This document shows, piece by piece, positions 1-64,000 of a DNA stretch of 64,000 nucleotides. How positions within the stretch are numbered: position 1 is the first letter of the stretch; the number at the start of each line of letters is the position of its first letter. The translations under genes were made by a program, and so were the position numbers. The notes beneath the pieces were generated by a model. It saw nothing but the letters and a program-made list of their open reading frames with translations, did no database searches and was not told the origin of the DNA. The stretch covers positions 2,170,001 to 2,234,000 of the forward strand of contig NZ_CP025198.1 in NCBI RefSeq assembly GCF_003325455.1, written 5' to 3'. The stretch is from Acidipropionibacterium virtanenii (GTDB taxonomy: Bacteria; Actinomycetota; Actinomycetes; Propionibacteriales; Propionibacteriaceae).

Positions 1-2548
1 ACTCCTCGGTGAAGGCCTCGGCCAAACCTGTGCCGATCTTCTTGCGCGTCATCTGGACCAGGCCCAGAGACGTCACCTCGGAGACCTGGTGACGGGTCCG
101 GTCCCGGCCCAGGCATTCCACCAGCCGGCGCACGAGCAGCTCCCGGTTGGCGGGCAGCACCATGTCGATGAAGTCGACGACGATGATGCCGCCGATATCG
201 CGCAGCCTGAGCTGCCGGACGATCTCCTCGGCCGCCTCCAGGTTGTTGGCGGTGACCGTGGCCTCCAGGTTGCCGGCGGTTCCGGTGAACTTTCCGGTGT
301 TGACATCGATGACCGTCATCGCTTCGGTCCGGTCGATGACCAGGGATCCGCCCGAGGGCAGGAAGACCTTCCGCTCCAACGCCTTGGCGATCGCCTCATC
401 GACGCGGTACTCCGCGAACGGGTCGCCCTGGGACTCCGTGTCCCACCGGGTCAGCCGGTCGCCCAGATCGGGAGCGACGTGATCGATGTAGTCCTTGATG
501 GTCTCGTACGCGTCATCGGGGCCGCCGTTGCCGGCCACCACGAGTTCGGTGAAATCAGCGGTGAACAGATCCCGGATGATCCTCACCGTCAGATCGGGCT
601 CGGCGTACAGCAGCACCGGGGCATGGGCCGATCCGGCCTTCCTCTCGATGCCCTCCCACTGCGCCTTCAGTCGGCTGATGTCGCGGACCAGATCCTCCTC
701 GGACGTCCCCTCGGCCGCAGTCCGCACGATGACCGATGCATCCGACGGGATGTTCTCGTCGATGACCCTCTTGAGCCGCTTGCGCTCCGTGTCGGCGAGC
801 TTGCGGGAGATCCCCGACAGGTGGCCGCCCGGCGAGTAGACGATGTAGCGTCCCGGGATCGAGATGTGGCTGGTCAGACGCGCGCCCTTGGCTCCGACGG
901 GATCCTTGGAGACCTGGACCAGCACCTGGTCGCCGGACTTCAGCACCTGCTCGATGCGCTTGTGCTCCCCCTCCTTGCCGAAGTGGTTCCAGTCCACCTC
1001 GCCCGCGTAGAGGACGGCGTTGCGCCCCCGTCCGATGTCGATGAACGCGGCCTCCATCGACGGGAGCACGTTCTGCACCTTGCCGAGGTAGACGTTGCCG
1101 ATCGAGGAGGCGGCCGAGCTGCGGTCGACGTAGTGCTCGACGAGGACCCCGTCCTCCAGCACCGCCAACTGGGAGTACTCGTCGGACTGGCGCACCACCA
1201 TGCGGCGCTCCACCGACTCCCGACGTGCCAGGAACTCCGCCTCGGTGAGGACGGCGCTGCGACGGCGGCCTGCGGCACGGCCCTCGCGACGGCGCTGCTT
1301 CTTGGCCTCCATCCGGGTCGAACCCTCGATCCCGGTCACCTCATCGGTCACCGAGTGGCGCGGGCGCGGTTCGCGGACCTTGACGACGACGTCGCTGGGA
1401 TCGTCCTCGGACCCCGAGGTGTCCTCCCCGCGACGACGGCGACGGCGGCGACGACGACGGGTCGCACCGCCGTCCTCAGCCCCCTCTCCATCAGTCCCGT
1501 GACCGTCATCGGAGTTCTTCTCGCCGGACTCCTTCTCGTCGGAGTCCCTGTCCTGCGACCTCCTGTCACCGGCCTCCTCCGAGTCCTCGGACTCCGAGGA
1601 GGAGTCCTCCTCACCGTTCTCGGCGGCGTCCCCGCGACGGCGACGACGCCCGCCGCGACGACGACGCCGACGGGCGGCATGGGAGTCCTCCTCGGGCTCC
1701 TGATCCTCGGAGTCGTCGGTGGAGGCGGCGGCCGTCTCATCGGCGGGCTCCTCCTTGCGACCCTCGTCCGCGTGGTCGCCCTCGGCGGCCGCGGGGTGCT
1801 TCTCATCGGAGTCCACCCGCTCCGCCTTGTCAGTCCGAGTGCTCGAACCGGTGGTCCGGCGGCGACGGCGCTTCACCGGGGTCTCCTCGCCGCCGATCTC
1901 AGCGGCGAGGGAGTCCAGGATGTCGGTGGCCGATCCGGCCTCGGCGGCGTCGAACGGATTGGCCAGGGTGCCCTCGACTCCGCGCCCCTTCTCGGCCGCC
2001 TCTCTGGCGGCCCTGTCGAGAGCGGCCTCGATCGTGTCGGCGTCGGAGAACTTCGGGGTGTCGGCACCCTCTCCGCCCTCGGGGGCAGCCGCCTTCGCCC
2101 GTCCGCGGCCGGTGGTCCGACGCGAGGATGTCCCTGTGGTGGCCCTCGCAGAGCGGCGCCTCGTGGTGCGAGCCGGCTCCTCGGCGCCCTCCGCGGCCGC
2201 CTCCGGCTCTGCGGTCGTCTTCGGCTCGGCGACCGGTGCGGCCTTCCCCGACGCCGTCGGCGCCTTCGTCGCGCCGCTCTCCTTCGCCGACGATGCGGCC
2301 GTACGGGTGGACCTCCGCCGTCCGACGGGCGGACGGGGCAGATCGGAGGCGTCGGTGTCGGCGGTGATGACGCTGCCGCCCGATCCGGCGGCCGTGGTGA
2401 CGACCTTCGTCACCGGGGTCGACGCGGTAGTGGCGGCCGGCGCTCCGGCGGGACGGGAGGCCGCCCGATGGCGCCGCCTCGTCACGGGCGCCTCCGGTTC
2501 TTTCCCGTCGTCGTTGAAGATGGAATTCTCAGAAGTGTCCTGGACCAT
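1..2548 (-). CDS. rne: Ribonuclease E/G (Rne/Rng family), 3' end cut by window edge
   Basis: Endoribonuclease for rRNA maturation and mRNA decay. About 849 residues are visible and the C-terminus lies outside the window. Residues 1-470 are low complexity, mixing Ala/Thr/Pro, acidic stretches and Arg blocks (one run of ten Arg). The S1 domain begins near residue 478 (SIGNVYLGKV). The catalytic core follows, with the acidic motif VIDVNTG near 745 and VVDFIDM near 792, the two Mg-binding Asp regions of the family. The ATG at 2548 is the first in frame; an extended -10 about 200 bases upstream implies a long leader. The zinc-link cysteines would lie past the edge. Long R/E-rich N-terminal extensions are usual in actinobacterial RNase E. 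Family assignment is firm; the symbol rne rather than rng is convention. Confidence 0.93.
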   Translation of the reverse strand, partial: MVQDTSENSIFNDDGKEPEAPVTRRRHRAASRPAGAPAATTASTPVTKVVTTAAGSGGSVITADTDASDLPRPPVGRRRSTRTAASSAKESGATKAPTASGKAAPVAEPKTTAEPEAAAEGAEEPARTTRRRSARATTGTSSRRTTGRGRAKAAAPEGGEGADTPKFSDADTIEAALDRAAREAAEKGRGVEGTLANPFDAAEAGSATDILDSLAAEIGGEETPVKRRRRRTTGSSTRTDKAERVDSDEKHPAAAEGDHADEGRKEEPADETAAASTDDSEDQEPEEDSHAARRRRRRGGRRRRRGDAAENGEEDSSSESEDSEEAGDRRSQDRDSDEKESGEKNSDDGHGTDGEGAEDGGATRRRRRRRRRRGEDTSGSEDDPSDVVVKVREPRPRHSVTDEVTGIEGSTRMEAKKQRRREGRAAGRRRSAVLTEAEFLARRESVERRMVVRQSDEYSQLAVLEDGVLVEHYVDRSSAASSIGNVYLGKVQNVLPSMEAAFIDIGRGRNAVLYAGEVDWNHFGKEGEHKRIEQVLKSGDQVLVQVSKDPVGAKGARLTSHISIPGRYIVYSPGGHLSGISRKLADTERKRLKRVIDENIPSDASVIVRTAAEGTSEEDLVRDISRLKAQWEGIERKAGSAHAPVLLYAEPDLTVRIIRDLFTADFTELVVAGNGGPDDAYETIKDYIDHVAPDLGDRLTRWDTESQGDPFAEYRVDEAIAKALERKVFLPSGGSLVIDRTEAMTVIDVNTGKFTGTAGNLEATVTANNLEAAEEIVRQLRLRDIGGIIVVDFIDMVLPANRELLVRRLVECLGRDRTRHQVSEVTSLGLVQMTRKKIGTGLAEAFTEE

Positions 2549-2889
2549 ATGGTCTCCTAGGCCTTGCGGCACAATCAGATGCCCGCAGCCTCCCGAAGTT
2601 CCGCGACCGTTCGGCGCGGCGCCCTTCGAGGGAGCGAGACAAAAGCTGGCGGTGAGCTCCGAGGCCCTGATCCCCCGCGGTCGCCGTGGCGTCGCGGTAT
2701 GGATCCCGACTCTGGAGATTGGGGCGGTGCCCCGTCACCTGATGCCGATTATGCCACAAACTTTGCCGCCGGCGGTGGAGGCGACTCCCCCTACACCCCT
2801 CGATGCGCCGGTCGCGCTGTGGTCCGGGTTTCTCCCGCGGGCCTCTCGCAAGGCTTGGCGATGACCCCCCGCCCCCCTCAACACGCCAC
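2549..2889. other. Intergenic region: RNase E/G leader
   Basis: This 340-base gap holds no convincing gene. Read on the minus strand it has an extended -10 (TGG then CATAAT, 2748-2753), a G-rich repeat element at 2775-2803 related to ones at 10.4 and 34.0 kb, and about 195 bases of probable 5' leader. The 30 bases next to 2890 are C/G homopolymer-rich. Confidence 0.6.
2748..2753 (-). promoter_or_regulatory. Candidate extended -10 of the RNase E/G gene
   Basis: On the minus strand the hexamer CATAAT is preceded by TGG, matching the extended -10 form TGnTATAAT. No good -35 is visible. The predicted start site near 2741 would give a leader of about 190 nt. Inference from motif only. Confidence 0.4.
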
Positions 2890-3636
2890 TCAGGCGTCGC
2901 TCCAGACGCGTCTGGGACCGCCGTCCAGCGGATCCAGCAACTCGGTGAGAATCCCCCGAGCGGGATCGACCGGCCGCCCCTGAGCCAGCCTCACCGACAG
3001 GCAGCCGGCCGGATCCAGAGCCCCGGCCTGCTGGGCCAGAGCGGTCAGGACGTCATCGGGACGCACCAGCGGCGTCCGGTGCCACAGCATGAGCCGCAGG
3101 CTTCCCTCGTGGAGGTCCAGCCCGATCAGTGCCGAGCGGACATCGAACTCGCGCCGGCCCGATTTCGTCATCCGTGTCACGAGATGGGACTCTGCGGCCA
3201 GCAGCTCCGCGACGGCCGGCCCCAGCCCGACCACGGGCCCGGGGTCCATCAGCCAGGCCGAGGCCGTGAGAAGCTCCGTGAACGGCGTCCGATCGGTCTC
3301 CACCACCCGCAGTACCGCCAGCCCGGAGGGCAGCGAGTCATCCAGTTCCCGGGCGACCCAGGACGGATCGCGACGCGAGGCGAGTCCGATCTCCAGGTAC
3401 TCCGCCTCGCTGGCCGCACCGGTGGCCGAGGCGCTGGCATAGGAGATCCGCGGGTGGGGATGGAATCCCGATGAGTACGACATCGGGACCCGGGCCCTGT
3501 TCAGCGCCCGCTCGATCGCCCGCGCGACATCCCGGTGACTGGTGAACCTCGCAGTTCCGCGCTTGGCGTAGTGCACCCGCAGCCGCTGTACCGGGGGCTC
3601 CTGCTGCTCGGGCTGCCCCGCCGTCCGTCTCGCCAC
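2890..3636 (-). CDS. TIGR03936 family radical-SAM-associated protein (DUF2344)
   Basis: A 248-residue protein of the family linked to, and sometimes fused with, TIGR03960 radical SAM proteins; its biochemical role is not established. The N-terminal pattern RLRVHYAKRGTARFTSHRD and the segment YSSGFHPHPRISYA are typical. The start is GTG at 3636. It lies between RNase E/G and a GH3 gene, 16 bases after the latter, so it is probably the third gene of a minus-strand operon. The partner radical SAM gene is nearby (5281-7242) but separated by the GH3 gene, which is unusual. Confidence 0.85.
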   Translation of the reverse strand: MARRTAGQPEQQEPPVQRLRVHYAKRGTARFTSHRDVARAIERALNRARVPMSYSSGFHPHPRISYASASATGAASEAEYLEIGLASRRDPSWVARELDDSLPSGLAVLRVVETDRTPFTELLTASAWLMDPGPVVGLGPAVAELLAAESHLVTRMTKSGRREFDVRSALIGLDLHEGSLRLMLWHRTPLVRPDDVLTALAQQAGALDPAGCLSVRLAQGRPVDPARGILTELLDPLDGGPRRVWSDA

Positions 3637-3652
3637 AGCTCGAAAGGCTAGC

Positions 3653-5284
3653 TCACGCCATCTCCACCGGTAGCGCGCCCTCGGCCCGGCTCTGCCCGGC
3701 CAACACCCGGGCGACCGCGTCGACCGCCGGTGGGGCCAAGGAGTAGACGGCCAACTGGGTCACGGCAGCGGGCAGGTACGCCGCGTCATAGGGCACACCG
3801 ACCGAGACCGCCACCGTCGTCGTCCCCGATTCAGCCAGCCGGCCGACCAGCTCCGCCTGGGCCGATCCTGCCGCGACGTCATGGGTGAGGCACACCACCA
3901 GATCCTGATCGCGAGCGGCCACGGCCAGCCCCGCCGCGGCGGCGGCCGACGGCTCCCGACCGGTCTGCTCGCCCCGGACGACGGCGCCGAAGCCGCGCAG
4001 CCGCCCGGCCAGCAGAGCGACCAGGTCCCCGTCCTGGGCCTCGCCCCACCCGCAGACCAGCACCCTCAGACCTGCCAGAGACCCGGGCAGCGGCGCCCCC
4101 TCGTTGACCCTCGTGACGGCTGCCGCGGCGACCTGATCGGCCACCTCCCGATGAGCCGGTGAACCCACCACCGACAGGTCGGGCGCCGCGATCGGCGAAC
4201 CGCCCCGAAGGAGCCCGCGCCGGGCCTTGAGACGCAGCACCCGCAGCACCTTGGCGTCGAGTTCGGCCGGCGGCAACCGACCCCCGGTCACCGCCGCCGT
4301 CACGGCGTCCCGGGCTCCGAGGGGATCGGGAGGCATCAGGATCAGGTCGGCCCCCGCCAACAGGGCCCGTACCGCGATCTCGGGATCGTCATGGTCCTGG
4401 CGCACCCCGCTCATCTGCAGCGAGTCGGTGATGATCACCCCGTCGAATCCCAGGCCGGTGCGCAGCATGCCGTCGAGCACGCGGCGGCTCAATGTGGCGG
4501 GCTGCCCGTCGGGCTCCAGTTCGGGGAGGCGGATGTGGGCGGTCATCACCATGTCGACGCCGGCCTCGATCGCCGACCTGAACGGCGGGGCGTCGACCCG
4601 CTCCCAGAGGGACCGGTCGTGCTCGATCACCGGCAGGCCGGTGTGCGAGTCCGTGGAGGTGTCCCCGTGCCCCGGGAAGTGCTTGGCGCACGCCGAGACT
4701 CCGGCGTCGTCCTGATACCCGCTCACCTGGGCGGCCACCATCCGCGCCACCAGGCCCGGATCGGAGCCGAAGGAGCGCACCCCGATCACCGGGTTGGCCG
4801 GGTTGACGTTGACGTCGGCGTCGGGGGCCAGATCCACATTGATGCCGACCGCCATCAGTTCCGCCCCGGTGATGGCCGCGCTGCGCCGCGCCAGCCCGGG
4901 ATCCCCCGCCGCCGCCAAGGCCATCGCCCCGGGGAACAGAGTGGCCGGCGGGCCGAAACGGCTCGAGGGGCCCTGCTCCTGGTCGGTGGCGATGAGCATC
5001 CCCGTTCCCGAATCCTGCCGCGCGATCTCCTGGAGACGCCTCGACAGCCCGGCCAGAGCACCCGGACCCTCGGCGAAGGAGTCCGTCCACCGGAAGTAGA
5101 TCGCCGATCCCAGGTGAAGCGCCCGGACCGCCTCTGCCGCGGTCGGCACGCCGAAGCGGCGCCCATTGCCCTCGTGGGGCCGGTCCGGATCGGTTCCGTA
5201 GACCTCGCACATCATCAGCTGGCCGATCTTCTCCGCCAGGCTCATCCTCGCCAGGATCTCCTCCGGCGTCTCCGCGATGCTCAC
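3653..5284 (-). CDS. Glycoside hydrolase family 3, beta-N-acetylhexosaminidase (NagZ-like)
   Basis: Predicted to remove terminal beta-N-acetylglucosamine from muropeptide fragments in cell-wall recycling. Its 543 residues contain the NagZ signature KHFPGHGDT near residue 200 with a following DSHxxLP, and the Asp nucleophile region GVIITDSLQM near 285. The C-terminal half resembles a GH3 accessory domain. No signal peptide is seen, so the enzyme is probably cytoplasmic, unlike many secreted Gram-positive homologues. The start is GTG at 5284, overlapping the upstream stop in a GTGA, which implies translational coupling. Position between two radical-SAM-associated genes is unusual. Confidence 0.88.
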   Translation of the reverse strand: MSIAETPEEILARMSLAEKIGQLMMCEVYGTDPDRPHEGNGRRFGVPTAAEAVRALHLGSAIYFRWTDSFAEGPGALAGLSRRLQEIARQDSGTGMLIATDQEQGPSSRFGPPATLFPGAMALAAAGDPGLARRSAAITGAELMAVGINVDLAPDADVNVNPANPVIGVRSFGSDPGLVARMVAAQVSGYQDDAGVSACAKHFPGHGDTSTDSHTGLPVIEHDRSLWERVDAPPFRSAIEAGVDMVMTAHIRLPELEPDGQPATLSRRVLDGMLRTGLGFDGVIITDSLQMSGVRQDHDDPEIAVRALLAGADLILMPPDPLGARDAVTAAVTGGRLPPAELDAKVLRVLRLKARRGLLRGGSPIAAPDLSVVGSPAHREVADQVAAAAVTRVNEGAPLPGSLAGLRVLVCGWGEAQDGDLVALLAGRLRGFGAVVRGEQTGREPSAAAAAGLAVAARDQDLVVCLTHDVAAGSAQAELVGRLAESGTTTVAVSVGVPYDAAYLPAAVTQLAVYSLAPPAVDAVARVLAGQSRAEGALPVEMA

Positions 5285-7242
5285 GAGGCGTCACCGGCCG
5301 GGCTCACCCGCAGCGGGATCAGTGCACGTCCGGACGGCCCGATCTGGATCTCGGTGCCCATCTGCGGGCACACGCCGCAGTCGTAACACGGATTCCAGCG
5401 GCAGTCGTCGACGGGTTCCCCTCCCAGGGAGTCCTGCCAGTCGTCCCACAGCCAGTCGCGGTCGAGCCCCGCATCGAGATGATCCCACGGCAGCACCTCG
5501 GAGTAGTCGCGCTCACGGGTGGTGTACCAGTCCAGGCTCACCCCCAGCGGCTCGAGTTCCTGCTCGCAGCAGGCCACCCAGCGGTCGTAGGAGAAGTGCT
5601 CGTTCCATCCGTCGAAGACTCCCCCGTCCCGCCAGACGGCCTCGATCACCCGGCCGACCCGCCGGTCACCGCGCGAGAGCAGGCCCTCGATGATCCCGGG
5701 GCGGCCGTCGTGGTAACGCATCCCGATGGCCCGTCCGAACCGCCGATCGGCCCTGATGGCGTCGCGCAGCTTCCCCAACCGGTCGTCGATCGTCTCGGCC
5801 GATGCCTGCCCGGCCCACTGGAACGGGGTGTGGGGCTTGGGCACGAAACCGCCGATCGAGATCGTGCAGCGCACGTCCCGGCTTCCGGCGGCGGCCCTGC
5901 CCGCCTCGATGACGTGGGCCGCCATGTCGTGGATTCCCAGGACGTCCTCGTCGGTCTCGGTGGGCAGGCCGCACATGAAGTACAGCTTCACCTGCCGCCA
6001 GCCGTTGCCGAAGGCGGTGGCGACGGTCGAGATGAGATCCTCCTCGGTCACCTGCTTGTTGATCACCCGGCGCATCCGCTCCGAACCGCCCTCCGGGGCG
6101 AAGGTGAGCCCCGACCGCCGGCCGTTGCGGGACAGCTCATTGGCCAGATCGATGTTGAAGGCGTCGACCCGGGTACTCGGCAAGGACAGGGAGGTGTTGG
6201 TGCCCTCGTAGCGATCGGCCAGCTGACGGGTGATCTCACCGATCTCGGAATGGTCGGCGCTCGACAGGGAGAGCAGCCCCACCTCCTCCAGACCGGTTGC
6301 ATTGAGGCCCTGTTCCACCATCGCCCCGATGGTGTCGATGGATCGCTCGCGGACCGGTCGGGTGATCATGCCGGCCTGGCAGAACCGGCAGCCCCTGGTG
6401 CAGCCGCGGAAGATCTCCACCGAGTACCGCTCGTGGACGGTCTCTGCGATCGGCACCACCGGACGGGCCGGGTAGGGCCACCGGTCGAGATCCATGACGG
6501 TGTGCTTGGCGACCGAGAACGGCGCCCGGACCCGATTGGGGGCCACCTGCCCGATCTGCCCGTCGGGCAGGTAGCCGACGTCGTAGAAGGAGGGCACATA
6601 GACCCCACCGGTCTCCGCAAGCCGCTGCAGCAGCTCCTCGCGCCCGCCAGGTCGGCCGTCCTCCTTCCAGCGGTCGAGGATCCTGCTCACCTCGAGCACC
6701 GCCTCCTCTCCGTCTCCGAGGATGGCGGCATCGATGAAGTCGGCGATCGGTTCGGGATTGAAGGAGGCGTGACCGCCGACGATGACCAGCGGATCGCAGT
6801 CGCGGCGATCGCACTGGTGGACGGGGATATCACCGAGATCCAGCGCGTTGAGAAGGTTCGTGTAGCCGAGCTCGGTCGACAGGGACACACCGACGATGTC
6901 GAACGCACCGATCCGACGATGGCCGTCCAGGGTGAACTGGGGCACTCCGGAGCTGCGCATGAGCCTCTCCATGTCCGGCCACACCGCGTAGCTGCGCTCC
7001 GCGAGGATCCAGTCCTGCTCGTTGAGCACCTCGTAGAGGATCGCGACGCCCTGGTTGGGCTGGCCCACCTCATAGGCGTCCGGGTACATCAGGGCCCACC
7101 GCACCCGGGCGCCGTCCCAGGGCTTCACCACACTGTTGACTTCTCCGCCCACGTACTGGATGGGTCTGCTCACACGGTTGAGCAGCGGCTCCAGACGCGG
7201 GAACAGATCCTCGGCCTCGGTATCGGCATTCACGACCGCCAT
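5281..7242 (-). CDS. TIGR03960 family B12-binding/radical SAM protein
   Basis: A 653-residue radical SAM protein of unknown substrate. The N-terminal third resembles the cobalamin-binding-like domain of the family. The cluster motif is CTRGCRFCQAG (CxxxCxxC) near residue 280. A Cys-rich C-terminal tail (CYDCGVCPQMG) may hold another metal site. The start is ATG at 7242. The gene begins the operon TIGR03960, GH3, TIGR03936 and perhaps RNase E/G. TIGR03960 and TIGR03936 co-occur widely beside RNase E/G in actinobacteria, which suggests an RNA-linked job (inference). Confidence 0.87.
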   Translation of the reverse strand: MAVVNADTEAEDLFPRLEPLLNRVSRPIQYVGGEVNSVVKPWDGARVRWALMYPDAYEVGQPNQGVAILYEVLNEQDWILAERSYAVWPDMERLMRSSGVPQFTLDGHRRIGAFDIVGVSLSTELGYTNLLNALDLGDIPVHQCDRRDCDPLVIVGGHASFNPEPIADFIDAAILGDGEEAVLEVSRILDRWKEDGRPGGREELLQRLAETGGVYVPSFYDVGYLPDGQIGQVAPNRVRAPFSVAKHTVMDLDRWPYPARPVVPIAETVHERYSVEIFRGCTRGCRFCQAGMITRPVRERSIDTIGAMVEQGLNATGLEEVGLLSLSSADHSEIGEITRQLADRYEGTNTSLSLPSTRVDAFNIDLANELSRNGRRSGLTFAPEGGSERMRRVINKQVTEEDLISTVATAFGNGWRQVKLYFMCGLPTETDEDVLGIHDMAAHVIEAGRAAAGSRDVRCTISIGGFVPKPHTPFQWAGQASAETIDDRLGKLRDAIRADRRFGRAIGMRYHDGRPGIIEGLLSRGDRRVGRVIEAVWRDGGVFDGWNEHFSYDRWVACCEQELEPLGVSLDWYTTRERDYSEVLPWDHLDAGLDRDWLWDDWQDSLGGEPVDDCRWNPCYDCGVCPQMGTEIQIGPSGRALIPLRVSPAGDAS

Positions 7243-7271
7243 GCTATGAGCACAGCGGCGCAGGGCACGAG

Positions 7272-7300
7272 ACCGACGCCCGGACGTGCCGGGCGTCGGT
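7272..7300 (-). terminator. Hairpin terminator after ndk
   Basis: A perfect 12-bp stem (7272-7283 with 7289-7300) and a 5-base loop lie 12 bases past the ndk stop. No U tract follows, as with most hairpins in this window. Confidence 0.7.
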
Positions 7301-7312
7301 CATGGATGGGGG

Positions 7313-7750
7313 TCAGGCCGCCGCGGCGTCAACCACGAGAAGATGCGGGAACCACAACCCGATCTCCCGTGCCGCCGACTCGGGGGAGTCGGAGGCGTGT
7401 ACCAGATTGCGCCGCTGCTGGGTGCCGAAGTCGCCACGGATCGTGCCCGGCGCGGCATCCGCGCAGTCGGTCCTGCCGTTCGTGGCGCGCACCACCTGGA
7501 TCGCTTTGCGGCCCTCCAGCACCATCGCGACCAACGGGCCCGAGGTGATGAAGTCCTCAAGCCCCTGGTAGTACTCCCGACCGATGTGCTCGGCGTAATG
7601 CGCCTTCGCCAGGTCGCCATCGATGGTGCGCATCTGCATCGCGAGCACCTTCAGTCCTCGCGCCTCGTATCTGCCGATGATCTCTCCGATGAGATGACGC
7701 TTCACTGCGTCCGGCTTGAGAAGCACGAGGGTACGTTGCTTGTCAGTCAT
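7313..7750 (-). CDS. ndk: Nucleoside diphosphate kinase
   Basis: Transfers the gamma phosphate of ATP to NDPs through a phosphohistidine. The 145-residue protein has the N-terminal pattern TLVLLKPDAVKR, the segment APGTIRGDFG and the active-site histidine in NLVHASDS. The ATG at 7750 was chosen over an upstream in-frame codon because it fits the family N-terminus and a TATGGT hexamer sits exactly 6 bases before it. It is last in the rbpA-folC-DUF4233-ndk run and may also have its own leaderless promoter. Confidence 0.95.
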   Translation of the reverse strand: MTDKQRTLVLLKPDAVKRHLIGEIIGRYEARGLKVLAMQMRTIDGDLAKAHYAEHIGREYYQGLEDFITSGPLVAMVLEGRKAIQVVRATNGRTDCADAAPGTIRGDFGTQQRRNLVHASDSPESAAREIGLWFPHLLVVDAAAA

Positions 7751-7756
7751 GGCCCG

Positions 7757-7762
7757 ACCATA
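7757..7762 (-). promoter_or_regulatory. Candidate -10 for leaderless ndk transcript
   Basis: On the minus strand TATGGT is followed by 6 bases and the ATG. No Shine-Dalgarno is present. The layout matches other TANNNT hexamers directly before starts in this window. Confidence 0.45.
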
Positions 7763-7825
7763 TCGCACCCGATCGGCGCCCGGACCCCACCCTCGGGTGT
7801 GTGCGGCTTCGCCCCGGGGCCCCGG

Positions 7826-8176
7826 TCAGCGTGCGGGCCGACGACTCTGAAGACGTCTTCCCAGCACGAAGGTGGAGACCCAGATCACCGCGAAGATCGC
7901 CCCGACCAGGTACATCATCGGGGTGAGCAGTCCCATCGCGACAGCCACGGCCTGGGTGAGCCAGCCCACCGGGTATCCCCAGCCGTGGCGCAGTCCCGCG
8001 AGCGCGGCCAGGCAGAGCACGATGCCCAGGGCTCCCGCGCCGATCGCCGGGCCGGCCGGCAGCTCCGAGATGAAGATCATCCCCGGCACGGCCAGCACGA
8101 AGACCACCGCCTCGAAGGTCAGGGTCGCGGCGAGCGGACTGACCATCGGGTTCTCGTTCTCGAGCCCCGTGCGCAT
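7826..8176 (-). CDS. DUF4233 membrane protein
   Basis: A 116-residue integral membrane protein with about four hydrophobic segments and a basic C-terminus (GRRLQSRRPAR). DUF4233 proteins usually sit directly after folC in actinobacteria; their function is unknown. The ATG at 8176 is 4 bases after the folC stop, supporting this start over upstream in-frame codons that lie inside folC. It ends 75 bases before the ndk start. Confidence 0.8.
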   Translation of the reverse strand: MRTGLENENPMVSPLAATLTFEAVVFVLAVPGMIFISELPAGPAIGAGALGIVLCLAALAGLRHGWGYPVGWLTQAVAVAMGLLTPMMYLVGAIFAVIWVSTFVLGRRLQSRRPAR

Positions 8177-8180
8177 CGCG

Positions 8181-9662
8181 TCACCAGTCCTCGTGGTCGT
8201 CGGCGATGTCCGGATCGTCGTCCACCGGCTCAAGCCGACGGCCCTCCATCGCCGCGACGTCCTCATCCGAGAGGTCGGGCGTCTCCACCACGGCCTGAGG
8301 CAGCGACCTCGCATGGTTGACGCCGTCGGGCAGCAGGATCGCCCGGGCCTGCCCGGCCAGGATCACCGAACCCGCGATGAGGATGCCGGCCCCCGGACCG
8401 CTGGCATCGGCGATCCGGATCGCCCGCTCGATCGCCTCGGAGACGGTCGGTTCGACGTCCAGATGCTCGGCATCCCAGTGGGCCGACGCCTTGTCGGCCA
8501 GCTCGTCGACCGGCAGCGCCCTGGACAGCTCCGGCATCGTGGTGACGACCACGTGGTCCACGTCCTCGGCCATCTCCGACAGCACGCCGTCGATGTCCTT
8601 GTCCCGCATCGCCGCGACCACCGCGATGAGGGGATGAAGGTCGAAGGACTCGCGCAGGCCCGCCATCGCCGAGCCGGCGCCGTGCGGATTGTGGAAGGTG
8701 TCGAGGATGATCGTCGGAGAACGGCGCACCACCTCGAGACGGGCCTCGGCATGAACCTGCGACAGACCCTGCTCGATGATCGCCGGGCTCAGAGGCTTGC
8801 CACCCAGGAAGGCCTCCACGGCGGCCACAGCCTGCGCGGCGTTGTGAGCCATGTGCTCGCCGAACAGCGGCAGATACAGCTCGCCGAGGGGCCCGGCGGC
8901 CTCCTCGATCCTGATCACCTGACCGCCCAGCGCGGGGCGCCGCTCGAGCAGGGCGTAGTCGGGCCCTTCGAGGACCGGCTGCACCCCGACGTCGGTGCAC
9001 TGAGCCAGCAGCACAGCAGCGGCCTCCGGCTTCTGCCCGGCGATGACGGCACGCGACCCGGCCTTGATGATCCCCGCCTTCTCGGCGGCGATCTTGTCGA
9101 GGGTGTCGCCGAGGATGTGCATGTGGTCCATCGCCACCGGGGTGATGACAGCGACCTGGGCATCGGCCACATTCGTGGCATCCCAGCGCCCCCCCAGGCC
9201 CACCTCGATCACTGCGACATCCACCGGAGCATCGGCGAAGGCCGCGAACGCCATGGCCGTGATGACCTCGAAGAAGGTCATCTCGATACCGTCGATCCGT
9301 TGCGCATCAACCATCTGCACCATCGGGGAGACCTGCTCCCAGACGCTGTCGAAGGTCTCGACGCTGATCGGCTCGCCGTCGATGCAGATCCGCTCGCGCA
9401 CATCAACAAGATGGGGCGACGAGTACCGGCCCACCCGAAGCCCGGCGGCGCGCAGCAGCGCCTCGATCATGATCGCCGTCGAACCCTTGCCATTGGTGCC
9501 GGCGATCTGGATCACCGGACAGGCGCTCTCGGGACTGCCCAGCAGATCGAGGAGAGCCTTCTCGCGCCCCAGACCCGGTCCGATCCGGTTCTCGGGCCAA
9601 CGGACCTGCAGCGCGGCCGCCAGCCGGTCGTGGGCGGACCGGTCGGAGTCGATGTCGCTCAA
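8181..9662 (-). CDS. folC: Bifunctional folylpolyglutamate synthase / dihydrofolate synthase
   Basis: Adds L-glutamate to dihydropteroate and to folates, ATP-dependent, in the cytoplasm. Its 493 residues include the Mur-ligase-type P-loop TNGKGST near residue 55, SSPHLVDVRERI, and the glutamate-ligase region with HNPHGAGS near 320. The start appears to be TTG at 9662, overlapping the rbpA stop as TTGA. In many actinobacteria folC follows valS; here it follows rbpA instead. The C-terminus carries an acidic tail. Confidence 0.92.
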   Translation of the reverse strand: MSDIDSDRSAHDRLAAALQVRWPENRIGPGLGREKALLDLLGSPESACPVIQIAGTNGKGSTAIMIEALLRAAGLRVGRYSSPHLVDVRERICIDGEPISVETFDSVWEQVSPMVQMVDAQRIDGIEMTFFEVITAMAFAAFADAPVDVAVIEVGLGGRWDATNVADAQVAVITPVAMDHMHILGDTLDKIAAEKAGIIKAGSRAVIAGQKPEAAAVLLAQCTDVGVQPVLEGPDYALLERRPALGGQVIRIEEAAGPLGELYLPLFGEHMAHNAAQAVAAVEAFLGGKPLSPAIIEQGLSQVHAEARLEVVRRSPTIILDTFHNPHGAGSAMAGLRESFDLHPLIAVVAAMRDKDIDGVLSEMAEDVDHVVVTTMPELSRALPVDELADKASAHWDAEHLDVEPTVSEAIERAIRIADASGPGAGILIAGSVILAGQARAILLPDGVNHARSLPQAVVETPDLSDEDVAAMEGRRLEPVDDDPDIADDHEDW

Positions 9663-10015
9663 TAGATGACCTCTCCGCTGCGGCGACGCTCCCGCAGGCT
9701 CTCCAGAGCCTCCGCGAGGATGGCTGCCGCCTCCTCATCGCTGCGGCGCTCCTTGACGTAGGCCAGATGGGTCTTGTACGGCGTGATCTTCGGCGGAGGC
9801 GGCGGATTCTTGGAGTCCCGATTGGCCGGATACCCGCACTTGGGGCAGTCCCAGGTGTCAGGGATCTGCGCGTCGACCGAGAAGACCGGCCGGATCACGT
9901 GGTGATTCGCGCAGTAGTAGGTCACGACCTCCCGGGGCGCGGACTCCCCCCGCTCGGCCTCTCCCATCGGGCCCGCACCGACCCGACTTCCTCGAATGGC
10001 GTTACCACCGGCCAC
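9659..10015 (-). CDS. rbpA: RNA polymerase-binding protein RbpA
   Basis: Actinobacteria-specific activator that binds RNA polymerase and the principal sigma factor. The 118-residue protein begins with the family pattern AGGNAIRGSRVGAGPMGE. It has a zinc-ribbon-like core (CANHH and CPKCG) and a C-terminal sigma-interacting helix (RRSDEEAAAILAEAL). The start is GTG at 10015. Its stop overlaps the folC start. Good lineage marker for Actinomycetota. Confidence 0.95.
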   Translation of the reverse strand: MAGGNAIRGSRVGAGPMGEAERGESAPREVVTYYCANHHVIRPVFSVDAQIPDTWDCPKCGYPANRDSKNPPPPPKITPYKTHLAYVKERRSDEEAAAILAEALESLRERRRSGEVIY

Positions 10016-10139
10016 GTCCTTGCACTCTCCTCGTCATGAGATGGAGGGCGGCCGTCAGTCGGCCGTCCGATCGTCATCCCGGAACCACTGTGCCCCGGTA
10101 CCGACGTTGCGGGCGCTCTCGGTGGCGCCCGCCCGCGAC

Positions 10140-10403
10140 TCACACGCCGTAGCGATACACCGCCAGCAGGGCGATGATGCAGGCGACCCAGACCACGCCG
10201 ACGATCACTGTGAGGCGATCGAGATTGCGCTCAGCGACCGAATGACCGCCCATCGATGTGGAGACTCCCCCGCCGAACAGGTCGGACAGTCCGCCGCCCT
10301 TGCTCTTGTGGAGAAGCACGAAGAGAGTGAGGATCACACTGATCACACACAGGACGATCGACAGAGTCATCACAGGCCATGTCATGAGCGGCGCGGAAAT
10401 CAC
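10140..10403 (-). CDS. secG: Preprotein translocase subunit SecG
   Basis: Small membrane subunit of SecYEG. Two hydrophobic helices flank the conserved cytoplasmic loop HKSKGGGLSDLFGGG, followed by SVAERNLDR. In-frame starts exist at GTG 10412, GTG 10403 and ATG 10385. GTG 10403 is preferred because a TAGGGT hexamer lies exactly 7 bases upstream and no Shine-Dalgarno supports the others, but the choice is uncertain. secG downstream of tpiA is the usual actinobacterial order. Confidence 0.9.
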   Translation of the reverse strand: MISAPLMTWPVMTLSIVLCVISVILTLFVLLHKSKGGGLSDLFGGGVSTSMGGHSVAERNLDRLTVIVGVVWVACIIALLAVYRYGV

Positions 10404-10410
10404 GTGGTAC

Positions 10411-10416
10411 ACCCTA
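10411..10416 (-). promoter_or_regulatory. Candidate -10 for secG
   Basis: On the minus strand TAGGGT is followed by 7 bases and GTG at 10403. This supports a leaderless secG transcript independent of tpiA. Motif evidence only. Confidence 0.4.
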
Positions 10417-10433
10417 ACTCACATATTTCAGGC

Positions 10434-10569
10434 GGAGGGACGACCCCCCTGCACCCCTCGGGCGATGGCATCCACATCGGTCGAGTCTGTATCGCCGGCC
10501 ACGCACTGCATCCCGGATCTGTTTCCGCGCTCGACCAGAAGGCGCTCGCTCCTCCCCGAACGGGTCAGG
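10434..10569. repeat. Dispersed intergenic repeat, copy 1 (interrupted)
   Basis: The left part (10434-10461) has GGAGGGACGACCC and continues into the C-rich counterpart of the G-rich elements at 2.8 and 34.0 kb. The right part (10542-10569) is a 28-base block matching 18980-19007 at 27 of 28 positions. Both copies of that block are intergenic and lie downstream of an ACGA-loop hairpin. Function is unknown. Confidence 0.55.
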
Positions 10570-10575
10570 ACAGCA

Positions 10576-10607
10576 GGGCGCCCCGGGCCTTGCGGCCCGG
10601 GGCACCC
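10576..10607 (-). terminator. Hairpin terminator after tpiA
   Basis: A 14-bp stem with one mismatch (10576-10589 with 10594-10607) and a TTGC loop lies about 40 bases past the tpiA stop. No U tract is seen. Confidence 0.7.
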
Positions 10608-10645
10608 GCGAATCTCGACCTCTGAGAAATGATCTCAGGGATCGA

Positions 10646-11425
10646 TCACTTCTGGTAGAAGGTCACGATCTCGGTGAAGTCGCCGGGCTTGAGCGAGGCA
10701 CCGCCCACCAGCGCGCCGTCGATATCGGGCTTGCCCATGATCTCGACGACATTGCCGGCCTTGACCGAGCCGCCGTACTGAATCCGCACGGCCTCGGCGG
10801 TCGGGGCGTCGTAGAGCTCCTCGACGGCCTTGCGGATGGCCCCGCAGACCTCCTGGGCGTCGTCGGCCGTGGCGGTCTCGCCCGTACCGATGGCCCAGAT
10901 GGGCTCGTAGGCGATGACCAGCTTGGCGACGTCGGCGGAATCGATCCCGGCCAGGTCGGCCTTGATCTGGCCGACGGTGTGCTCGACGTGCTTGCCGGCC
11001 TTGCGGACGTCAAGGGCCTCGCCGCAGCAGATGATCGGGGTCATGCCGTGCTCGATGGTCTTCTTCGCCTTGGCGTTGACCAGCTCGTCGGACTCGGCAT
11101 GGTACTCACGGCGCTCGGAGTGGCCGACCACCACGTAGCTGCAGCCCAGCGCGGCCAGCATCGCACCCGACACCTCGCCGGTGTAGGCACCGTCCTCGTT
11201 CGCGGAGATGTCCTGTGCTCCCCAGACCAGCGGGAGCTTGTCACCCTCCACCAGCACCTGGACGGAGCGGATGTCGGTGAACGGGGGGATGACGACGGCC
11301 TCGGTGGAGGCGGGATCGTAATCCTTGTCCACCAGTGCCGAACCCAGGTCCTGGACGAGCTGGACCGCCGCGAGGTGGTCCTTGTTCATCTTCCAGTTCC
11401 CGGCCATGATCGGGGTACGCGACAT
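10646..11425 (-). CDS. tpiA: Triosephosphate isomerase
   Basis: Interconverts dihydroxyacetone phosphate and glyceraldehyde 3-phosphate. The 259-residue protein has NWKMN (substrate Lys), the catalytic-His segment GHSERR, the catalytic-Glu motif [10 protein letters not shown] and the phosphate-binding loop IQYGGSVK. The ATG at 11425 shares one base with the pgk stop (TGATG), so the two are translationally coupled. Full family length. Confidence 0.97.
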
Positions 11426-12633
11426 CAGTTGTTCTCCTTCAGCACAGCGATTCCGGGCAGTTCCTTGCCCTCCATGAGCTCCAGCGAGGCGCCACCGCCC
11501 GTGGAGATGTGACCGAACTGGTCATCGGCGAAGCCCAGCGAGCGGACGGCCGAGGCGGAGTCGCCGCCGCCGACCACTGACAGGCCCTTGACCTCGGTGA
11601 GGGCCTGCGCCACCGCGCGGGTGCCCTCCTCCAGGCCCTTGATCTCGAAGACGCCCATCGGGCCGTTCCAGAAGACGCTGGAGGCGCTCCTGACGGCGTC
11701 GGCGTACAGCTTCTCGGTGTCGGGGCCGATATCCAGACCCATCTTGCCGGCGGGCATCGCGTCGGCAGACACGACGTCGACCTGGCCGACGGTGTGAGCG
11801 CCGAAATCGACGTCATCGGAGACCCGCACGTCGACCGGCAGCAGGATCTTCTTGCCGGCCGCCTCAGCCTGGGCCAGGTAGCCCTTGACGGCATCGATCG
11901 AGTCGTCGTCGACCAGCGAGGTGCCGACCTCGTGGCCCTGGGCCTTGATGAAGGTGAAGGCCATGCCACCGCCGATCACCAGGGTGTCGGCGATCTTCAG
12001 GAGGTTGTCGATGACGGCCAGCTTGTCGGCGACCTTGGCGCCGCCCAGCACCACTGCGAAGGGGCGCTTCGGATCGGCGGTGAGGCCTTCGAGGACCTCG
12101 ACCTCCTTGGCCACCAGGGATCCGGCGGCATTCGGCAGCAGCTTGGCCAGGTCGTAGACCGAGGCCTGCTTGCGATGCACCACGCCGAAACCATTGGACA
12201 CGAAGTAGTCGCCGAAGGCGGCGTACTTCTTGGCCAGCTCGACGCGTTCGGCCTCGTCCTTGGAGGTCTCGGCCTTCTCGAATCGGACGTTCTCGACCAG
12301 GGCGATGTCCCCGTCACCCAGGGAGGCGGAGGTCTCCTGGGCCGAGGGGCCCACCACGTCGGCGGCCAGCTTGACGTCGAGCCCCATCAGCTCGCCGAGC
12401 CGCTTGGCCACCGGGGCCAGCGAGTACGTGGGATTCACCTCGCCCTTCGGGCGGCCGAGGTGGGCCAGGATGGTGGTCCGGGCGCCGGCCCGGTGGAGCT
12501 GCTCCAGGGTCGGCAGGGCGGCCTTGATGCGGCCGTCGTCGGTGATGGTCTCGCCGTCCAGCGGGACATTGAAATCGCAGCGGATGACAACCCGCTTGCC
12601 TGACAGGTCGCCGAGGTCCTCAACTGACTTCAT
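11425..12633 (-). CDS. pgk: Phosphoglycerate kinase
   Basis: Makes ATP from 1,3-bisphosphoglycerate. The 402-residue protein has RCDFNVPLD near the N-terminus, the segment [18 protein letters not shown] and the C-terminal nucleotide loop GGGDSASAV. The ATG at 12633 is preceded by a good GAAAGGAT Shine-Dalgarno, which decides it over upstream codons. It follows gap after a strong hairpin and is coupled to tpiA. Confidence 0.97.
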
Positions 12634-12692
12634 GGACGATCCTTTCTGTGGAGGTTCTGAGATGGCCGACAGGAGGGCCGGCCGGGCACGAG

Positions 12693-12730
12693 CGACGGCC
12701 CCGTGCCCCGCAGGGGGCACGGGGCCGTCG
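12693..12730 (-). terminator. Strong hairpin between gap and pgk
   Basis: A perfect 17-bp GC-rich stem (12693-12709 with 12714-12730) and a GCAG loop lie 30 bases past the gap stop. It probably ends or attenuates gap transcription before pgk. There is no U tract. Confidence 0.75.
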
Positions 12731-12759
12731 TTGCGATCACGCCGTGGCGTTCAGCGGAC

Positions 12760-14942
<2,183 letters not shown>

Positions 14943-15003
14943 CTGATGTGTACCTCTTTCAATAGCAGTGATGCCGTGGGCCTGATCCGCACCGGATCGT
15001 CGC

Positions 15004-16038
15004 TCAGTGTGGCACCGATCCCATGATCTCGGCATAGGCGGAGGCCAACCGTAGCGTGTCATGACGGGCTGACCCGTCCCTGGCGGCCATGTCCGCCTCA
15101 ATCAGTTCCGCGCCGAGATTACGGGCATAGGAGACCAGGTGGGTGTCACTTCCGGCGAACACCCGGTCGGCGAGGATCGTGTCGAACCGGATCCTGGGCT
15201 CATGCTCGGCGAGCACCTCGATGTGGCGGGCGGGGCTGAACCCGTCCGTCTCATCGGCCGGAGCGATGTTGAGAGTGAGGATCTTGTGCGCCCGCGACTC
15301 GATGATCGCGTCGGCGATCTCGGGCACCAGCAGATGGGGTATCACCGAGGTGAACCAGGACCCCGGCCCCAGGACGAGGTAGTCGGCGTCGCGGATCGCC
15401 TCGATCGCCTGCGGGCACGCGGCCGGGTTCTCCGGCTCCAGATGGACGGTGAGCACCTCGGCACGGGTCTTCGCCACGGTGGACTGCCCGGTCAGCGTGT
15501 ACGTCTCGTCGGGACGCAGCGGATCCAGACCGATGACCTCCGCCGAGATGTCCAGCGGGACGAGGCACATCGGCAGCACCCGGCCGCGGGTACCCAGCAG
15601 CTCTCCGACCATGTCGAGACCGGCGACCGGGTCCCCGAGCTCCTGCCAGAGGCCCGCTATGAGCAGATTGCCGATCGCATGCCCGGCCAGCTCCCCCTCG
15701 CCACCGAACCGTGCCTGGAGGACCTCCGCCCAGGTTCGCCCGACCCGGTCGTCGGCGCACAGCGCCGCGAGTGCACGACGCAGGTCGCCCGGCGGCAGGC
15801 ATGCGAACTCGTCGCGCAACCGGCCCGACGACCCCCCGTTGTCGGCCACCGTCACAATCGCATTGATCCGGGAGGTGACCCTTCTGAGGGCCCGCAGCGA
15901 TGCGGCCAGCCCATGACCGCCGCCGAAAGCGGTCACCACGGGGCCTCCCGTGTAGTCATGGCCGTCCGCGGGATACCCACCCGGATGCTCCCCGGTCCCC
16001 GTCGGCCCCGGCGACCCGATGATCCCTGCCACGCTCAC
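15004..16038 (-). CDS. yvcK: YvcK/CofD-like gluconeogenesis factor
   Basis: Protein related to 2-phospho-lactate transferase, needed in other Gram-positives for cell-wall homeostasis on gluconeogenic carbon; it binds UDP-sugars in studied members. The 344 residues include [14 protein letters not shown] and [16 protein letters not shown] near residues 38-75, and [13 protein letters not shown]. The start is GTG at 16038, overlapping the rapZ stop as GTGA. The first 30 residues are Gly/Pro-rich and not conserved. Confidence 0.93.
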
Positions 16039-16910
16039 TCCCTCCCAAGATCGCGATGCAGGACTGTCGCCCGGCGCCCCCTTGAGCGCAGCCGCCGAGC
16101 CAGTTCCTCCGCCGTGGCGGTGCTCCGATGCTTTCCGCCGGTGCAGCCGATGGCAACTGTGACCTGCTTCTTCCCCTCCCGAAGATATCCCGATTCCATA
16201 CCTTCCAGCAGCTCGTCGACCCGGGCGATGAACTCCCGGGCCCCGGGCTGGGCCAGCACGTAGGAGGAGACGTCGGAGGACAGACCGGTCTTGGGCCTCA
16301 GCTCCGGGACCCAGTAGGGATTCGGCAGGAAGCGGACGTCGAAGACCAGATCGGCGTCGATCGGCACGCCACGTTTGAACCCGAAGGACATCAGCTGGAA
16401 GGTGAGACCGGTCTCACCGTCCCCATAGGCGTGGTCGATGCGCTGGGCGAGCTGGCGGGTGGTGATACCGGTGGTGTCGATCACCAGGTCCGCGGCGGCC
16501 CGCAGCACCGAGAGCATGCGCCGCTCCAGCGCCACCGCCTCCAGAAGGTGTCCGCCGTGCTGCAGCGGCAGCGGGCGACGACTCGACTCCTGGCGCTTGA
16601 CGATGGTCTCGTCCGAGGCCTCCAGGAAGACCGTCTCAGGGTTGATGCCGCGCAGTGCGACATCGCGCAAGGACCTGCCGACCTGTTCGAACATGCCCCG
16701 GGTGCGCACGTCGAGCACGACCGCCAGACGGTCGATGCCGTTCGAGGAGACCTCGTCGACAAGCAGCCCGAGCATCGCAGGAGGCAGATTGTCGACGACG
16801 TACCAGCCGAGATCCTCCATCGCATGAGCGGCGGTCCGGCGTCCGGCACCGGAGACCCCGGTGATGATGACCACGCGCGGCGGGACGGGGCTGGTGTCTT
16901 GACTGCTCAC
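16035..16910 (-). CDS. rapZ: RapZ/YvcJ family nucleotide-binding protein
   Basis: P-loop protein; in E. coli RapZ directs RNase E to GlmZ sRNA, but the role in actinobacteria is not settled. The 291 residues contain the Walker A region [19 protein letters not shown] with Arg where many members have Lys, the segment VVDNLPP, and the C-terminal GCTGGKHRS motif. The start is GTG at 16910, overlapping the uvrC stop as GTGA. Coupled to yvcK and uvrC. Confidence 0.93.
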
Positions 16911-18934
16911 GATCCCATCGTATGGCCGCCGGGAGGATCATCCTCCAGGATCTCCCCGGTCGCGGTGTTGACGGCCGGTTCCGGCTTGTCCGCCGCGAGC
17001 GCGGCGACAACCGCGGATGCCAGAACCGGCCCGAATCCGGGCACCTGCGCGATCTCGCCGGCATCGGCGCGCCGCAGGGCCTTCAGCGATCCGAAATGGC
17101 TGAGGAGGGCCTTGCGTCTCGTCTCGCCCAGTCCCGGGACGTCGTCGAGCAGTGACTCGACCATCGCCTTGGACCGCCTCGACCGGTGGAAGGTGATGGC
17201 GAATCTGTGGGCCTCGTCGCGCAGCCGCTGGAGAAGGTACAGGCCCTCCGAGGTGCGCGGCAGGATCACCGGCCACTCCTCGTCCGGCATCCAGACCTCC
17301 TCAAGTCGTTTCGCCAGTCCGCACAGCGCGATCTCCTCGCTCAGCCCGAACTCCTCGAGCACCTCCTGGGCGGCATGCACCTGGGGTGCGCCGCCGTCCA
17401 CCACGATGAGGTGGGGGGCGTAGGCGAACCTGCGGGGGGCGCCGGTGGTCGGGTCGACCAACGATCCGGTCTCCCCGTCGCCCACCTCCTCGGCCATCGC
17501 CTCGCGATCCTCCACCAGGCGCCTCAGACGCCGGGACAGCACCTCGTGCATCGCAGCGAAGTCGTCGGAACCCTCGAAGCTCTTGATGATGAATCGCCGG
17601 TACTCCGACTTGCGGGGCATACCGTCCTCGAAGACCACCATCGAGCCGACCACCTGGCGGCCCTGGATGTGAGAGATGTCGTAGGACTCCATCCGCAGCG
17701 GGGCGCGATCCAGGCCCAGCGCCTCCTGGATCTCCTCCAGAGCCCGGGTGCGGGTGGCCAGGTCTGAGGCGCGCTTCAGCTTGTGCTGGGCCAGTGTCTC
17801 CTCGGCGTTGCGGGTGACGGTGTCCATCAGGGTGCGCTTGTCCCCTCTTCGGGGGACACGGATCTCGACCCGGGATCCGCGGGCCTCGCTGAGCAGGTCG
17901 GTCAGCGCGTCAAGGGATGCCGGCTCGTGCGAGACCAGAACCTGGCGAGGGACCGCGGGCCCCTCCCCCGACTCGCGTACCTCCCCGCGGGTCACGTCAC
18001 CGGCGCCGTAGAGCTGGAGCAGGAAGTGCTCCATGAGGTCGGCGTCCTCTGCAGCATCGGCGCGATCGGCCACCCATCCTCGCTCCCCCCGCACCCTGCC
18101 GGCGCGGACGTGGAAGATCTTGACGGCCACCTCGAGAGGGTCCAGCGCCAGGGCGATGACGTCGGCATCGGTACCGTCGCCCAGGACGATGGCGTTGCGC
18201 TGGGTGGCCTTGTCGAGGGCCCCCAGGGAATCGCGCAGCACGGCGGCCCGCTCGAACTCCAGATTCTCGGCGGCCTGCTCCATCTGCCTCTCGATACGAT
18301 GCACCAGCCCGGTCGAGCGACCGGCCATGAAGGCGCAGAAATCATCGGCGATCGCCCGGTGCGCCTCCGGGCTGATACGGCCCACGCAGGGCGCCGAGCA
18401 CTTGCCGATGTAGCCGAGCAGGCACGGCCTGCCCTGTGTCCTCGCACGATTGAAGACGCCCGTCGAGCAGGACCTCATCGGGAAGACCCTCAGCAGGGTC
18501 TCCATGGTGTCGCGGATCGCCCAGGCCTGGCCGAAGGGGCCGAAATAGCGCCAGTCCTTGCGATGGGCGCCGCGCCCCACGAAGACCCTGGGAATCTCAT
18601 CGGACCAGGTGACGCACAACCACGGGTAGGTCTTGTCGTCGCGGTACATGACGTTGAACCGCGGGTCGTACTCCTTGATCCAGGTGTATTCGAGCTGCAG
18701 CGACTCCAATTCGTTCTGCACCACCGTCCACTGCACATGGGCGGCGGTGGTGACCATCCGCTGGGTGCGCGGGTGGAGTGCCGAGATGTCCTGGAAATAG
18801 GAGTTCAACCGATTGCGCAGGTTCTTGGCCTTACCGACGTAGATCACCTGGCCGTGCTCGTCGCTGAACCGGTAGACCCCCGGCTCGGTGGGGATGGTGC
18901 CCGGCGCAGGACGGTAGGTGGACGGATCAGGCAT
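16907..18934 (-). CDS. uvrC: Excinuclease ABC subunit C
   Basis: Makes both incisions in nucleotide excision repair after UvrAB damage recognition. It has an N-terminal GIY-YIG nuclease (GVYRF, then [13 protein letters not shown]), a UVR segment near 210, an RNase-H-like endonuclease domain ([12 protein letters not shown] and [11 protein letters not shown]), and a C-terminal helix-hairpin-helix pair ([13 protein letters not shown]). ATG 18934 is preferred to GTG 18940: a TAGGAT hexamer lies 6 bases before it, which also provides an AGGA. First gene of the uvrC-rapZ-yvcK-whiA operon. Confidence 0.96.
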
Positions 18935-18940
18935 ATACAC

Positions 18941-18946
18941 ATCCTA
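18941..18946 (-). promoter_or_regulatory. Candidate -10 for uvrC
   Basis: On the minus strand TAGGAT is followed by 6 bases and the ATG at 18934. The AGGA inside it could instead serve as Shine-Dalgarno of a longer transcript. The PafBC-type 9-mer seen at uvrA, uvrB and polA is not clear here. Confidence 0.45.
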
Positions 18947-18947
18947 A

Positions 18948-19007
18948 GAGGAAGGGACGACCCTTCCTCGCTCGCGCAAGCGCTCGCTCCTCCCCGAGCG
19001 GGTCAGG
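18948..19007. repeat. Dispersed intergenic repeat, copy 2
   Basis: It starts with a perfect 9-bp palindrome around an ACGA loop (18948-18956 with 18961-18969). It continues into a CTCGCTCG-rich stretch and the block 18980-19007, shared at 27 of 28 bases with 10542-10569. It lies between the divergent uvrC and 19051 genes and overlaps the uvrC promoter region. Confidence 0.6.
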
Positions 19008-19050
19008 TCCGCAACCGCGTCCGGCAAGCCCGTCCCGATACGCTGTCGAC

Positions 19051-19809
19051 GTGCATCTGCTGTTGATCCGTCATGCCCAGTCCGCCAACAACGCCCTGGT
19101 CACCGAGGACGCCGACCATCCCGAGAACTACCTGAGCACGAGGGTCGCCGACCCGCCGATCACCCAGCTGGGGATCAGACAGGCCGAGGCACTGGGTGCC
19201 TGGATCGGCGGTGTCGACCCGCATCCCACCCGTCTCTACTGCTCGCCGATGAGGCGCACCATCGAGACCGCCGCACCGGTCGCCACGGCTCTGGACCTCC
19301 CGCTGGTCGTCGAGGACTTCCTCTACGAGCGCCCGGGGCCCACCGACTGGAACGGCCACGGGTTCAGCGCGGTTCCCGGCACCGCGCGCAGCGAACTGGC
19401 CTCCATCACCGGCCACGTGGTGTTTCCCGACACCGTCACCGAGCAGGGCTGGTACTCCGGCGATGTGGAGACCACCCAGCAGGCGGCCGCCCGCGCGGCC
19501 CGCATCCGCGACTGGGTGCTCGAGGCGCACGAACCGGACGACGTCGTGGCGATCGTGGCGCACGGCGCGATCGGAGCGCTGATCCTCTCGGCGATCCTGT
19601 CCCCGCAGCGACAGGAGAGCCTCGGCGGATACGCGGCCGGCACGGAGCCGTGGTGGTTCAATCTGGCGAACACCTCCACCTCCATGATCGAGATGGGGCC
19701 CCGAGGCATCACCGAGGTGCACTGGATCAACCGTGTCGACCACCTGATCGTCGCAGGCCTCGTTGCGGGCGCCAGCGCTCATGCCACGGGAAATCCGGGC
19801 ACCCGTTGA
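19051..19809 (+). CDS. Histidine phosphatase family protein
   Basis: A 252-residue phosphoglycerate-mutase-like phosphatase. The phospho-accepting His lies in LLIRHAQSANN at the N-terminus, the second conserved Arg in CSPMRRTIET near 68, and the catalytic C-terminal His in VAIVAHGAIGAL near 170. Substrate is not predictable. The start is GTG at 19051, with no Shine-Dalgarno but a TACGCT hexamer 6 bases upstream, suggesting a leaderless transcript. It diverges from uvrC. Confidence 0.85.
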   Translation: MHLLLIRHAQSANNALVTEDADHPENYLSTRVADPPITQLGIRQAEALGAWIGGVDPHPTRLYCSPMRRTIETAAPVATALDLPLVVEDFLYERPGPTDWNGHGFSAVPGTARSELASITGHVVFPDTVTEQGWYSGDVETTQQAAARAARIRDWVLEAHEPDDVVAIVAHGAIGALILSAILSPQRQESLGGYAAGTEPWWFNLANTSTSMIEMGPRGITEVHWINRVDHLIVAGLVAGASAHATGNPGTR

Positions 19810-19866
19810 TGCCGGGGTCCACAATTGGCCTCACCTGATCTGTCAGCACCGAACGGGGGCCCTCCC

Positions 19867-20292
19867 ATGTCACCCACCAGACGCGAGTTGCCCAGACGCG
19901 AATTACTCAGAACCACTCTGGGCCTGGCCGCACTCGCCACCGGAGCCGGCCTCGCCGCGTGTTCCGGGGACGAGGCCGGCCAAGGAGTCTCATCGACCGC
20001 CGGCCCCGCCTCCGTCGCCGCGTCCAAGGTTCCGATCGGCGGCGGGATCGTCCTCGAGGGCAAGAGATACGTCGTCACCCAGCCGTCCAAGGGAACGTAC
20101 CGGGCCTTCAGCTCAGTGTGCCCGCACGCCGGCTGCAACGTCTCGGCGGTGCGCGACGGCCTCATCGTCTGCCCCTGCCATGACTCCCACTTCAAGATCG
20201 CTGACGGCTCGGTGGCCCAGGGGCCGGCCACCAAGGGCCTCACCGCGGCGACCGTGTCGGTCGACGGGTCCGATCTGAAGGTCAGCGCCTGA
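19867..20292 (+). CDS. Rieske [2Fe-2S] lipoprotein with Tat-type signal
   Basis: A 141-residue electron-transfer protein. The N-terminus has a twin-arginine motif (PRRELLRTTLG), a hydrophobic stretch and a lipobox-like LAAC, so it is probably Tat-exported and lipid-anchored. The cluster ligands are in CPHAGC and CPCHDSHF, the two canonical Rieske boxes. The ATG at 19867 was chosen because it directly precedes the signal. No cytochrome or oxygenase partner is nearby. It is convergent with uvrA. Confidence 0.9.
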   Translation: MSPTRRELPRRELLRTTLGLAALATGAGLAACSGDEAGQGVSSTAGPASVAASKVPIGGGIVLEGKRYVVTQPSKGTYRAFSSVCPHAGCNVSAVRDGLIVCPCHDSHFKIADGSVAQGPATKGLTAATVSVDGSDLKVSA

Positions 20293-20372
20293 ACCCCAGC
20301 GCCATCTGCCGGTTGATCTCAGGGTTCTTCGGAACAGACGGCCTCGGCATCACGCCGCCTTGACCAGTGAGA

Positions 20373-23300
20373 TCAGGAGGCCCTCCGCGACCTGGCTTCA
20401 GCCGCCCCGGGCTTCCTGTCCGCTGCGACCGCCTTCTTCTTACGGCTCCCCTTCGCCGCCCTGCCCTTCGCCCTGCCCGGTGACTTCGCGTCCTCCGGGG
20501 CCGCGACGAGGGCCGGCTGCTCCCCCACCGGCACCTCCCTACCCTCCAGCGCCTCCTTGAGGAACTGTCCGGTGTAGGAGCCAGGATCGGCAGCCACCTC
20601 CTCAGGGGTTCCCTCGACGACGACCGTGCCTCCGCCCGAACCTCCTTCCGGACCCATGTCGATGAGCCAGTCCGCCGTCTTGATGACGTCGAGATTGTGT
20701 TCGATGACGACCACCGAGTTGCCCTGGTCGACCAGTCGGCCGAGCACCCCCAGAAGCTTGCGGATGTCCTCGAAGTGCAGGCCGGTGGTGGGTTCGTCGA
20801 GCACATACATGGTGTTGCCGGTGGACCGGCGCTGCAGCTCGGAGGCCAGCTTGACCCGCTGCGCCTCTCCCCCGGACAGGGTGGTGGCCGGCTGTCCGAG
20901 CCGGACGTAGCCGAGCCCCACCTCCACCAGGGTCTTGAGATGGCGATGGATCGCGCTGATCGGCTCGAAGAACTCGCAGGCCTCCTCGATGGGCATGTCG
21001 AGCACCTCGGCGATCGTCCTCCCCTTGTAGTGGACCTCGAGGGTCTCACGGTTGTACCGGGCCCCGTGGCACACCTCGCAGGGCACGTAGACGTCCGGCA
21101 GGAAGTTCATCTCGATCTTGATGGTGCCGTCGCCCATGCAGTTCTCGCACCGGCCGCCCTTGATGTTGAAGGAGAACCGGCCCTGCTGATACCCGCGCAC
21201 CTTCGCCTCGGGGGTCTGGGCGAAGAGCCCTCGGATCTTGTCGAAGACGCCGGTGTAGGTCGCCGGGTTGGATCTCGGGGTGCGTCCGATCGGGCTCTGG
21301 TCGACGTGGATCACCTTGTCCACATTCGACACCCCGTTGATCGTGTCATGCTTTCCGGCCACCGCCCGGGCCCCCTGGATCCGGTGGGCCAGTGATCGGT
21401 AGAGGATCTGGTTCACCAGCGTCGACTTGCCCGATCCGCTGACCCCGGTCACGACCACCAGCTGGCCGAGCGGGAAGGAGACGTCGATCCCCCGCAGGTT
21501 GTTCGCCCGGGCTCCGCGGACCACGACCTCGCGGCCGCTGCGGGGACGACGGTGCTCGGGCAGCGGAATGGATCTGCGCCCGGCCAGATAGGCGCCCGTG
21601 ACCGAGTCAGCGCTCTCCAGGAGCTCCTTCACCGGCCCGGACACCACGACCCGGCCACCGTGCTCCCCGGCCCCGGGACCGACGTCGACCACCCAGTCGG
21701 CAACCCGGATGGTGTCCTCGTCGTGCTCGACGACGATCAGGGTGTTGCCGAGATCGCGCAGTCTCAGCAGGGTCTCGATCAATCGGCGGTTGTCGCGCTG
21801 GTGAAGGCCGATGGAGGGCTCGTCGAGCACGTAGAGCACCCCGACCAGGCCGGATCCGATCTGGGTGGCGAGTCTGATCCGCTGCGCCTCTCCGCCGGAC
21901 AGCGATCCCGCCGAGCGGGAGAGGGTGAGATAGTCCAGGCCGACGTCGACCAGGAATCGCAGCCGGGCCCGGACCTCCTTGATGACCCTCTCGGAGATCT
22001 TGAGCTCGCGCGGCGTCATCTCCAGCCCGTCGAGGAAGACCGAGGCCTCACCGATCGACATGTCCGAGACCTCCGCGATCGAGCGCCCGCCGACCGTCAC
22101 CGCCAGGCTGGAGGGCTTGAGACGTCGCCCGTGGCAGGCCGAGCAGGGGCTCTCACGCAGGTAGGCCCCCCACCTCGCCCGGGCCGAGTCGGTCTCGGCC
22201 TCGTCGAACCGGCGTCGCACGTAGTGAAGCGCCCCCTCGTAGTTCTGCGAGTAGCTGCGCACCCGGCCGAACCTGTTCCGGTAGCTGATCATCACCGGAT
22301 CCCCGTCGCCGTGCAGCACCAGCGCCCGGGCCTGTTCCGGAAGATCCTGCCAGGCCAGCTCGGGGTCGAAGCCGTGATCACGGCCCAGGGACTCGAAGAC
22401 GTGCCGGAAATGATTGGCGACCTGCGGGGTGGACCACGGAGCCACCGCCCCGTCGACCAGGCTGACGCCACGATCGGGGACCACCAGGTCGGCATCGACC
22501 TCGAGCGTGGTGCCCAGCCCGGAGCACTGGGGGCAGGCGCCCCATGGACCGTTGAATGAGAACTGCCGGGGCTCCAGCTCGTCCATGTCGATGTCGTGCT
22601 GGTTCGGGCAGGCCATCTTCTCGCTGAATCTGCGGGTACGGTCGCGTGCCTGCTGCTCGCGGTCCACGAAGTCGATCTCCACGACGCCGTGGGCCAGGCC
22701 CAGCGCCGCCTCCACAGACTCGGTGAGTCGCTGCTTGGCAGATTCCTTGACCGCGATCCGGTCGACCACCACCTCGATGTTGTGCTTGCGCTTCTTGTCG
22801 AGGGCGGGCGGATCGTCGAGTCGATGGACCTGGCCGTCCACCCGGACCCGCGTGTAGCCGTCGGTGACGAGCTGGCGGAACAGGTCGACGTACTCCCCCT
22901 TGCGGCCCTGAATGACCGGGGCGAGCACCTGGAAGCGGGTGCCGTCGTCGAGTGCCATCAGACGGTCGACGATCTGCTGCGGGGTCTGCCGGGAGACAGG
23001 TTCCCCGCACACCGGGCAGTGGGGCCTGCCGATACGCGCCCACAGCAGCCGCAGATAGTCGTGGATCTCGGTGATCGTGCCCACCGTCGACCGCGGGTTG
23101 CGTGAGGTGGACTTCTGATCGATCGACACCGCCGGCGAGAGCCCCTCGATGAAGTCGACGTCGGGCTTGTCCATCTGCCCCAGGAACTGGCGGGCGTAGG
23201 AGGACAGGGACTCGACATAACGGCGCTGCCCCTCCGCGAAGATGGTGTCGAAGGCCAACGACGACTTGCCCGATCCCGACAGACCGGTGAACACGATCAT

Positions 23301-23378
23301 GGCGTCGCGCGGCAGCGAGAGGCTGACGTTGCGAAGGTTGTGCTCCCGGGCGCCCCGGACGATGATGCGATCACTCAC
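20373..23378 (-). CDS. uvrA: Excinuclease ABC subunit A
   Basis: DNA-damage sensor of excision repair, a dimeric ABC ATPase. It has two nucleotide-binding domains: Walker [10 protein letters not shown] near residue 30 and GVSGSGKST near 645, each with an LSGGEAQR signature, plus zinc-finger pairs ([25 protein letters not shown]). The last 45 residues are a Lys/Arg/Ala-rich tail. GTG 23378 is preferred to ATG 23387: it matches the family N-terminus ([13 protein letters not shown]), and a TACCAT -10 ends 7 bases upstream, overlapping the ATG. A PafBC-type promoter precedes it. Confidence 0.96.
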
Positions 23379-23385
23379 GGGCTTC

Positions 23386-23408
23386 ATGGTAGGGGCACCC
23401 TCCGACAC
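23386..23408 (-). promoter_or_regulatory. RecA-NDp/PafBC-type promoter of uvrA
   Basis: On the minus strand GTGTCGGAG, 8 bases, then TACCAT, then 7 bases to GTG 23378. The mycobacterial RecA-independent damage promoter is TTGTCRGTG-N8-TANNNT; 7 of 9 positions match, with exact spacing. Nearly the same layout precedes uvrB and polA. Confidence 0.7.
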
Positions 23409-23496
23409 TTCCGCCGCCGGTCCGCGAGTGGCGAACCTCACAGTTCCACCACCCCCCGGGTATCGGCTTCCGGCTTCGCCCACTACCGTGGATCGC

Positions 23497-24237
23497 ATGA
23501 CTTCACCGACGCGGACCGACTCGCTGACCATCAGCGGGGAGATGGCCGAGGTCCGCGCCGTCAAGCTCGAGGCGACCCAGCGCCTGCTCGGATCCGCCAT
23601 GGGGGTCTCGGACGAGCAGTGGCAGTCTCCCAGTCACCTCCCCGGCTGGACCCGCGCCCACGTGGCCACCCATCTGGCCCGCAACGCCGATGCGCTGGCA
23701 GGTCTGGTCAAAGCCGTCTCCCGGGGGGAGCACCCGCCTCTCTACCCGTCGATCTCCGACCGCGACCGGGAGATCGAGCGGGGGTCGGAGCGTGGCGGCC
23801 TGGAACTCCAGATCGACCTGGACACCAGCGCCGGTCGCCTCCACGAGGCATTCGACCAGCTCATCTCGCTGAAGGGCCCCACACCGGTGGAACTGGCCGC
23901 AGGGGTGGTGGTCGACGCGACCCAGCTCCCGGCGGTGCGCCTGGCCGAGGTGCTGCTCCATCACGTCGATCTCGACGTCGGATTCGGTATGCGCGACATT
24001 TCCGGTCGCGCCGCCCGTTGGCTCCTCGAATGGGTGTGCTTCCGGCTGAAGCACCGGCCCGGCACACCGGCGATGCGGGTGCTCAGTTCATCCGGGCTCT
24101 CGGAACGGGTCGGCGGATCGGGATTCGCGACCACCATCCGCGGCGGGGACGCCGAGCTGGCCGGCTGGCTCTCGGGCCGTGATGGCACCGATGGCCTCAA
24201 CGGCGCCGAGGCCATCGCCCTGCCCATCCTGGGCTGA
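23497..24237 (+). CDS. DinB/maleylpyruvate isomerase-like mycothiol-dependent enzyme
   Basis: A 246-residue protein of the MDMPI/DinB-like fold, common in mycothiol-producing actinobacteria. The N-terminal domain has [20 protein letters not shown], with a His that is typically a metal ligand, and [13 protein letters not shown] near 155 supplies further His/Asp ligands. A small C-terminal domain follows. The substrate is unknown; DNA repair is not implied. The ATG at 23497 has a TACCGT hexamer 7 bases upstream and no Shine-Dalgarno. It diverges from uvrA. Confidence 0.85.
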
Positions 24238-24274
24238 ACCTGAAGCCGCGGGCCCCGCCTCGTCGGATCGGCGA

Positions 24275-25267
24275 TCAGCTGCCGGCCGCGTCGGCCCCGC
24301 GTCCCACCCGTCGGGAATGGATGATGCTTGTCACGGCTGTGACGAGCAGGGTCACCACGATGACTGCCAGCGACACCTCCACCGAGATCTCGGTGCGGAC
24401 TCCGAACCATCTCTGGTCCAGACCGTAGTGATGGAGGGCGTGCAGGATGAGTTTGACCGAGATGAAACCGAGGATCACCGACAGCCCCAGCGGCAGGTAG
24501 ACGAGCTTGTGGAGCAGGTTGCCGAGCAGGAAGTACAGCTGCCGCAGCCCCATCAGCGCGAACACATTGGCGGTGAAGATGAGGTAGGCCTCCCCGGTCA
24601 GCCCGTAGCTCGCCGGAATGGAGTCCAGCGCGAAGAGCAGGTCGGCGGTGCTCAGCGCCAGCACCACGATGAAGAGCGAGGTCGCGAGGATCTTGCCGTC
24701 CTCGCGTACGAACATCGCTGCGCCGCGGTAGTCGCCGGTGGCCGGCAGGTGCTTACGGACCCATCGCATCACGGCGTTGTCGCCCGCGTCCTCGTCCTCC
24801 GGAGTCTTGCGCAGGTAGTCGCGCACCAGGCCGATCGCCGAGTACAGCAGGAAGGCCCCGAACAGGAAGAACACCCAGGCCCAGGCGTTGAGGACGGCCT
24901 GCCCGAGTCCGATGAAGACTCCCCGGAACAGCAGTGCCACCATGATGCCCACCAGCAGGGTGAACTGCTGGAGGTAACCGGGGACCTTGAACTTCGTCAT
25001 GAGGATGATGAATATGAACAGGTTGTCCAGCGACAGGCTGTACTCGGTCAACCAGACCGCGAAGAACTGTTTGCCGAACTCCCCGCCGGAGGCTCCGATC
25101 ACTCCCAGTCCGAACAGCACCGCCAGCACGACGTACAGACCGATGAATGACACGCATTCCTTCATCGTCGGCATGTGCGGCCGACGTCCGAGGATCAGCG
25201 CATCGGCCAGCAGCAGTGCCACCATGATGACGATCGTGACTATCCAGATATAGGGGTGAACGTGCAC
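24275..25267 (-). CDS. TerC family integral membrane protein (probable Mn(II) exporter)
   Basis: A 330-residue protein with about eight or nine transmembrane helices. Family motifs are YSLSLDNLFIFI near residue 80 and STADLLFALDSIPA near 215, whose acidic residues lie in membrane helices. TerC/Alx-type proteins export manganese or load exoenzymes. The start is GTG at 25267 with a GGAGG Shine-Dalgarno 5 bases before. A manganese riboswitch (25287-25412) lies directly upstream, which strongly supports a manganese role. Confidence 0.92.
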   Translation of the reverse strand: MHVHPYIWIVTIVIMVALLLADALILGRRPHMPTMKECVSFIGLYVVLAVLFGLGVIGASGGEFGKQFFAVWLTEYSLSLDNLFIFIILMTKFKVPGYLQQFTLLVGIMVALLFRGVFIGLGQAVLNAWAWVFFLFGAFLLYSAIGLVRDYLRKTPEDEDAGDNAVMRWVRKHLPATGDYRGAAMFVREDGKILATSLFIVVLALSTADLLFALDSIPASYGLTGEAYLIFTANVFALMGLRQLYFLLGNLLHKLVYLPLGLSVILGFISVKLILHALHHYGLDQRWFGVRTEISVEVSLAVIVVTLLVTAVTSIIHSRRVGRGADAAGS

Positions 25268-25286
25268 CGGGCCTCCAGGGGTGGTT

Positions 25287-25412
25287 CAAGGTCCGGAGGT
25301 CTCGTCCGCCCCGCCGGCCTGGGTGGCCGGTGTGCCGGGACTGCGTGGCCGGGGCGCGATGGCGCGACCGTGGTGACGACCACAGCGTTCTCAGGAGTAC
25401 TCCCCTCCAAGT
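25287..25412 (-). ncRNA. yybP-ykoY manganese riboswitch
   Basis: The minus-strand leader of terC contains GGGGAGTACTCC at the 5' side, GGTCGTCACCACGGTC in the middle and GGACGAGACCTCCGG at the 3' side. These fit the conserved 5' and 3' loop strands of the yybP-ykoY class, which binds Mn(II). ACCTCC could pair with the terC GGAGG, suggesting control of translation. Boundaries are approximate. Confidence 0.82.
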
Positions 25413-25436
25413 GAGTAAGTCTGGCACTGCGACGGC

Positions 25437-25486
25437 CGTTCCGAAAACCGGGCGGCGGGGCTCTTGGCGCCTCAGGCCCCGGAACG
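25437..25486 (-). terminator. Possible bipartite hairpin after uvrB
   Basis: A 7-bp outer stem (25437-25443 with 25480-25486) encloses an inner G/C pairing. It starts 3 bases after the uvrB stop and ends before the terC riboswitch. Weaker than the other hairpins. Confidence 0.45.
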
Positions 25487-25488
25487 CC

Positions 25489-27573
25489 TCATCTGGCGGC
25501 CTCCACCATCTGCCGCAACTCCTGTTTCAGATCGGCGATCTCGTCGCGCAGCCGAGCCGCGACCTCGAACTTGAGGTCCCCCGCGGCCTCGCGCATCTCG
25601 GCGCTCAGCTCGACGATGAGATCGCCGAGCTGGGATGCGGCCATCTTCGACGTGTCGAGACTGCGGCGGCCCTCCATTCCGGCGGCGTCCGAGGACGACC
25701 TGCCCCCGGTCACCGAGGACACCAGAGCGCTGGTGTCGGCCTCCTCGCGGGCCAGCATCTCGGTGATGTCGCCGATCTTCTTGCGCAGCGGCTGCGGGTC
25801 TATCCCGTGCTCGGTGTTGTACGCCATCTGGATCTCGCGGCGCCTGTTCGTCTCGTCGATCGCCACCCGCATCGAGTCGGTGATGGCGTCGGCGTACATG
25901 TGGACCTGCCCGTTCACATTCCGCGCCGCGCGGCCGACAGTCTGGATCAGGGACCGCTCCGACCGGAGGAAACCCTCCTTGTCGGCGTCGAGGATGGCGA
26001 CCAGGGAGACCTCGGGAAGATCGAGTCCCTCGCGCAACAGGTTGATGCCGACAAGGACGTCGAACTCGCCCGTCCGCAGCTGCTTGAGCAGTTCGATGCG
26101 TTTGAGGGTGTCGATCTCGGAGTGCAGGTAGCGGGTCCTGATGCCGTGCTCCATGAGGTAGTCGGTGAGATCCTCGGCCATCTTCTTGGTGAGTGTCGTC
26201 ACCAGGATCCGCTCCTGCTTGTCCACCCGGGTGCGGATCTCCCCCATCAGGTCGTCGATCTGGCCCTTGGTGGATTTCACGATGATCTCCGGGTCGATCA
26301 GCCCGGTGGGACGGATGATCTGCTCGACGACGCCGTCGGACCGTTCCTGCTCGTACGATCCGGGGGTGGCCGAGAGATACACCGTCTGGCCGATCCGGCG
26401 CACGAACTCGTCGAACTTGAGCGGTCGGTTGTCCATCGCGCTGGGCAGCCGGAAGCCGTGCTCCACCAGGGTGCGCTTGCGGCTCATGTCGCCCTCGTAC
26501 ATCCCGCCGATCTGCGGGATCGTCACATGGGACTCGTCGACCACCAGCAGGAAGTCCTCGGGAAAGTAGTCGAGGAGGCAGTTCGGGGCCGATCCGGGCT
26601 CGCGCCCGTCGATATGACGGGAGTAGTTCTCGATACCGGCACAGCTTCCCACCTGCCGCATCATCTCGACGTCGTAGTTCGTGCGCATCTTGAGCCGCTG
26701 GGCCTCCAGCAGCTTGCCGTCGCGTTCGAGGACCGCCAGACGGTCGGCCAGCTCGGCCTCGATGCCCCTGATGGCCCGCTCCATCCGCTCCGGGCCGGCG
26801 ACGTAGTGGGTGGCCGGGAAGACGTAGACCTCCTGGTCCTCGCTGATCACCTCGCCGGTGAGCGGATGCAGCGTGGTGAGAGCCTCGATCTCGTCACCGA
26901 AGAACTCGACCCGCAGGGCGTTCTCCTCGTACATCGGGAAGATCTCCAGGGTGTCGCCCCGGACCCGGAAGGTGCCGCGCTCCCCGGCCAGGTCGTTGCG
27001 CACGTACTGCTCGGTGACCAGGGAGCGCAGCAGCTCATTGCGGTCCCACTCCTGGCCGACGCGCAGGGTCACCATCCGGTCGACGTACTCCTGGGGCGTG
27101 CCCAGGCCGTAGATGGCCGAGACGGTGGCCACCACGATGACGTCGCGGCGGGTGAGCAGCGAGTTGGTGGCCGAATGGCGCAGCCTCTCGACCTCCTCGT
27201 TGAGGCTGGAGTCCTTCTCGATGTAGGTGTCGCTCTGGGGGATGTACGCCTCGGGCTGGTAGTAGTCGTAGTACGAGACGAAGTACTCGACGGCGTTGTC
27301 GGGGAAGAAGGTGCGCAGCTCCTGGGCGAACTGCGCCGCCAGGGTCTTGTTCGGCTGCATCACCAGAATCGGACGCTGCACGCGTTCGGCCAGCCAGGCC
27401 ACCGTGGCGGTCTTACCGGTGCCGGTGGCGCCGAGCAGCACGACGTCCTGCTCCCCGTTCGTCAGGCGCTCCTCCAGTTCGTCGATGGCCTTCGGCTGGT
27501 CGCCGGAGGGCTCGAAATCGCTGACGACGTGGAAGGGGGCGACACGACGAGTGAGATCAGTGACCGGACGCAT
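25489..27573 (-). CDS. uvrB: Excinuclease ABC subunit B
   Basis: Helicase-like damage verifier of excision repair. The 694-residue protein has Walker [14 protein letters not shown] near residue 40, the beta-hairpin region [16 protein letters not shown] near 95, helicase motifs including [12 protein letters not shown] and QTVGRAARN, and a C-terminal UVR domain ([18 protein letters not shown]) for UvrC contact. The ATG at 27573 is exactly 7 bases after a TAGTCT -10, and no Shine-Dalgarno is present. A PafBC-type promoter precedes it. The coaE stop is 60 bases upstream. Confidence 0.97.
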
Positions 27574-27580
27574 GGACACC

Positions 27581-27603
27581 AGACTAGGCGCCTTCACGGA
27601 CAG
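27581..27603 (-). promoter_or_regulatory. RecA-NDp/PafBC-type promoter of uvrB
   Basis: On the minus strand CTGTCCGTG, 8 bases, TAGTCT, then 7 bases to the ATG. Seven of nine positions match TTGTCRGTG and the spacing is exact. It lies in the coaE-uvrB gap, so uvrB can be damage-induced independently of coaE. Confidence 0.68.
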
Positions 27604-27633
27604 TTCTCTGACAGGAGAGACCGGATCGGGCAA

Positions 27634-28272
27634 TCAGGACCACGACACCTCCTGGAGCCTTTCCCACAACCCATCGACGACGCCGGGCAGGGCGCTCAAC
27701 GGCCCCGATGTGTCGATGACGATATCGGCCACGGCCAGTCTCTGCTCCCGGGTGGCCTGGGCCGAGAGCCTGGACCGCGCCTGGTCCTCGCTCATCCCGT
27801 CGCGCTCCATCGCTCTGCGGACCTGCTCGTCGGGATCGATATCGGTGACGATCACGACGTCGAAGCCGCCCACCAGATCGGCCTCGATGAGCAGCGGGAC
27901 GTCGTGGACGACGACCTGCTGCGGAGGCGCCGAGGCCTCGCGGCGATCCGCCTCGGCCAGCACCAGCGGGTGGATGATCCCCTCCAGCCGCGCGCGCCCC
28001 GACGGATCGGCGAACACCAGCCCGGCCAGCGCCGCCCGGTCAAGCCCGCCGTCCTCGGCCACCACCTCCGACCCGAAGGTCTCCGCGACCAGTCTCAGCC
28101 CCTCTGTACCCGGCTCCACCACCTCGTGGGAGAGCCCGTCGTAGTCGACCAGCATGGCCCCGTGGCCGGCCAGCAGCCTCCCGACGGTCGACTTCCCGCT
28201 GGCGATCCCCCCTGTCAGGGCGATCCGGCGGCGTCGTCCCACTGCCGCGGGGACCGCGTGGTCCGGGCTCAC
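27634..28272 (-). CDS. coaE: Dephospho-CoA kinase
   Basis: Phosphorylates dephospho-CoA in the last step of CoA synthesis. The 212-residue protein has the P-loop LTGGIASGKST near residue 20, the segment LVDYDGLSHEVVEPG and VVVHDVPLLIEADL. The start is GTG at 28272 with an excellent GGAGGAG Shine-Dalgarno, chosen over an upstream in-frame codon. The order rpsA-coaE-uvrB is conserved in actinobacteria. Confidence 0.95.
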   Translation of the reverse strand: MSPDHAVPAAVGRRRRIALTGGIASGKSTVGRLLAGHGAMLVDYDGLSHEVVEPGTEGLRLVAETFGSEVVAEDGGLDRAALAGLVFADPSGRARLEGIIHPLVLAEADRREASAPPQQVVVHDVPLLIEADLVGGFDVVIVTDIDPDEQVRRAMERDGMSEDQARSRLSAQATREQRLAVADIVIDTSGPLSALPGVVDGLWERLQEVSWS

Positions 28273-28293
28273 GGATGCTCCTCCCAGAAGACG

Positions 28294-28333
28294 GGTGTGG
28301 GCCCCGTCCGGAAGCCCGGACGAGGCCCACACC
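28294..28333 (-). terminator. Strong hairpin between rpsA and coaE
   Basis: An 18-bp stem with one mismatch (28294-28311 with 28316-28333) and an AAGC loop lies 23 bases after the rpsA stop and about 20 before the coaE start. Probably an rpsA terminator or attenuator. No U tract. Confidence 0.72.
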
Positions 28334-28356
28334 GATGTGATCTCTCAGCGTTCCGC

Positions 28357-29868
28357 TCAGGCGCCGGTCAGCTTGTCGCGCAGAGCCTGCAGGGCCTCGT
28401 CGGAGGCCAGCGAACCCTCGCCCTCGGCGGGCTGCGAGGCGTAGCCCGCGGAAGAGCTGCTGGAGCTCGAGACCGTGGCGTCGTGCTCGGCCTCCTCGGC
28501 AGCGACGACCTGCTTCTTGTGAGCCTCCCAACGGGCCTGGGCCTCGGCGTACTGCTGCTCCCAGGCGATCCGCTGCTCGTCGTAGCCCGGCTTCCACTCG
28601 TTGGTCTCCGGATCGAAGCCCTCGGGGTAGATGTAGTTGCCGTCCTCGTCGTAGGAGGCGGTCATGCCGTACAGCGACGGGTCGAACTCGTCGGAGTCGA
28701 CGTCGATGCCCTCGTTGGCCTGCTTGAGGGACAGCGAGATGCGACGACGGTCCAGGTCGATGTCGATGATCTTGACCATGACCTCCTGGCCGACCGAGAC
28801 GATCTGCTCGGGCAGGTCGACGTGACGCTCAGCCAGTTCGGAGACGTGCACCAGGCCCTCGATGCCGTCCTCGACACGCACGAAGGCGCCGAAGGGAACG
28901 AGCTTGGTGACCTTGCCGGGCACGATCTGACCGATCTGGTGCAGGCGGGCGAAGGCCTGCCACGGATCCTCCTGGGTGGCCTTGAGTGACAGCGAGACGC
29001 GCTCGCGATCCATGTCGACGTCCAGCACCTCGACGGTGACCGGCTGACCGACCTCGACGACCTCGCTCGGGTGATCGATGTGCTTCCAGGACAGCTCGGA
29101 GACGTGCACCAGACCGTCCACCCCGCCCAGATCGACGAAAGCGCCGAAGTTGACGATGGAGGAGACGACGCCCTTGCGGATCTGGCCCTTCTGCAGCTGC
29201 TGCAGGAAGTTGTGACGCACCTCGGACTGGGTCTGCTCCAGCCAGGCGCGGCGCGACAGGACCACATTGTTGCGGTTCTTGTCGAGCTCGATGATCTTGG
29301 CCTCGATCTCCTGGCCCACGTAGGGCTGGAGGTCGCGGACGCGACGCATCTCGACCAGGGACGCCGGCAGGAAGCCACGCAGGCCGATGTCGACGATCAG
29401 GCCGCCCTTGACGACCTCGATGACGGTGCCGTTGACGACCCCGTCATCGTCCTTGATCTTCTCGATCGTGCCCCAGGCGCGCTCGTACTGGGCGCGCTTC
29501 TTGGACAGGATCAGACGACCCTCCTTGTCCTCCTTCTGCTGGACAAGAGCCTCGATCTCATCGCCGACCTGAACGACCTCGAAGGGGTCGACGTCGTGCT
29601 TGATGGAGAGTTCCTTGGAGGGGATGACGCCCTCGGTCTTGTAGCCGATATCGAGGAGAACCTCGTCCCGGTCGACCTTGACGACGGTGCCGGTGACTAT
29701 GTCGCCGTCATTGAAATACTTGATGGTGGCGTCCACCGCGGCCATGAAGGCCTCAGGGCTGCCCAGGTCGTCAACGGTGACCGAGTCTTTCGCGGTCGCG
29801 GTGGCGGCAGTCTGCTGGTCGCTGGCGGCGACCGTGTTCGAGGTGGAGGCCTCAGTGGAGGAGGTCAT
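28357..29868 (-). CDS. rpsA: 30S ribosomal protein S1
   Basis: mRNA-binding ribosomal protein. The 503 residues contain four S1 domains, near 50-120, 138-200, 216-286 and 303-373; the last two have the conserved GxVxxxxxFGAFV pattern and GLVHVSEL. The C-terminal 125 residues are acidic and Ser-rich and not S1-like. The ATG at 29868 has GGAG 9 bases upstream; actinobacterial S1 lacks the six-domain form of E. coli. Highly expressed; upstream leader is over 200 bases if transcription starts near the AT-rich patch at 29998-30012. Confidence 0.96.
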   Translation of the reverse strand: MTSSTEASTSNTVAASDQQTAATATAKDSVTVDDLGSPEAFMAAVDATIKYFNDGDIVTGTVVKVDRDEVLLDIGYKTEGVIPSKELSIKHDVDPFEVVQVGDEIEALVQQKEDKEGRLILSKKRAQYERAWGTIEKIKDDDGVVNGTVIEVVKGGLIVDIGLRGFLPASLVEMRRVRDLQPYVGQEIEAKIIELDKNRNNVVLSRRAWLEQTQSEVRHNFLQQLQKGQIRKGVVSSIVNFGAFVDLGGVDGLVHVSELSWKHIDHPSEVVEVGQPVTVEVLDVDMDRERVSLSLKATQEDPWQAFARLHQIGQIVPGKVTKLVPFGAFVRVEDGIEGLVHVSELAERHVDLPEQIVSVGQEVMVKIIDIDLDRRRISLSLKQANEGIDVDSDEFDPSLYGMTASYDEDGNYIYPEGFDPETNEWKPGYDEQRIAWEQQYAEAQARWEAHKKQVVAAEEAEHDATVSSSSSSSAGYASQPAEGEGSLASDEALQALRDKLTGA

Positions 29869-30189
29869 GTAGTAGGGCTCCGATTGGTGTGTGATGTGCA
29901 AGCTCCGCACCATGTCCCCCACCGGTCCACGCCGACCGGACTGGCGGCCCGAGGTGCGGATCAGCGAACGTGACCTACTCCGTCTGAAGCCACGCAGGCC
30001 ATAATGCAGAGTACACACTACCCCGGTGCGCAACAGACCGGCAAACGATGCCCGGTCACCTGCTGTCCACCTCGCCGCCACCTTCTTGGTCTAGCCTGTG
30101 TGCCCGCGAGCCGGAGTCCGGCGCCGCACCGCACGCGAGCGTCCAGAGCCGGCCCACTGACCGGCCCATTGATCGGAGGATCACGCGAT
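29869..30189. other. Intergenic region between divergent rpsA and sortase
   Basis: No gene is seen in these 321 bases. It must hold promoters for both flanking genes. An AT-rich patch near 29998-30012 reads CATTAT on the minus strand and CATAAT on the plus. A short inverted repeat CCGGTC/GACCGG lies at 29922-29939 in the rpsA leader. No convincing -35 was found. Confidence 0.5.
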
Positions 30190-30921
30190 ATGAGCCAGAA
30201 CCCCCGCCCCGAGCAGCACACCGGTCGTTCAGCGGCGGCACGGGTCATCGGCATCATCCTGGCGATCGTGCTCATCGCCGCGGTCGGGGTCATGGCCTGG
30301 CAGCAGACGCAGACTCGCGACGTCCCCCGGCAGGCCACCACCAGCCGGTCAGCACCTGCGACGGCGGCCACCACCGCATCTCCCACGCCGAGCCGTGCCG
30401 CCACGCCCAGCCCGACGGCGGCCGTCCCGGCAGGTTGCATGGCGTCCCAGCGGCCCATCACCCCGTCCACCATGAAGATCGATCGTATGAAGGTGTCGAG
30501 CCCGGTGCTCTCACTCGGGCTGGACGCCGACAACGCCGCGGCCGCACCGCCCAAGAATGAGCCGCGCACCGTCGCCTGGTACAACCGCGGCCCCCGGCCC
30601 GGCAGCGCCAAGGGCAAGGTCGTGCTGTCGATCCACACGTACCACACCGGCGGGGCTCTGGGGAATGAGCTCGCCCAGGCCGACAGCGGGCTCACCAAGG
30701 GTGACCTGATCCGCATGGCGGACTCCTCCGGCCACCAGGCGTGCTACCGCTACGACCACCGCATCAAGGTCAAGGTCACGGACTACGATCCTGAGTCCGA
30801 CATCATCTATGCCGACTCCGGGGCCCCGATGCTCGCCATCGTCATCTGCTGGGACTACGACGCCTCGCGCAGCGACTGGGACTCGCGTTTCGTCTTCTAC
30901 GCGACACCCGTGACGGCGTGA
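30190..30921 (+). CDS. Class F sortase
   Basis: Membrane-anchored cysteine transpeptidase predicted to attach surface proteins to peptidoglycan. Its 243 residues start with a cytoplasmic tail and one transmembrane helix (residues 18-37), then a Ser/Thr/Pro-rich linker to about 85. The sortase domain has the catalytic His in IHTYHTGGALGNEL, the Cys in LAIVICWDYD near 220 and the Arg in DSRFVFYA. The ATG at 30190 has a GGAGGA Shine-Dalgarno. No LPxTG-type substrate is adjacent, typical of orphan actinobacterial class F enzymes. Confidence 0.88.
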   Translation: MSQNPRPEQHTGRSAAARVIGIILAIVLIAAVGVMAWQQTQTRDVPRQATTSRSAPATAATTASPTPSRAATPSPTAAVPAGCMASQRPITPSTMKIDRMKVSSPVLSLGLDADNAAAAPPKNEPRTVAWYNRGPRPGSAKGKVVLSIHTYHTGGALGNELAQADSGLTKGDLIRMADSSGHQACYRYDHRIKVKVTDYDPESDIIYADSGAPMLAIVICWDYDASRSDWDSRFVFYATPVTA

Positions 30922-30956
30922 CGCCGAGGGGCTCGCGACAGGAACCCCCTTCGCGG

Positions 30957-30975
30957 TAAGGTTTGCCTCACCTCA
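30957..30975 (+). promoter_or_regulatory. DtxR/IdeR-type iron-repressor box
   Basis: The 19-mer has AGGT and ACCT arms at the canonical 7-base spacing and matches the consensus TTAGGTTAGCCTAACCTAA at about 15 of 19 positions. It overlaps a possible -35 (TTGCCT, 30963-30968) paired at 18 bases with TAGGGT at 30987-30992. It lies 68 bases upstream of the D-lactate dehydrogenase start. Confidence 0.6.
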
Positions 30976-31030
30976 TTTCCTTCCGATAGGGTAATTGGGG
31001 GCCCTGCGTCATGGTCAGACCAGGACGGTC

Positions 31031-31036
31031 TAGGGT
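31031..31036 (+). promoter_or_regulatory. Second candidate -10 for the D-lactate dehydrogenase
   Basis: TAGGGT is followed by 6 bases and ATG 31043, the leaderless layout seen elsewhere here. It competes with the promoter overlapping the iron box, so two start sites are possible. Confidence 0.4.
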
Positions 31037-31042
31037 TGGGCC

Positions 31043-33886
31043 ATGCTTCGCAGTGATCACTCATCGATGCCCGGGGCCCTCGTCGCAGAGCTGCGGCAGT
31101 CCCTCGGCCAGCCCGCAGTCACCCAGGACACCCTCGACCTGGCGGCGGCCTCGGTCGACGCCTCCCACTACCTCCTGACCCCCGGGGCCCTGGTGCGCGC
31201 CCGTTCGGTCTCTGATGTGGCCGCGGCGATGGCTGCCGCGAAGCGGCACAAGGTCTCCCTCAATTTCCGTTCCGGCGGCACCAGCCTGTCCGGTCAGGGC
31301 CTCACCAGCGGCCTCATGGTCGACACCCGGCGGGCCTTCCGCGGCATCCAGGTGCTCGACGCCGGCAAGCGGGTGCGGGTCCAGCCCGGGGCGACCGTCC
31401 AGGCGGTCAACACCGTCCTGGGCCGGCTCGGCCGCAAACTCGGCCCCGATCCGGCCTCCTCGGTGGCCTGCACCCTGGGTGGTGTCATCGCCGACAACTC
31501 ATCGGGTATGAGCTGCGGAACCGTGGCCAACACCTACAAGACCCTCGAGTCGATGGTCATCGTGCTCACCAGCGGCACCGTCGTCGACACCGGTGACCCC
31601 GACTGCGAGGACACCCTCGCCGCCGCCGAGCCCCAGCTCGTCGAGACCCTTCTGGCGCTGCGCGACCAGTGCCGCCGCGAGGATCTGGCCACCGAGATCC
31701 GCCACCAGTTCTCCATGAAGAACACCATGGGTTACGGGATCAACTCGTTCCTCGACCACGACACCCCGGCGCAGATCCTCCAGCACCTCATGATCGGCTC
31801 CGAGGGGACCTTGGGGTTCATCGCCTCGGCGGTCCTCCGGACGCTGCCGATCATGCCGCAGATCTCCACGGCCCTGCTGCACTTCCCCACCCTCGATGAC
31901 GCCGCCAGGGCGCTGCCGGATCTGGTCGCCTCCGGCGTCTCCGTCACCGAGCTGATGGATTCGGCCTCACTGGAACTGGGCCGCAACGACCCCCGTGACG
32001 GTCACGTCATCCCACCGAGCCCCGGCGGCCACGACGCCGCCCTGCTCGTGGAGTACCACTGCCCCGACGCCGACTCGCGACGTGAGGCCGAGGAGCGCGG
32101 CAACGCCGTGATCTCCGGCCTCGAGCTGGTCAACAAGCCCGTGTTCACCGATGATCCGGCGGTCCGTGGCCCGATCTGGAACATCCGCAACGGCCTCTAC
32201 GCCAAGGTGGCCGGCACCCGACCCTCCGGCCAGACGGCGCTGCTCGAGGACATCGCCGTTCCGGTCGAGAGCCTCGCCGGGGTCTGCGGCGACCTGCAGG
32301 GGCTGTTCGGCGAGCACGGGTACCCGGAGTCGATCATCTTCGGCCATGCCAAGGACGGCAACATCCATTTCCTGGTCCTGGAGGACTTCCGCAGCAGCAA
32401 GGGCCTGGACCGCTACGAGACCTTCACCTCCGACATGGCGGAGCTGGTTCTCGGTTCGCACGGGACCCTCAAGGCCGAGCACGGGACCGGGCGGATCATG
32501 GCCCCCTTCGTCGAGAGGCAGTACGGGCCGGAGCTCTACGGCGTCATGAAGAAGGTCAAAGAGACTCTCGATCCCGCCGGCACGCTCAACCAGGGCACCA
32601 TCATCACCGACGACGAGAAGCTCCACCTCAAGGACATCAAGCTCACCCCCACCGTCCAGGAGGAGGTGGACCGCTGCGTCGAGTGCGGGTACTGCGAGCC
32701 GGTCTGCCCCAGCCGCGACCTCACCCTCACCCCGCGCCAGCGGATCGTCGTCCAGCGTGCGATCGCTCAGGCGCAGGCCGACGGGGACGAGAAGCTGGTG
32801 GCCGAACTCCGCGAGAAGGAGGAGTACAAGGTCATCCAGACCTGCGCCGTCGACGGCATGTGCGAGACGAACTGCCCCCTCCAGATCAACACCGGCGACC
32901 TTGTCCGCAGGCTGCGGGCCGAGGAGAACCCGGAGGTCTGGCAGCTCGGATGGGATGTCGTCGGCAAGGCGTGGAGCCCCTTCGTCACCGTGGCCAGCGG
33001 TGCGATGAGCGCCATCAGGCCGATCCCGGCGAAGGCCACCAATGTGGTCACCGGGGCGGCGCGGGCAGTGCTCGGCAAGGACCGCATCCCGATGGTCTCC
33101 GATGAGCTTCCGGCGGGCGGCAAGCGCCGGGTGCCCGGTCATCGTGGCGGCCAGGCGGGACGCCCGGAGGTGGTCTACATGCCGGCCTGCGTCAACACGA
33201 TGTTCGGGTCGGCGGTGCCGCAGGAGGAGACGATGCAGTTCGCGGTGATCGAACTGCTCACCGCCGCGGGCGTCGGGGTGACCGTCCCCGAGGGGATCAA
33301 CACGATCTGCTGCGGTACACCGTGGAAGTCCAAGGGCATGACGAAGGGCTACGCGAATATGCGCAAGCGCGTCGTCGACATCATGCGGCGGGCCACCCGC
33401 GACGGCGAGCTGGTCGTGCTGTCGGACGCCGTCAGCTGCTCCGAGGGCTTCGTCCATGAGCTCGAGTACGAGGGGGTCACCAACATCCGCGTGGTCGACG
33501 CCGTCCAGTACATCGCCGACGAACTGCTGCCCGCGATGCCGCCGCTGCCGAAGGTGCACTCCGCGGCCCTCCATCCGACCTGCTCGTCCACCCGGATGGG
33601 CTGGAACGATGCGATCCGCAGATGCGCCGAGGCGATCGCCGAGGAGGTCGTCATCGCAGACGCCTGGGGCTGCTGCGGATTCGCCGGTGACCGTGGGATG
33701 CTCCATCCGGAGTTGACCGCCTCGGCCACCTCCCGGGAGGCCGCCGAGCTGCAGCGCCGGCACTTCGACCTCTACCTGTCGGCCAACCGCACCTGCGAGA
33801 TCGGAATGCAGCGGGCCACCGGCAAGCCGTGGCGTCATGTGCTGAATGTGCTGGCCGAGCGGATGGTCGAGTTCGCGCCCGCCTGA
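31043..33886 (+). CDS. FAD-binding and Fe-S D-lactate dehydrogenase-like protein (Dld/GlpC fusion)
   Basis: Predicted membrane-associated flavoprotein oxidising D-lactate or another 2-hydroxyacid and passing electrons to quinone. The 947 residues hold an FAD-linked oxidase domain (SGGTSLSGQG near 77; ADNSSGMSCG near 150), an FAD C-terminal domain, a two-cluster ferredoxin module (CVECGYCEPVCP near 545 and CAVDGMCETNCP near 600) and a CCG-type Fe-S domain (CCGTPWKSKG near 756; WGCCGFAGDRGM near 875). Start ATG 31043 has no Shine-Dalgarno. An iron box lies upstream. Lactate is a key propionibacterial substrate. Exact substrate is inferred. Confidence 0.88.
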   Translation: MLRSDHSSMPGALVAELRQSLGQPAVTQDTLDLAAASVDASHYLLTPGALVRARSVSDVAAAMAAAKRHKVSLNFRSGGTSLSGQGLTSGLMVDTRRAFRGIQVLDAGKRVRVQPGATVQAVNTVLGRLGRKLGPDPASSVACTLGGVIADNSSGMSCGTVANTYKTLESMVIVLTSGTVVDTGDPDCEDTLAAAEPQLVETLLALRDQCRREDLATEIRHQFSMKNTMGYGINSFLDHDTPAQILQHLMIGSEGTLGFIASAVLRTLPIMPQISTALLHFPTLDDAARALPDLVASGVSVTELMDSASLELGRNDPRDGHVIPPSPGGHDAALLVEYHCPDADSRREAEERGNAVISGLELVNKPVFTDDPAVRGPIWNIRNGLYAKVAGTRPSGQTALLEDIAVPVESLAGVCGDLQGLFGEHGYPESIIFGHAKDGNIHFLVLEDFRSSKGLDRYETFTSDMAELVLGSHGTLKAEHGTGRIMAPFVERQYGPELYGVMKKVKETLDPAGTLNQGTIITDDEKLHLKDIKLTPTVQEEVDRCVECGYCEPVCPSRDLTLTPRQRIVVQRAIAQAQADGDEKLVAELREKEEYKVIQTCAVDGMCETNCPLQINTGDLVRRLRAEENPEVWQLGWDVVGKAWSPFVTVASGAMSAIRPIPAKATNVVTGAARAVLGKDRIPMVSDELPAGGKRRVPGHRGGQAGRPEVVYMPACVNTMFGSAVPQEETMQFAVIELLTAAGVGVTVPEGINTICCGTPWKSKGMTKGYANMRKRVVDIMRRATRDGELVVLSDAVSCSEGFVHELEYEGVTNIRVVDAVQYIADELLPAMPPLPKVHSAALHPTCSSTRMGWNDAIRRCAEAIAEEVVIADAWGCCGFAGDRGMLHPELTASATSREAAELQRRHFDLYLSANRTCEIGMQRATGKPWRHVLNVLAERMVEFAPA

Positions 33887-33894
33887 TCACCCAC

Positions 33895-33935
33895 CTCGAC
33901 AGCCCCCTCAGCCACCGGCTGAGGGGGCTGTCGAG
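33895..33935 (+). terminator. Very strong hairpin terminator after the D-lactate dehydrogenase
   Basis: A perfect 19-bp stem (33895-33913 with 33917-33935) with an ACC loop lies 8 bases past the stop. It is the most stable hairpin noticed in the window. No U tract. Confidence 0.82.
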
Positions 33936-34041
33936 CGCCTGCGCGACACCAGTCGTCGACCGCGGTCACCGACCCGCTACGCAGCGCGAGGCCAGCGACG
34001 CCGACCGGACCCATTCCGATCCACCGCTACGAGGGGGTGCA

Positions 34042-34059
34042 GGGGGAGTCGACTCCCCC
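34042..34059 (-). terminator. Palindrome after polA
   Basis: A perfect 18-base palindrome with GGGGGAGTC arms lies 11 bases past the polA stop. It is part of a G-rich repeat element (34030-34059) also found in degenerate form at 2775-2803, 10434-10461 and 36813-36849. Probably a terminator. Confidence 0.6.
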
Positions 34060-34070
34060 GCCCTTGAAGC

Positions 34071-36749
34071 TCAGTGGGCAGCCCCGAACCAGGACCGGCC
34101 GACGCCGATCGAGACCGTCAGCGGGACCGACAGGTCCATGGCGTGCCCCATGGCCTCGGTGACGACCTCGCGCACCGCGGCCTCCTCCCCTGCGGCCAGT
34201 TCCAGGATGAGTTCGTCATGGACCTGGAGCAGCACTCGCGACGACAGCCCCTTGGCTGCCAGGCCGGCGTCGGTGGCCAGCATCGCCGCCTTGATGAGAT
34301 CCGCCGCGGTGCCCTGGATCGGGGCGTTGAGAGCGGCCCGCTCGGCCATCTCCCGGCGCTGTCGGTTCGAGGAGTTGAGATCGGGAAGGTAACGTCGGCG
34401 TCCCATCAGGGTGGAGGTGAAGCCGTCCTTCCGGGCCGTCGCCACCACACCTGTGAGGTAGTCGCGCACCTTCCCGAAGCGGTCGAAGTAGTCGTCCATG
34501 AGGGCTCGCGCCTCAGGCACCGGCACCTTGAGCTGCTGGGACAGGCCGAAGGCGCTCAGGCCGTAGGCCAGCCCGTAGTTCATCGCCTTGATCTTCGAGC
34601 GCTGGGCGACGCTGACGGCGGCCGGATCGACGCCGAAGACGTGGGAGGCGGTCACCGTGTGCACGTCGAGTCCGGATCGGAACGCCTCGATGAGGGAGTC
34701 GTCCCCGGAGACATGGGCCATGATCCGCATCTCGATCTGGGAGTAGTCGGCGCTCATCAGCGCCTCGTAGCCGTCTCCGACGACGAATCCCTCGCGGATC
34801 CGTCTTCCCTCCTCGGTCCGCATCGGGATGTTCTGGAGGTTCGGCTCTGTGCTCGACAGCCGACCGGTGGCGGCGACGGTCTGCTGGTAGGTGGTGTGGA
34901 TGCGCCCGTCGTCCGAGACGCTCTTGAGCAGCCCGTCGACGGTCTGGCGCAGGCGAATGGCGTCCCGGTGCTCCAGCAGGTGGGCCAGGAAGGGGTGCTG
35001 GGTCTTCTCGAAGAGCCCGGCCAGTGCGTCGGCGTCGGTGGTGTAGCCGGACTTGGTGCGGCGGGTCTTCGGCATGTCGAGCTCGTCGAAAAGCACCTTC
35101 TGGAGCTGCTTGGGGGATCCGAGGTTCACCTCCTGGCCGATCACCTCCCAGGCCTGCTGCTGGGCGCCGCTCACCCGCCCGTCGAATTCGGAGCGCAGTG
35201 CGTCCAGCACGTCCGCATCGATGGCGATCCCGGCGCGCTCCATGGCCACCAGCGAGGTCTGGACGGGCACCTCGAGGTCGTGAAGCAGATCGAGCTCGCC
35301 GTACTGATCCAGTTCGGTCTCCATGACGGTGGCCAGCCGGGCGACCGCCACGGCCCGGGCCATGGACTCGGCCGACTGGGCGGAGCCGTCCTCGTCGAAG
35401 TCGAGCATGGCCTGCCCGGAGGCCTCCGCCGGCGAGCTCAGCTCGGCCTCCAGATGCAGACCGACAAGCTCGTCCAGCGGGTAGGAGCGCCGGTCCGGGC
35501 GCAGCAGATAGGCGGCCAGCTCGGTGTCACAGGTCAGTCCTGCGATCTCCCAACCGCGCGCCGCCAGCGCCTCGATCGGTCCCTTGGCGGCGTGCATGGC
35601 TTTGGCGGCGGTGGGATCGGCGAGCCAGACCGCCAGCGCCCGGTCATCGTCAACGCCCACCTCCACCGGGTCGAACCAGCGCGCGGCACCGTCCTGGGTC
35701 CCCAGCGCGATCCCCGTCACCTCCCCCGAGCCGGCTGCCCAGCTGCCGGTGACGTCGATGCCGATCCGGCTGCGGCGATGCTCCTTGAGCCAGTCGCCGA
35801 GCTCGCCCCCGGTCAGCACTCGGCCGTCGACGTGGATGGTCGCCGCCTGGGCGGGCTCGTCGCCGGTCGACTCCAGCGCCTGGACGCGGTCCCACAGCCC
35901 TCGGAATTCCAGGGCCTCGAAGAGCGCCCTGGTGCCCTCGCGATTCCACGACCGGTGCCCGAGGTCGTCGACCGTGGCGTCGAGATCCAGGTCGCGGATC
36001 AGGGCGTTGAGACGGCGGTTGCGCCTCACGTCGTCCAGGTGCTCGCGGAAGGACTGACCCGCCTTGCCCTTGACCGAGTCGGCCTGACGGATGAGGTTCT
36101 CCAGGCCGTCGTGGGCGGCCAACCACTTGGCCGCCGTCTTGGGGCCGACGCCGGGCACACCGGGCAGGTTGTCGGCGCTCTCCCCCACCAGCGCCGCGAG
36201 CTCCGGGTACCGCTCGGGGCGCACCAGGTACTTCTCCTCCACCGCATCGGGGGTCAGCCGGAGGAGGTCCGAGACCCCCTTCCGGGGGTACAGCAGGGTG
36301 ACGTCTTCGTCGACGAGCTGGATGGCGTCGCGGTCTCCCGAGACGATGAGGGTGCGCATGCCCTTGCGAGTGGCCCGGGTCGCCATGGTGGCGAGGATGT
36401 CGTCGGCCTCGTAGTCGGGCTTCTCGATGTGGGGGATGTTGAGGGTGTCCAGGACCTCTTTGATGAGGTCGATCTGTCCCGGGAACTCCGGCGGGATCGC
36501 CGCCCGGCCTCCCTTGTAGTCGGAGTACTGCTCGGTGCGGAAGGTGCCGCCGGCCAGGTCGAAGGCGACCGCGACGTGGCTGGGTTGCTCGTCGCGAAGC
36601 AGGTTGACCAGCATCGAGACGAATCCGTACACGGCGTTGGTGTGCTGGCCGGTACTGGTGGTGAAATTCTCCACCGGCAGGGCGAAGAACGCCCGGAAGG
36701 CCATCGAATGACCGTCGAGAATCAACAGGGTCGGCCGGGATTCGCTCAT
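34071..36749 (-). CDS. polA: DNA polymerase I
   Basis: Repair and Okazaki-fragment polymerase. The 892-residue protein has an N-terminal 5'-3' exonuclease (GHSMAFRAFFALP; DYEADDILATMA; GDRDAIQLV), a middle 3'-5' exonuclease fold whose metal-binding motif is degenerate (GIDVTGS, lacking the Asp-x-Glu pair), so proofreading is probably absent, and a C-terminal polymerase with motif A (DYSQIEMRIMAH), B (RSKIKAMNYGLAYG) and C (LQVHDELILE). The ATG at 36749 lies 7 bases after a TAGAGT -10 with no Shine-Dalgarno. A PafBC-type promoter precedes it. Confidence 0.97.
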   Translation of the reverse strand: MSESRPTLLILDGHSMAFRAFFALPVENFTTSTGQHTNAVYGFVSMLVNLLRDEQPSHVAVAFDLAGGTFRTEQYSDYKGGRAAIPPEFPGQIDLIKEVLDTLNIPHIEKPDYEADDILATMATRATRKGMRTLIVSGDRDAIQLVDEDVTLLYPRKGVSDLLRLTPDAVEEKYLVRPERYPELAALVGESADNLPGVPGVGPKTAAKWLAAHDGLENLIRQADSVKGKAGQSFREHLDDVRRNRRLNALIRDLDLDATVDDLGHRSWNREGTRALFEALEFRGLWDRVQALESTGDEPAQAATIHVDGRVLTGGELGDWLKEHRRSRIGIDVTGSWAAGSGEVTGIALGTQDGAARWFDPVEVGVDDDRALAVWLADPTAAKAMHAAKGPIEALAARGWEIAGLTCDTELAAYLLRPDRRSYPLDELVGLHLEAELSSPAEASGQAMLDFDEDGSAQSAESMARAVAVARLATVMETELDQYGELDLLHDLEVPVQTSLVAMERAGIAIDADVLDALRSEFDGRVSGAQQQAWEVIGQEVNLGSPKQLQKVLFDELDMPKTRRTKSGYTTDADALAGLFEKTQHPFLAHLLEHRDAIRLRQTVDGLLKSVSDDGRIHTTYQQTVAATGRLSSTEPNLQNIPMRTEEGRRIREGFVVGDGYEALMSADYSQIEMRIMAHVSGDDSLIEAFRSGLDVHTVTASHVFGVDPAAVSVAQRSKIKAMNYGLAYGLSAFGLSQQLKVPVPEARALMDDYFDRFGKVRDYLTGVVATARKDGFTSTLMGRRRYLPDLNSSNRQRREMAERAALNAPIQGTAADLIKAAMLATDAGLAAKGLSSRVLLQVHDELILELAAGEEAAVREVVTEAMGHAMDLSVPLTVSIGVGRSWFGAAH

Positions 36750-36756
36750 GGGGGAG

Positions 36757-36779
36757 ACTCTAGCGGCCCACCCCGACAG
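36757..36779 (-). promoter_or_regulatory. RecA-NDp/PafBC-type promoter of polA
   Basis: On the minus strand CTGTCGGGG, 8 bases, TAGAGT, then 7 bases to the ATG. Seven of nine positions match TTGTCRGTG with exact spacing, the third such promoter on a repair gene in the window. Confidence 0.66.
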
Positions 36780-36830
36780 CCGGCCTGCGACGCCGCCCCG
36801 ACCCGGGCAGGATCCCCCGCCAGGGGGTTC

Positions 36831-36849
36831 AAGGGGGGTTGCCCCCCTT
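36831..36849 (-). terminator. Hairpin terminator after cobF
   Basis: An 8-bp stem (36831-36838 with 36842-36849) with a 3-base loop begins 3 bases after the cobF stop. A second small hairpin (CCCCC/GGGGG) lies just beyond. The element resembles the G-rich repeat after polA. Confidence 0.6.
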
Positions 36850-36852
36850 CTT

Positions 36853-37614
36853 TCAGATGCGCCGCCTGATCAGGTATGTGTCGAAGATCCAGCCCTTGCG
36901 GGCCACCGCCGCGGCGCGTACCTCCAGGATCTCCTCGCGCACGGCCGCCAGGTCCCCGCTGATGAGGATCTCGTCGGCGGTGCCCAGGTAGGCGCCCCAG
37001 TAGATGTCCAGTCCCGCCGGGTCGATGTTCGCGAAGGTCTGGTGGCCGTCGAGCATGGCCACGACGTCGTCGGTCCCCTCCGGCATACCGTCGGCCAGCA
37101 GTCGGGCGGGTTCGATGACGACGGCACGCCCCTGCCGGTTCAGGGGGATCTGATGTGCGGCCGCCAGTGCCAGCACACTGCTGATGCCGGGGATCACCTG
37201 CACCCCGATCTCACGGTCGCTGACCCGCACGAGCTCCTTGACGATCGCCAGGGTGCTCTCGTAGAGGGAGGGGTCCCCCCAGACCAGGAATCCGCCCGCC
37301 TGGCCCTCGCCGATCTCGGCGGCCACGGCGTCCGACCACTGCTGCAGCCTCTGCTGCCGCCAGGTGCGCACGGCCGCCGGGTAGTCCGGGGTGCTGCGCC
37401 ACGGCCGGGGCGGGTCGTGCAGCTCCACGGTGCGCAACGGGGCGCTACGGTGCTCCTCGACGATCTGCCGGCGGACCTCGACGAACTCGTCGAGCTCCTT
37501 CTCCTTGATCACCACGAAGAGCACGTCCAGCTCGCGGACGGCGCGGGCAGCGGCCCCGGTCACCCATTCGGGGTTCCCGGCACCGATACCGATGAGTTTC
37601 AGTTGAGAGGCCAT
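36853..37614 (-). CDS. cobF: Precorrin-6A synthase (deacetylating), CobF-like
   Basis: SAM-dependent methyltransferase that, in the aerobic cobalamin pathway, methylates C-1 of precorrin-5 with loss of acetate. The 253-residue protein has the tetrapyrrole-methylase start LIGIGAGNPEWVT, GGFLVWGDPSLYEST near 108 and VIPGISSVLALAAAH near 140. The ATG at 37614 has an AAGGGC-type Shine-Dalgarno. No other cobalamin gene and no cobalamin riboswitch is seen nearby. Propionibacteria are best known for the anaerobic pathway using CbiD at this step, so an isolated cobF is notable. Confidence 0.88.
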   Translation of the reverse strand: MASQLKLIGIGAGNPEWVTGAAARAVRELDVLFVVIKEKELDEFVEVRRQIVEEHRSAPLRTVELHDPPRPWRSTPDYPAAVRTWRQQRLQQWSDAVAAEIGEGQAGGFLVWGDPSLYESTLAIVKELVRVSDREIGVQVIPGISSVLALAAAHQIPLNRQGRAVVIEPARLLADGMPEGTDDVVAMLDGHQTFANIDPAGLDIYWGAYLGTADEILISGDLAAVREEILEVRAAAVARKGWIFDTYLIRRRI

Positions 37615-37728
37615 CTGCCCGCCCTTTCGCGATACGACCGCAGGAATGCTACCAACCGGAGCCTCCTCGGCACGGCCCCGAGCCCTGCTGGTTGTACCCC
37701 TCTCCCCGGACGGTGGGAGGCTGTACTC

Positions 37729-38169
37729 ATGGGTTACACAACGTCAGACGGCGTGGTACTTCCGGACTGGCTGCAGGGCCTGGTCAGCCCCCTGGACGAC
37801 AAGTTGGGGGTGGCGATCCTTGAGCTCACTGCCGCCAGTTGTACCGTCTCGGCTCCGCTGCACGGCAACACGCAGCCGACAGGCCTGTGGCACGGAGGTG
37901 CCTCAGGAGTGCTGGTCGAGACCGCCGGGTCACTGGCGGCGATGTGCCATGCGCGCCAGATGGGCATGGGTGCGGTGGGTGTCGAGTTGAGTGTCTCCCA
38001 TCTGAGAGCACCGAGAGGAGACCAGATGACCGCGGTCTCGACCGCGCTCCACCTGGGCCGACACGCGACCACCCACTCGGTGGAGATCCGCGACGATCTC
38101 CACCGACTGTGCGCCGTCGGCCGGGTCAGCTGTCAGGTGATCCCCCTTGACCACACCGACTATCACTGA
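37729..38169 (+). CDS. PaaI-like hotdog-fold thioesterase
   Basis: A 146-residue hotdog-fold protein, probably an acyl-CoA thioesterase. The core motif is GLWHGGASGVLVETAGS near residue 52, with Glu at the position commonly Asp or Glu in the active site, followed by GVELSVSHLRAP. The ATG at 37729 has GGAGG 9 bases upstream, deciding the start over long upstream open frame. It diverges from cobF and converges with the ANTAR regulator. Menaquinone (DHNA-CoA) or phenylacetyl thioesters are possible substrates; the sequence does not decide. Confidence 0.82.
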   Translation: MGYTTSDGVVLPDWLQGLVSPLDDKLGVAILELTAASCTVSAPLHGNTQPTGLWHGGASGVLVETAGSLAAMCHARQMGMGAVGVELSVSHLRAPRGDQMTAVSTALHLGRHATTHSVEIRDDLHRLCAVGRVSCQVIPLDHTDYH

Positions 38170-38194
38170 CCTGATACCCAGGGGACGGCCTGCA

Positions 38195-38866
38195 TCAGCG
38201 CTTGGAGCGGTCCCGGCCCCCGTCGTGGGCGATGACGCCCTGGGCCACGTCGCGCATCGACTTGCGCAGGTCCATCGCCGTCTTCTGGATCCAGCGGAAG
38301 GCCTCGGGCTCGGACAGGCCGAGAGTGGTCTGCAGAATCCCCTTGGCCTGGTCGACGACCTTGCGCGACTCGAGTCGCTCCTCAAGATCGCTCACCTCGT
38401 CCTCGACGGCCCTGATCTCGGCGAACCTGGCCATCGCGATCTCGATGGCCGGCACGACGTCGGAGGCGTCGAAGGGCTTGACGACATAAGCCATCGCGCC
38501 CGCCTCACGCGCCCGCTCGATGAGGTCGCGCTGGCTGAAGGCCGTGAGCATGACGACCGCGCAGATGCGGTCCTCCGCGATCTTGTCGGCCGCCGTGATG
38601 CCGTCCATCTTGGGCATCTTGACGTCCATCACCACGAGGTCGGGCTCGAGTTCGGTGGCCAGTGCGACGGCTTCCTCACCGTCCCCTGCCTGCCCGACGA
38701 CCTCGTAGCCCTGCTCCTCGAGGAGTTCGACCAGGTCGAGACGGATCAGCGCCTCATCCTCAGCCACGACCACCCTGGGGCGGTCGCCTGATTCACCTGC
38801 CGAGCCATTCCCGGTTGCAGATCGGTCGGAATTCACTGTGTTACCCACGGCGGTGCTTCCTTGCAT
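38195..38866 (-). CDS. pdtaR: ANTAR-domain response regulator (PdtaR-like)
   Basis: Two-component regulator that binds nascent RNA to prevent termination. The receiver domain has VVVAEDEALIRLDL and the phosphorylated Asp in LVVMDVKMPKMDG (residue 81 from this start), with the Lys in VVKPFD. The ANTAR domain covers the last 60 residues (VVDQAKGILQTTLGLSEPEAF). Close in pattern to mycobacterial PdtaR. ATG 38866 is one option; a TTG at 38881 lies close behind a TAGGAT hexamer (38891-38896). No partner PdtaS kinase is in the window. Confidence 0.9.
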   Translation of the reverse strand: MQGSTAVGNTVNSDRSATGNGSAGESGDRPRVVVAEDEALIRLDLVELLEEQGYEVVGQAGDGEEAVALATELEPDLVVMDVKMPKMDGITAADKIAEDRICAVVMLTAFSQRDLIERAREAGAMAYVVKPFDASDVVPAIEIAMARFAEIRAVEDEVSDLEERLESRKVVDQAKGILQTTLGLSEPEAFRWIQKTAMDLRKSMRDVAQGVIAHDGGRDRSKR

Positions 38867-38881
38867 CTCTGACGCTGACAA

Positions 38882-39208
38882 TTTCCCCTCATCCTACAGT
38901 GAATGGCGGATCACCCGCACAATATGAGATGTGCGCCACGAATCCGGGCCACTGTTCCTTCTCGATTGCATGCATCGACACGGCCGACACTCGGTGTCCG
39001 GCCCCGGTTCCCCGGCATCGGTCCTCGTCACGACCGCCCCTGTCGAAGTGGTTCGACAGGGGAATCATCTCAGATCTTGACTCTGGGCGCCCACCTGCCC
39101 ACCGCACGAGCGGTTGCGGGTCGGCCGCCGGAGCCGGACCCGCCGATCCCGGCGGGACTTTCACCCGGACTGACTCTCCGCCCGGTTTGTGCCACAATGG
39201 CCGCTGCG
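38882..39208. other. Intergenic region between pdtaR and tRNA-Leu
   Basis: No gene is supported in these 327 bases. It holds a TAGGAT candidate -10 for pdtaR (38891-38896, minus) and a perfect 11-bp hairpin at 39037-39062 with a GTGG loop. A second smaller GGCGGG/CCCGCC pairing lies near 39140-39156, and the tRNA promoter is at the right end. The hairpin's owner is unclear, since it points to neither neighbour's 3' end. Confidence 0.55.
39170..39198 (+). promoter_or_regulatory. Candidate tRNA-Leu promoter
   Basis: CTGACT (39170-39175), a 17-base spacer and CACAAT (39193-39198) lie 10 bases before the mature tRNA 5' end. A reasonable sigma-70-type match. Confidence 0.5.
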
Positions 39209-39291
39209 GCCCGAGTGGCGGAATGGTAGACGCGGCGCACTCAAAATGCGCTGTCCGCAAGGGCGTAGGGGTTCGACTCCCCTCTCGGGCA
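39209..39291 (+). tRNA. tRNA-Leu (anticodon CAA)
   Basis: The 7-bp acceptor stem GCCCGAG pairs with CTCGGGC at 39284-39290. The anticodon arm has loop CTCAAAA, giving CAA, which reads UUG. A variable arm of class II length and the T-loop GTTCGACTC follow. The discriminator is A at 39291 and the next genomic bases are CCG, so the 3' CCA must be completed after transcription. Confidence 0.95.
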
Positions 39292-39315
39292 CCGTGCATG
39301 CGCCGCATCATGGCT

Positions 39316-39346
39316 CGGGGGCCACGACACCCAGTCGTGGCCCCCG
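39316..39346. terminator. Hairpin between tRNA-Leu and pyk
   Basis: A perfect 13-bp stem (39316-39328 with 39334-39346) and ACCCA loop lie 31 bases from the pyk stop and 24 from the tRNA end. It probably ends both convergent transcripts. Confidence 0.75.
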
Positions 39347-39377
39347 AATTCACCGCTGGTCCCGAGGACCGGGCGAA

Positions 39378-40838
39378 TCAGTCCTCCTTGATCCTCAGCA
39401 CCCTGAGGTCATTGGTCTTGCCGGGAACATCCATCGGGGATCCGGAGACCACCACGATGCGCTCGCCGACGGCGACCAGGCTGTTGTCGCGCAGGTAGGC
39501 GTTGACCCACCTGTAGAGCTCCTCGGAGCTCTTGAACACAGGGGTCACGACGGCCTGGGCGCCCCAGGTCCAGGCGAGGGTCTTGGTGGTCGTCTCGTCG
39601 GGGGTGAAGACGAGCATCGGGGTCGCGGGGCGCAGCCGCGACAGGCGGCGAGCCGTGTCGCCGGACTTGGTGAAGGACACCAGGTACCTGGCCTGTGCGC
39701 GCTCGGCGACCTCGGTCGCGGCCTTCGAGATGATGCCGCCGGTGGTATGGGGGTCCCAGGCGATCGAGGCGATCTTGTCGAGGCCGTGGGCCTCGGTGGA
39801 CTCGACGATCTTGGCCATCGTGCGGACAGTCTCGCCCGGGTAGTCACCCACGGAGGTCTCCGCCGAGGTCATGACGCCGTCGGCGCCGTCCAGGATCGCG
39901 TTGGCGACGTCGGCCGCCTCGGCGCGCGTCGGGCGCGGGGCGTGGATCATCGACTCGAGCATCTGGGTGGCGACGATCACGGGCTTGGCCTGCAGGCGGG
40001 CCTTCTCGATGATGGTCTTCTGGATGAGGGGGACCTCCTCCAGCGGGCACTCGACGGCCATGTCGCCGCGGGCGACCATCACGGCGTCGAAGTTGTTGAC
40101 GATGGAGTCGAGATTCTCAATCGCCTGCGGCTTCTCCAGCTTGGCGATGACCGGGACCCGGCGGCCCTCCTCGTCCATGATCTGGTGGACGCGGTCGATG
40201 TCATTGCCGTGGCGGACGAAGGACAGGGCGATCAGGTCGATGCCGACGCCCAGCGCCCAGCGGAGGTTCTCCTCATCCTTCTCGGTCATCGCCGGCAGGG
40301 AGACGGGGACGCCGGGAAGGTTGATGCCCTTGTGGTCGGAGACCGGGCCGGGCACCGTGCAGACGCAGTTGACGTCGGTGGCGGTCACCGACTCGACCTC
40401 GAGCTGAATGTTGCCGTCGTCGATCAGAATGATGTCGCCGGCATGGCAGTCACCGGGCAGACCCTTGAAGGTCGTGGAGACGCGCTCCTGGTCACCGATG
40501 ATGTCGTCGGTGGTGATGGTGAACCTGTCGCCCTTCTTGAGGACGATCCTGCCGTTGGACTCTCCCTCGGCCTTGGCGAAGACCCCGGTGCGGATCTTCG
40601 GTCCCTGGAGGTCGGCCAGGGCGGCCACATTGGCTCCGAGCTCTGCGCTCACCGAACGCACGAGGTCGAGACGATTCTGGTGTTCGGAGTAGTCCCCGTG
40701 GCTCATGTTGAGGCGGGCGACATTCATGCCCGCCTCGATAAGTTCCTTGATTCCGTCGTGGCTCTCAACAGCGGGCCCTAGTGTATTCACAATCTTCGCT
40801 CTACGCACGTCCTCCACTCTATCGTGCGCAGTCGTCAC
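39378..40838 (-). CDS. pyk: Pyruvate kinase
   Basis: Converts phosphoenolpyruvate to pyruvate with ATP formation. The 486-residue frame has KIVNTLGPA near the N-terminus, ARLNMSHGDYSEH, LQGPKIRTG, the active-site Lys region VIAKLEKPQA and VMVARGDMAVECPLE, plus a complete C-terminal domain. GTG 40838 is the first start; homologues begin around RRAKIV, so GTG 40808, with GGAGG 2 bases before it, is a good alternative. Stand-alone gene between two hairpins. Confidence 0.95.
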   Translation of the reverse strand: MTTAHDRVEDVRRAKIVNTLGPAVESHDGIKELIEAGMNVARLNMSHGDYSEHQNRLDLVRSVSAELGANVAALADLQGPKIRTGVFAKAEGESNGRIVLKKGDRFTITTDDIIGDQERVSTTFKGLPGDCHAGDIILIDDGNIQLEVESVTATDVNCVCTVPGPVSDHKGINLPGVPVSLPAMTEKDEENLRWALGVGIDLIALSFVRHGNDIDRVHQIMDEEGRRVPVIAKLEKPQAIENLDSIVNNFDAVMVARGDMAVECPLEEVPLIQKTIIEKARLQAKPVIVATQMLESMIHAPRPTRAEAADVANAILDGADGVMTSAETSVGDYPGETVRTMAKIVESTEAHGLDKIASIAWDPHTTGGIISKAATEVAERAQARYLVSFTKSGDTARRLSRLRPATPMLVFTPDETTTKTLAWTWGAQAVVTPVFKSSEELYRWVNAYLRDNSLVAVGERIVVVSGSPMDVPGKTNDLRVLRIKED

Positions 40839-40875
40839 GACGGGCCCGGGCGACCCGATGTCACCTTCTGTGCAT

Positions 40876-40907
40876 CCGGGCGCCGCACCGCGTGCAAGAA
40901 CGCCCGG
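40876..40907 (-). terminator. Possible hairpin after the RluA-type gene
   Basis: A 7-bp stem (40876-40882 with 40901-40907), with an inner GCAC/GTGC pair, lies 15 bases past the stop. Moderate support. Confidence 0.4.
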
Positions 40908-40922
40908 GTACTCGCGCCGGCC

Positions 40923-41870
40923 TCAGAGCAGCTCCGTGGCGTCGAAGCCGTCCGGGCCCGATGCGACATCCAGGGCGTGGGAGAGATCGGGTGGCAGCGG
41001 ACTGGTGAAGCTCACCCGCTCTCCGGTCCCCGGATGATCGAAGGACAGGCGGCTGGCGTGCAACCACTGGCGGTCCAGGCCCAGATCACGGGCCATCAAC
41101 GGATCGCAGCCGTACAGCGGATCACCGCAGCACGGGTGGCGCACCGCCGACATGTGCACCCGGATCTGGTGAGTCCGCCCGGTCTCCAGATGGATGCGCA
41201 GCAGGGTGGTCGAGCGGAACGCCTCGATCGTCTCGTAGTGGGTCACCGAGTGCCGACCGCCGTCGACGACCGCCATCTTCCAGTCATGGCCGGGATGCCT
41301 TCCGATGGGGGCGTCGATGGTCCCGTCGAAGGGATCGGGATGGCCTTGCACCAGCGCCAGATAGATCTTGTCGACCGTCCGTTCGCGGAAGGCCCGCTTG
41401 AGCAGTGTGTAGGCGAGCTCGCTCTTTGCCACCACCATGAGGCCCGAGGTGCCGACGTCGAGCCTCTGGACGATCCCCCGGCGCTCGGCCGCGCCGCTGG
41501 TCGAGATCGAGAATCCGGCCGCCGCCAGATGCTCGACCACACTGGGACCGTCCCACCCCAGGGAGGGGTGGGCGGCCACCCCGGCAGGCTTGTCCACGAC
41601 GACGATGTCGGCGTCGTCATGGACGATGCCCATCCCCTCGACGAGCCGGGGGGTGACCGAGGCCGTCCGTACCGGATCAGAGAGATCGACCTCCAGCATC
41701 TGCCCGTGACGCACCCGTGTCGACGCCCTGCGCACCGCTTCTCCCTGGAGGAGGACCTTGCCCTCATCCACGAGATCGGAGATCCGGGACCGGGACACGC
41801 CCGTCATGCGCGCCGCGGCGGCGTCCACCCGGGCTCCGTCCAGCCCGTCGGGAACCAGCAGGACGCTCAT
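40923..41870 (-). CDS. RluA/RluD-family pseudouridine synthase
   Basis: Isomerises uridines in rRNA or tRNA. The 315-residue protein has an N-terminal S4 domain (residues 12-70), the catalytic-Asp motif [15 protein letters not shown] near 137 and [10 protein letters not shown] near 230. The ATG at 41870 overlaps the lspA stop (ATGA). lspA followed by an RluD-type gene is a common bacterial order. The exact uridine target cannot be told from sequence. Confidence 0.92.
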
Positions 41871-42454
41871 CGCCGTGCCCCGCCGGACCTGCCCGAACCG
41901 CCGTCCTCGTCCGCGGAGCCACCGAAGATGCTCATCGCGACGACGAGCACCGCGGTGGCCGTGATGAACATGTCCGCGACGTTGAAGACCGCGAAGTGCG
42001 GCAGCGCGAAGAAGTCCACGACGTGGCCGCGCAGCGCCCCCGGTGCCCGGAACAGCCGGTCGGCGAGATTGCCGCTGATCCCGGCCAGAATCATTCCGCA
42101 GGACACCAGTGACCAGCGATGACGGGCTCTGGGGAGCACCAGCAGAGCCACCGTCACCAGTGCCACGATGGCGAACAGGCTGATCACCACGGTCGCGCCG
42201 GAACCCATCGAGAAGGCGGCCCCGGAGTTCCTCAGCAACTGCAGATGCAACAGCCCACCGAAATAGCTCGGCGGGTCCGCCGGATCCAACCGGGCCACCG
42301 CCAGATCTTTGGCGATCTGGTCGAGGAACAGGCCGAGGAGAGCGATCGCGATGGCGATCCCGCGCCAGGTCCGCAGCCTCGGTCCACTGAGTGCGGTCCC
42401 GTCGGCCCTGCCCGTGGCCCGCCCCTCTGCGGCTCCGGTGGCCGTCGAGCTCAC
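41867..42454 (-). CDS. lspA: Lipoprotein signal peptidase (signal peptidase II)
   Basis: Membrane aspartyl protease that cleaves lipoprotein signals, relevant to the lipobox protein at 19867. The 195 residues include four hydrophobic helices. The catalytic Asps lie in GNLADRLF and FNVADMFI, and [10 protein letters not shown] is also typical. The GTG at 42454 overlaps the upstream stop (GTGA), chosen over a codon 33 bases upstream because coupling by 4-base overlap is the rule here. An N-terminal Ala/Gly-rich tail of about 25 residues precedes the first helix. Confidence 0.93.
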
Positions 42455-42885
42455 CGGCGCTCTTCGCGCTGCTTGCAGGTCACGCACATGGTGGCTCGGG
42501 GAAAGGCCTGGAGACGCGCCTTGCCGATCGGCCTGCCGCAGTTCTCGCAGGTCCCGTAGGTGCCCTCCTCGATGAGCCTGAGGGCCAGCCGCGACTGGTC
42601 GTAGACCAACTGGGCGTTGCGCGTCAGAGAGATCTCCTGATCGCGCTCGAACTGGGAGGAGCCGACGTCTGCGGGATCCTTGCCGGCCCCGTCGGAGCCC
42701 TCTGTCATGAGATCTGCCAGATTCGTCTGCGCCTTGGCGAGATTGGCACCCATCCGTTCGACGTCGGCACGCAGGGTGGTGACGACCTCCGTGACCTCCT
42801 CGGCCGTCCAGGGATCATCGCCCTCGCGGACCGGAAGCGCGGCCGCAAGCTCAGCGACCCGGGACTCAGCATCCTGCTGCGACAT
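42451..42885 (-). CDS. TraR/DksA family zinc-finger protein
   Basis: A 144-residue protein with a coiled-coil-forming middle and a C-terminal C4 zinc finger (CENCGRPIG and CVTC). In actinobacteria such DksA-like proteins (RbpA-independent, CarD-unrelated) bind RNA polymerase or are uncharacterised; the acidic DksA tip is not obvious. The ATG at 42885 starts the operon to lspA and the RluA-type gene. A weak minus-strand TTCGGT-16-TATTGT promoter may lie near 43034-43061. Confidence 0.88.
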
Positions 42886-43196
42886 GTCCTCGTCTCTCCA
42901 TCTTCAATGACGTACCAGGACAGACCGGCCTCGTGCGGCAGGACCGTCCCGCTGGAATCAGCCGGCCACGGGACCGGGGCATCCCCGCCACGCGACCGAG
43001 CCCGCACCGCGGATCGACGCGGACTGTCCGCAGACAATACACCCGCGTCCCATTCACCGAATGAGCTATGCCGGCCCGGTGGCCGCAGGTCGCCCCCGGG
43101 TACCGGTCCAGGGCGCGGACGAGCCCCCTCCGGATGTCCGGAGGGGGCTCGTCAACGGATCTGCGGTCCGGGTCCACGGGGCCCGGACAGCCCGGC
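42886..43196. other. Intergenic region between divIVA and the DksA-like gene
   Basis: No gene is supported in these 311 bases. It contains the divIVA terminator (43118-43153) and probable promoter sequence for the DksA-like operon nearer 42.9-43.06 kb. Confidence 0.6.
43118..43153 (-). terminator. Strong hairpin terminator after divIVA
   Basis: An almost continuous 17-bp palindrome (43118-43134 with 43137-43153) lies 43 bases past the divIVA stop. The true loop will open to 4 or more bases. It marks the end of the dcw transcription unit. Confidence 0.78.
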
Positions 43197-44291
43197 TCAG
43201 TTCTGCTGGCTGCGACCGGTGATCAGCGCATCCAGCCTGGGGGTGGCCGAACTCCCGGGGGCGACCCGGTTCTCGGAACGGACGAGGTCGGCGGTCGCCG
43301 TGGGCTCGAAGACCCCCTTCTCAATATTCTCGGCCTGGCTGCGCAGGTGGGAGATGATGCTGTCTCGGTAATTGTTCTCGAAGGCTCTCAGCTGGTCGAC
43401 CTTCCCGGTGAGGTCGTCGCGCTCGGACTCGAGCTCGCCGAAGAGTTCATTGCGACGGGCCTGGGCATCGGTGGTGACCTTCTCCGCAGTCGCCCGCGCC
43501 TCGGAGGTGACCCGTTCGGAGTTGACCCGGGCCGCCGACTCGATCCGCTCAGCGCGGGTCTGGGCGTCGACGATGTGCTCATGGGCCTTCTTCTCGGCGT
43601 CGGCCATCTTGCGATCGGCCTCCTCATGAGCCTCATGGACGACGCGCTCGGCGTCGGCGATCGCGAGTTCCACCATCCGGACGACCGCCGGAGCGGCCTC
43701 CGCGCTGGTCGACACCTGGATGCGGTCAGGCGCACCCGAGGTCGAGGCGACCTTGGCCGGGGACGCCGCCGCGGCGCGGCGGGCCGCCTCGGTCTCGTTC
43801 CGGGCCTGCTTGAGCTGGGAGTTCAGGCGCTCGTTCTCGGTGCGCAGCCTGTTGACCTCGGCAGCCCCGGCCCCCTGGACCGAGGTCTGCTGGGTCGCGC
43901 TGCGGCGCGCCTCCTCCAGCTGGCTGCGAAGAGTCGCGGCCTCCTGCTGGGCCGCACGCACCTTGTTCTCGGCCTCGGAAGCGGCAATGCGCGAACGCTC
44001 CAGCTCGGCGCTTCCGGCCTCCTGCTGGTGTGCGCGCAGCTCCTCGAGCTGAGCCTTGAGGTGGGTGTTCTCCTCATTCAGCTTCGCATCGGGCTGCCCT
44101 CCGGCAGCGCCATCGGCTTTCTTGAGGGCATCCAGCTGGGCTTTGAGGCGGTCATTCTCATCGACAATCGCGGCAAAGGTGGCGTCGACCTTGTCCACGA
44201 AATCGTCTACCTCGCCCGCACGGTACCCCTCGCCTGGGCGTCGTGCCATCGGGAAACGAATCCTGCGCACCTCGTCGAGGGTCAGCGTCAT
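43197..44291 (-). CDS. divIVA: DivIVA-domain protein (Wag31-like)
   Basis: Polar-growth and division scaffold that binds curved membrane. The 364-residue protein has the DivIVA N-terminal domain (VRRIRFPMARRPGEGYRAGEVDDFVDKVD, residues 8-36, shown by its parts), then a long Glu/Ala/Gln-rich coiled coil to about 330 and a short tail ending in QQN. The ATG at 44291 has a TTGGAG Shine-Dalgarno. It follows sepF-yggT as in other actinobacteria, with a 190-base gap that may hold its own promoter. Confidence 0.93.
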   Translation of the reverse strand: MTLTLDEVRRIRFPMARRPGEGYRAGEVDDFVDKVDATFAAIVDENDRLKAQLDALKKADGAAGGQPDAKLNEENTHLKAQLEELRAHQQEAGSAELERSRIAASEAENKVRAAQQEAATLRSQLEEARRSATQQTSVQGAGAAEVNRLRTENERLNSQLKQARNETEAARRAAAASPAKVASTSGAPDRIQVSTSAEAAPAVVRMVELAIADAERVVHEAHEEADRKMADAEKKAHEHIVDAQTRAERIESAARVNSERVTSEARATAEKVTTDAQARRNELFGELESERDDLTGKVDQLRAFENNYRDSIISHLRSQAENIEKGVFEPTATADLVRSENRVAPGSSATPRLDALITGRSQQN

Positions 44292-44482
44292 TGTGCACTC
44301 CAACAGTTCGGATACAGTCTTCGCCTCCGGTTTGACCGCCTCCCTGAGTCGGCGGGCTACGCCATGAGACTGGGTCAAGGCTACTCCAGACAACCAGGAT
44401 GCGTCATCAACGCCCCCGGCAACACGGCAAAACCCTCCACCCGAGGTTCGGGCTTGGCCCCCTGCACAGGCGCCGCGCGGGG

Positions 44483-44773
44483 CTAGAAGAAGACCCAGAT
44501 CGTCAGCCGTTGAGCGGCGTAGAGCACCACGAACAGCAGGATGAATCCCAGGCTGAATCCGATGCCCCCCAGGTTCACCGGCGGCAGAACCCGGTCGAAG
44601 AACTTCACCGGCGGGTCGGTGAGCGTGTAGACCACCTCGAAGAGCACGGCCACCACGCCTCTGGGCTCGAACCCTCGGAACAGCAGGGGTATCCACGACA
44701 GAATCATCCGCACGACCAGCAGGGCCATGTAGATCTGAATCGCGTACCAGATGATGATGCCGGCCAGCGCCAC
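44483..44773 (-). CDS. YggT family membrane protein
   Basis: A 96-residue membrane protein with two hydrophobic regions around the conserved TDPPVKFFDRVLPP. YggT proteins sit near sepF and divIVA in Gram-positives; a part in division or osmotic fitness is proposed, without a known reaction. The start is GTG at 44773, 29 bases after the sepF stop. Confidence 0.9.
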   Translation of the reverse strand: MALAGIIIWYAIQIYMALLVVRMILSWIPLLFRGFEPRGVVAVLFEVVYTLTDPPVKFFDRVLPPVNLGGIGFSLGFILLFVVLYAAQRLTIWVFF

Positions 44774-44802
44774 GGCGTTCTCCTCAGCAGACGGGCACCC
44801 GC

Positions 44803-45369
44803 TCAGGACTGGTTGAAGAATCCTTCACCGGCGATCCGCGCCTTGTCCTCAGGGGTGACATTGACGTTATGGGGGCACAGCAGGAACACCCTGCTCGTCA
44901 CCTTGTCGATACTGCCACGCACACCGAAGATCAGTCCCGCCGCGAAATCGACCAGACGCTTGGCGTCGCGCTCCTCCATCTCGGTGAGGTTCATGATCAC
45001 CGGGACCCCGTCACGGATGTGCTCGCCGATGACCCGGGCCTCGTTGAAGTTGCGCGGATGCACAGTGAGGATCCGGTTGACGTCGGCAATGCTCGGCTCG
45101 GGCTCCTCGGCAACGGGCTCGCGAGGGGCCAAGGCCCTGGGCTGGCGCCCACCGGCGTCATCCTTGTCCTTGCCCTGCGGCTCATGCGACCTGCCCTGCG
45201 CCGCACTGGACCTGGGGCGCCGGTCGGGCAGCGGGGTGACGGTGGACGGCTCGTAGCCGTCGTCGGAGTACACCTCGGTGGTGAGTTCCTCGTCGGACAG
45301 ATCCTCGTCGTAGCGACGGTCGTCGACCAGACCGACGTACGAGGCGATCTTCCTACCGAAACCAGCCAT
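44803..45369 (-). CDS. sepF: Cell division protein SepF
   Basis: Membrane anchor for FtsZ in Actinomycetota and Firmicutes. The 188-residue protein has the N-terminal amphipathic helix ([13 protein letters not shown]), a variable acidic linker, and the C-terminal DUF552 domain ([36 protein letters not shown]). The ATG at 45369 fits the family. It is 91 bases after pgeF. The yggS gene often found between these two is absent. Confidence 0.95.
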
Positions 45370-45460
45370 CGGGTTCTCCTAACTCACATCGGCGCCGGCA
45401 CCAACAGCCCCGGCGTGGTCCCAGACTGCCACGACCGGGCCCTTCGTCGTGGACGACACG

Positions 45461-46246
45461 CTACCGCTGGGCCGGATCCTCGCGGATCCAGACCAGCCCC
45501 GCCAGCCTTCCCGACCCGGGATCGCGGCGATGGGAGAACAGCTCCTCGTGCTCCCGGGTGCAGGGGTCCAGCCCCACCGCGGTGACGCCCAGCCCCTCCA
45601 ACTGACTGTGGGCCTCGGCCGCCAGATCGAGGGCCGGCGTTCCCCAGGAGGTCTGCGAGCGGGTGGCGGGGTGATCGCGCCAGACCCGATCGGCCATCTC
45701 CCGGGGCACCTCGTAGCAGCGTCCGCAGATGTGCGGGCCGATCCAGCCCAGGATGTCGCGGGCACCGGCGTCGCGCATCCGGCCGACGGTCCGGCCCAGC
45801 ACGCCGGCCAGCAGCCCGGCCCGCCCGGCGTGGGCCGCTGCGATCACCCCGGCGCCCGGATCGGCGAGCATCACCGGCAGGCAGTCGGCCACCCGGATGG
45901 CCAGCGCCACCCCGGCGACGGTGGTCACCATGGCATCGGCGGACGGCAGCGGGTCCGGGCGGCCCGGAGCCTCCCGCAGCACGTCGTCGTCGCGGATCGC
46001 CTGAGCCTCCGGGGCTCCGAGGCGCATCACCTCCGCACCGTGCACCTGGTGCACCAGGGCTATGCCCCGCACTCCCAGGGCGACCCGCAGGGCACCGACG
46101 TTGGCCACCAGGCTGGCCGGGTCGTCGGCGTCGGCGCGCCCCAGATTGAATCCGCCGAGAGGGCCCAGCGAACTTCCGCCGCGCCTGTCGGTGAAGGCGA
46201 CCCCGACGCCGTGATTGGCGCCGGGGTCGATACGCATTCGCAGCAC
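45461..46246 (-). CDS. pgeF: Peptidoglycan editing factor PgeF (YfiH family)
   Basis: Cytoplasmic amidase-type enzyme that removes mis-incorporated residues from muropeptide precursors; formerly called polyphenol oxidase. The 261 residues have the metal-site motifs HQVHGAEV, VRVADCLPVMLAD (Cys) and AAAHAGRAG (His). The start is GTG at 46246 or ATG 46237; the GTG has AGG 5 bases upstream. It lies 5 bases after ftsZ, the usual actinobacterial position. Confidence 0.9.
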   Translation of the reverse strand: MLRMRIDPGANHGVGVAFTDRRGGSSLGPLGGFNLGRADADDPASLVANVGALRVALGVRGIALVHQVHGAEVMRLGAPEAQAIRDDDVLREAPGRPDPLPSADAMVTTVAGVALAIRVADCLPVMLADPGAGVIAAAHAGRAGLLAGVLGRTVGRMRDAGARDILGWIGPHICGRCYEVPREMADRVWRDHPATRSQTSWGTPALDLAAEAHSQLEGLGVTAVGLDPCTREHEELFSHRRDPGSGRLAGLVWIREDPAQR

Positions 46247-46251
46247 CGGAC

Positions 46252-47442
46252 CTACTTCATGAAGTCGGGGATGTCGATGTCGTCATCGTCGTCGGGCGGT
46301 GGGGTGGGCCTGGCCACCCGAAGCGGGTTGGTGCTCTCCTCGTGCTCCTGGTCCTGCTGCTCGTTCCGCTGGGGGACCGGGCGGCCACCGGGCTGGGCCG
46401 GGCGTCCCGGGCGCAGCTGGGACGGCCGACCGGCCGTCGTTCCCGCGCGGCTCACCGGGCGGGCGCTCACCCCTGGCTGCTTGCGCGGTGGCTGGCCTCC
46501 GTCGAACCCGGCCGCGATCACGGTCACCCGGACCTCGTCGCCCAGGGCGTCGTCGATCACCGTACCGAAGATGATGTTGGCCTCGTCATGGGCCGCCTCC
46601 TCGATGAGGTTGGCGGCGCTGGCGACCTCGAAGAGGCCCAGATCGGAACCGCCTGCGATCGACAGCAGCACGCCGTGGGCACCGTCGATGGACACCTCCA
46701 GGAGGGGCGAGGAGATCGCCATCTCGGCGGCGGCGCGCGCCCGGTCCTCGCCCGAGGCGTGACCGATGCCCATCAGCGCCGACCCGGCGTTCGACATGAT
46801 CGACTTGACGTCGGCGAAGTCCAGGTTGATCTGGCCGGGCGTGGTGATGAGATCGGTGATCCCCGAGACGCCCTGCATCAGCACCTGGTCGGCCTGTTTG
46901 AAGGCGTCGATGATGGCGATCTGCTGATCGGCCATCGACAACAGTTTGTCGTTGGGGATGACGATGAGGGTGTCGACCTCCTCGCGGAGCCTGTCGATCC
47001 CCTCCTCAGCCTGATTGGTCCGCCGTCTTCCCTCGAAGGTGAAGGGCCTGGTCACCACGCCGATGGTCAGCGCTCCGAGAGATCGGGCGATCTTGGCGAC
47101 CACGGGGGCTCCGCCCGTCCCGGTGCCGCCGCCCTCACCGGCCGTCACGAAGACCATGTCGGCCCCCTTGAGGCACTCCTCGATCTCATCGGAGTGGTCC
47201 TCGCAGGCCTGCCGCCCCTTGTCGGGGTCGGCGCCCGCGCCGAGGCCCCGGGTGAGATCGCGGCCGACGTCCAGCTTGACGTCCGCGTCGCTCATGAGCA
47301 GGGCCTGCGCATCGGTGTTGATGGCCAGGAACTCGACTCCCTTGAGACCTGCCTCGATCATCCGGTTCACAGCATTGCAGCCGCCGCCGCCGACGCCCAC
47401 GACCTTGATGACCGCGAGGTAATTCTGGGATGGAGTTGCCAC
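46252..47442 (-). CDS. ftsZ: Cell division protein FtsZ
   Basis: Tubulin-like GTPase that forms the division ring. The 396-residue protein has [15 protein letters not shown] at the N-terminus, the GTP-binding loop GGGTGTG near 105, and the T7 loop [11 protein letters not shown] near 208. A Pro/Arg/Gln-rich linker leads to the C-terminal peptide [10 protein letters not shown], which binds SepF and other partners. GTG 47442 is preferred to GTG 47457 because homologues start at this point and a promoter at 47483-47511 would put the start site about 35 bases upstream. Confidence 0.97.
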
Positions 47443-47482
47443 GGGAGTCTGCCTCACTTACGTCGAGTGCCGGTCACCTGAC

Positions 47483-47511
47483 AGGCTATGAGTCCCTACC
47501 CTGAGTGTCCA
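47483..47511 (-). promoter_or_regulatory. Candidate ftsZ promoter
   Basis: On the minus strand TGGACA (47506-47511) and TAGCCT (47483-47488) are separated by 17 bases. It lies between the hairpin after ftsQ and the ftsZ start, so ftsZ may be expressed separately from the upstream mur/fts genes. Confidence 0.45.
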
Positions 47512-47576
47512 CCGACGCGTCCGGTTCGGCACTGACCCTCAAGCGGGGGTTGAGAGATGCCCCGAACATATCCCCG

Positions 47577-47607
47577 CGCCGTGCCGGACCACCCCGCCGG
47601 CACGGCG
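47577..47607 (-). terminator. Hairpin between ftsQ and ftsZ
   Basis: A perfect 11-bp stem (47577-47587 with 47597-47607) with a 9-base loop begins 3 bases after the ftsQ stop. Probably a terminator or attenuator ahead of the ftsZ promoter. Confidence 0.65.
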
Positions 47608-47610
47608 AGA

Positions 47611-48330
47611 TCACCGTGCGGTGGGGTTCTGCGGGGAGGATACGTCGTAGTGGGTGGCCTTCGTGGCCACCATCGCGGTGGCCACCTGGGATTTCACGTC
47701 GGACTCGTCGGCGCTGCCCCACATCACCGTGCGCCCCTTGCTGAGCACCAGCGTGATCGAGTCCGGTCCGCCCGCCTCCAGATGATCGAGCTGCTTGAGC
47801 AGGGCGGGGTCCAGGCTCGCGGCCACCGTCGCGACGTCGCGCAGCAGACGGGTACTCCTGGTGGCGGTCAGGGCCCACGGAGTACCGCGCCGGGAGGCCG
47901 TCGTGGTGTGGAAGGCCGTACCGGAGGCATCGATCCAGTGGTAGCCCTGCTGGTCGCGCAGTTGGTAGACGGGCCGGCGCTCGGTGATCCGGATGCGCAC
48001 CGTATCGGGCCAGGCGCGGTGGACGGAGACCCGGTGGACCGGCTCCAGCGCGGCCACCCGGGATCCGACCGCGCCAAGATCGATGGTGGCCAACGGGGCG
48101 CCGATCGGCACCCGGGCGGCGTCGCGGACCTGGTCGGCGGTCACCAGCCGCGCACCGTCCACGACGACCTGATCCGCAGCCATCAGGCCGGACCAGCGCA
48201 CCACGTAGACGCCGACGGCCAGCAGCACCGCCACCAGGACGGCCACCACGGTGACGATCCGGATGCGCCGGCGACGCGATCTGGCCCGCAGATCGAGCGG
48301 CCCGGTGATGTCTGAGACCGAGGAGGCCAT
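47611..48330 (-). CDS. ftsQ: Cell division protein FtsQ
   Basis: Bitopic divisome protein. The 239 residues comprise an Arg-rich cytoplasmic N-terminus, one transmembrane helix (about 25-45), a POTRA domain (residues 50-120, GARLVTADQVRDAA) and the FtsQ beta domain. The ATG at 48330 shares a base with the murC stop (TGATG). Divergent family, recognised mainly by position and domain order. Confidence 0.92.
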   Translation of the reverse strand: MASSVSDITGPLDLRARSRRRRIRIVTVVAVLVAVLLAVGVYVVRWSGLMAADQVVVDGARLVTADQVRDAARVPIGAPLATIDLGAVGSRVAALEPVHRVSVHRAWPDTVRIRITERRPVYQLRDQQGYHWIDASGTAFHTTTASRRGTPWALTATRSTRLLRDVATVAASLDPALLKQLDHLEAGGPDSITLVLSKGRTVMWGSADESDVKSQVATAMVATKATHYDVSSPQNPTAR

Positions 48331-49772
48331 CAGAGGGATCGGGCCGACCGGTCGCCGGTGGCTCCGGTGTCGGGCAGCAGGGGGAGCAGCAGAGGGCCGA
48401 CGAGAGTCACGTCGCCGGCGCCCAGGGTGATCACCAGGTCTCCGGGACGCGCCTCCTCGGCCAGCGCCGCCGGAAGGTCGCCCTTGTCGGGAACATATCG
48501 GGAGGATCCGCCGGCCGCCTCCACGGCGTCCTCCACCAGGGCGCCGGTCACCCCGGGGACCGGATCCTCGCGCGAACCGTAGATGTCGGTGACCAGGACC
48601 CGGTCGGCCAGCGCCAGGGCGGCCCCGAACTCGTGGGCGAACTCCTGGGTCCTGCTGTACAGATGCGGCTGGAAGCAGGCGATCACGCGGCCGTCACCGG
48701 CCGCCCGGCGAGCGGCCCCGAGGGTCGCTCGGATCTCGGTGGGATGGTGGGCGTAGTCGTCGTAGATCCTCACCCCGCCGCGACTCCCGACCAGCTGGAA
48801 GCGCCTCAGGGTGCCGGTGAATGAGGCCGCAGCGGCCAGCAGCTCGTCGTGATCGATGCCGAGGAGGCTTGCGGCGCAGTACGCGGCGGCCGCATTGGCG
48901 AGGTTGTACCGGCCGGGCACCTGGAGCTCCAGCCGCCCGCTCTGACGGCCGCGGGTGAGGGTCGCCGAGGCGGTGGCACCCTCCAGATCGAGATCGCTGA
49001 GACGCACATCCGCCTCGGCGGACTCGCCGTAGGTCACCACCTGCACGGTTCCGGTGCTGGCCAGCCTGCCGACCAGATGTGCCGCGCCGGGATCATCGAG
49101 GTTGGCGACGACGTATCTCACCTCGGGCCGGGTGGCCATCCGCACGAAGCCGTCGAAATAGGCGTCGGGCGTTCCCCAGTTGTCCAAGTGATCGGCCTCC
49201 ACATTGGTGACCACGACGATCCGGCTGGGGTACTGGAGGAAGGATCCGTCGGACTCGTCGGCCTCGACCACGAAGGCGCTGCCGCCGCCCAGGTGGGCGC
49301 TGCGGCCCGTGCTGGCCAGCGGCGACCCGATGACATAGGACGGGTCGGCGCCGGCGTGGGCGAGCATCACGGCGGTCATGCCGGTGGTGGTGGTCTTCCC
49401 GTGGGTTCCGGCCACCGAGATCCCCTCGCGGCCCAGCATGAGGGCGGCCAGGGCGGCGCTACGGTGCCAGATCCGCAGGCCCCGGCGATTCGCCTCGACG
49501 AGTTCGGGGTTGTCCGGGCGGATCGCCGAGGACACCACGACGGTGCGTGCCCCGTCCACATGGGAGGGATCATGGCCCACCCAGGTGCGCACCCCGGCGT
49601 CTGCCAGCGCCCGGAGGTTGGCCGAGTCGACCTGGTCGGAGCCGGAGACCTCCACCCCCAGCTCCTGGTAGATCCTGGCGACGCCGCTCATCCCGGCTCC
49701 GCCGATGGCGATGAAGTGTACCGGCCCGATCGAGTGCGGGTCGGCCAGTTCGACCGGTTCACGCAGTGCCAT
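48330..49772 (-). CDS. murC: UDP-N-acetylmuramate--L-alanine ligase
   Basis: First amino-acid-adding ligase of peptidoglycan synthesis. The 480-residue protein has the Rossmann-like start HFIAIGGAGMSG, the ATP P-loop GTHGKTTTTGM near 115, DEADESDGS near 170 and the C-terminal DDYAHHPTEI near 330. The ATG at 49772 lies inside the end of murG (14-base overlap). Confidence 0.97.
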   Translation of the reverse strand: MALREPVELADPHSIGPVHFIAIGGAGMSGVARIYQELGVEVSGSDQVDSANLRALADAGVRTWVGHDPSHVDGARTVVVSSAIRPDNPELVEANRRGLRIWHRSAALAALMLGREGISVAGTHGKTTTTGMTAVMLAHAGADPSYVIGSPLASTGRSAHLGGGSAFVVEADESDGSFLQYPSRIVVVTNVEADHLDNWGTPDAYFDGFVRMATRPEVRYVVANLDDPGAAHLVGRLASTGTVQVVTYGESAEADVRLSDLDLEGATASATLTRGRQSGRLELQVPGRYNLANAAAAYCAASLLGIDHDELLAAAASFTGTLRRFQLVGSRGGVRIYDDYAHHPTEIRATLGAARRAAGDGRVIACFQPHLYSRTQEFAHEFGAALALADRVLVTDIYGSREDPVPGVTGALVEDAVEAAGGSSRYVPDKGDLPAALAEEARPGDLVITLGAGDVTLVGPLLLPLLPDTGATGDRSARSL

Positions 49773-50913
49773 CGGGATCCTCCTTGGGGACGGGACGCGG
49801 TGTCCGGGAGCGGTCTGCCGCGCCCAGCACGAGTGCGGCGAGCCGCTCGGCCGAGTCGGCCGGCATCAGGCCACGGCCGGCGGCGGCCATCGCGGCAAGT
49901 TCTTCCGGGCGGTGGATCCGCTCGGTCTCCCTCAGCAGGCGGGCGGCGTCGAGCTCGGCGTTGGGGACCAGCACCCCTCCCCCGGCCTCGACCACCGAGC
50001 GGGCGTTGCGGGCCTGCTCGCCGTTGCCATGGGGCAGCGGCACGTAGATCGCCGGCACGCCTGCGACCGCGGTCTCCACCACAGTCCCGGCCCCGGACCG
50101 GGCGACCATCAGGTCGGCGGTCAGGTAGGCGGCCGGCATGTCGTCGACGTAGTCCAGCGGTTTCCACGAGGCACCGGTGGTCGGGTCGGCGATGGCGGTG
50201 GCGGCGCCGATGTTCCGCGGACCCAGGATGTGCAGGATCTGCACGCCCTCGGCGAGCAGCCGGTCGCGGGCGGCGACGACCGCCTCGTTGATGGCGACCG
50301 CCCCCTGGGATCCGCCGCTCACCAGCAGTGTCGGACGGTCGGCATCGAGCCCGAACCGCAGGCGCGCCGCACGGGTCGCCTCGGCACGCTCCGGCAGGGT
50401 CATGGTGGCCAGTCGGGTGATGCCCTCGCGCAGCGGCATCCCGATGAACCGGGCCCCCGGCAGGGGGGTGTCGGGGAAGGCCGCGGCGACCTGGGTCGCG
50501 AAGCGTGCCGCCACCTTGTTCGCCAGCCCGGGCACCGCGTTCTGCTCATGGATCACCACGGGCACCTGGGCCTTGCGGGCGGCGAGGTAGGCGGGCATCG
50601 AGACGTACCCGCCGAAGCCGACCAGGACGTCGGCCTGGCGACGGCGCAGCACGTCCGCCGCCTGTTGGACGGCTCGGCGCAGATGGCCCGGCACCTTCAG
50701 CAGGTCCACTGACAGACTCCTGGGCAGCGGGACCGGATCGATCATGTCGAGCACCAGGCCGGCCTCCGGTATGACCCTGCCCTCCAGCCCCTTCGGCGTG
50801 CCGATGCAGGACAGGTGTCCCAGGTCGGGATGGCGCGCCAGAGCCTGTGCCGTCGCGATCAACGGCGAGGTATGACCGGCGGTACCTCCTCCGGCCAGCA
50901 CGACATTCACCAT
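49759..50913 (-). CDS. murG: Undecaprenyl-PP-MurNAc-pentapeptide N-acetylglucosaminyltransferase
   Basis: Makes lipid II from lipid I at the inner membrane face. The 384-residue GT28 enzyme has the N-terminal GGGTAGHTSPLIAT loop, VIHEQNAVPGLAN near 118, GGSQGAVAINE near 193 and the sugar-nucleotide region LMVARSGAGTV near 275. The ATG at 50913 has an AAGGGTG Shine-Dalgarno. It follows ftsW by 75 bases. Confidence 0.96.
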   Translation of the reverse strand: MVNVVLAGGGTAGHTSPLIATAQALARHPDLGHLSCIGTPKGLEGRVIPEAGLVLDMIDPVPLPRSLSVDLLKVPGHLRRAVQQAADVLRRRQADVLVGFGGYVSMPAYLAARKAQVPVVIHEQNAVPGLANKVAARFATQVAAAFPDTPLPGARFIGMPLREGITRLATMTLPERAEATRAARLRFGLDADRPTLLVSGGSQGAVAINEAVVAARDRLLAEGVQILHILGPRNIGAATAIADPTTGASWKPLDYVDDMPAAYLTADLMVARSGAGTVVETAVAGVPAIYVPLPHGNGEQARNARSVVEAGGGVLVPNAELDAARLLRETERIHRPEELAAMAAAGRGLMPADSAERLAALVLGAADRSRTPRPVPKEDPDGTA

Positions 50914-50988
50914 CTGTGATCACCCTTCTGTCTCGGATCTCGTCACCGGGTCTCATCCCGGCGCACCCCGGATCGGCCGGAGTCAGGC

Positions 50989-52272
50989 TCAGTCTCGATG
51001 ACTGCCGTCCACCACGGTAGTCACCCGCGGCGGCCCGCTGCGCCTCGACGCCTCCCGGTACGCCTCCGCGGCCGGTTCGTGGCGGGCACAGGACAACAGG
51101 ATGCCAGAGGCGACGAGATTGGCGATGAGGGCGGATCCGCCGATCGAGATGAAGGGCAGCGGCACCCCCACCACCGGGAGCAGTTTCATGGCGACGCCGA
51201 TGTTCATCATCGCCTGGACGGCCGTCCATGCGGTGACGGTGGCCGCCAGGGTCCGGCGGAACTGGGATCGCGATCGCATCGCCACCCGGATGCCGGCCCA
51301 CACCAGCAGGCTGAACAGGAGAAGCACCGCCAGGGTGCCCACCAGGCCCATCTCCTCGCCGAGCACCGCGAAGACGAAGTCGTTCTGGGCGCCGTCGTAG
51401 AGCCCTCCCCACTTCTGCCGGGAGCCCCCGATCCCCACCCCCCACCAGCCGCCGGTGGCCAGCGCGAAGATGGCGCTGAGCGGCTGCTGGGAGGCGTCGG
51501 GATCGGCCCCGGGGTGCAGGAACAGGGTGATCCGCCGCATCCGGTACGGGGTCGTCACGACCGCGGCCGCGACAACGAGCCCGGCAGCGGCCAACAGTCC
51601 CAGGATGTATCGCTTCTGAATGCCGAAGGCCCACATCTGGGCGATGAGGACGGCACCGATGATGAGAGCCGTGCCCAGGTCTCCCTGGGCGATGACCAGG
51701 ACGGCGACCACGCCGTAGAGTCCCAGATAGATCGCCAGATGCCGGAACTGACCCAGATCCTCACGGCGGGCGGCCAGGTAGACGGATCCGACCATGATCA
51801 CCGCCAGCTTGGCGAACTCGGAGGGTTGAAGGGTGATCGGGCCCAGCACCAGCCAGGACCGGTTGCCCTTGCCGGCGTCGCTTCCCAGGGGCGTGAACAC
51901 CAGGATGAGCATCAGCACGGCACCGCAGTAGGCGACCCATCCGAAGCCGCGCAGCAGCCGCTCCCCCATCCGGGAGGCGATGAAGGCGGCGATTCCGCCG
52001 ATGGCCAGGAAGCCCAGCTGGCGCAGGGCGAAGTAGTAGGGACCGAGGTCCAGCGACTGGGCGTACACCGACGACGAGGACAGGCTCATCAGCGCGCCGA
52101 TCCCCGCCAGCAGAACAGTGGTCACCAGGATGACGTACTGGTCGAGCATGGGGGCCGCCAGAAGAGGTTCCTGGGAATCGCCCATTGTGCGGCGACCGCC
52201 GTCGAGGCGCAGGATCCGGCCGAGCCGGGTCATGAGACGGTCGTAGGGGGTTCTGGACCGGGTTCTGCTCAC
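50989..52272 (-). CDS. ftsW: SEDS-family peptidoglycan glycosyltransferase FtsW
   Basis: Septal polymerase working with the class B PBP encoded at 57883. The 427 residues include about ten transmembrane helices with PSEFAKLA, the catalytic-Asp-containing region IAQGDLGTALI, GGSRQKWGGLYDGAQNDFVFAVLGEE (partial pattern) and the C-terminal PFISIGGSALIAN. The start is GTG at 52272. It is 43 bases downstream of murD. Confidence 0.95.
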   Translation of the reverse strand: MSRTRSRTPYDRLMTRLGRILRLDGGRRTMGDSQEPLLAAPMLDQYVILVTTVLLAGIGALMSLSSSSVYAQSLDLGPYYFALRQLGFLAIGGIAAFIASRMGERLLRGFGWVAYCGAVLMLILVFTPLGSDAGKGNRSWLVLGPITLQPSEFAKLAVIMVGSVYLAARREDLGQFRHLAIYLGLYGVVAVLVIAQGDLGTALIIGAVLIAQMWAFGIQKRYILGLLAAAGLVVAAAVVTTPYRMRRITLFLHPGADPDASQQPLSAIFALATGGWWGVGIGGSRQKWGGLYDGAQNDFVFAVLGEEMGLVGTLAVLLLFSLLVWAGIRVAMRSRSQFRRTLAATVTAWTAVQAMMNIGVAMKLLPVVGVPLPFISIGGSALIANLVASGILLSCARHEPAAEAYREASRRSGPPRVTTVVDGSHRD

Positions 52273-52315
52273 AGTCGCCTCCTCGACCGGGCGCTCTTCG
52301 GCCGCGCGGGGTTCC

Positions 52316-53788
52316 TCACTGCTGGAGCGGACCGTCGATCGTGCGGGCGGCCTCGGCGAAGTCGTCGCCGCGTGCCGCGTATCCCGGCCAGATGTCGAGA
52401 CTGGCGCATCCGGGGGCCATCAGGACGGTGTCTCCTCGCCGGGCCATGGTGGCCGCGACGCGGACGGCCTGCGCCATCACTGCGCGCTCGGGCGAGTCGA
52501 GCACCACGACCGGAACGTCGGGCGCCAGCCGTGCCATCGTCGCGGCGATCATGGCACGGTCCACCCCGATGATCACGACGCCGCGCAACTTGGCGGCATG
52601 ATTGCTCACCAGATGGTCGAAGTCGGTGCCCTTGGCCTGCCCTCCGGCGATCCACACGATGTGCTCGAAGGCGCGCATGGAGGAGTTCGCGGCATGCGGG
52701 TTGGTGGCCTTGGAGTCGTCGACCCAGGTGATCCCGCCCGACTCGTGAACGGTCTCGATCCGGTGCCCGCCAAGATGCAGATCCCGTAGCCCCTGCGCCA
52801 CGGCCCGGGGATGCACCCCGAAGGAGCGGGTGAGGGCCGCCGCGGCCAGGGCGTTCTCGACGTTGTGGGGGGCGAAGGGGTGGACGTCGCAGAGACTGGC
52901 CAGTTCCAGGGCGGAGGTGGCCCGCTGCTCGACGAATGCCCGGTCCACGATCATGTCGTCGACCACTCCCATCATCGAGCGACCGGGGATGCCCAGGGTG
53001 AAGCCGATGGCTCGCGCCCCCTCCACGACGTCGGCCCTCTCGACCATCTGCTCGGTGGCCGGATCGGCGACGTTGTACACCGCGCTGTGCTGCACCCGGT
53101 GGTAGATCCGGGCCTTGTCAGCGCCGTAGGCGGCGAAGGGGTCCGCGGCGTCGGCGTACCACTCCAGGTGGTCCTGGTGCAGATTGAGCACTGCCGCGGA
53201 GTGCAACGACAGGGAGGGGGACCAGTGCAGCTGGAAGCTGGAGAGCTCCACGGCGAAGACGTCGTAGTCCACCTCGTCGGCCATGGCCTCCAGAATGGGG
53301 CGGCCGATATTGCCGACCGCCGCGGCCTTCAGGCCGTCGGCCTTGAGGATGGCCTCGGTCATCTGGGTGGTGGTGGTCTTGCCGTTGGTGCCGGTGACCG
53401 CCAGCCAGGGAACCACCCCGTCCGGGTGCATGAGCCGCCAGGCGAGTTCTGGCTCCCCCCACACCGGGACGCCGGTGGCCAGGGCGCTGGCCACCAGTGG
53501 CTGAACCGGTCTCCAGCCCGGGGAGACGATCACCAGGTCGGTGCCGTTGGGAAGCTCGGCGGTGCTACCGGGCCCGAGCCGCACCCGGGCGCCGAGGGTC
53601 TCCATCAGTCCGCCCTCGTCCCGGTGCCGGTCGTCGGTGGAGTCGTCGAGGATCGTCACCCGGGCGCCGAGTTCGAGCAGGGCGTCGGCCGAGGCGTACC
53701 CGGAGGTACCCAGTCCCGCGATCACCGCGTGGACCCGGCTCCACTCGAAGGTCCTGTCGGCCCGGCTCAGATCGACTCCGGAACTCAC
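52316..53788 (-). CDS. murD: UDP-N-acetylmuramoyl-L-alanine--D-glutamate ligase
   Basis: Adds D-glutamate in the peptidoglycan precursor pathway. It has [16 protein letters not shown] at the N-terminus, the P-loop [13 protein letters not shown] near 120, [10 protein letters not shown] near 190 and [12 protein letters not shown] near 330. The GTG at 53788 overlaps the mraY stop as GTGA; ATG 53803 is an alternative. The 490-residue length is normal. The frame stays open far upstream, but that part is a shadow of mraY and murF. Confidence 0.96.
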
Positions 53789-54849
53789 TGTCCCACCACC
53801 CATTCCGTGTAGAAGGTTCCCAGGCCGATGCCGACCATCAGGCCGCAGATGATCCAGAAGCGGATCACCACGGTGATCTCGGCCCACCCCTTGAGTTCGA
53901 AGTGATGGTGCAGCGGCGCCATCTTGAACACGCGCCTGCCATGGGTGAGCTTGAACACGCTCACCTGGATCATCACCGAGAGGGTCTCGATGACGAAGAG
54001 TCCGCCGATGATGACGAGCAGCATCTCGGTCCGGCTGAGCACGGCGAGGCCGGCGACCGCACCTCCGATCGCCAGTGAACCCGTGTCGCCGAGGAAGATC
54101 TTGGCCGGTTTGGCGTTCCACCACAGGAAGCCGAAGCAGGCTCCGGTGAGAGCCAGCGCGACCACTGACAGGTCGTGGGGATCCCGCACGGTGTAGCAGC
54201 GGGACGTCGCCCCGGCCGAGCACCACTGGTTGAACTGCCAGAGGCTGAGCAGTGTGTAGGCCGCGAACACCATGGTCGCGGCGCCCGGCGCCAGGCCGTC
54301 GAGCCCGTCGGTGAGGTTGACGGCGTTGGAGGCGCCGGCGATGAGGAGGATGACCCAGATGATGCCCAGCCACAGGGGCAGGTGCAGCCAGGAGATGTCC
54401 CGGAGGAAGGAGATCGCCGGGGAGGCCGGGGCGACCCCGTGGGAGTCGTGGAAGAACATCGAACAGACCGCGAAGCTGATCGCCACGAAGGCCTGGCCGA
54501 TGAGTTTGCCCTTCGGACGCAGGCCCAGTGATCTCTGCTTGGAGATCTTGGTCCAGTCGTCCAGGAAGCCGATGAGCCCCAGACCGGCGAAGAGCCACAG
54601 CACCAGGAGCGCCGAGAGGGTGACGTGGGTCCAGGTGATGAGATGGGCCAGGAAGTAGGCGAGCACCACCGACACGATGATGACGGCGCCGCCCATCGTC
54701 GGCGTGCCCTTCTTGGCGGCGTGGGTCTTCGGCCCGTCGTCGCGGATGAACTGCCCGTAGCCGCGCTTGGCGAGGAAGACGATGAACCATCGCGTCCCCA
54801 CCAGGGTGCCGAGCATGGACAGTCCTCCAGCCAGCAGGATGTTCTTCAT
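53785..54849 (-). CDS. mraY: Phospho-N-acetylmuramoyl-pentapeptide transferase
   Basis: Integral membrane enzyme that makes lipid I. The 354-residue protein has ten helices, the DD motif in [10 protein letters not shown] near 97, the active-site [12 protein letters not shown] near 180, [12 protein letters not shown] near 250 and the HHHFELKGW loop near 315. The ATG at 54849 overlaps the murF stop (ATGA). Confidence 0.97.
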
Positions 54850-56309
54850 GCGCGGCCTCCCTCGCCGACGGTGCCGGACCCGTGCCCGGCATCGTTGAGA
54901 AGTTCTTGCGCCACGGTCTCCAGTGCCAGAGCCCGGGACGCCTTGACAAGTACCACATCATGTCCGGTCCACGTCGTGGCCGCCACTGCGTCGCCGGGTT
55001 CCACGATGCGGGTCGCGGCCCCGCCCTCGCCCGCCCCTGCCGCCAGATCGCCGGCATGGGCGCCGACGCACAGCACCAGGTCGAATCCGGCGCGGGCGGC
55101 CTGGAGGCCGGCCTGCCGGTGCAACCCGGCCGAACTGTCGCCCAGCTCGAGCATGTCTCCCAGGAGGGCGACCCCGCGGGTCGCCGGGTCCGCCTCGCGC
55201 CTGGCTCTCAGCACCCCTTCCAGGGCTGTGAGGGCCGCGGCCATGGAGTCGGGATTGGCGTTGTAGCAGTCATTGACGACGACCAGCCCGTCGTCGCGCT
55301 CGTCCAGTTCCATCCGCCAGGGCGATCGGCTGGTCGCCGCCGACAGCGAGGCCGCCACCGACTCCGGCTCGACCCCGCAACAGGTCGCGGCAGCCGCGGC
55401 GGCGACCGCATTGGCCACCTGATGGGCACCCATGGTGCGCAGCGCCACCGGGTGCTCGGTGGTCCGCCCGGCCGCCCGCACGCGCAGCGTGAACGAGTGA
55501 CGCTGGAGGCTGTCGGCGGTGATGTCGCGGGCGGACACCTCGATTCCGGCCCCAGGATGGGAGTGCGCCCCGTCGGCGCTGAACCAGGCGATCTGGCCGC
55601 GGGTGCGCGACGCCATCGCGGCCACCCGGTGATCCTCGGCGTTGAGCACCGCCCAGCCTCCGGCCCCCAGCCCCTCGACGATCTCCCCCTTCGCCTCGGC
55701 GATCGCCTCCCGGGAGCCGAACTCGCCCAGGTGAGCGGTACCGACGTTGAGCACCATCGCCACATCGGGCGGCACGATCGACGTCAGCCAGGAGATGTGC
55801 CCCTTGCCGCGGGCACCCATCTCGGAGATGAGGAAGTCGGTGCCGGCGTCCACCCCGCAGGCGGTCAACGGCACTCCGATCTCGTTGTTGAAGCTGCCGA
55901 CCGGGGAGATCGTCGGCCCGGCGGGCTCCAGGAGCTGGGCGAGGATGTCCTTCGTGCTGGTCTTGCCGGAGGACCCGGTGAGGGCGATCGCGCGCATGCC
56001 GCGGGAGCGCTCGCGGGCGACCGCCCGGCGTGCCAGGTCGGTGAGTCCCTGCCGGGTGTCGGCGACGATGAGGTGAGGGATCCTGGCCTCGGTGGTCCTG
56101 GTCGCCAGCACCGCGCTCGCGCCGGCCCGTTCCGCGGCCGGGGTGAAATCGTGGCCGTCCACCCTCTCCCCCGGCATGGCCACGAAGAGGCTGCCCGGCC
56201 CGGCCTTGCGGGTGTCGATGACGACGTCCGGGCCGACCTCCGTCTGCGGCTCTCCCTCCAGCCCGGCTCCGATCGCTGCGGCCAGCGCCTGCGTGGTCGA
56301 GATCCTCAT
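54846..56309 (-). CDS. murF: UDP-N-acetylmuramoyl-tripeptide--D-alanyl-D-alanine ligase
   Basis: Adds D-Ala-D-Ala to the muramyl tripeptide. The 487-residue protein has [16 protein letters not shown] near 45, the P-loop [12 protein letters not shown] near 110, [12 protein letters not shown] near 190 and [11 protein letters not shown] near 335. The ATG at 56309 overlaps the murE stop (ATGA), deciding it over an upstream frame extension. Confidence 0.96.
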
Positions 56310-57886
56310 GCGGTGATGTCCTCCTCCTGGTGCGACCCGTCGAGCCCGTGCAGACGCGCCCACTCCTGTCCGGTGACGACCCTGTCGTCGAAGTCGAGCA
56401 GCCGGTCGCCGACCGACTGGCCGGTCTCATGGCCCTTGCCGAGGACGGCCACCAGGTCGTTGTCGTCGGCCATCGCCAGGGCCTCGCGGATCGCGGACCG
56501 GCGGTCCCCGCCGTCCACGACCACGGCACCGCCGGTCCGCCTGGCCCCGGCCAGGACGGCGGTGCGAATGGCCGCCGGGTCCTCGGTGCGCGGATTGTCA
56601 TCGGTGACCACGACGACGTCGGCGAGCTGTGCGGCGACGCTTCCCATCGGCCCCCGCTTGGCCGAGTCGCGATCCCCCCCGGCGCCGAGGACCGCGATGA
56701 GTCGGCCGCCGGTCGCGGTGCGGGCGGCCGCCAGGGCCGATCCGATGGCCTGGGGGGTGTGGGCGAAATCGACCAGCACCTCGGGTGCCCCGGCACCGAT
56801 CTCGACCCGTTCCATCCGCCCCGGCACCTGCGCCCGCTCCAGCCCCGCGACGACATCGGCGAAACCGTGTCCGGCGCGCTCCAGCATGGCCAGCGCCATC
56901 ACCGCGTTGCGCACATTGAACTCGCCGGGCAGGCTCAGGCTCAGATCGCGGCGTCCGGTCGGGGTGTCGACCAGGATCCGGCTGCCCAGCCCTCCCTCCG
57001 GGTGCCAGGACGCGACCCGGTAGTCGGAGCCGGCGTCGATGGAGGTGGTGATGAGGTCGACGCCGTGCTCGGCGGCCACCTGGCCGGCGAGCCTGCGGCC
57101 GTGCTCGTCATCGACGTTGATGACTGCGGCGCGAGCGAGATCGGCGGTGAACAGCCTGGCCTTGGCCTGGAAGTAGGCCTCCATGGTCTTGTGGAAGTCG
57201 AGGTGGTCGCGACCCAGATTGGTGAATGCGGCCACGTCGAAGCGGGTGCCGTCCACCCTATGCATGGCCAGGGCGTGCGAGGAGACCTCCATGACGGTGT
57301 CGCTCGCCCCCGCCTCGGCCATGGTCGCGAAGAGGGCCTGAAGGTCCGGGGACTCCGGGGTGGTGATGGTGGTGCGGGCGCTGGGAAGCGGGCGGCCGTC
57401 CAGCCGGTAGCCGATGGTGCCGATGGTTCCTGTGCGCAGGCCGGCGGCCCGCAGACCCGCCTCGACCAGGAAGGCGGTCGTGGTCTTGCCGTTGGTACCG
57501 GTGATGCCGTACATCGTCATCCGTCCGGTCGGATTCCCGAAGATCAGGGCCGAGGCCCTTGCCATGGCCACCCTGGGATCGGCCACCACCAGGACCGGGA
57601 TCCGCGGGTCGTCGACGAGTTCCTCGCCGTGGGCGTCGGTGAGCACCGCCGCCGCTCCCTGCGCAACGGCGCCGGCTGCGAACGAGGCACCGTGGAACCG
57701 GGTTCCGGGAAGGCCCACGTAGAGATCGCCGGGGACGACCTGGCGCGAGTCCAGGGTGATGCCGCTGACCCCCGGCCCGGAGAGGGCGCCCCTGAGGCTC
57801 GGTTGCCCCAGAACCGTCTCCAGCCGCTCCCACGAGGTGATGCCCACGGAGGCAGGACGCAGCAGATGGGAGGTGTCAGGGCTCAC
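56306..57886 (-). CDS. murE: UDP-N-acetylmuramoyl-tripeptide synthetase, DAP-type
   Basis: Adds the third stem residue. The 526-residue protein has ITLDSRQVVPGDLYV near 45, the P-loop [11 protein letters not shown] near 130, and the diamino-acid motif DDNPRTEDP near 440. The DNPR motif indicates diaminopimelate rather than lysine; meso versus LL cannot be read from it. The GTG at 57886 overlaps the ftsI stop (GTGA). Confidence 0.96.
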   Translation of the reverse strand: MSPDTSHLLRPASVGITSWERLETVLGQPSLRGALSGPGVSGITLDSRQVVPGDLYVGLPGTRFHGASFAAGAVAQGAAAVLTDAHGEELVDDPRIPVLVVADPRVAMARASALIFGNPTGRMTMYGITGTNGKTTTAFLVEAGLRAAGLRTGTIGTIGYRLDGRPLPSARTTITTPESPDLQALFATMAEAGASDTVMEVSSHALAMHRVDGTRFDVAAFTNLGRDHLDFHKTMEAYFQAKARLFTADLARAAVINVDDEHGRRLAGQVAAEHGVDLITTSIDAGSDYRVASWHPEGGLGSRILVDTPTGRRDLSLSLPGEFNVRNAVMALAMLERAGHGFADVVAGLERAQVPGRMERVEIGAGAPEVLVDFAHTPQAIGSALAAARTATGGRLIAVLGAGGDRDSAKRGPMGSVAAQLADVVVVTDDNPRTEDPAAIRTAVLAGARRTGGAVVVDGGDRRSAIREALAMADDNDLVAVLGKGHETGQSVGDRLLDFDDRVVTGQEWARLHGLDGSHQEEDITA

Positions 57887-59778
57887 GGCTTGTACTCCAG
57901 GGGTGCCTTGGGGGCCTTCGTGGTGGAGGGTTCGATGCCGTAGCGCGGCAGCGCGACCGAGAGGATCTGCCGCGCCACGGGCAGGGCGACCTCACTCCCC
58001 TGATGGCCCTTTGTGGGATTGTTCAGAACTACATATGTGAGGATGCTCGGATCCTCGGACGGACCGATTCCCGCATAGGAAGCTGTGTAGCCACGGTAGC
58101 AGTGACACGTCGGATCGATCCGCTGTGCCGTTCCCGTCTTGCCGATCGTGCGGTACCCGGGGACCGCACGGTCCGACTTCAGGGTGACCACTGCCTCCAT
58201 CATGTCGCGCACCTCGGCGGCGGCCTTCGCCGAGACGACCCGGCGCCCGGGGGCCCGGGTCACGGAGACCGGGTTGCCGTCCCCGTCGCGGGCCGAGGCG
58301 ATGATCGTGGGGGCGTGGTAGACGCCGCCGTTGGCCACGGCCGCCACCGCGGCGGCCTCCTGGACGGCGGTGACCGACATCCCCTGCCCGAAGGAGATCT
58401 GATCGCGGGTGAAGTCGGGCATCGAGGGTCCCGGGATGGTCCCGTCGGCCTCACCGGGGAGCGGCAGACCGGTGCTCCTCCCCAGCCCGAAGGCCTTGAG
58501 GTAGGAGGAGAAGTCCGACTTGGAGAGCTTCCTGGCCAGCAGCGTCGTCCCGATGTTCGAGGAGTAGGCGATGACCCCGCGGGCTGTGAGGTAGAGCCCG
58601 TCATGGTCGAAGGAGTCGGTGATCTTCCCGTCCCCCGATGTGACCGAGGCCGGCACCCTGACACGGGTGTCGGGGGCGACCAGGCCCTTGTCGGCCAGCG
58701 CGGCCATGGTGAGGACCTTCTCCACCGAACCCGGCTCGTAGGACGTCTCGACGGCGCGGTTGGTGATCTCGTTGGATGTGGTGCGCTCCAGCTTCGAGGA
58801 GTCGAAGGTGGGCATCGAGGCCATCGCCAGGATCTCGCCGGTCCTGACGTTCATGACGATCGCCTCCCCGGACTCGGCCTTGGTGTTCCGGACCGCCGTG
58901 GCCAGGGCGTTCTGGGTGGTGAGCTGCATCTGGGAGTCGAGGGTGAGGTTGTAGCTGACGCCGTCGACGGCCGGAACCAGGGTGTTGCGGCCCAGCGGGA
59001 TCCGTCCGTAGGTCGATGCCTCGTAGGACTCCTTGCCCTCGGTGCCCTTGAGCTGGGAGTTGAGCGTGTACTCCAGGCCGCCGGCGCCGACGCCGTCGCC
59101 GTTCACGAAGCCGATGACGTTGGAGGCCACGGTGCCCGAGGGATAGGTGCGCACCGGGTCGGAGGAGGAGAACACGCCGTACCAGTTCCCGGCGTCCATG
59201 TCCTTGGTGATGAGGTCGAAGATGTAGCTGGAGACGTGACGCTTGACCACCACGTAGCGCGACAGCTTGCCGTCGGATCCCTTCTGGGTGACCTCGTCGC
59301 GGTAGTCCTCGGGCACGCCTCCCAGGCGCTTCGCGAGGATCTTGGCGACGGCCTTGGGAGCAGCGGCCGCCTTCTGCGTCTCCTTGGGGCCCATCGAGAC
59401 CCTCTCGTCGACGCCGTTGCGGCTGATCATCCGCGGATCCACGATGATCCTCACGGCGGGCTCGCTGGCCGCCATCACGACGCCGTTGCGGTCGGCGATC
59501 TGGCCGCGGGCGGGCAGCAGGTTGTAGCCGCGCTGGATGTTGGCGGCCGCGGAGGCCGCATAGGCGGGGGCCTCGATGGCCTGGAGCTGGAGAGCCCGGC
59601 CGGCCAGTGCCACCATCCCGATCATGAGGATCACCAGGGTCAGGGTGAGTCGGCCGCGCTGGCTGGCCAGCCCGGCCCGGCGCTGACCGCCGCCCTGGTC
59701 CGGGCGACGGTTGCGGGTCCGGGCTCCCGACGGCCCGGGCCTCCCCGATCCGGCTGTGCCCGGCCGGCCCTGGCTCAT
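57883..59778 (-). CDS. ftsI: Class B penicillin-binding protein FtsI (PBP3)
   Basis: Septal transpeptidase. The 631 residues comprise a Gly/Arg-rich cytoplasmic tail, one transmembrane helix (about 44-62), a pedestal domain, and the transpeptidase with SxxK in PGSVEKVLT, SxN in YSSNIGTT, and KTG in IGKTGTAQR. A CxC pair (DPTCHCYRGY) follows the KTG motif; similar pairs occur in some actinobacterial homologues. The ATG at 59778 overlaps the ftsL stop (ATGA). Confidence 0.96.
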   Translation of the reverse strand: MSQGRPGTAGSGRPGPSGARTRNRRPDQGGGQRRAGLASQRGRLTLTLVILMIGMVALAGRALQLQAIEAPAYAASAAANIQRGYNLLPARGQIADRNGVVMAASEPAVRIIVDPRMISRNGVDERVSMGPKETQKAAAAPKAVAKILAKRLGGVPEDYRDEVTQKGSDGKLSRYVVVKRHVSSYIFDLITKDMDAGNWYGVFSSSDPVRTYPSGTVASNVIGFVNGDGVGAGGLEYTLNSQLKGTEGKESYEASTYGRIPLGRNTLVPAVDGVSYNLTLDSQMQLTTQNALATAVRNTKAESGEAIVMNVRTGEILAMASMPTFDSSKLERTTSNEITNRAVETSYEPGSVEKVLTMAALADKGLVAPDTRVRVPASVTSGDGKITDSFDHDGLYLTARGVIAYSSNIGTTLLARKLSKSDFSSYLKAFGLGRSTGLPLPGEADGTIPGPSMPDFTRDQISFGQGMSVTAVQEAAAVAAVANGGVYHAPTIIASARDGDGNPVSVTRAPGRRVVSAKAAAEVRDMMEAVVTLKSDRAVPGYRTIGKTGTAQRIDPTCHCYRGYTASYAGIGPSEDPSILTYVVLNNPTKGHQGSEVALPVARQILSVALPRYGIEPSTTKAPKAPLEYKP

Positions 59779-60209
59779 CGGTTCCCCGCCGAGACAGGGG
59801 CGTCACCGGCCAGCCCGGGAAGTTCCTTGCCGGTGACCCGGTACGGGGTGCCGACGACCTTCCCGGTGCGCAGGTCGATGAAGGCCGGCCTCGGATCGGG
59901 CACCATGCCCAGCTGTCTCGCCGATGTCTGGAGGTGTGTGGCGGAGCGTCGCGTGTCGACCTGGCTGGCCAGCGCCGCCTCCTGATGGGAGAGCGTCTCC
60001 ACCGTCGCCTTCCGGGAGCTCAGTTCCACGGACTGGCTCTGCAGGGTGGTGTTGAGGATCAGGGCGGCCACCAGACCGAAGGCCAGGATCAGCGAGATGA
60101 CGACGGAGAAGACCAGATTGCTCATCCTGGTGCGACCCACCGGCAACGCCCTCAGTCGGCTCCGGGCCCGTGACAGGCCCCTGACCGGGGCCGCGGGTTC
60201 GGCGCTCAT
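59775..60209 (-). CDS. ftsL: FtsL-like septum protein
   Basis: A 144-residue bitopic protein with a basic N-terminus, a transmembrane helix (about 32-52) and a short coiled coil (SSRKATVETLSHQEAAL), ending in a Pro/Gly-rich tail. Position between rsmH and ftsI, with ATGA overlaps at both ends, identifies it more than sequence. Probably part of the FtsQ-FtsL-FtsB complex. Confidence 0.85.
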   Translation of the reverse strand: MSAEPAAPVRGLSRARSRLRALPVGRTRMSNLVFSVVISLILAFGLVAALILNTTLQSQSVELSSRKATVETLSHQEAALASQVDTRRSATHLQTSARQLGMVPDPRPAFIDLRTGKVVGTPYRVTGKELPGLAGDAPVSAGNR

Positions 60210-61195
60210 GCTGCCTCCTTGATTCTCCGGATGACCCGCAGCCGGGCCGATGCGCTTCTGGGATTGACGGCGATCTCCTCGGCGTCGGGGCGCTCCGCCC
60301 CGTGCGTCACCGCGACGAACCTGGCGGACATCGACTCGGGCACGACGGGCAGGCCGGCCGGGGCGGAGTCGCTGCAGACCGCCCTGAAGGCGTCCTTGAC
60401 GGGGCGGTCCTCCAGGGAGTGGTAGGCGAGGACCGCCATCCGGCCTCCGACGGCCAGTCTGTCGAGGGCTTCGGGCAGGACCGTTGAGAGCGTGTCCATC
60501 TCCCCGTTGACCGCGATGCGAAGGGCCTGGAAGGTCTTCTTGGCCGGGTGGCCGTGGCTGCGGTGCCGCACCGCGGCGGGTATCGCGTCCTCGATGACGC
60601 GAACCAGCTGTGCCGAGCCGTCGAAGGGCCGACGGGTCCGTTCCTCGACGATGGCGCGGGCGATCCGCCTGGCGTTACGGTCCTCCCCGTAGCGGAAGAT
60701 GATCCGGGCGAGTTCGGCCTGGTCGGCGGTGTTGATCAGTTGTGCGGCTGTGGGGCCGGTGCTCTGATCCATCCGCATGTCGAGCGGGGAGTCGACCGAG
60801 TAGGCGAATCCCCGGTCCGCCCGGTCGATCTGGAGGGAGGACAGTCCCAGGTCGAGCAGGATCGAGTCGACCCTGTCGATGCCGAGGTCGTCGAGCACCT
60901 CGGGAAGCTCGTCGTGGACGGCGTGGACCAGTCTGACCCGGTCGTCGAACCGCTCCAGCCGGCGCCGGGCCAGCTCCAGGGCCTCGGTGTCCCGGTCGAT
61001 CCCCACCAGGAGCGCCCGGGGACAGGCCTCGAGGACGGCCTGGGCGTGCCCACCCATCCCGATGGTGCCGTCGACGTGGACGGCACCGGGACGCTCGAGT
61101 GCGGGTGCGAGGAGTTCGACGACTCTGGATCGCATCACGGGAAGATGCACGGCGTCGCTTCCCGCAGATGGCCTGCGGGCGGCGTTCTGCTCCAT
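60206..61195 (-). CDS. rsmH: 16S rRNA (cytosine1402-N4)-methyltransferase
   Basis: SAM-dependent methylase of the ribosomal P site. The 329-residue protein has HLPVMRSRVVELLAP near 20, the SAM loop DGTIGMGGHAQA near 42, LDLGLSSLQID near 110 and AYHSLEDRPVKDAF near 255. ATG 61195 was chosen for its GGAGG Shine-Dalgarno at 6 bases; ATG 61213 is also in frame. It follows mraZ by 125 bases. Confidence 0.96.
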   Translation of the reverse strand: MEQNAARRPSAGSDAVHLPVMRSRVVELLAPALERPGAVHVDGTIGMGGHAQAVLEACPRALLVGIDRDTEALELARRRLERFDDRVRLVHAVHDELPEVLDDLGIDRVDSILLDLGLSSLQIDRADRGFAYSVDSPLDMRMDQSTGPTAAQLINTADQAELARIIFRYGEDRNARRIARAIVEERTRRPFDGSAQLVRVIEDAIPAAVRHRSHGHPAKKTFQALRIAVNGEMDTLSTVLPEALDRLAVGGRMAVLAYHSLEDRPVKDAFRAVCSDSAPAGLPVVPESMSARFVAVTHGAERPDAEEIAVNPRSASARLRVIRRIKEAA

Positions 61196-61320
61196 CGGCT
61201 TCCTCCCTGACATGTTCCCGTGGGGCGAGGTTCCGGCCCGACTGCGACGACCTGACACAGGGGAAGTTGCGTCAGGGAATCGTTGTCGGGACGAAGCCAC
61301 GCCCCGCGCGACCTCACCGC

Positions 61321-61749
61321 TCAGTCGTCGGTGAAGACCTCCTCATTCATCTCGGCGAAGACCGATTCCTGCTCGGCGGAGTAGCTCTCCCACTCGGCGG
61401 CGTCCCACACCTCGACCCTGGTGATCGCGCCGACCACGACGATGTCCCTGTCGAGCCCGGCATAGCGCCGGAGCATCGGCGGGATCATCACCCTGCCCTG
61501 CTTGTCCGGGGCCGTGTCGCTGGCTCCGGCCGCCAGCATCCGCTGGTAGTCCCGCACCTTCTTCACGCTCACCGCCCCCTTGGCGATCTCCTGGGTCATC
61601 TCCACAAAAGTCGTCGTCGGATAGATCGCCAGGCACCTGTCCTGGCCCCTGGTGATCACCAGGCCCCCGTCCAACCCGTCGCGGAACTTCGCCGGGAGGA
61701 AGAAACGCCCCTTGTCATCGAGCCGAGGAGTGTGTGTACCCAGGAACAC
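61321..61749 (-). CDS. mraZ: Transcriptional regulator MraZ
   Basis: SpoVT/AbrB-type DNA-binding protein that represses or modulates the dcw operon. The 142 residues hold two swapped-hairpin repeats: GTHTPRLDDKGRFFLPAKFRD at the N-terminus (part shown) and SDTAPDKQGRVMIPPMLR near 75. The GTG at 61749 has a GGAGG Shine-Dalgarno at 6 bases. Four candidate operator boxes lie 36-71 bases upstream, so autoregulation is likely. Confidence 0.96.
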   Translation of the reverse strand: MFLGTHTPRLDDKGRFFLPAKFRDGLDGGLVITRGQDRCLAIYPTTTFVEMTQEIAKGAVSVKKVRDYQRMLAAGASDTAPDKQGRVMIPPMLRRYAGLDRDIVVVGAITRVEVWDAAEWESYSAEQESVFAEMNEEVFTDD

Positions 61750-61784
61750 CGGGCACCTCCTGACTCGACCCGAAGGCCGCTTCG

Positions 61785-61820
61785 CTCCACCTGGCCCCAC
61801 CATACTCCACAACGCTCCAC
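61785..61820 (-). promoter_or_regulatory. MraZ box array upstream of mraZ
   Basis: On the minus strand GTGGAG, GTGGAG, GTGGGG and GTGGAG start exactly 10 bases apart (plus positions 61815-61820, 61805-61810, 61795-61800, 61785-61790). Direct GTGG-type repeats at 10-bp spacing are the known MraZ operator layout. Confidence 0.78.
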
Positions 61821-61916
61821 CGACCGGGAGGATCAGGGCGCCACGGGTTGTGCCCCGTGCGAGGACACCCTCCGGAGCACCGCGACCGGCGTGTCGCATC
61901 GGTGGCGGGAGACGGG

Positions 61917-61932
61917 GTGGAGCCGGGTGGAG
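61917..61932 (+). promoter_or_regulatory. Paired MraZ-like boxes facing moxR
   Basis: GTGGAG at 61917-61922 and 61927-61932 repeat at 10 bases on the plus strand, about 130 bases upstream of moxR. They are oriented opposite to the mraZ array. Only two boxes, so weaker evidence. Confidence 0.45.
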
Positions 61933-61978
61933 CGTCGTCGACGCCGACCGTCCGCCCCGCCGGCCTCCCGGGCCCGGG

Positions 61979-61984
61979 TAGGAT
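61979..61984 (+). promoter_or_regulatory. Candidate -10 of the moxR operon
   Basis: TAGGAT is a good -10 hexamer but lacks a clear -35. It is 77 bases upstream of the moxR start and 46 downstream of the paired GTGGAG boxes, in the 312-base mraZ-moxR gap. Confidence 0.35.
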
Positions 61985-62061
61985 CGGCCGGGGCGATCTT
62001 CCCCCGGCCCCTGTTGACCGACGGCCGGACCCCGACCCACAGCACAGGAGGAGAGGACATC

Positions 62062-63015
62062 GTGAGCGACCCAGTCCAGGACGTCGTCGAGGTGATGGAC
62101 CGCGTCCGCGCGGCCGTCTCCAGCGTCATCGAGGGGAAGTCCGATCGCATCGACACGGCCCTGGTGGTGCTGCTGGCCCAAGGCCATCTGCTGCTGGAGG
62201 ACGTGCCGGGGGTGGGCAAGACGATGCTCGCGCGGGCCGTCGCCCGGTCGATCGACTGCACCTCCCGACGGATCCAGTTCACCCCGGATCTGCTGCCCTC
62301 CGACATCACCGGCGTGAGCGTGTTCAACCAGCAGACCCGCCAGTTCGAGTTCAAGCCCGGCGGCATCTTCGCCAACATCGTCGTCGGCGACGAGATCAAT
62401 CGCGCCTCCCCGAAGACGCAGTCGGCCCTGCTGGAGGCGATGGCCGAGCGACAGGTCTCATCCGACGGCGTGACCCACCAGCTCGACGCCCCCTTCATGG
62501 TCGTCGCCACCCAGAACCCCATCGAGATGGAGGGCACCTACCACCTTCCCGAGGCCCAGCGGGACCGGTTCATGGCGCGGATCACCATGGGTTATCCGTC
62601 GCGCGGCTCCGAACTCGACATGCTCGATCATCACGGCGCCGCGAATCCGCTGGACTCATTGCAACCGGTCACCTCCGGGGAGCAGATCAGGAGTCTCATC
62701 ACCACCGTCGGCACGGTCTACGCGGCCCCGGCCGTCAAGGACTACATCGTCGACATCATCGAGGCCACCAGGACGCACGAGGACCTGCGCCTGGGCGCCT
62801 CCCCGCGCGCCAGCCTCCATCTGCTGCGCGCCTCCCGGGCCCGGGCCGCCATGAGCGGACGGGACTACGTGATCCCCGACGACGTCCAGGCCCTCGCGGT
62901 ACCGGTGCTCACCCACCGGCTCATGCCGTCGTCGCGCGCCCAGCTGGACGGCCTCGGGCTGGAGGAGATCGTCTCCTCCATCGTGGAGGCGACCCCGCTT
63001 CCGGAACGGGGCTGA
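62062..63015 (+). CDS. MoxR-type AAA+ ATPase
   Basis: Chaperone-like ATPase acting with von Willebrand or DUF58 partners. The 317-residue protein has Walker A DVPGVGKTMLAR near residue 47, Walker B IVVGDEINRASPKTQ near 110 and sensor 1 VVATQNPIEMEGTY near 150, plus a lid domain. The start is GTG at 62062 with an AGGAGGAG Shine-Dalgarno. It is 4 bases ahead of the DUF58 gene; this pair beside mraZ is recurrent in actinobacteria. Confidence 0.92.
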   Translation: MSDPVQDVVEVMDRVRAAVSSVIEGKSDRIDTALVVLLAQGHLLLEDVPGVGKTMLARAVARSIDCTSRRIQFTPDLLPSDITGVSVFNQQTRQFEFKPGGIFANIVVGDEINRASPKTQSALLEAMAERQVSSDGVTHQLDAPFMVVATQNPIEMEGTYHLPEAQRDRFMARITMGYPSRGSELDMLDHHGAANPLDSLQPVTSGEQIRSLITTVGTVYAAPAVKDYIVDIIEATRTHEDLRLGASPRASLHLLRASRARAAMSGRDYVIPDDVQALAVPVLTHRLMPSSRAQLDGLGLEEIVSSIVEATPLPERG

Positions 63016-63019
63016 CCGG

Positions 63020-64000
63020 GTGCGGTTCTGGCAACACCTCAGCATTCGCGGACGGGTCCTGCTCGCCTGCGGGATCGTGCTCACCGTCATCGCGCTCGGG
63101 GTGGGCCAGCAGGACCTCGCCTGGGTCGGCCTGATCCTCGTCCTGCTCCCCGTGCTCGGGCTGCTGCTGGTGATGTCCACCCGCATGCAGATGGGGTGCG
63201 CGCGGACCGTCCGCCCCTCGCGCTGCACCCTGGGCGAGGAGCTGGAGGTCGTCACCACCCTTGAACGCTCGGCCGGTCTCCCGGTGGGCATCCTCCGCTT
63301 CGAGGAGTCGGTTCCACGGGCTCTCGGGGAGCGGCCCCGGTTCGCGGTCCACACCCTCTCGGGTTCGTGGATCCGTACTGTCCGCTACACCCTCACCGGC
63401 AATGCCCGCGGACGCTACGAGGTGGGCCCGATGCTGGTGCGGGCCTGCGACCCCTTCGGGACAGCCCGCGCCGACCACCGGTTCTCATCCTCCTCCCAGG
63501 TGATGGTGACCCCGAAGGTCTACGCGCTGGGAGCGATCGGCTCCACCTCGGGACCCACCCGAAGCGGTGAGGCGACCCCTGAGCAGGTGGGCTCCCAGGG
63601 GCAGGACGACGTGCTGATCCGCGAGTACCGCCAAGGCGACGACCTGCGCAGGGTCCACTGGCGGTCCACCGCGCACCTCGGCGATCTCATGGTCCGCCGG
63701 GAGGAGCAGTCCTGGGATCCCGCTGTCAGCGTCCTGCTGGACTCCCGTGGCGACCGGCACGCCGGGGCGGGTGCCGAGAGCTCCTTCGAATGGGCGGTCT
63801 CGGCCGCCGCGTCGATCTGCACCCACATGCTGGACAGGGGCTACCGGGTCCGGCTGGCCGATGCCGGTGGACAGATCATGGCCTCTGACGACGTCGACGT
63901 CCCGACCGCACGGGAACATGCGCTGGTGACTCTCACCGATGAGCGGATGGGCGACCAGCAGGATCTGCTGGCCGCGGCCCGGGCCTGCGCGACCGGCCAC
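63020..64000 (+). CDS. DUF58 domain protein, 3' end cut by window edge
   Basis: The 327 visible residues begin with two hydrophobic segments (about 10-50), an extracytoplasmic-like beta region, and the DUF58 signature REYRQGDDLRRVHWRSTA near 205, followed by a von Willebrand-like fold with LLDSRGDR. MoxR-DUF58 pairs often precede a transglutaminase membrane protein, which would lie past the edge. The start is GTG at 63020. Function is unknown. Confidence 0.88.
   Translation, partial: MRFWQHLSIRGRVLLACGIVLTVIALGVGQQDLAWVGLILVLLPVLGLLLVMSTRMQMGCARTVRPSRCTLGEELEVVTTLERSAGLPVGILRFEESVPRALGERPRFAVHTLSGSWIRTVRYTLTGNARGRYEVGPMLVRACDPFGTARADHRFSSSSQVMVTPKVYALGAIGSTSGPTRSGEATPEQVGSQGQDDVLIREYRQGDDLRRVHWRSTAHLGDLMVRREEQSWDPAVSVLLDSRGDRHAGAGAESSFEWAVSAAASICTHMLDRGYRVRLADAGGQIMASDDVDVPTAREHALVTLTDERMGDQQDLLAAARACATGH

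Follow-up and report, generated by a model that had tools for sequence, protein, structure and literature searches.

A candidate auxiliary MraZ operator, inverted and upstream of the mraZ promoter, in Acidipropionibacterium virtanenii and related Actinomycetes

Introduction

When a gap between two divergent genes carries boxes of the same type on both strands, which of the two genes do the boxes on each strand serve? We encountered this question in a 64,000-nucleotide stretch of Acidipropionibacterium virtanenii DNA (NZ_CP025198.1, positions 2,170,001 to 2,234,000; hereafter the window), in which mraZ and moxR diverge from a short gap containing boxes of the MraZ type in both orientations. A first-pass annotation, made from the letters of the window, proposed that MraZ may control not only the dcw cluster but also the divergent MoxR/DUF58 operon, through the boxes that point toward moxR.

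MraZ is a widely conserved bacterial regulator, and in Corynebacterium glutamicum its second target is ftsEX. Its known sites at the mraZ/dcw promoters of E. coli, Burkholderia cenocepacia and the Mollicutes are, like those described here, repeated GTG-containing boxes adjoining the mraZ promoter. The B. cenocepacia site is described as four 7-nt repeats with 3-nt spacers (PMC7761207), and the Mollicutes promoter as carrying direct repeats (PMC8475190). In the latter group the protein is reported to assemble into an octameric toroid, on DNA whose repeats recur every 10 bp (PMC7761207), and solved MraZ structures exist, including five PDB entries of the 9xxx series. Repression by MraZ is reported for E. 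coli and Mycoplasma genitalium, yet the sign of control may differ in M. gallisepticum, where its overexpression was accompanied by more FtsZ (PMC8475190). The C. glutamicum protein is named as an actinobacterial MraZ shown to regulate (PMC7761207) and is among the known systems closest to the present case.

Results

Genomes compared

We compared the locus in 297 genomes, namely a discovery set of 237 and a held-out set of 60 fetched later. From the window's own family (f1), 198 genomes were searched, 190 had mraZ, and 125 were fetched and used; from the neighbouring family (f3), 70 of 90 genomes were fetched for the discovery set (30 as loci and 40 as stretches). Sampling of the class comprised 157 genomes, of which 30 from outside the order were hand-picked for spread over families.

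The mraZ-moxR gap

The gap is 312 bp long and separates the GTG start of mraZ at 61749 (minus strand) from the GTG start of moxR at 62062 (plus strand; Table 1). Beyond mraZ, dcw-like ORFs (named by their own sequence) continue on the same strand, while moxR is followed by a DUF58 gene and then, outside the window, by a TgpA-type transglutaminase gene. The first-pass calls of MraZ, MoxR and DUF58 agreed with the Pfam matches. Next to mraZ, a divergent moxR was present in 260 of the 297 genomes. Past the transglutaminase gene, ORF reading places gcvT-, gcvH- and gcvP-like genes (L212, 1-12001).

At the candidate -10 element of moxR (TAGGAT), the sequence GTAGGATC was kept in five of the seven gaps displayed (L001, L002, L004, L012 and L020) and altered in the other two (L003 and L005). 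By eye, a CGTGAC- or CGTGATC-like element recurs 5' of this candidate -10 in L031, L032, L123 and several of L222-L233, and is possibly where a regulator of moxR itself binds.

Table 1. Features in and around the mraZ-moxR gap (positions in the window)
Feature	Position	Strand	Basis
mraZ CDS, first gene of the dcw cluster	61321..61749	-	translation; Pfam MraZ PF02381, E=1.8e-34
Operator box 4, GTGGAG	61785..61790	-	pattern match
Operator box 3, GTGGGG	61795..61800	-	pattern match
Candidate mraZ -10, TATGGT (TAnnGT), between boxes 2 and 3	61799..61804	-	conservation of TA in the second spacer
Operator box 2, GTGGAG	61805..61810	-	pattern match; anchor box in 229/237 genomes
Operator box 1, GTGGAG	61815..61820	-	pattern match; position conserved in relatives
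Opposite-strand box R1, GTGGAG	61917..61922	+	pattern match
Opposite-strand box R2, GTGGAG (R1-R2 spacer CCGG)	61927..61932	+	pattern match
Candidate moxR -10 element, TAGGAT	61979..61984	+	sequence only
moxR (AAA_3 ATPase), divergent from mraZ	62062..63015	+	Pfam AAA_3, E=5.6e-63
DUF58 gene, extends beyond the window	63020..64000	+	Pfam DUF58, E=6.4e-10

The mraZ operator is interleaved with a putative promoter core

The four GTGG(A/G)G boxes that had been noticed facing mraZ at exact 10-bp steps are indeed present at 61785-61820 on the minus strand. They form an array of GTG-containing repeats with a period of about 10 bp, in three or more copies, located at the putative mraZ promoter. This operator was nearly universal: it could be anchored in 229 of the 237 discovery genomes (the eight with no anchored operator were dropped) and in all 60 held-out genomes, and in f1 at least three of the four boxes were at consensus in 101 of 119 anchored genomes.

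Among the 161 four-box operators of the 297 genomes (four boxes at exact steps, with the spacers left unconstrained), TA opened the second spacer in 158, the first in three and the third in none. In an earlier logo of the -10 region the A of this TA stood at 98%, the T and the GTG of box 3 having been fixed by the alignment pattern. Since the TA begins the second spacer and box 3 supplies a GT, TAnn plus GT can be read as a -10 element of the TAnnGT type. We found TTGAC at an offset of exactly 16 bp upstream of the box 2 start in 50 of 74 anchored f3 genomes, in 8/8 from f2 and f4, in 13/28 from other families, in 57 of the 60 later f3 genomes, and in none of the 119 anchored f1 genomes. From this offset and the position of TAnnGT it follows that boxes 1 and 2 would fill the spacer between -35 and -10, and that boxes 3 and 4 would lie over the start region. 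Promoter occlusion by bound MraZ is the natural reading of such a layout, and it would agree with the repressor role reported for the E. coli and M. genitalium proteins (PMC8475190).

At a distance of 41 bp from where box 2 starts, 34 of the 119 anchored f1 genomes had a fifth box, six neighbouring offsets giving 0-4; in the window this position (61764-61769) reads GTCGAG. In one f1 gap (L196, genome G124) a three-box mraZ operator is duplicated in tandem together with its flanks, and five opposite-strand boxes lie close to moxR.

A box pair of the same type on the other strand

The two GTGGAG boxes that had been noted on the other strand at 10-bp spacing were likewise found, at 61917-61932 on the plus strand. 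They share the hexamer and the 10-bp step of the MraZ operator; the array stops short of three boxes, with two in the window and more in many f3 genomes. From the end of the pair it is 46 bp to the candidate moxR -10 and 129 bp to the start codon of moxR. A pair on the opposite strand is present in the sister species, G001, too, ending 56 bp before its candidate moxR -10, and the two pairs do not align.

The pattern GTGGRGN4GTGGRG matched four times in the 64-kb window, always in the mraZ-moxR gap, the matches being three overlapping minus-strand pairs (from the four operator boxes) and the one plus-strand pair; shuffles of the window gave 0.13 matches on average, and none of 100 reached four. 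The whole genome (3.43 Mb) held six matches, against two for the reversed-pattern control, and four of the six were those in the gap; by ORF reading, the remaining two lay inside a dehydrogenase-like gene and near an ArsR-like/SRPBCC-like gene pair.

The pair is rare in the window's family and common in a neighbouring one

Conservation of the plus-strand pair had been proposed as a check, and within the window's own family it was barely conserved: an opposite-strand pair was present in 5/116 mraZ-moxR gaps (the window species, G001, G070, G093 and G124) and absent from the other 111 and from all nine other f1 genomes. In G070 a further gene-like ORF separates the pair from moxR. From f1 alone the site might have been read as a local oddity, a reading that was overturned when we widened the comparison to the order and class. 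Of 118 f3 genomes in which moxR adjoins mraZ, 74 had opposite-strand pairs, often several, and 44 had none; all three f2 genomes were also without one. Overall, such pairs occurred in 85/134 f3 genomes and 5/125 f1 genomes. The site thus appears dispensable, given its absence from most f1 gaps, from 3/3 f2 genomes and from 44/118 f3 gaps. Most of f1 lacks both the opposite-strand site and a consensus -35, and in the window the upstream array is reduced to one pair.

Spacing between the pair and the mraZ operator

We measured the distance from the nearest opposite-strand pair to the start of operator box 2, which ranged from 87 to 270 bp with a single outlier at 336. In the discovery set these distances were periodic at 11.3 bp when each genome contributed its nearest pair (n=58, R=0.51). 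The same period was obtained when each distance was counted once within a genus (n=47, R=0.44, scan p=0.0024), and when every genus or family group was reduced to a single value (n=21) the mean R was 0.45 (Rayleigh p=0.013). The phase was 10.2 bp in the most sampled genus alone and 9.5 bp in all others alone. No phasing was detected when distances were taken to the mraZ start codon (p=0.89 for 55 non-redundant spacers) or to the moxR start (p=0.59 for the 43 of these with moxR), the latter being taken as the start of the tblastn match rather than a mapped start. A phase arising as a by-product of the array's own 22-23-bp unit was considered and rejected: over 57 pooled unique distances R was 0.145 at 22.6 bp vs 0.443 at 11.3 bp.

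A period of 11.3 bp and a phase of 9.7 bp were fixed as a prediction before 60 further f3 genomes were fetched. Pairs were present in 39 of the 60 (21 had none), with a phase of 9.7 bp, as predicted, and V=0.61, a value that none of 20,000 simulations reached; unique distances (n=26) gave p=5e-5 and non-redundant spacers (n=23) p=0.0006, all 60 genomes belonging to a single genus, g33, from which the discovery set too had drawn more genomes than from any other. Just eight held-out spacers were unlike every discovery spacer, and these gave a phase of 9.7 bp with p=0.096, while 25 tree-based sister contrasts that differ gave p=0.12. The combined non-redundant set (n=44) had R=0.42 at 11.3 bp but peaked at 11.9 bp (R=0.50). 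The relatedness of the sampled genomes therefore weakens the evidence for phase.

The window pair starts 122 bp from box 2, which is 0.7 bp off the 9.7-bp phase derived from the discovery genomes, and the G001 pair, at 180 bp, is 0.8 bp off, both distances being themselves among the discovery values. The G093 pair is 2.1 bp off, and those of G070 and G124 (two of the five f1 pairs) are out of phase. For reference, the helical repeat of bacterial (lac) loops in vivo is given as about 11 bp per turn (PMC8501960).

The pair accompanies mraZ rather than moxR

In 14 f3 genomes of the discovery set, 13 of them from genus g31, moxR did not lie within 1.5 kb 5' of mraZ; a short ORF on the same strand, reading toward mraZ, took its place in nine of the ten such genomes displayed. 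An opposite-strand pair was nonetheless found near mraZ in 11 of these 14. With two later genomes from the held-out set (G332 and G363) the count is 11/16, one of the misses, G363, being uninformative, as its contig gives only 252 bases upstream of mraZ. The pair was thus about as frequent near mraZ without moxR as with it (74/118; Fisher p=0.78).

We sought the moved moxR in 13 f3 genomes and obtained 12 matches at 1e-60 (none in G306). If the pair were an operator of moxR that travels with it, it should accompany these genes, yet the 500 bp upstream of the relocated moxR (61-64% identical) held no 10-bp pair in any of the 12 (p=2e-5 vs 74/118). The moxR genes (64-66% identical) of six genomes of f18, a family with no mraZ hit, were also without the pair (0/6). 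Paralogue-like MoxR hits, 41-45% identical (four in g20 and two in f7), and six second-best moxR copies (L358-L363) were left out of these 12 and six. Since mraZ keeps the pair without moxR, and both relocated moxR and the moxR of mraZ-less genomes are without it, the pair goes with mraZ; the relocations come mostly from one genus (g31) and so represent few independent events, and the association p values are optimistic, as related genomes were treated as independent.

As a separate observation, a search for mraZ in f18 (e.g., G481 and G495; genomes of 6-10 Mb, 100% complete) gave a hit in 0/15 genomes at E 0.001, while mraZ was hit in 142 of the 157 class genomes. The gene may have been lost in the f18 lineage.

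These results bear directly on the proposal that MraZ controls moxR through the plus-strand pair. The proposal was right that the pair is a real, recurrent MraZ-type motif between the two promoters, and a role as operator of the moxR-DUF58-transglutaminase operon, by which MraZ would co-regulate that operon, would suit the pair's orientation toward moxR, its distance, both in the window and in G001, from moxR's candidate -10, and the frequency with which moxR is the divergent neighbour. What the pair follows, however, is mraZ; 111/116 own-family gaps lack it, and helical register is seen relative to the mraZ operator, none being seen relative to the start of moxR. In the f3 discovery genomes, moreover, its distance to moxR had a standard deviation of 81 bp, against 44 bp for its distance to the mraZ operator. 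We therefore regard MraZ control of moxR as not the best-supported role of the pair, and its being a dedicated moxR operator as unlikely, although some MraZ influence on moxR is possible given how closely the pair precedes the candidate moxR promoter.

A reading in which the pair serves both promoters draws on the same geometry: with the array lying between them, a single MraZ ring, or a loop, within the common control region could silence or tune dcw and moxR together. The distance to moxR is not conserved, though, and the array is missing from most of f1 even where both genes remain divergent, which makes such joint control distinctly improbable.

Step and letter order in the opposite-strand arrays

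Across the 237 discovery genomes we counted 76 opposite-strand GTGGRG pairs at step 10, in 59 genomes. Steps 11, 12 and 13 gave 24, 18 and 12 pairs, steps 22 and 23, which are the array's own spacing, gave 27 and 23, and the remaining steps from 8 to 30 gave 0-4. Permuted hexamers gave 0-15 in the same genomes, with the exception of the overlapping frame GGTGGR (31). The 60 later genomes were similar, with 53 pairs at step 10 and 32 at step 11. In 114 f1 gaps there were six pairs at step 10, other steps from 8 to 21 giving 0-2 and permuted hexamers at most two. CGAA was the top spacer both in opposite-strand pairs (22) and between operator boxes 3 and 4 (31). No TAnnGT was seen by eye inside the opposite-strand arrays displayed, and we set aside the idea that the pair is the core promoter of a third transcript.

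Might another protein read GTGG(A/G)G at these arrays? Their steps of 10-13 and 22-23 bp, compared with the strict 10 of the operator, and the commonness of GTGGGG-GTGGGG pairs (25 genome counts) would suit such a protein. Against it, the hexamer, the favoured 10-bp step and the favoured spacers all match the mraZ operator, and the arrays go with mraZ, none being found at moxR in the six mraZ-less genomes, so that a second reader of the motif seems to us highly unlikely.

Chance in G-rich intergenic DNA, which the 75.5% GC of the gap and the rarity of pairs in f1 might suggest, is a scarcely credible source of the plus-strand pair, which arose in just 12 cases when the 241-bp gap 5' of the operator was dinucleotide-shuffled 20,000 times (27 cases for a 300-bp G001 stretch, likewise shuffled 20,000 times) and has a counterpart in the sister species, and for the opposite-strand site class as a whole it is largely refuted by the step and letter-order controls.

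Discussion

The reading that we favour, with modest confidence, is that the mraZ/dcw promoter has in the plus-strand pair an auxiliary MraZ operator, inverted and set upstream, which perhaps acts via a small DNA loop. A ring-shaped MraZ oligomer would repress its own promoter by covering the four 10-bp-spaced boxes, two of which would sit between -35 and -10, with the -10 abutting box 3 and boxes 3 and 4 over the start region. The upstream inverted array would offer a second docking place for the same ring on the same face of the helix, and docking at both arrays would most likely close a small DNA loop of roughly 90-270 bp, thereby strengthening or tuning repression of the dcw promoter. What the sequences show is where the boxes lie, their enrichment, their association with mraZ rather than with moxR and the spacing statistic; binding of the pair by MraZ, formation of a loop and repression as the effect are inferred.

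Besides the MraZ of C. glutamicum, two kinds of known system come close to this arrangement. MraZ has an AbrB-like fold, whereas the protein of lac/gal-type loops is a helix-turn-helix tetramer. The lac and gal repression loops with an auxiliary operator resemble the present case in that the same motif occurs at the promoter and at a remote site, and, for lac loops in vivo, in distances reported to be phased to the helix near 11 bp (PMC8501960); they differ in that here there are multi-box arrays and a ring protein, and in that the loop is predicted from sequence. As for the known MraZ boxes, those of B. cenocepacia and E. coli are described as lying downstream of the -10 (PMC7761207), while the boxes here would interleave with the -35 and -10, and a second, inverted array stands roughly 90-270 bp upstream. 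In the titles and abstract openings among the matches listed, a literature in which subscription journals are thinly covered, we found neither a second MraZ array nor a precedent for the opposite orientation.

More broadly, and tentatively, the dcw promoter might be held across several actinobacterial families by a helically phased loop, with one MraZ ring on both arrays; on present evidence we would rate this below an even prospect. If true, such a loop would explain why MraZ is a ring and why the divergent neighbour shares the loop. A remote, inverted and putatively phased second array also makes the looping model testable with simple spacing mutants. Finally, the locus carries a warning for the reading of divergent gaps, namely that a box need not belong to the gene at which it points.
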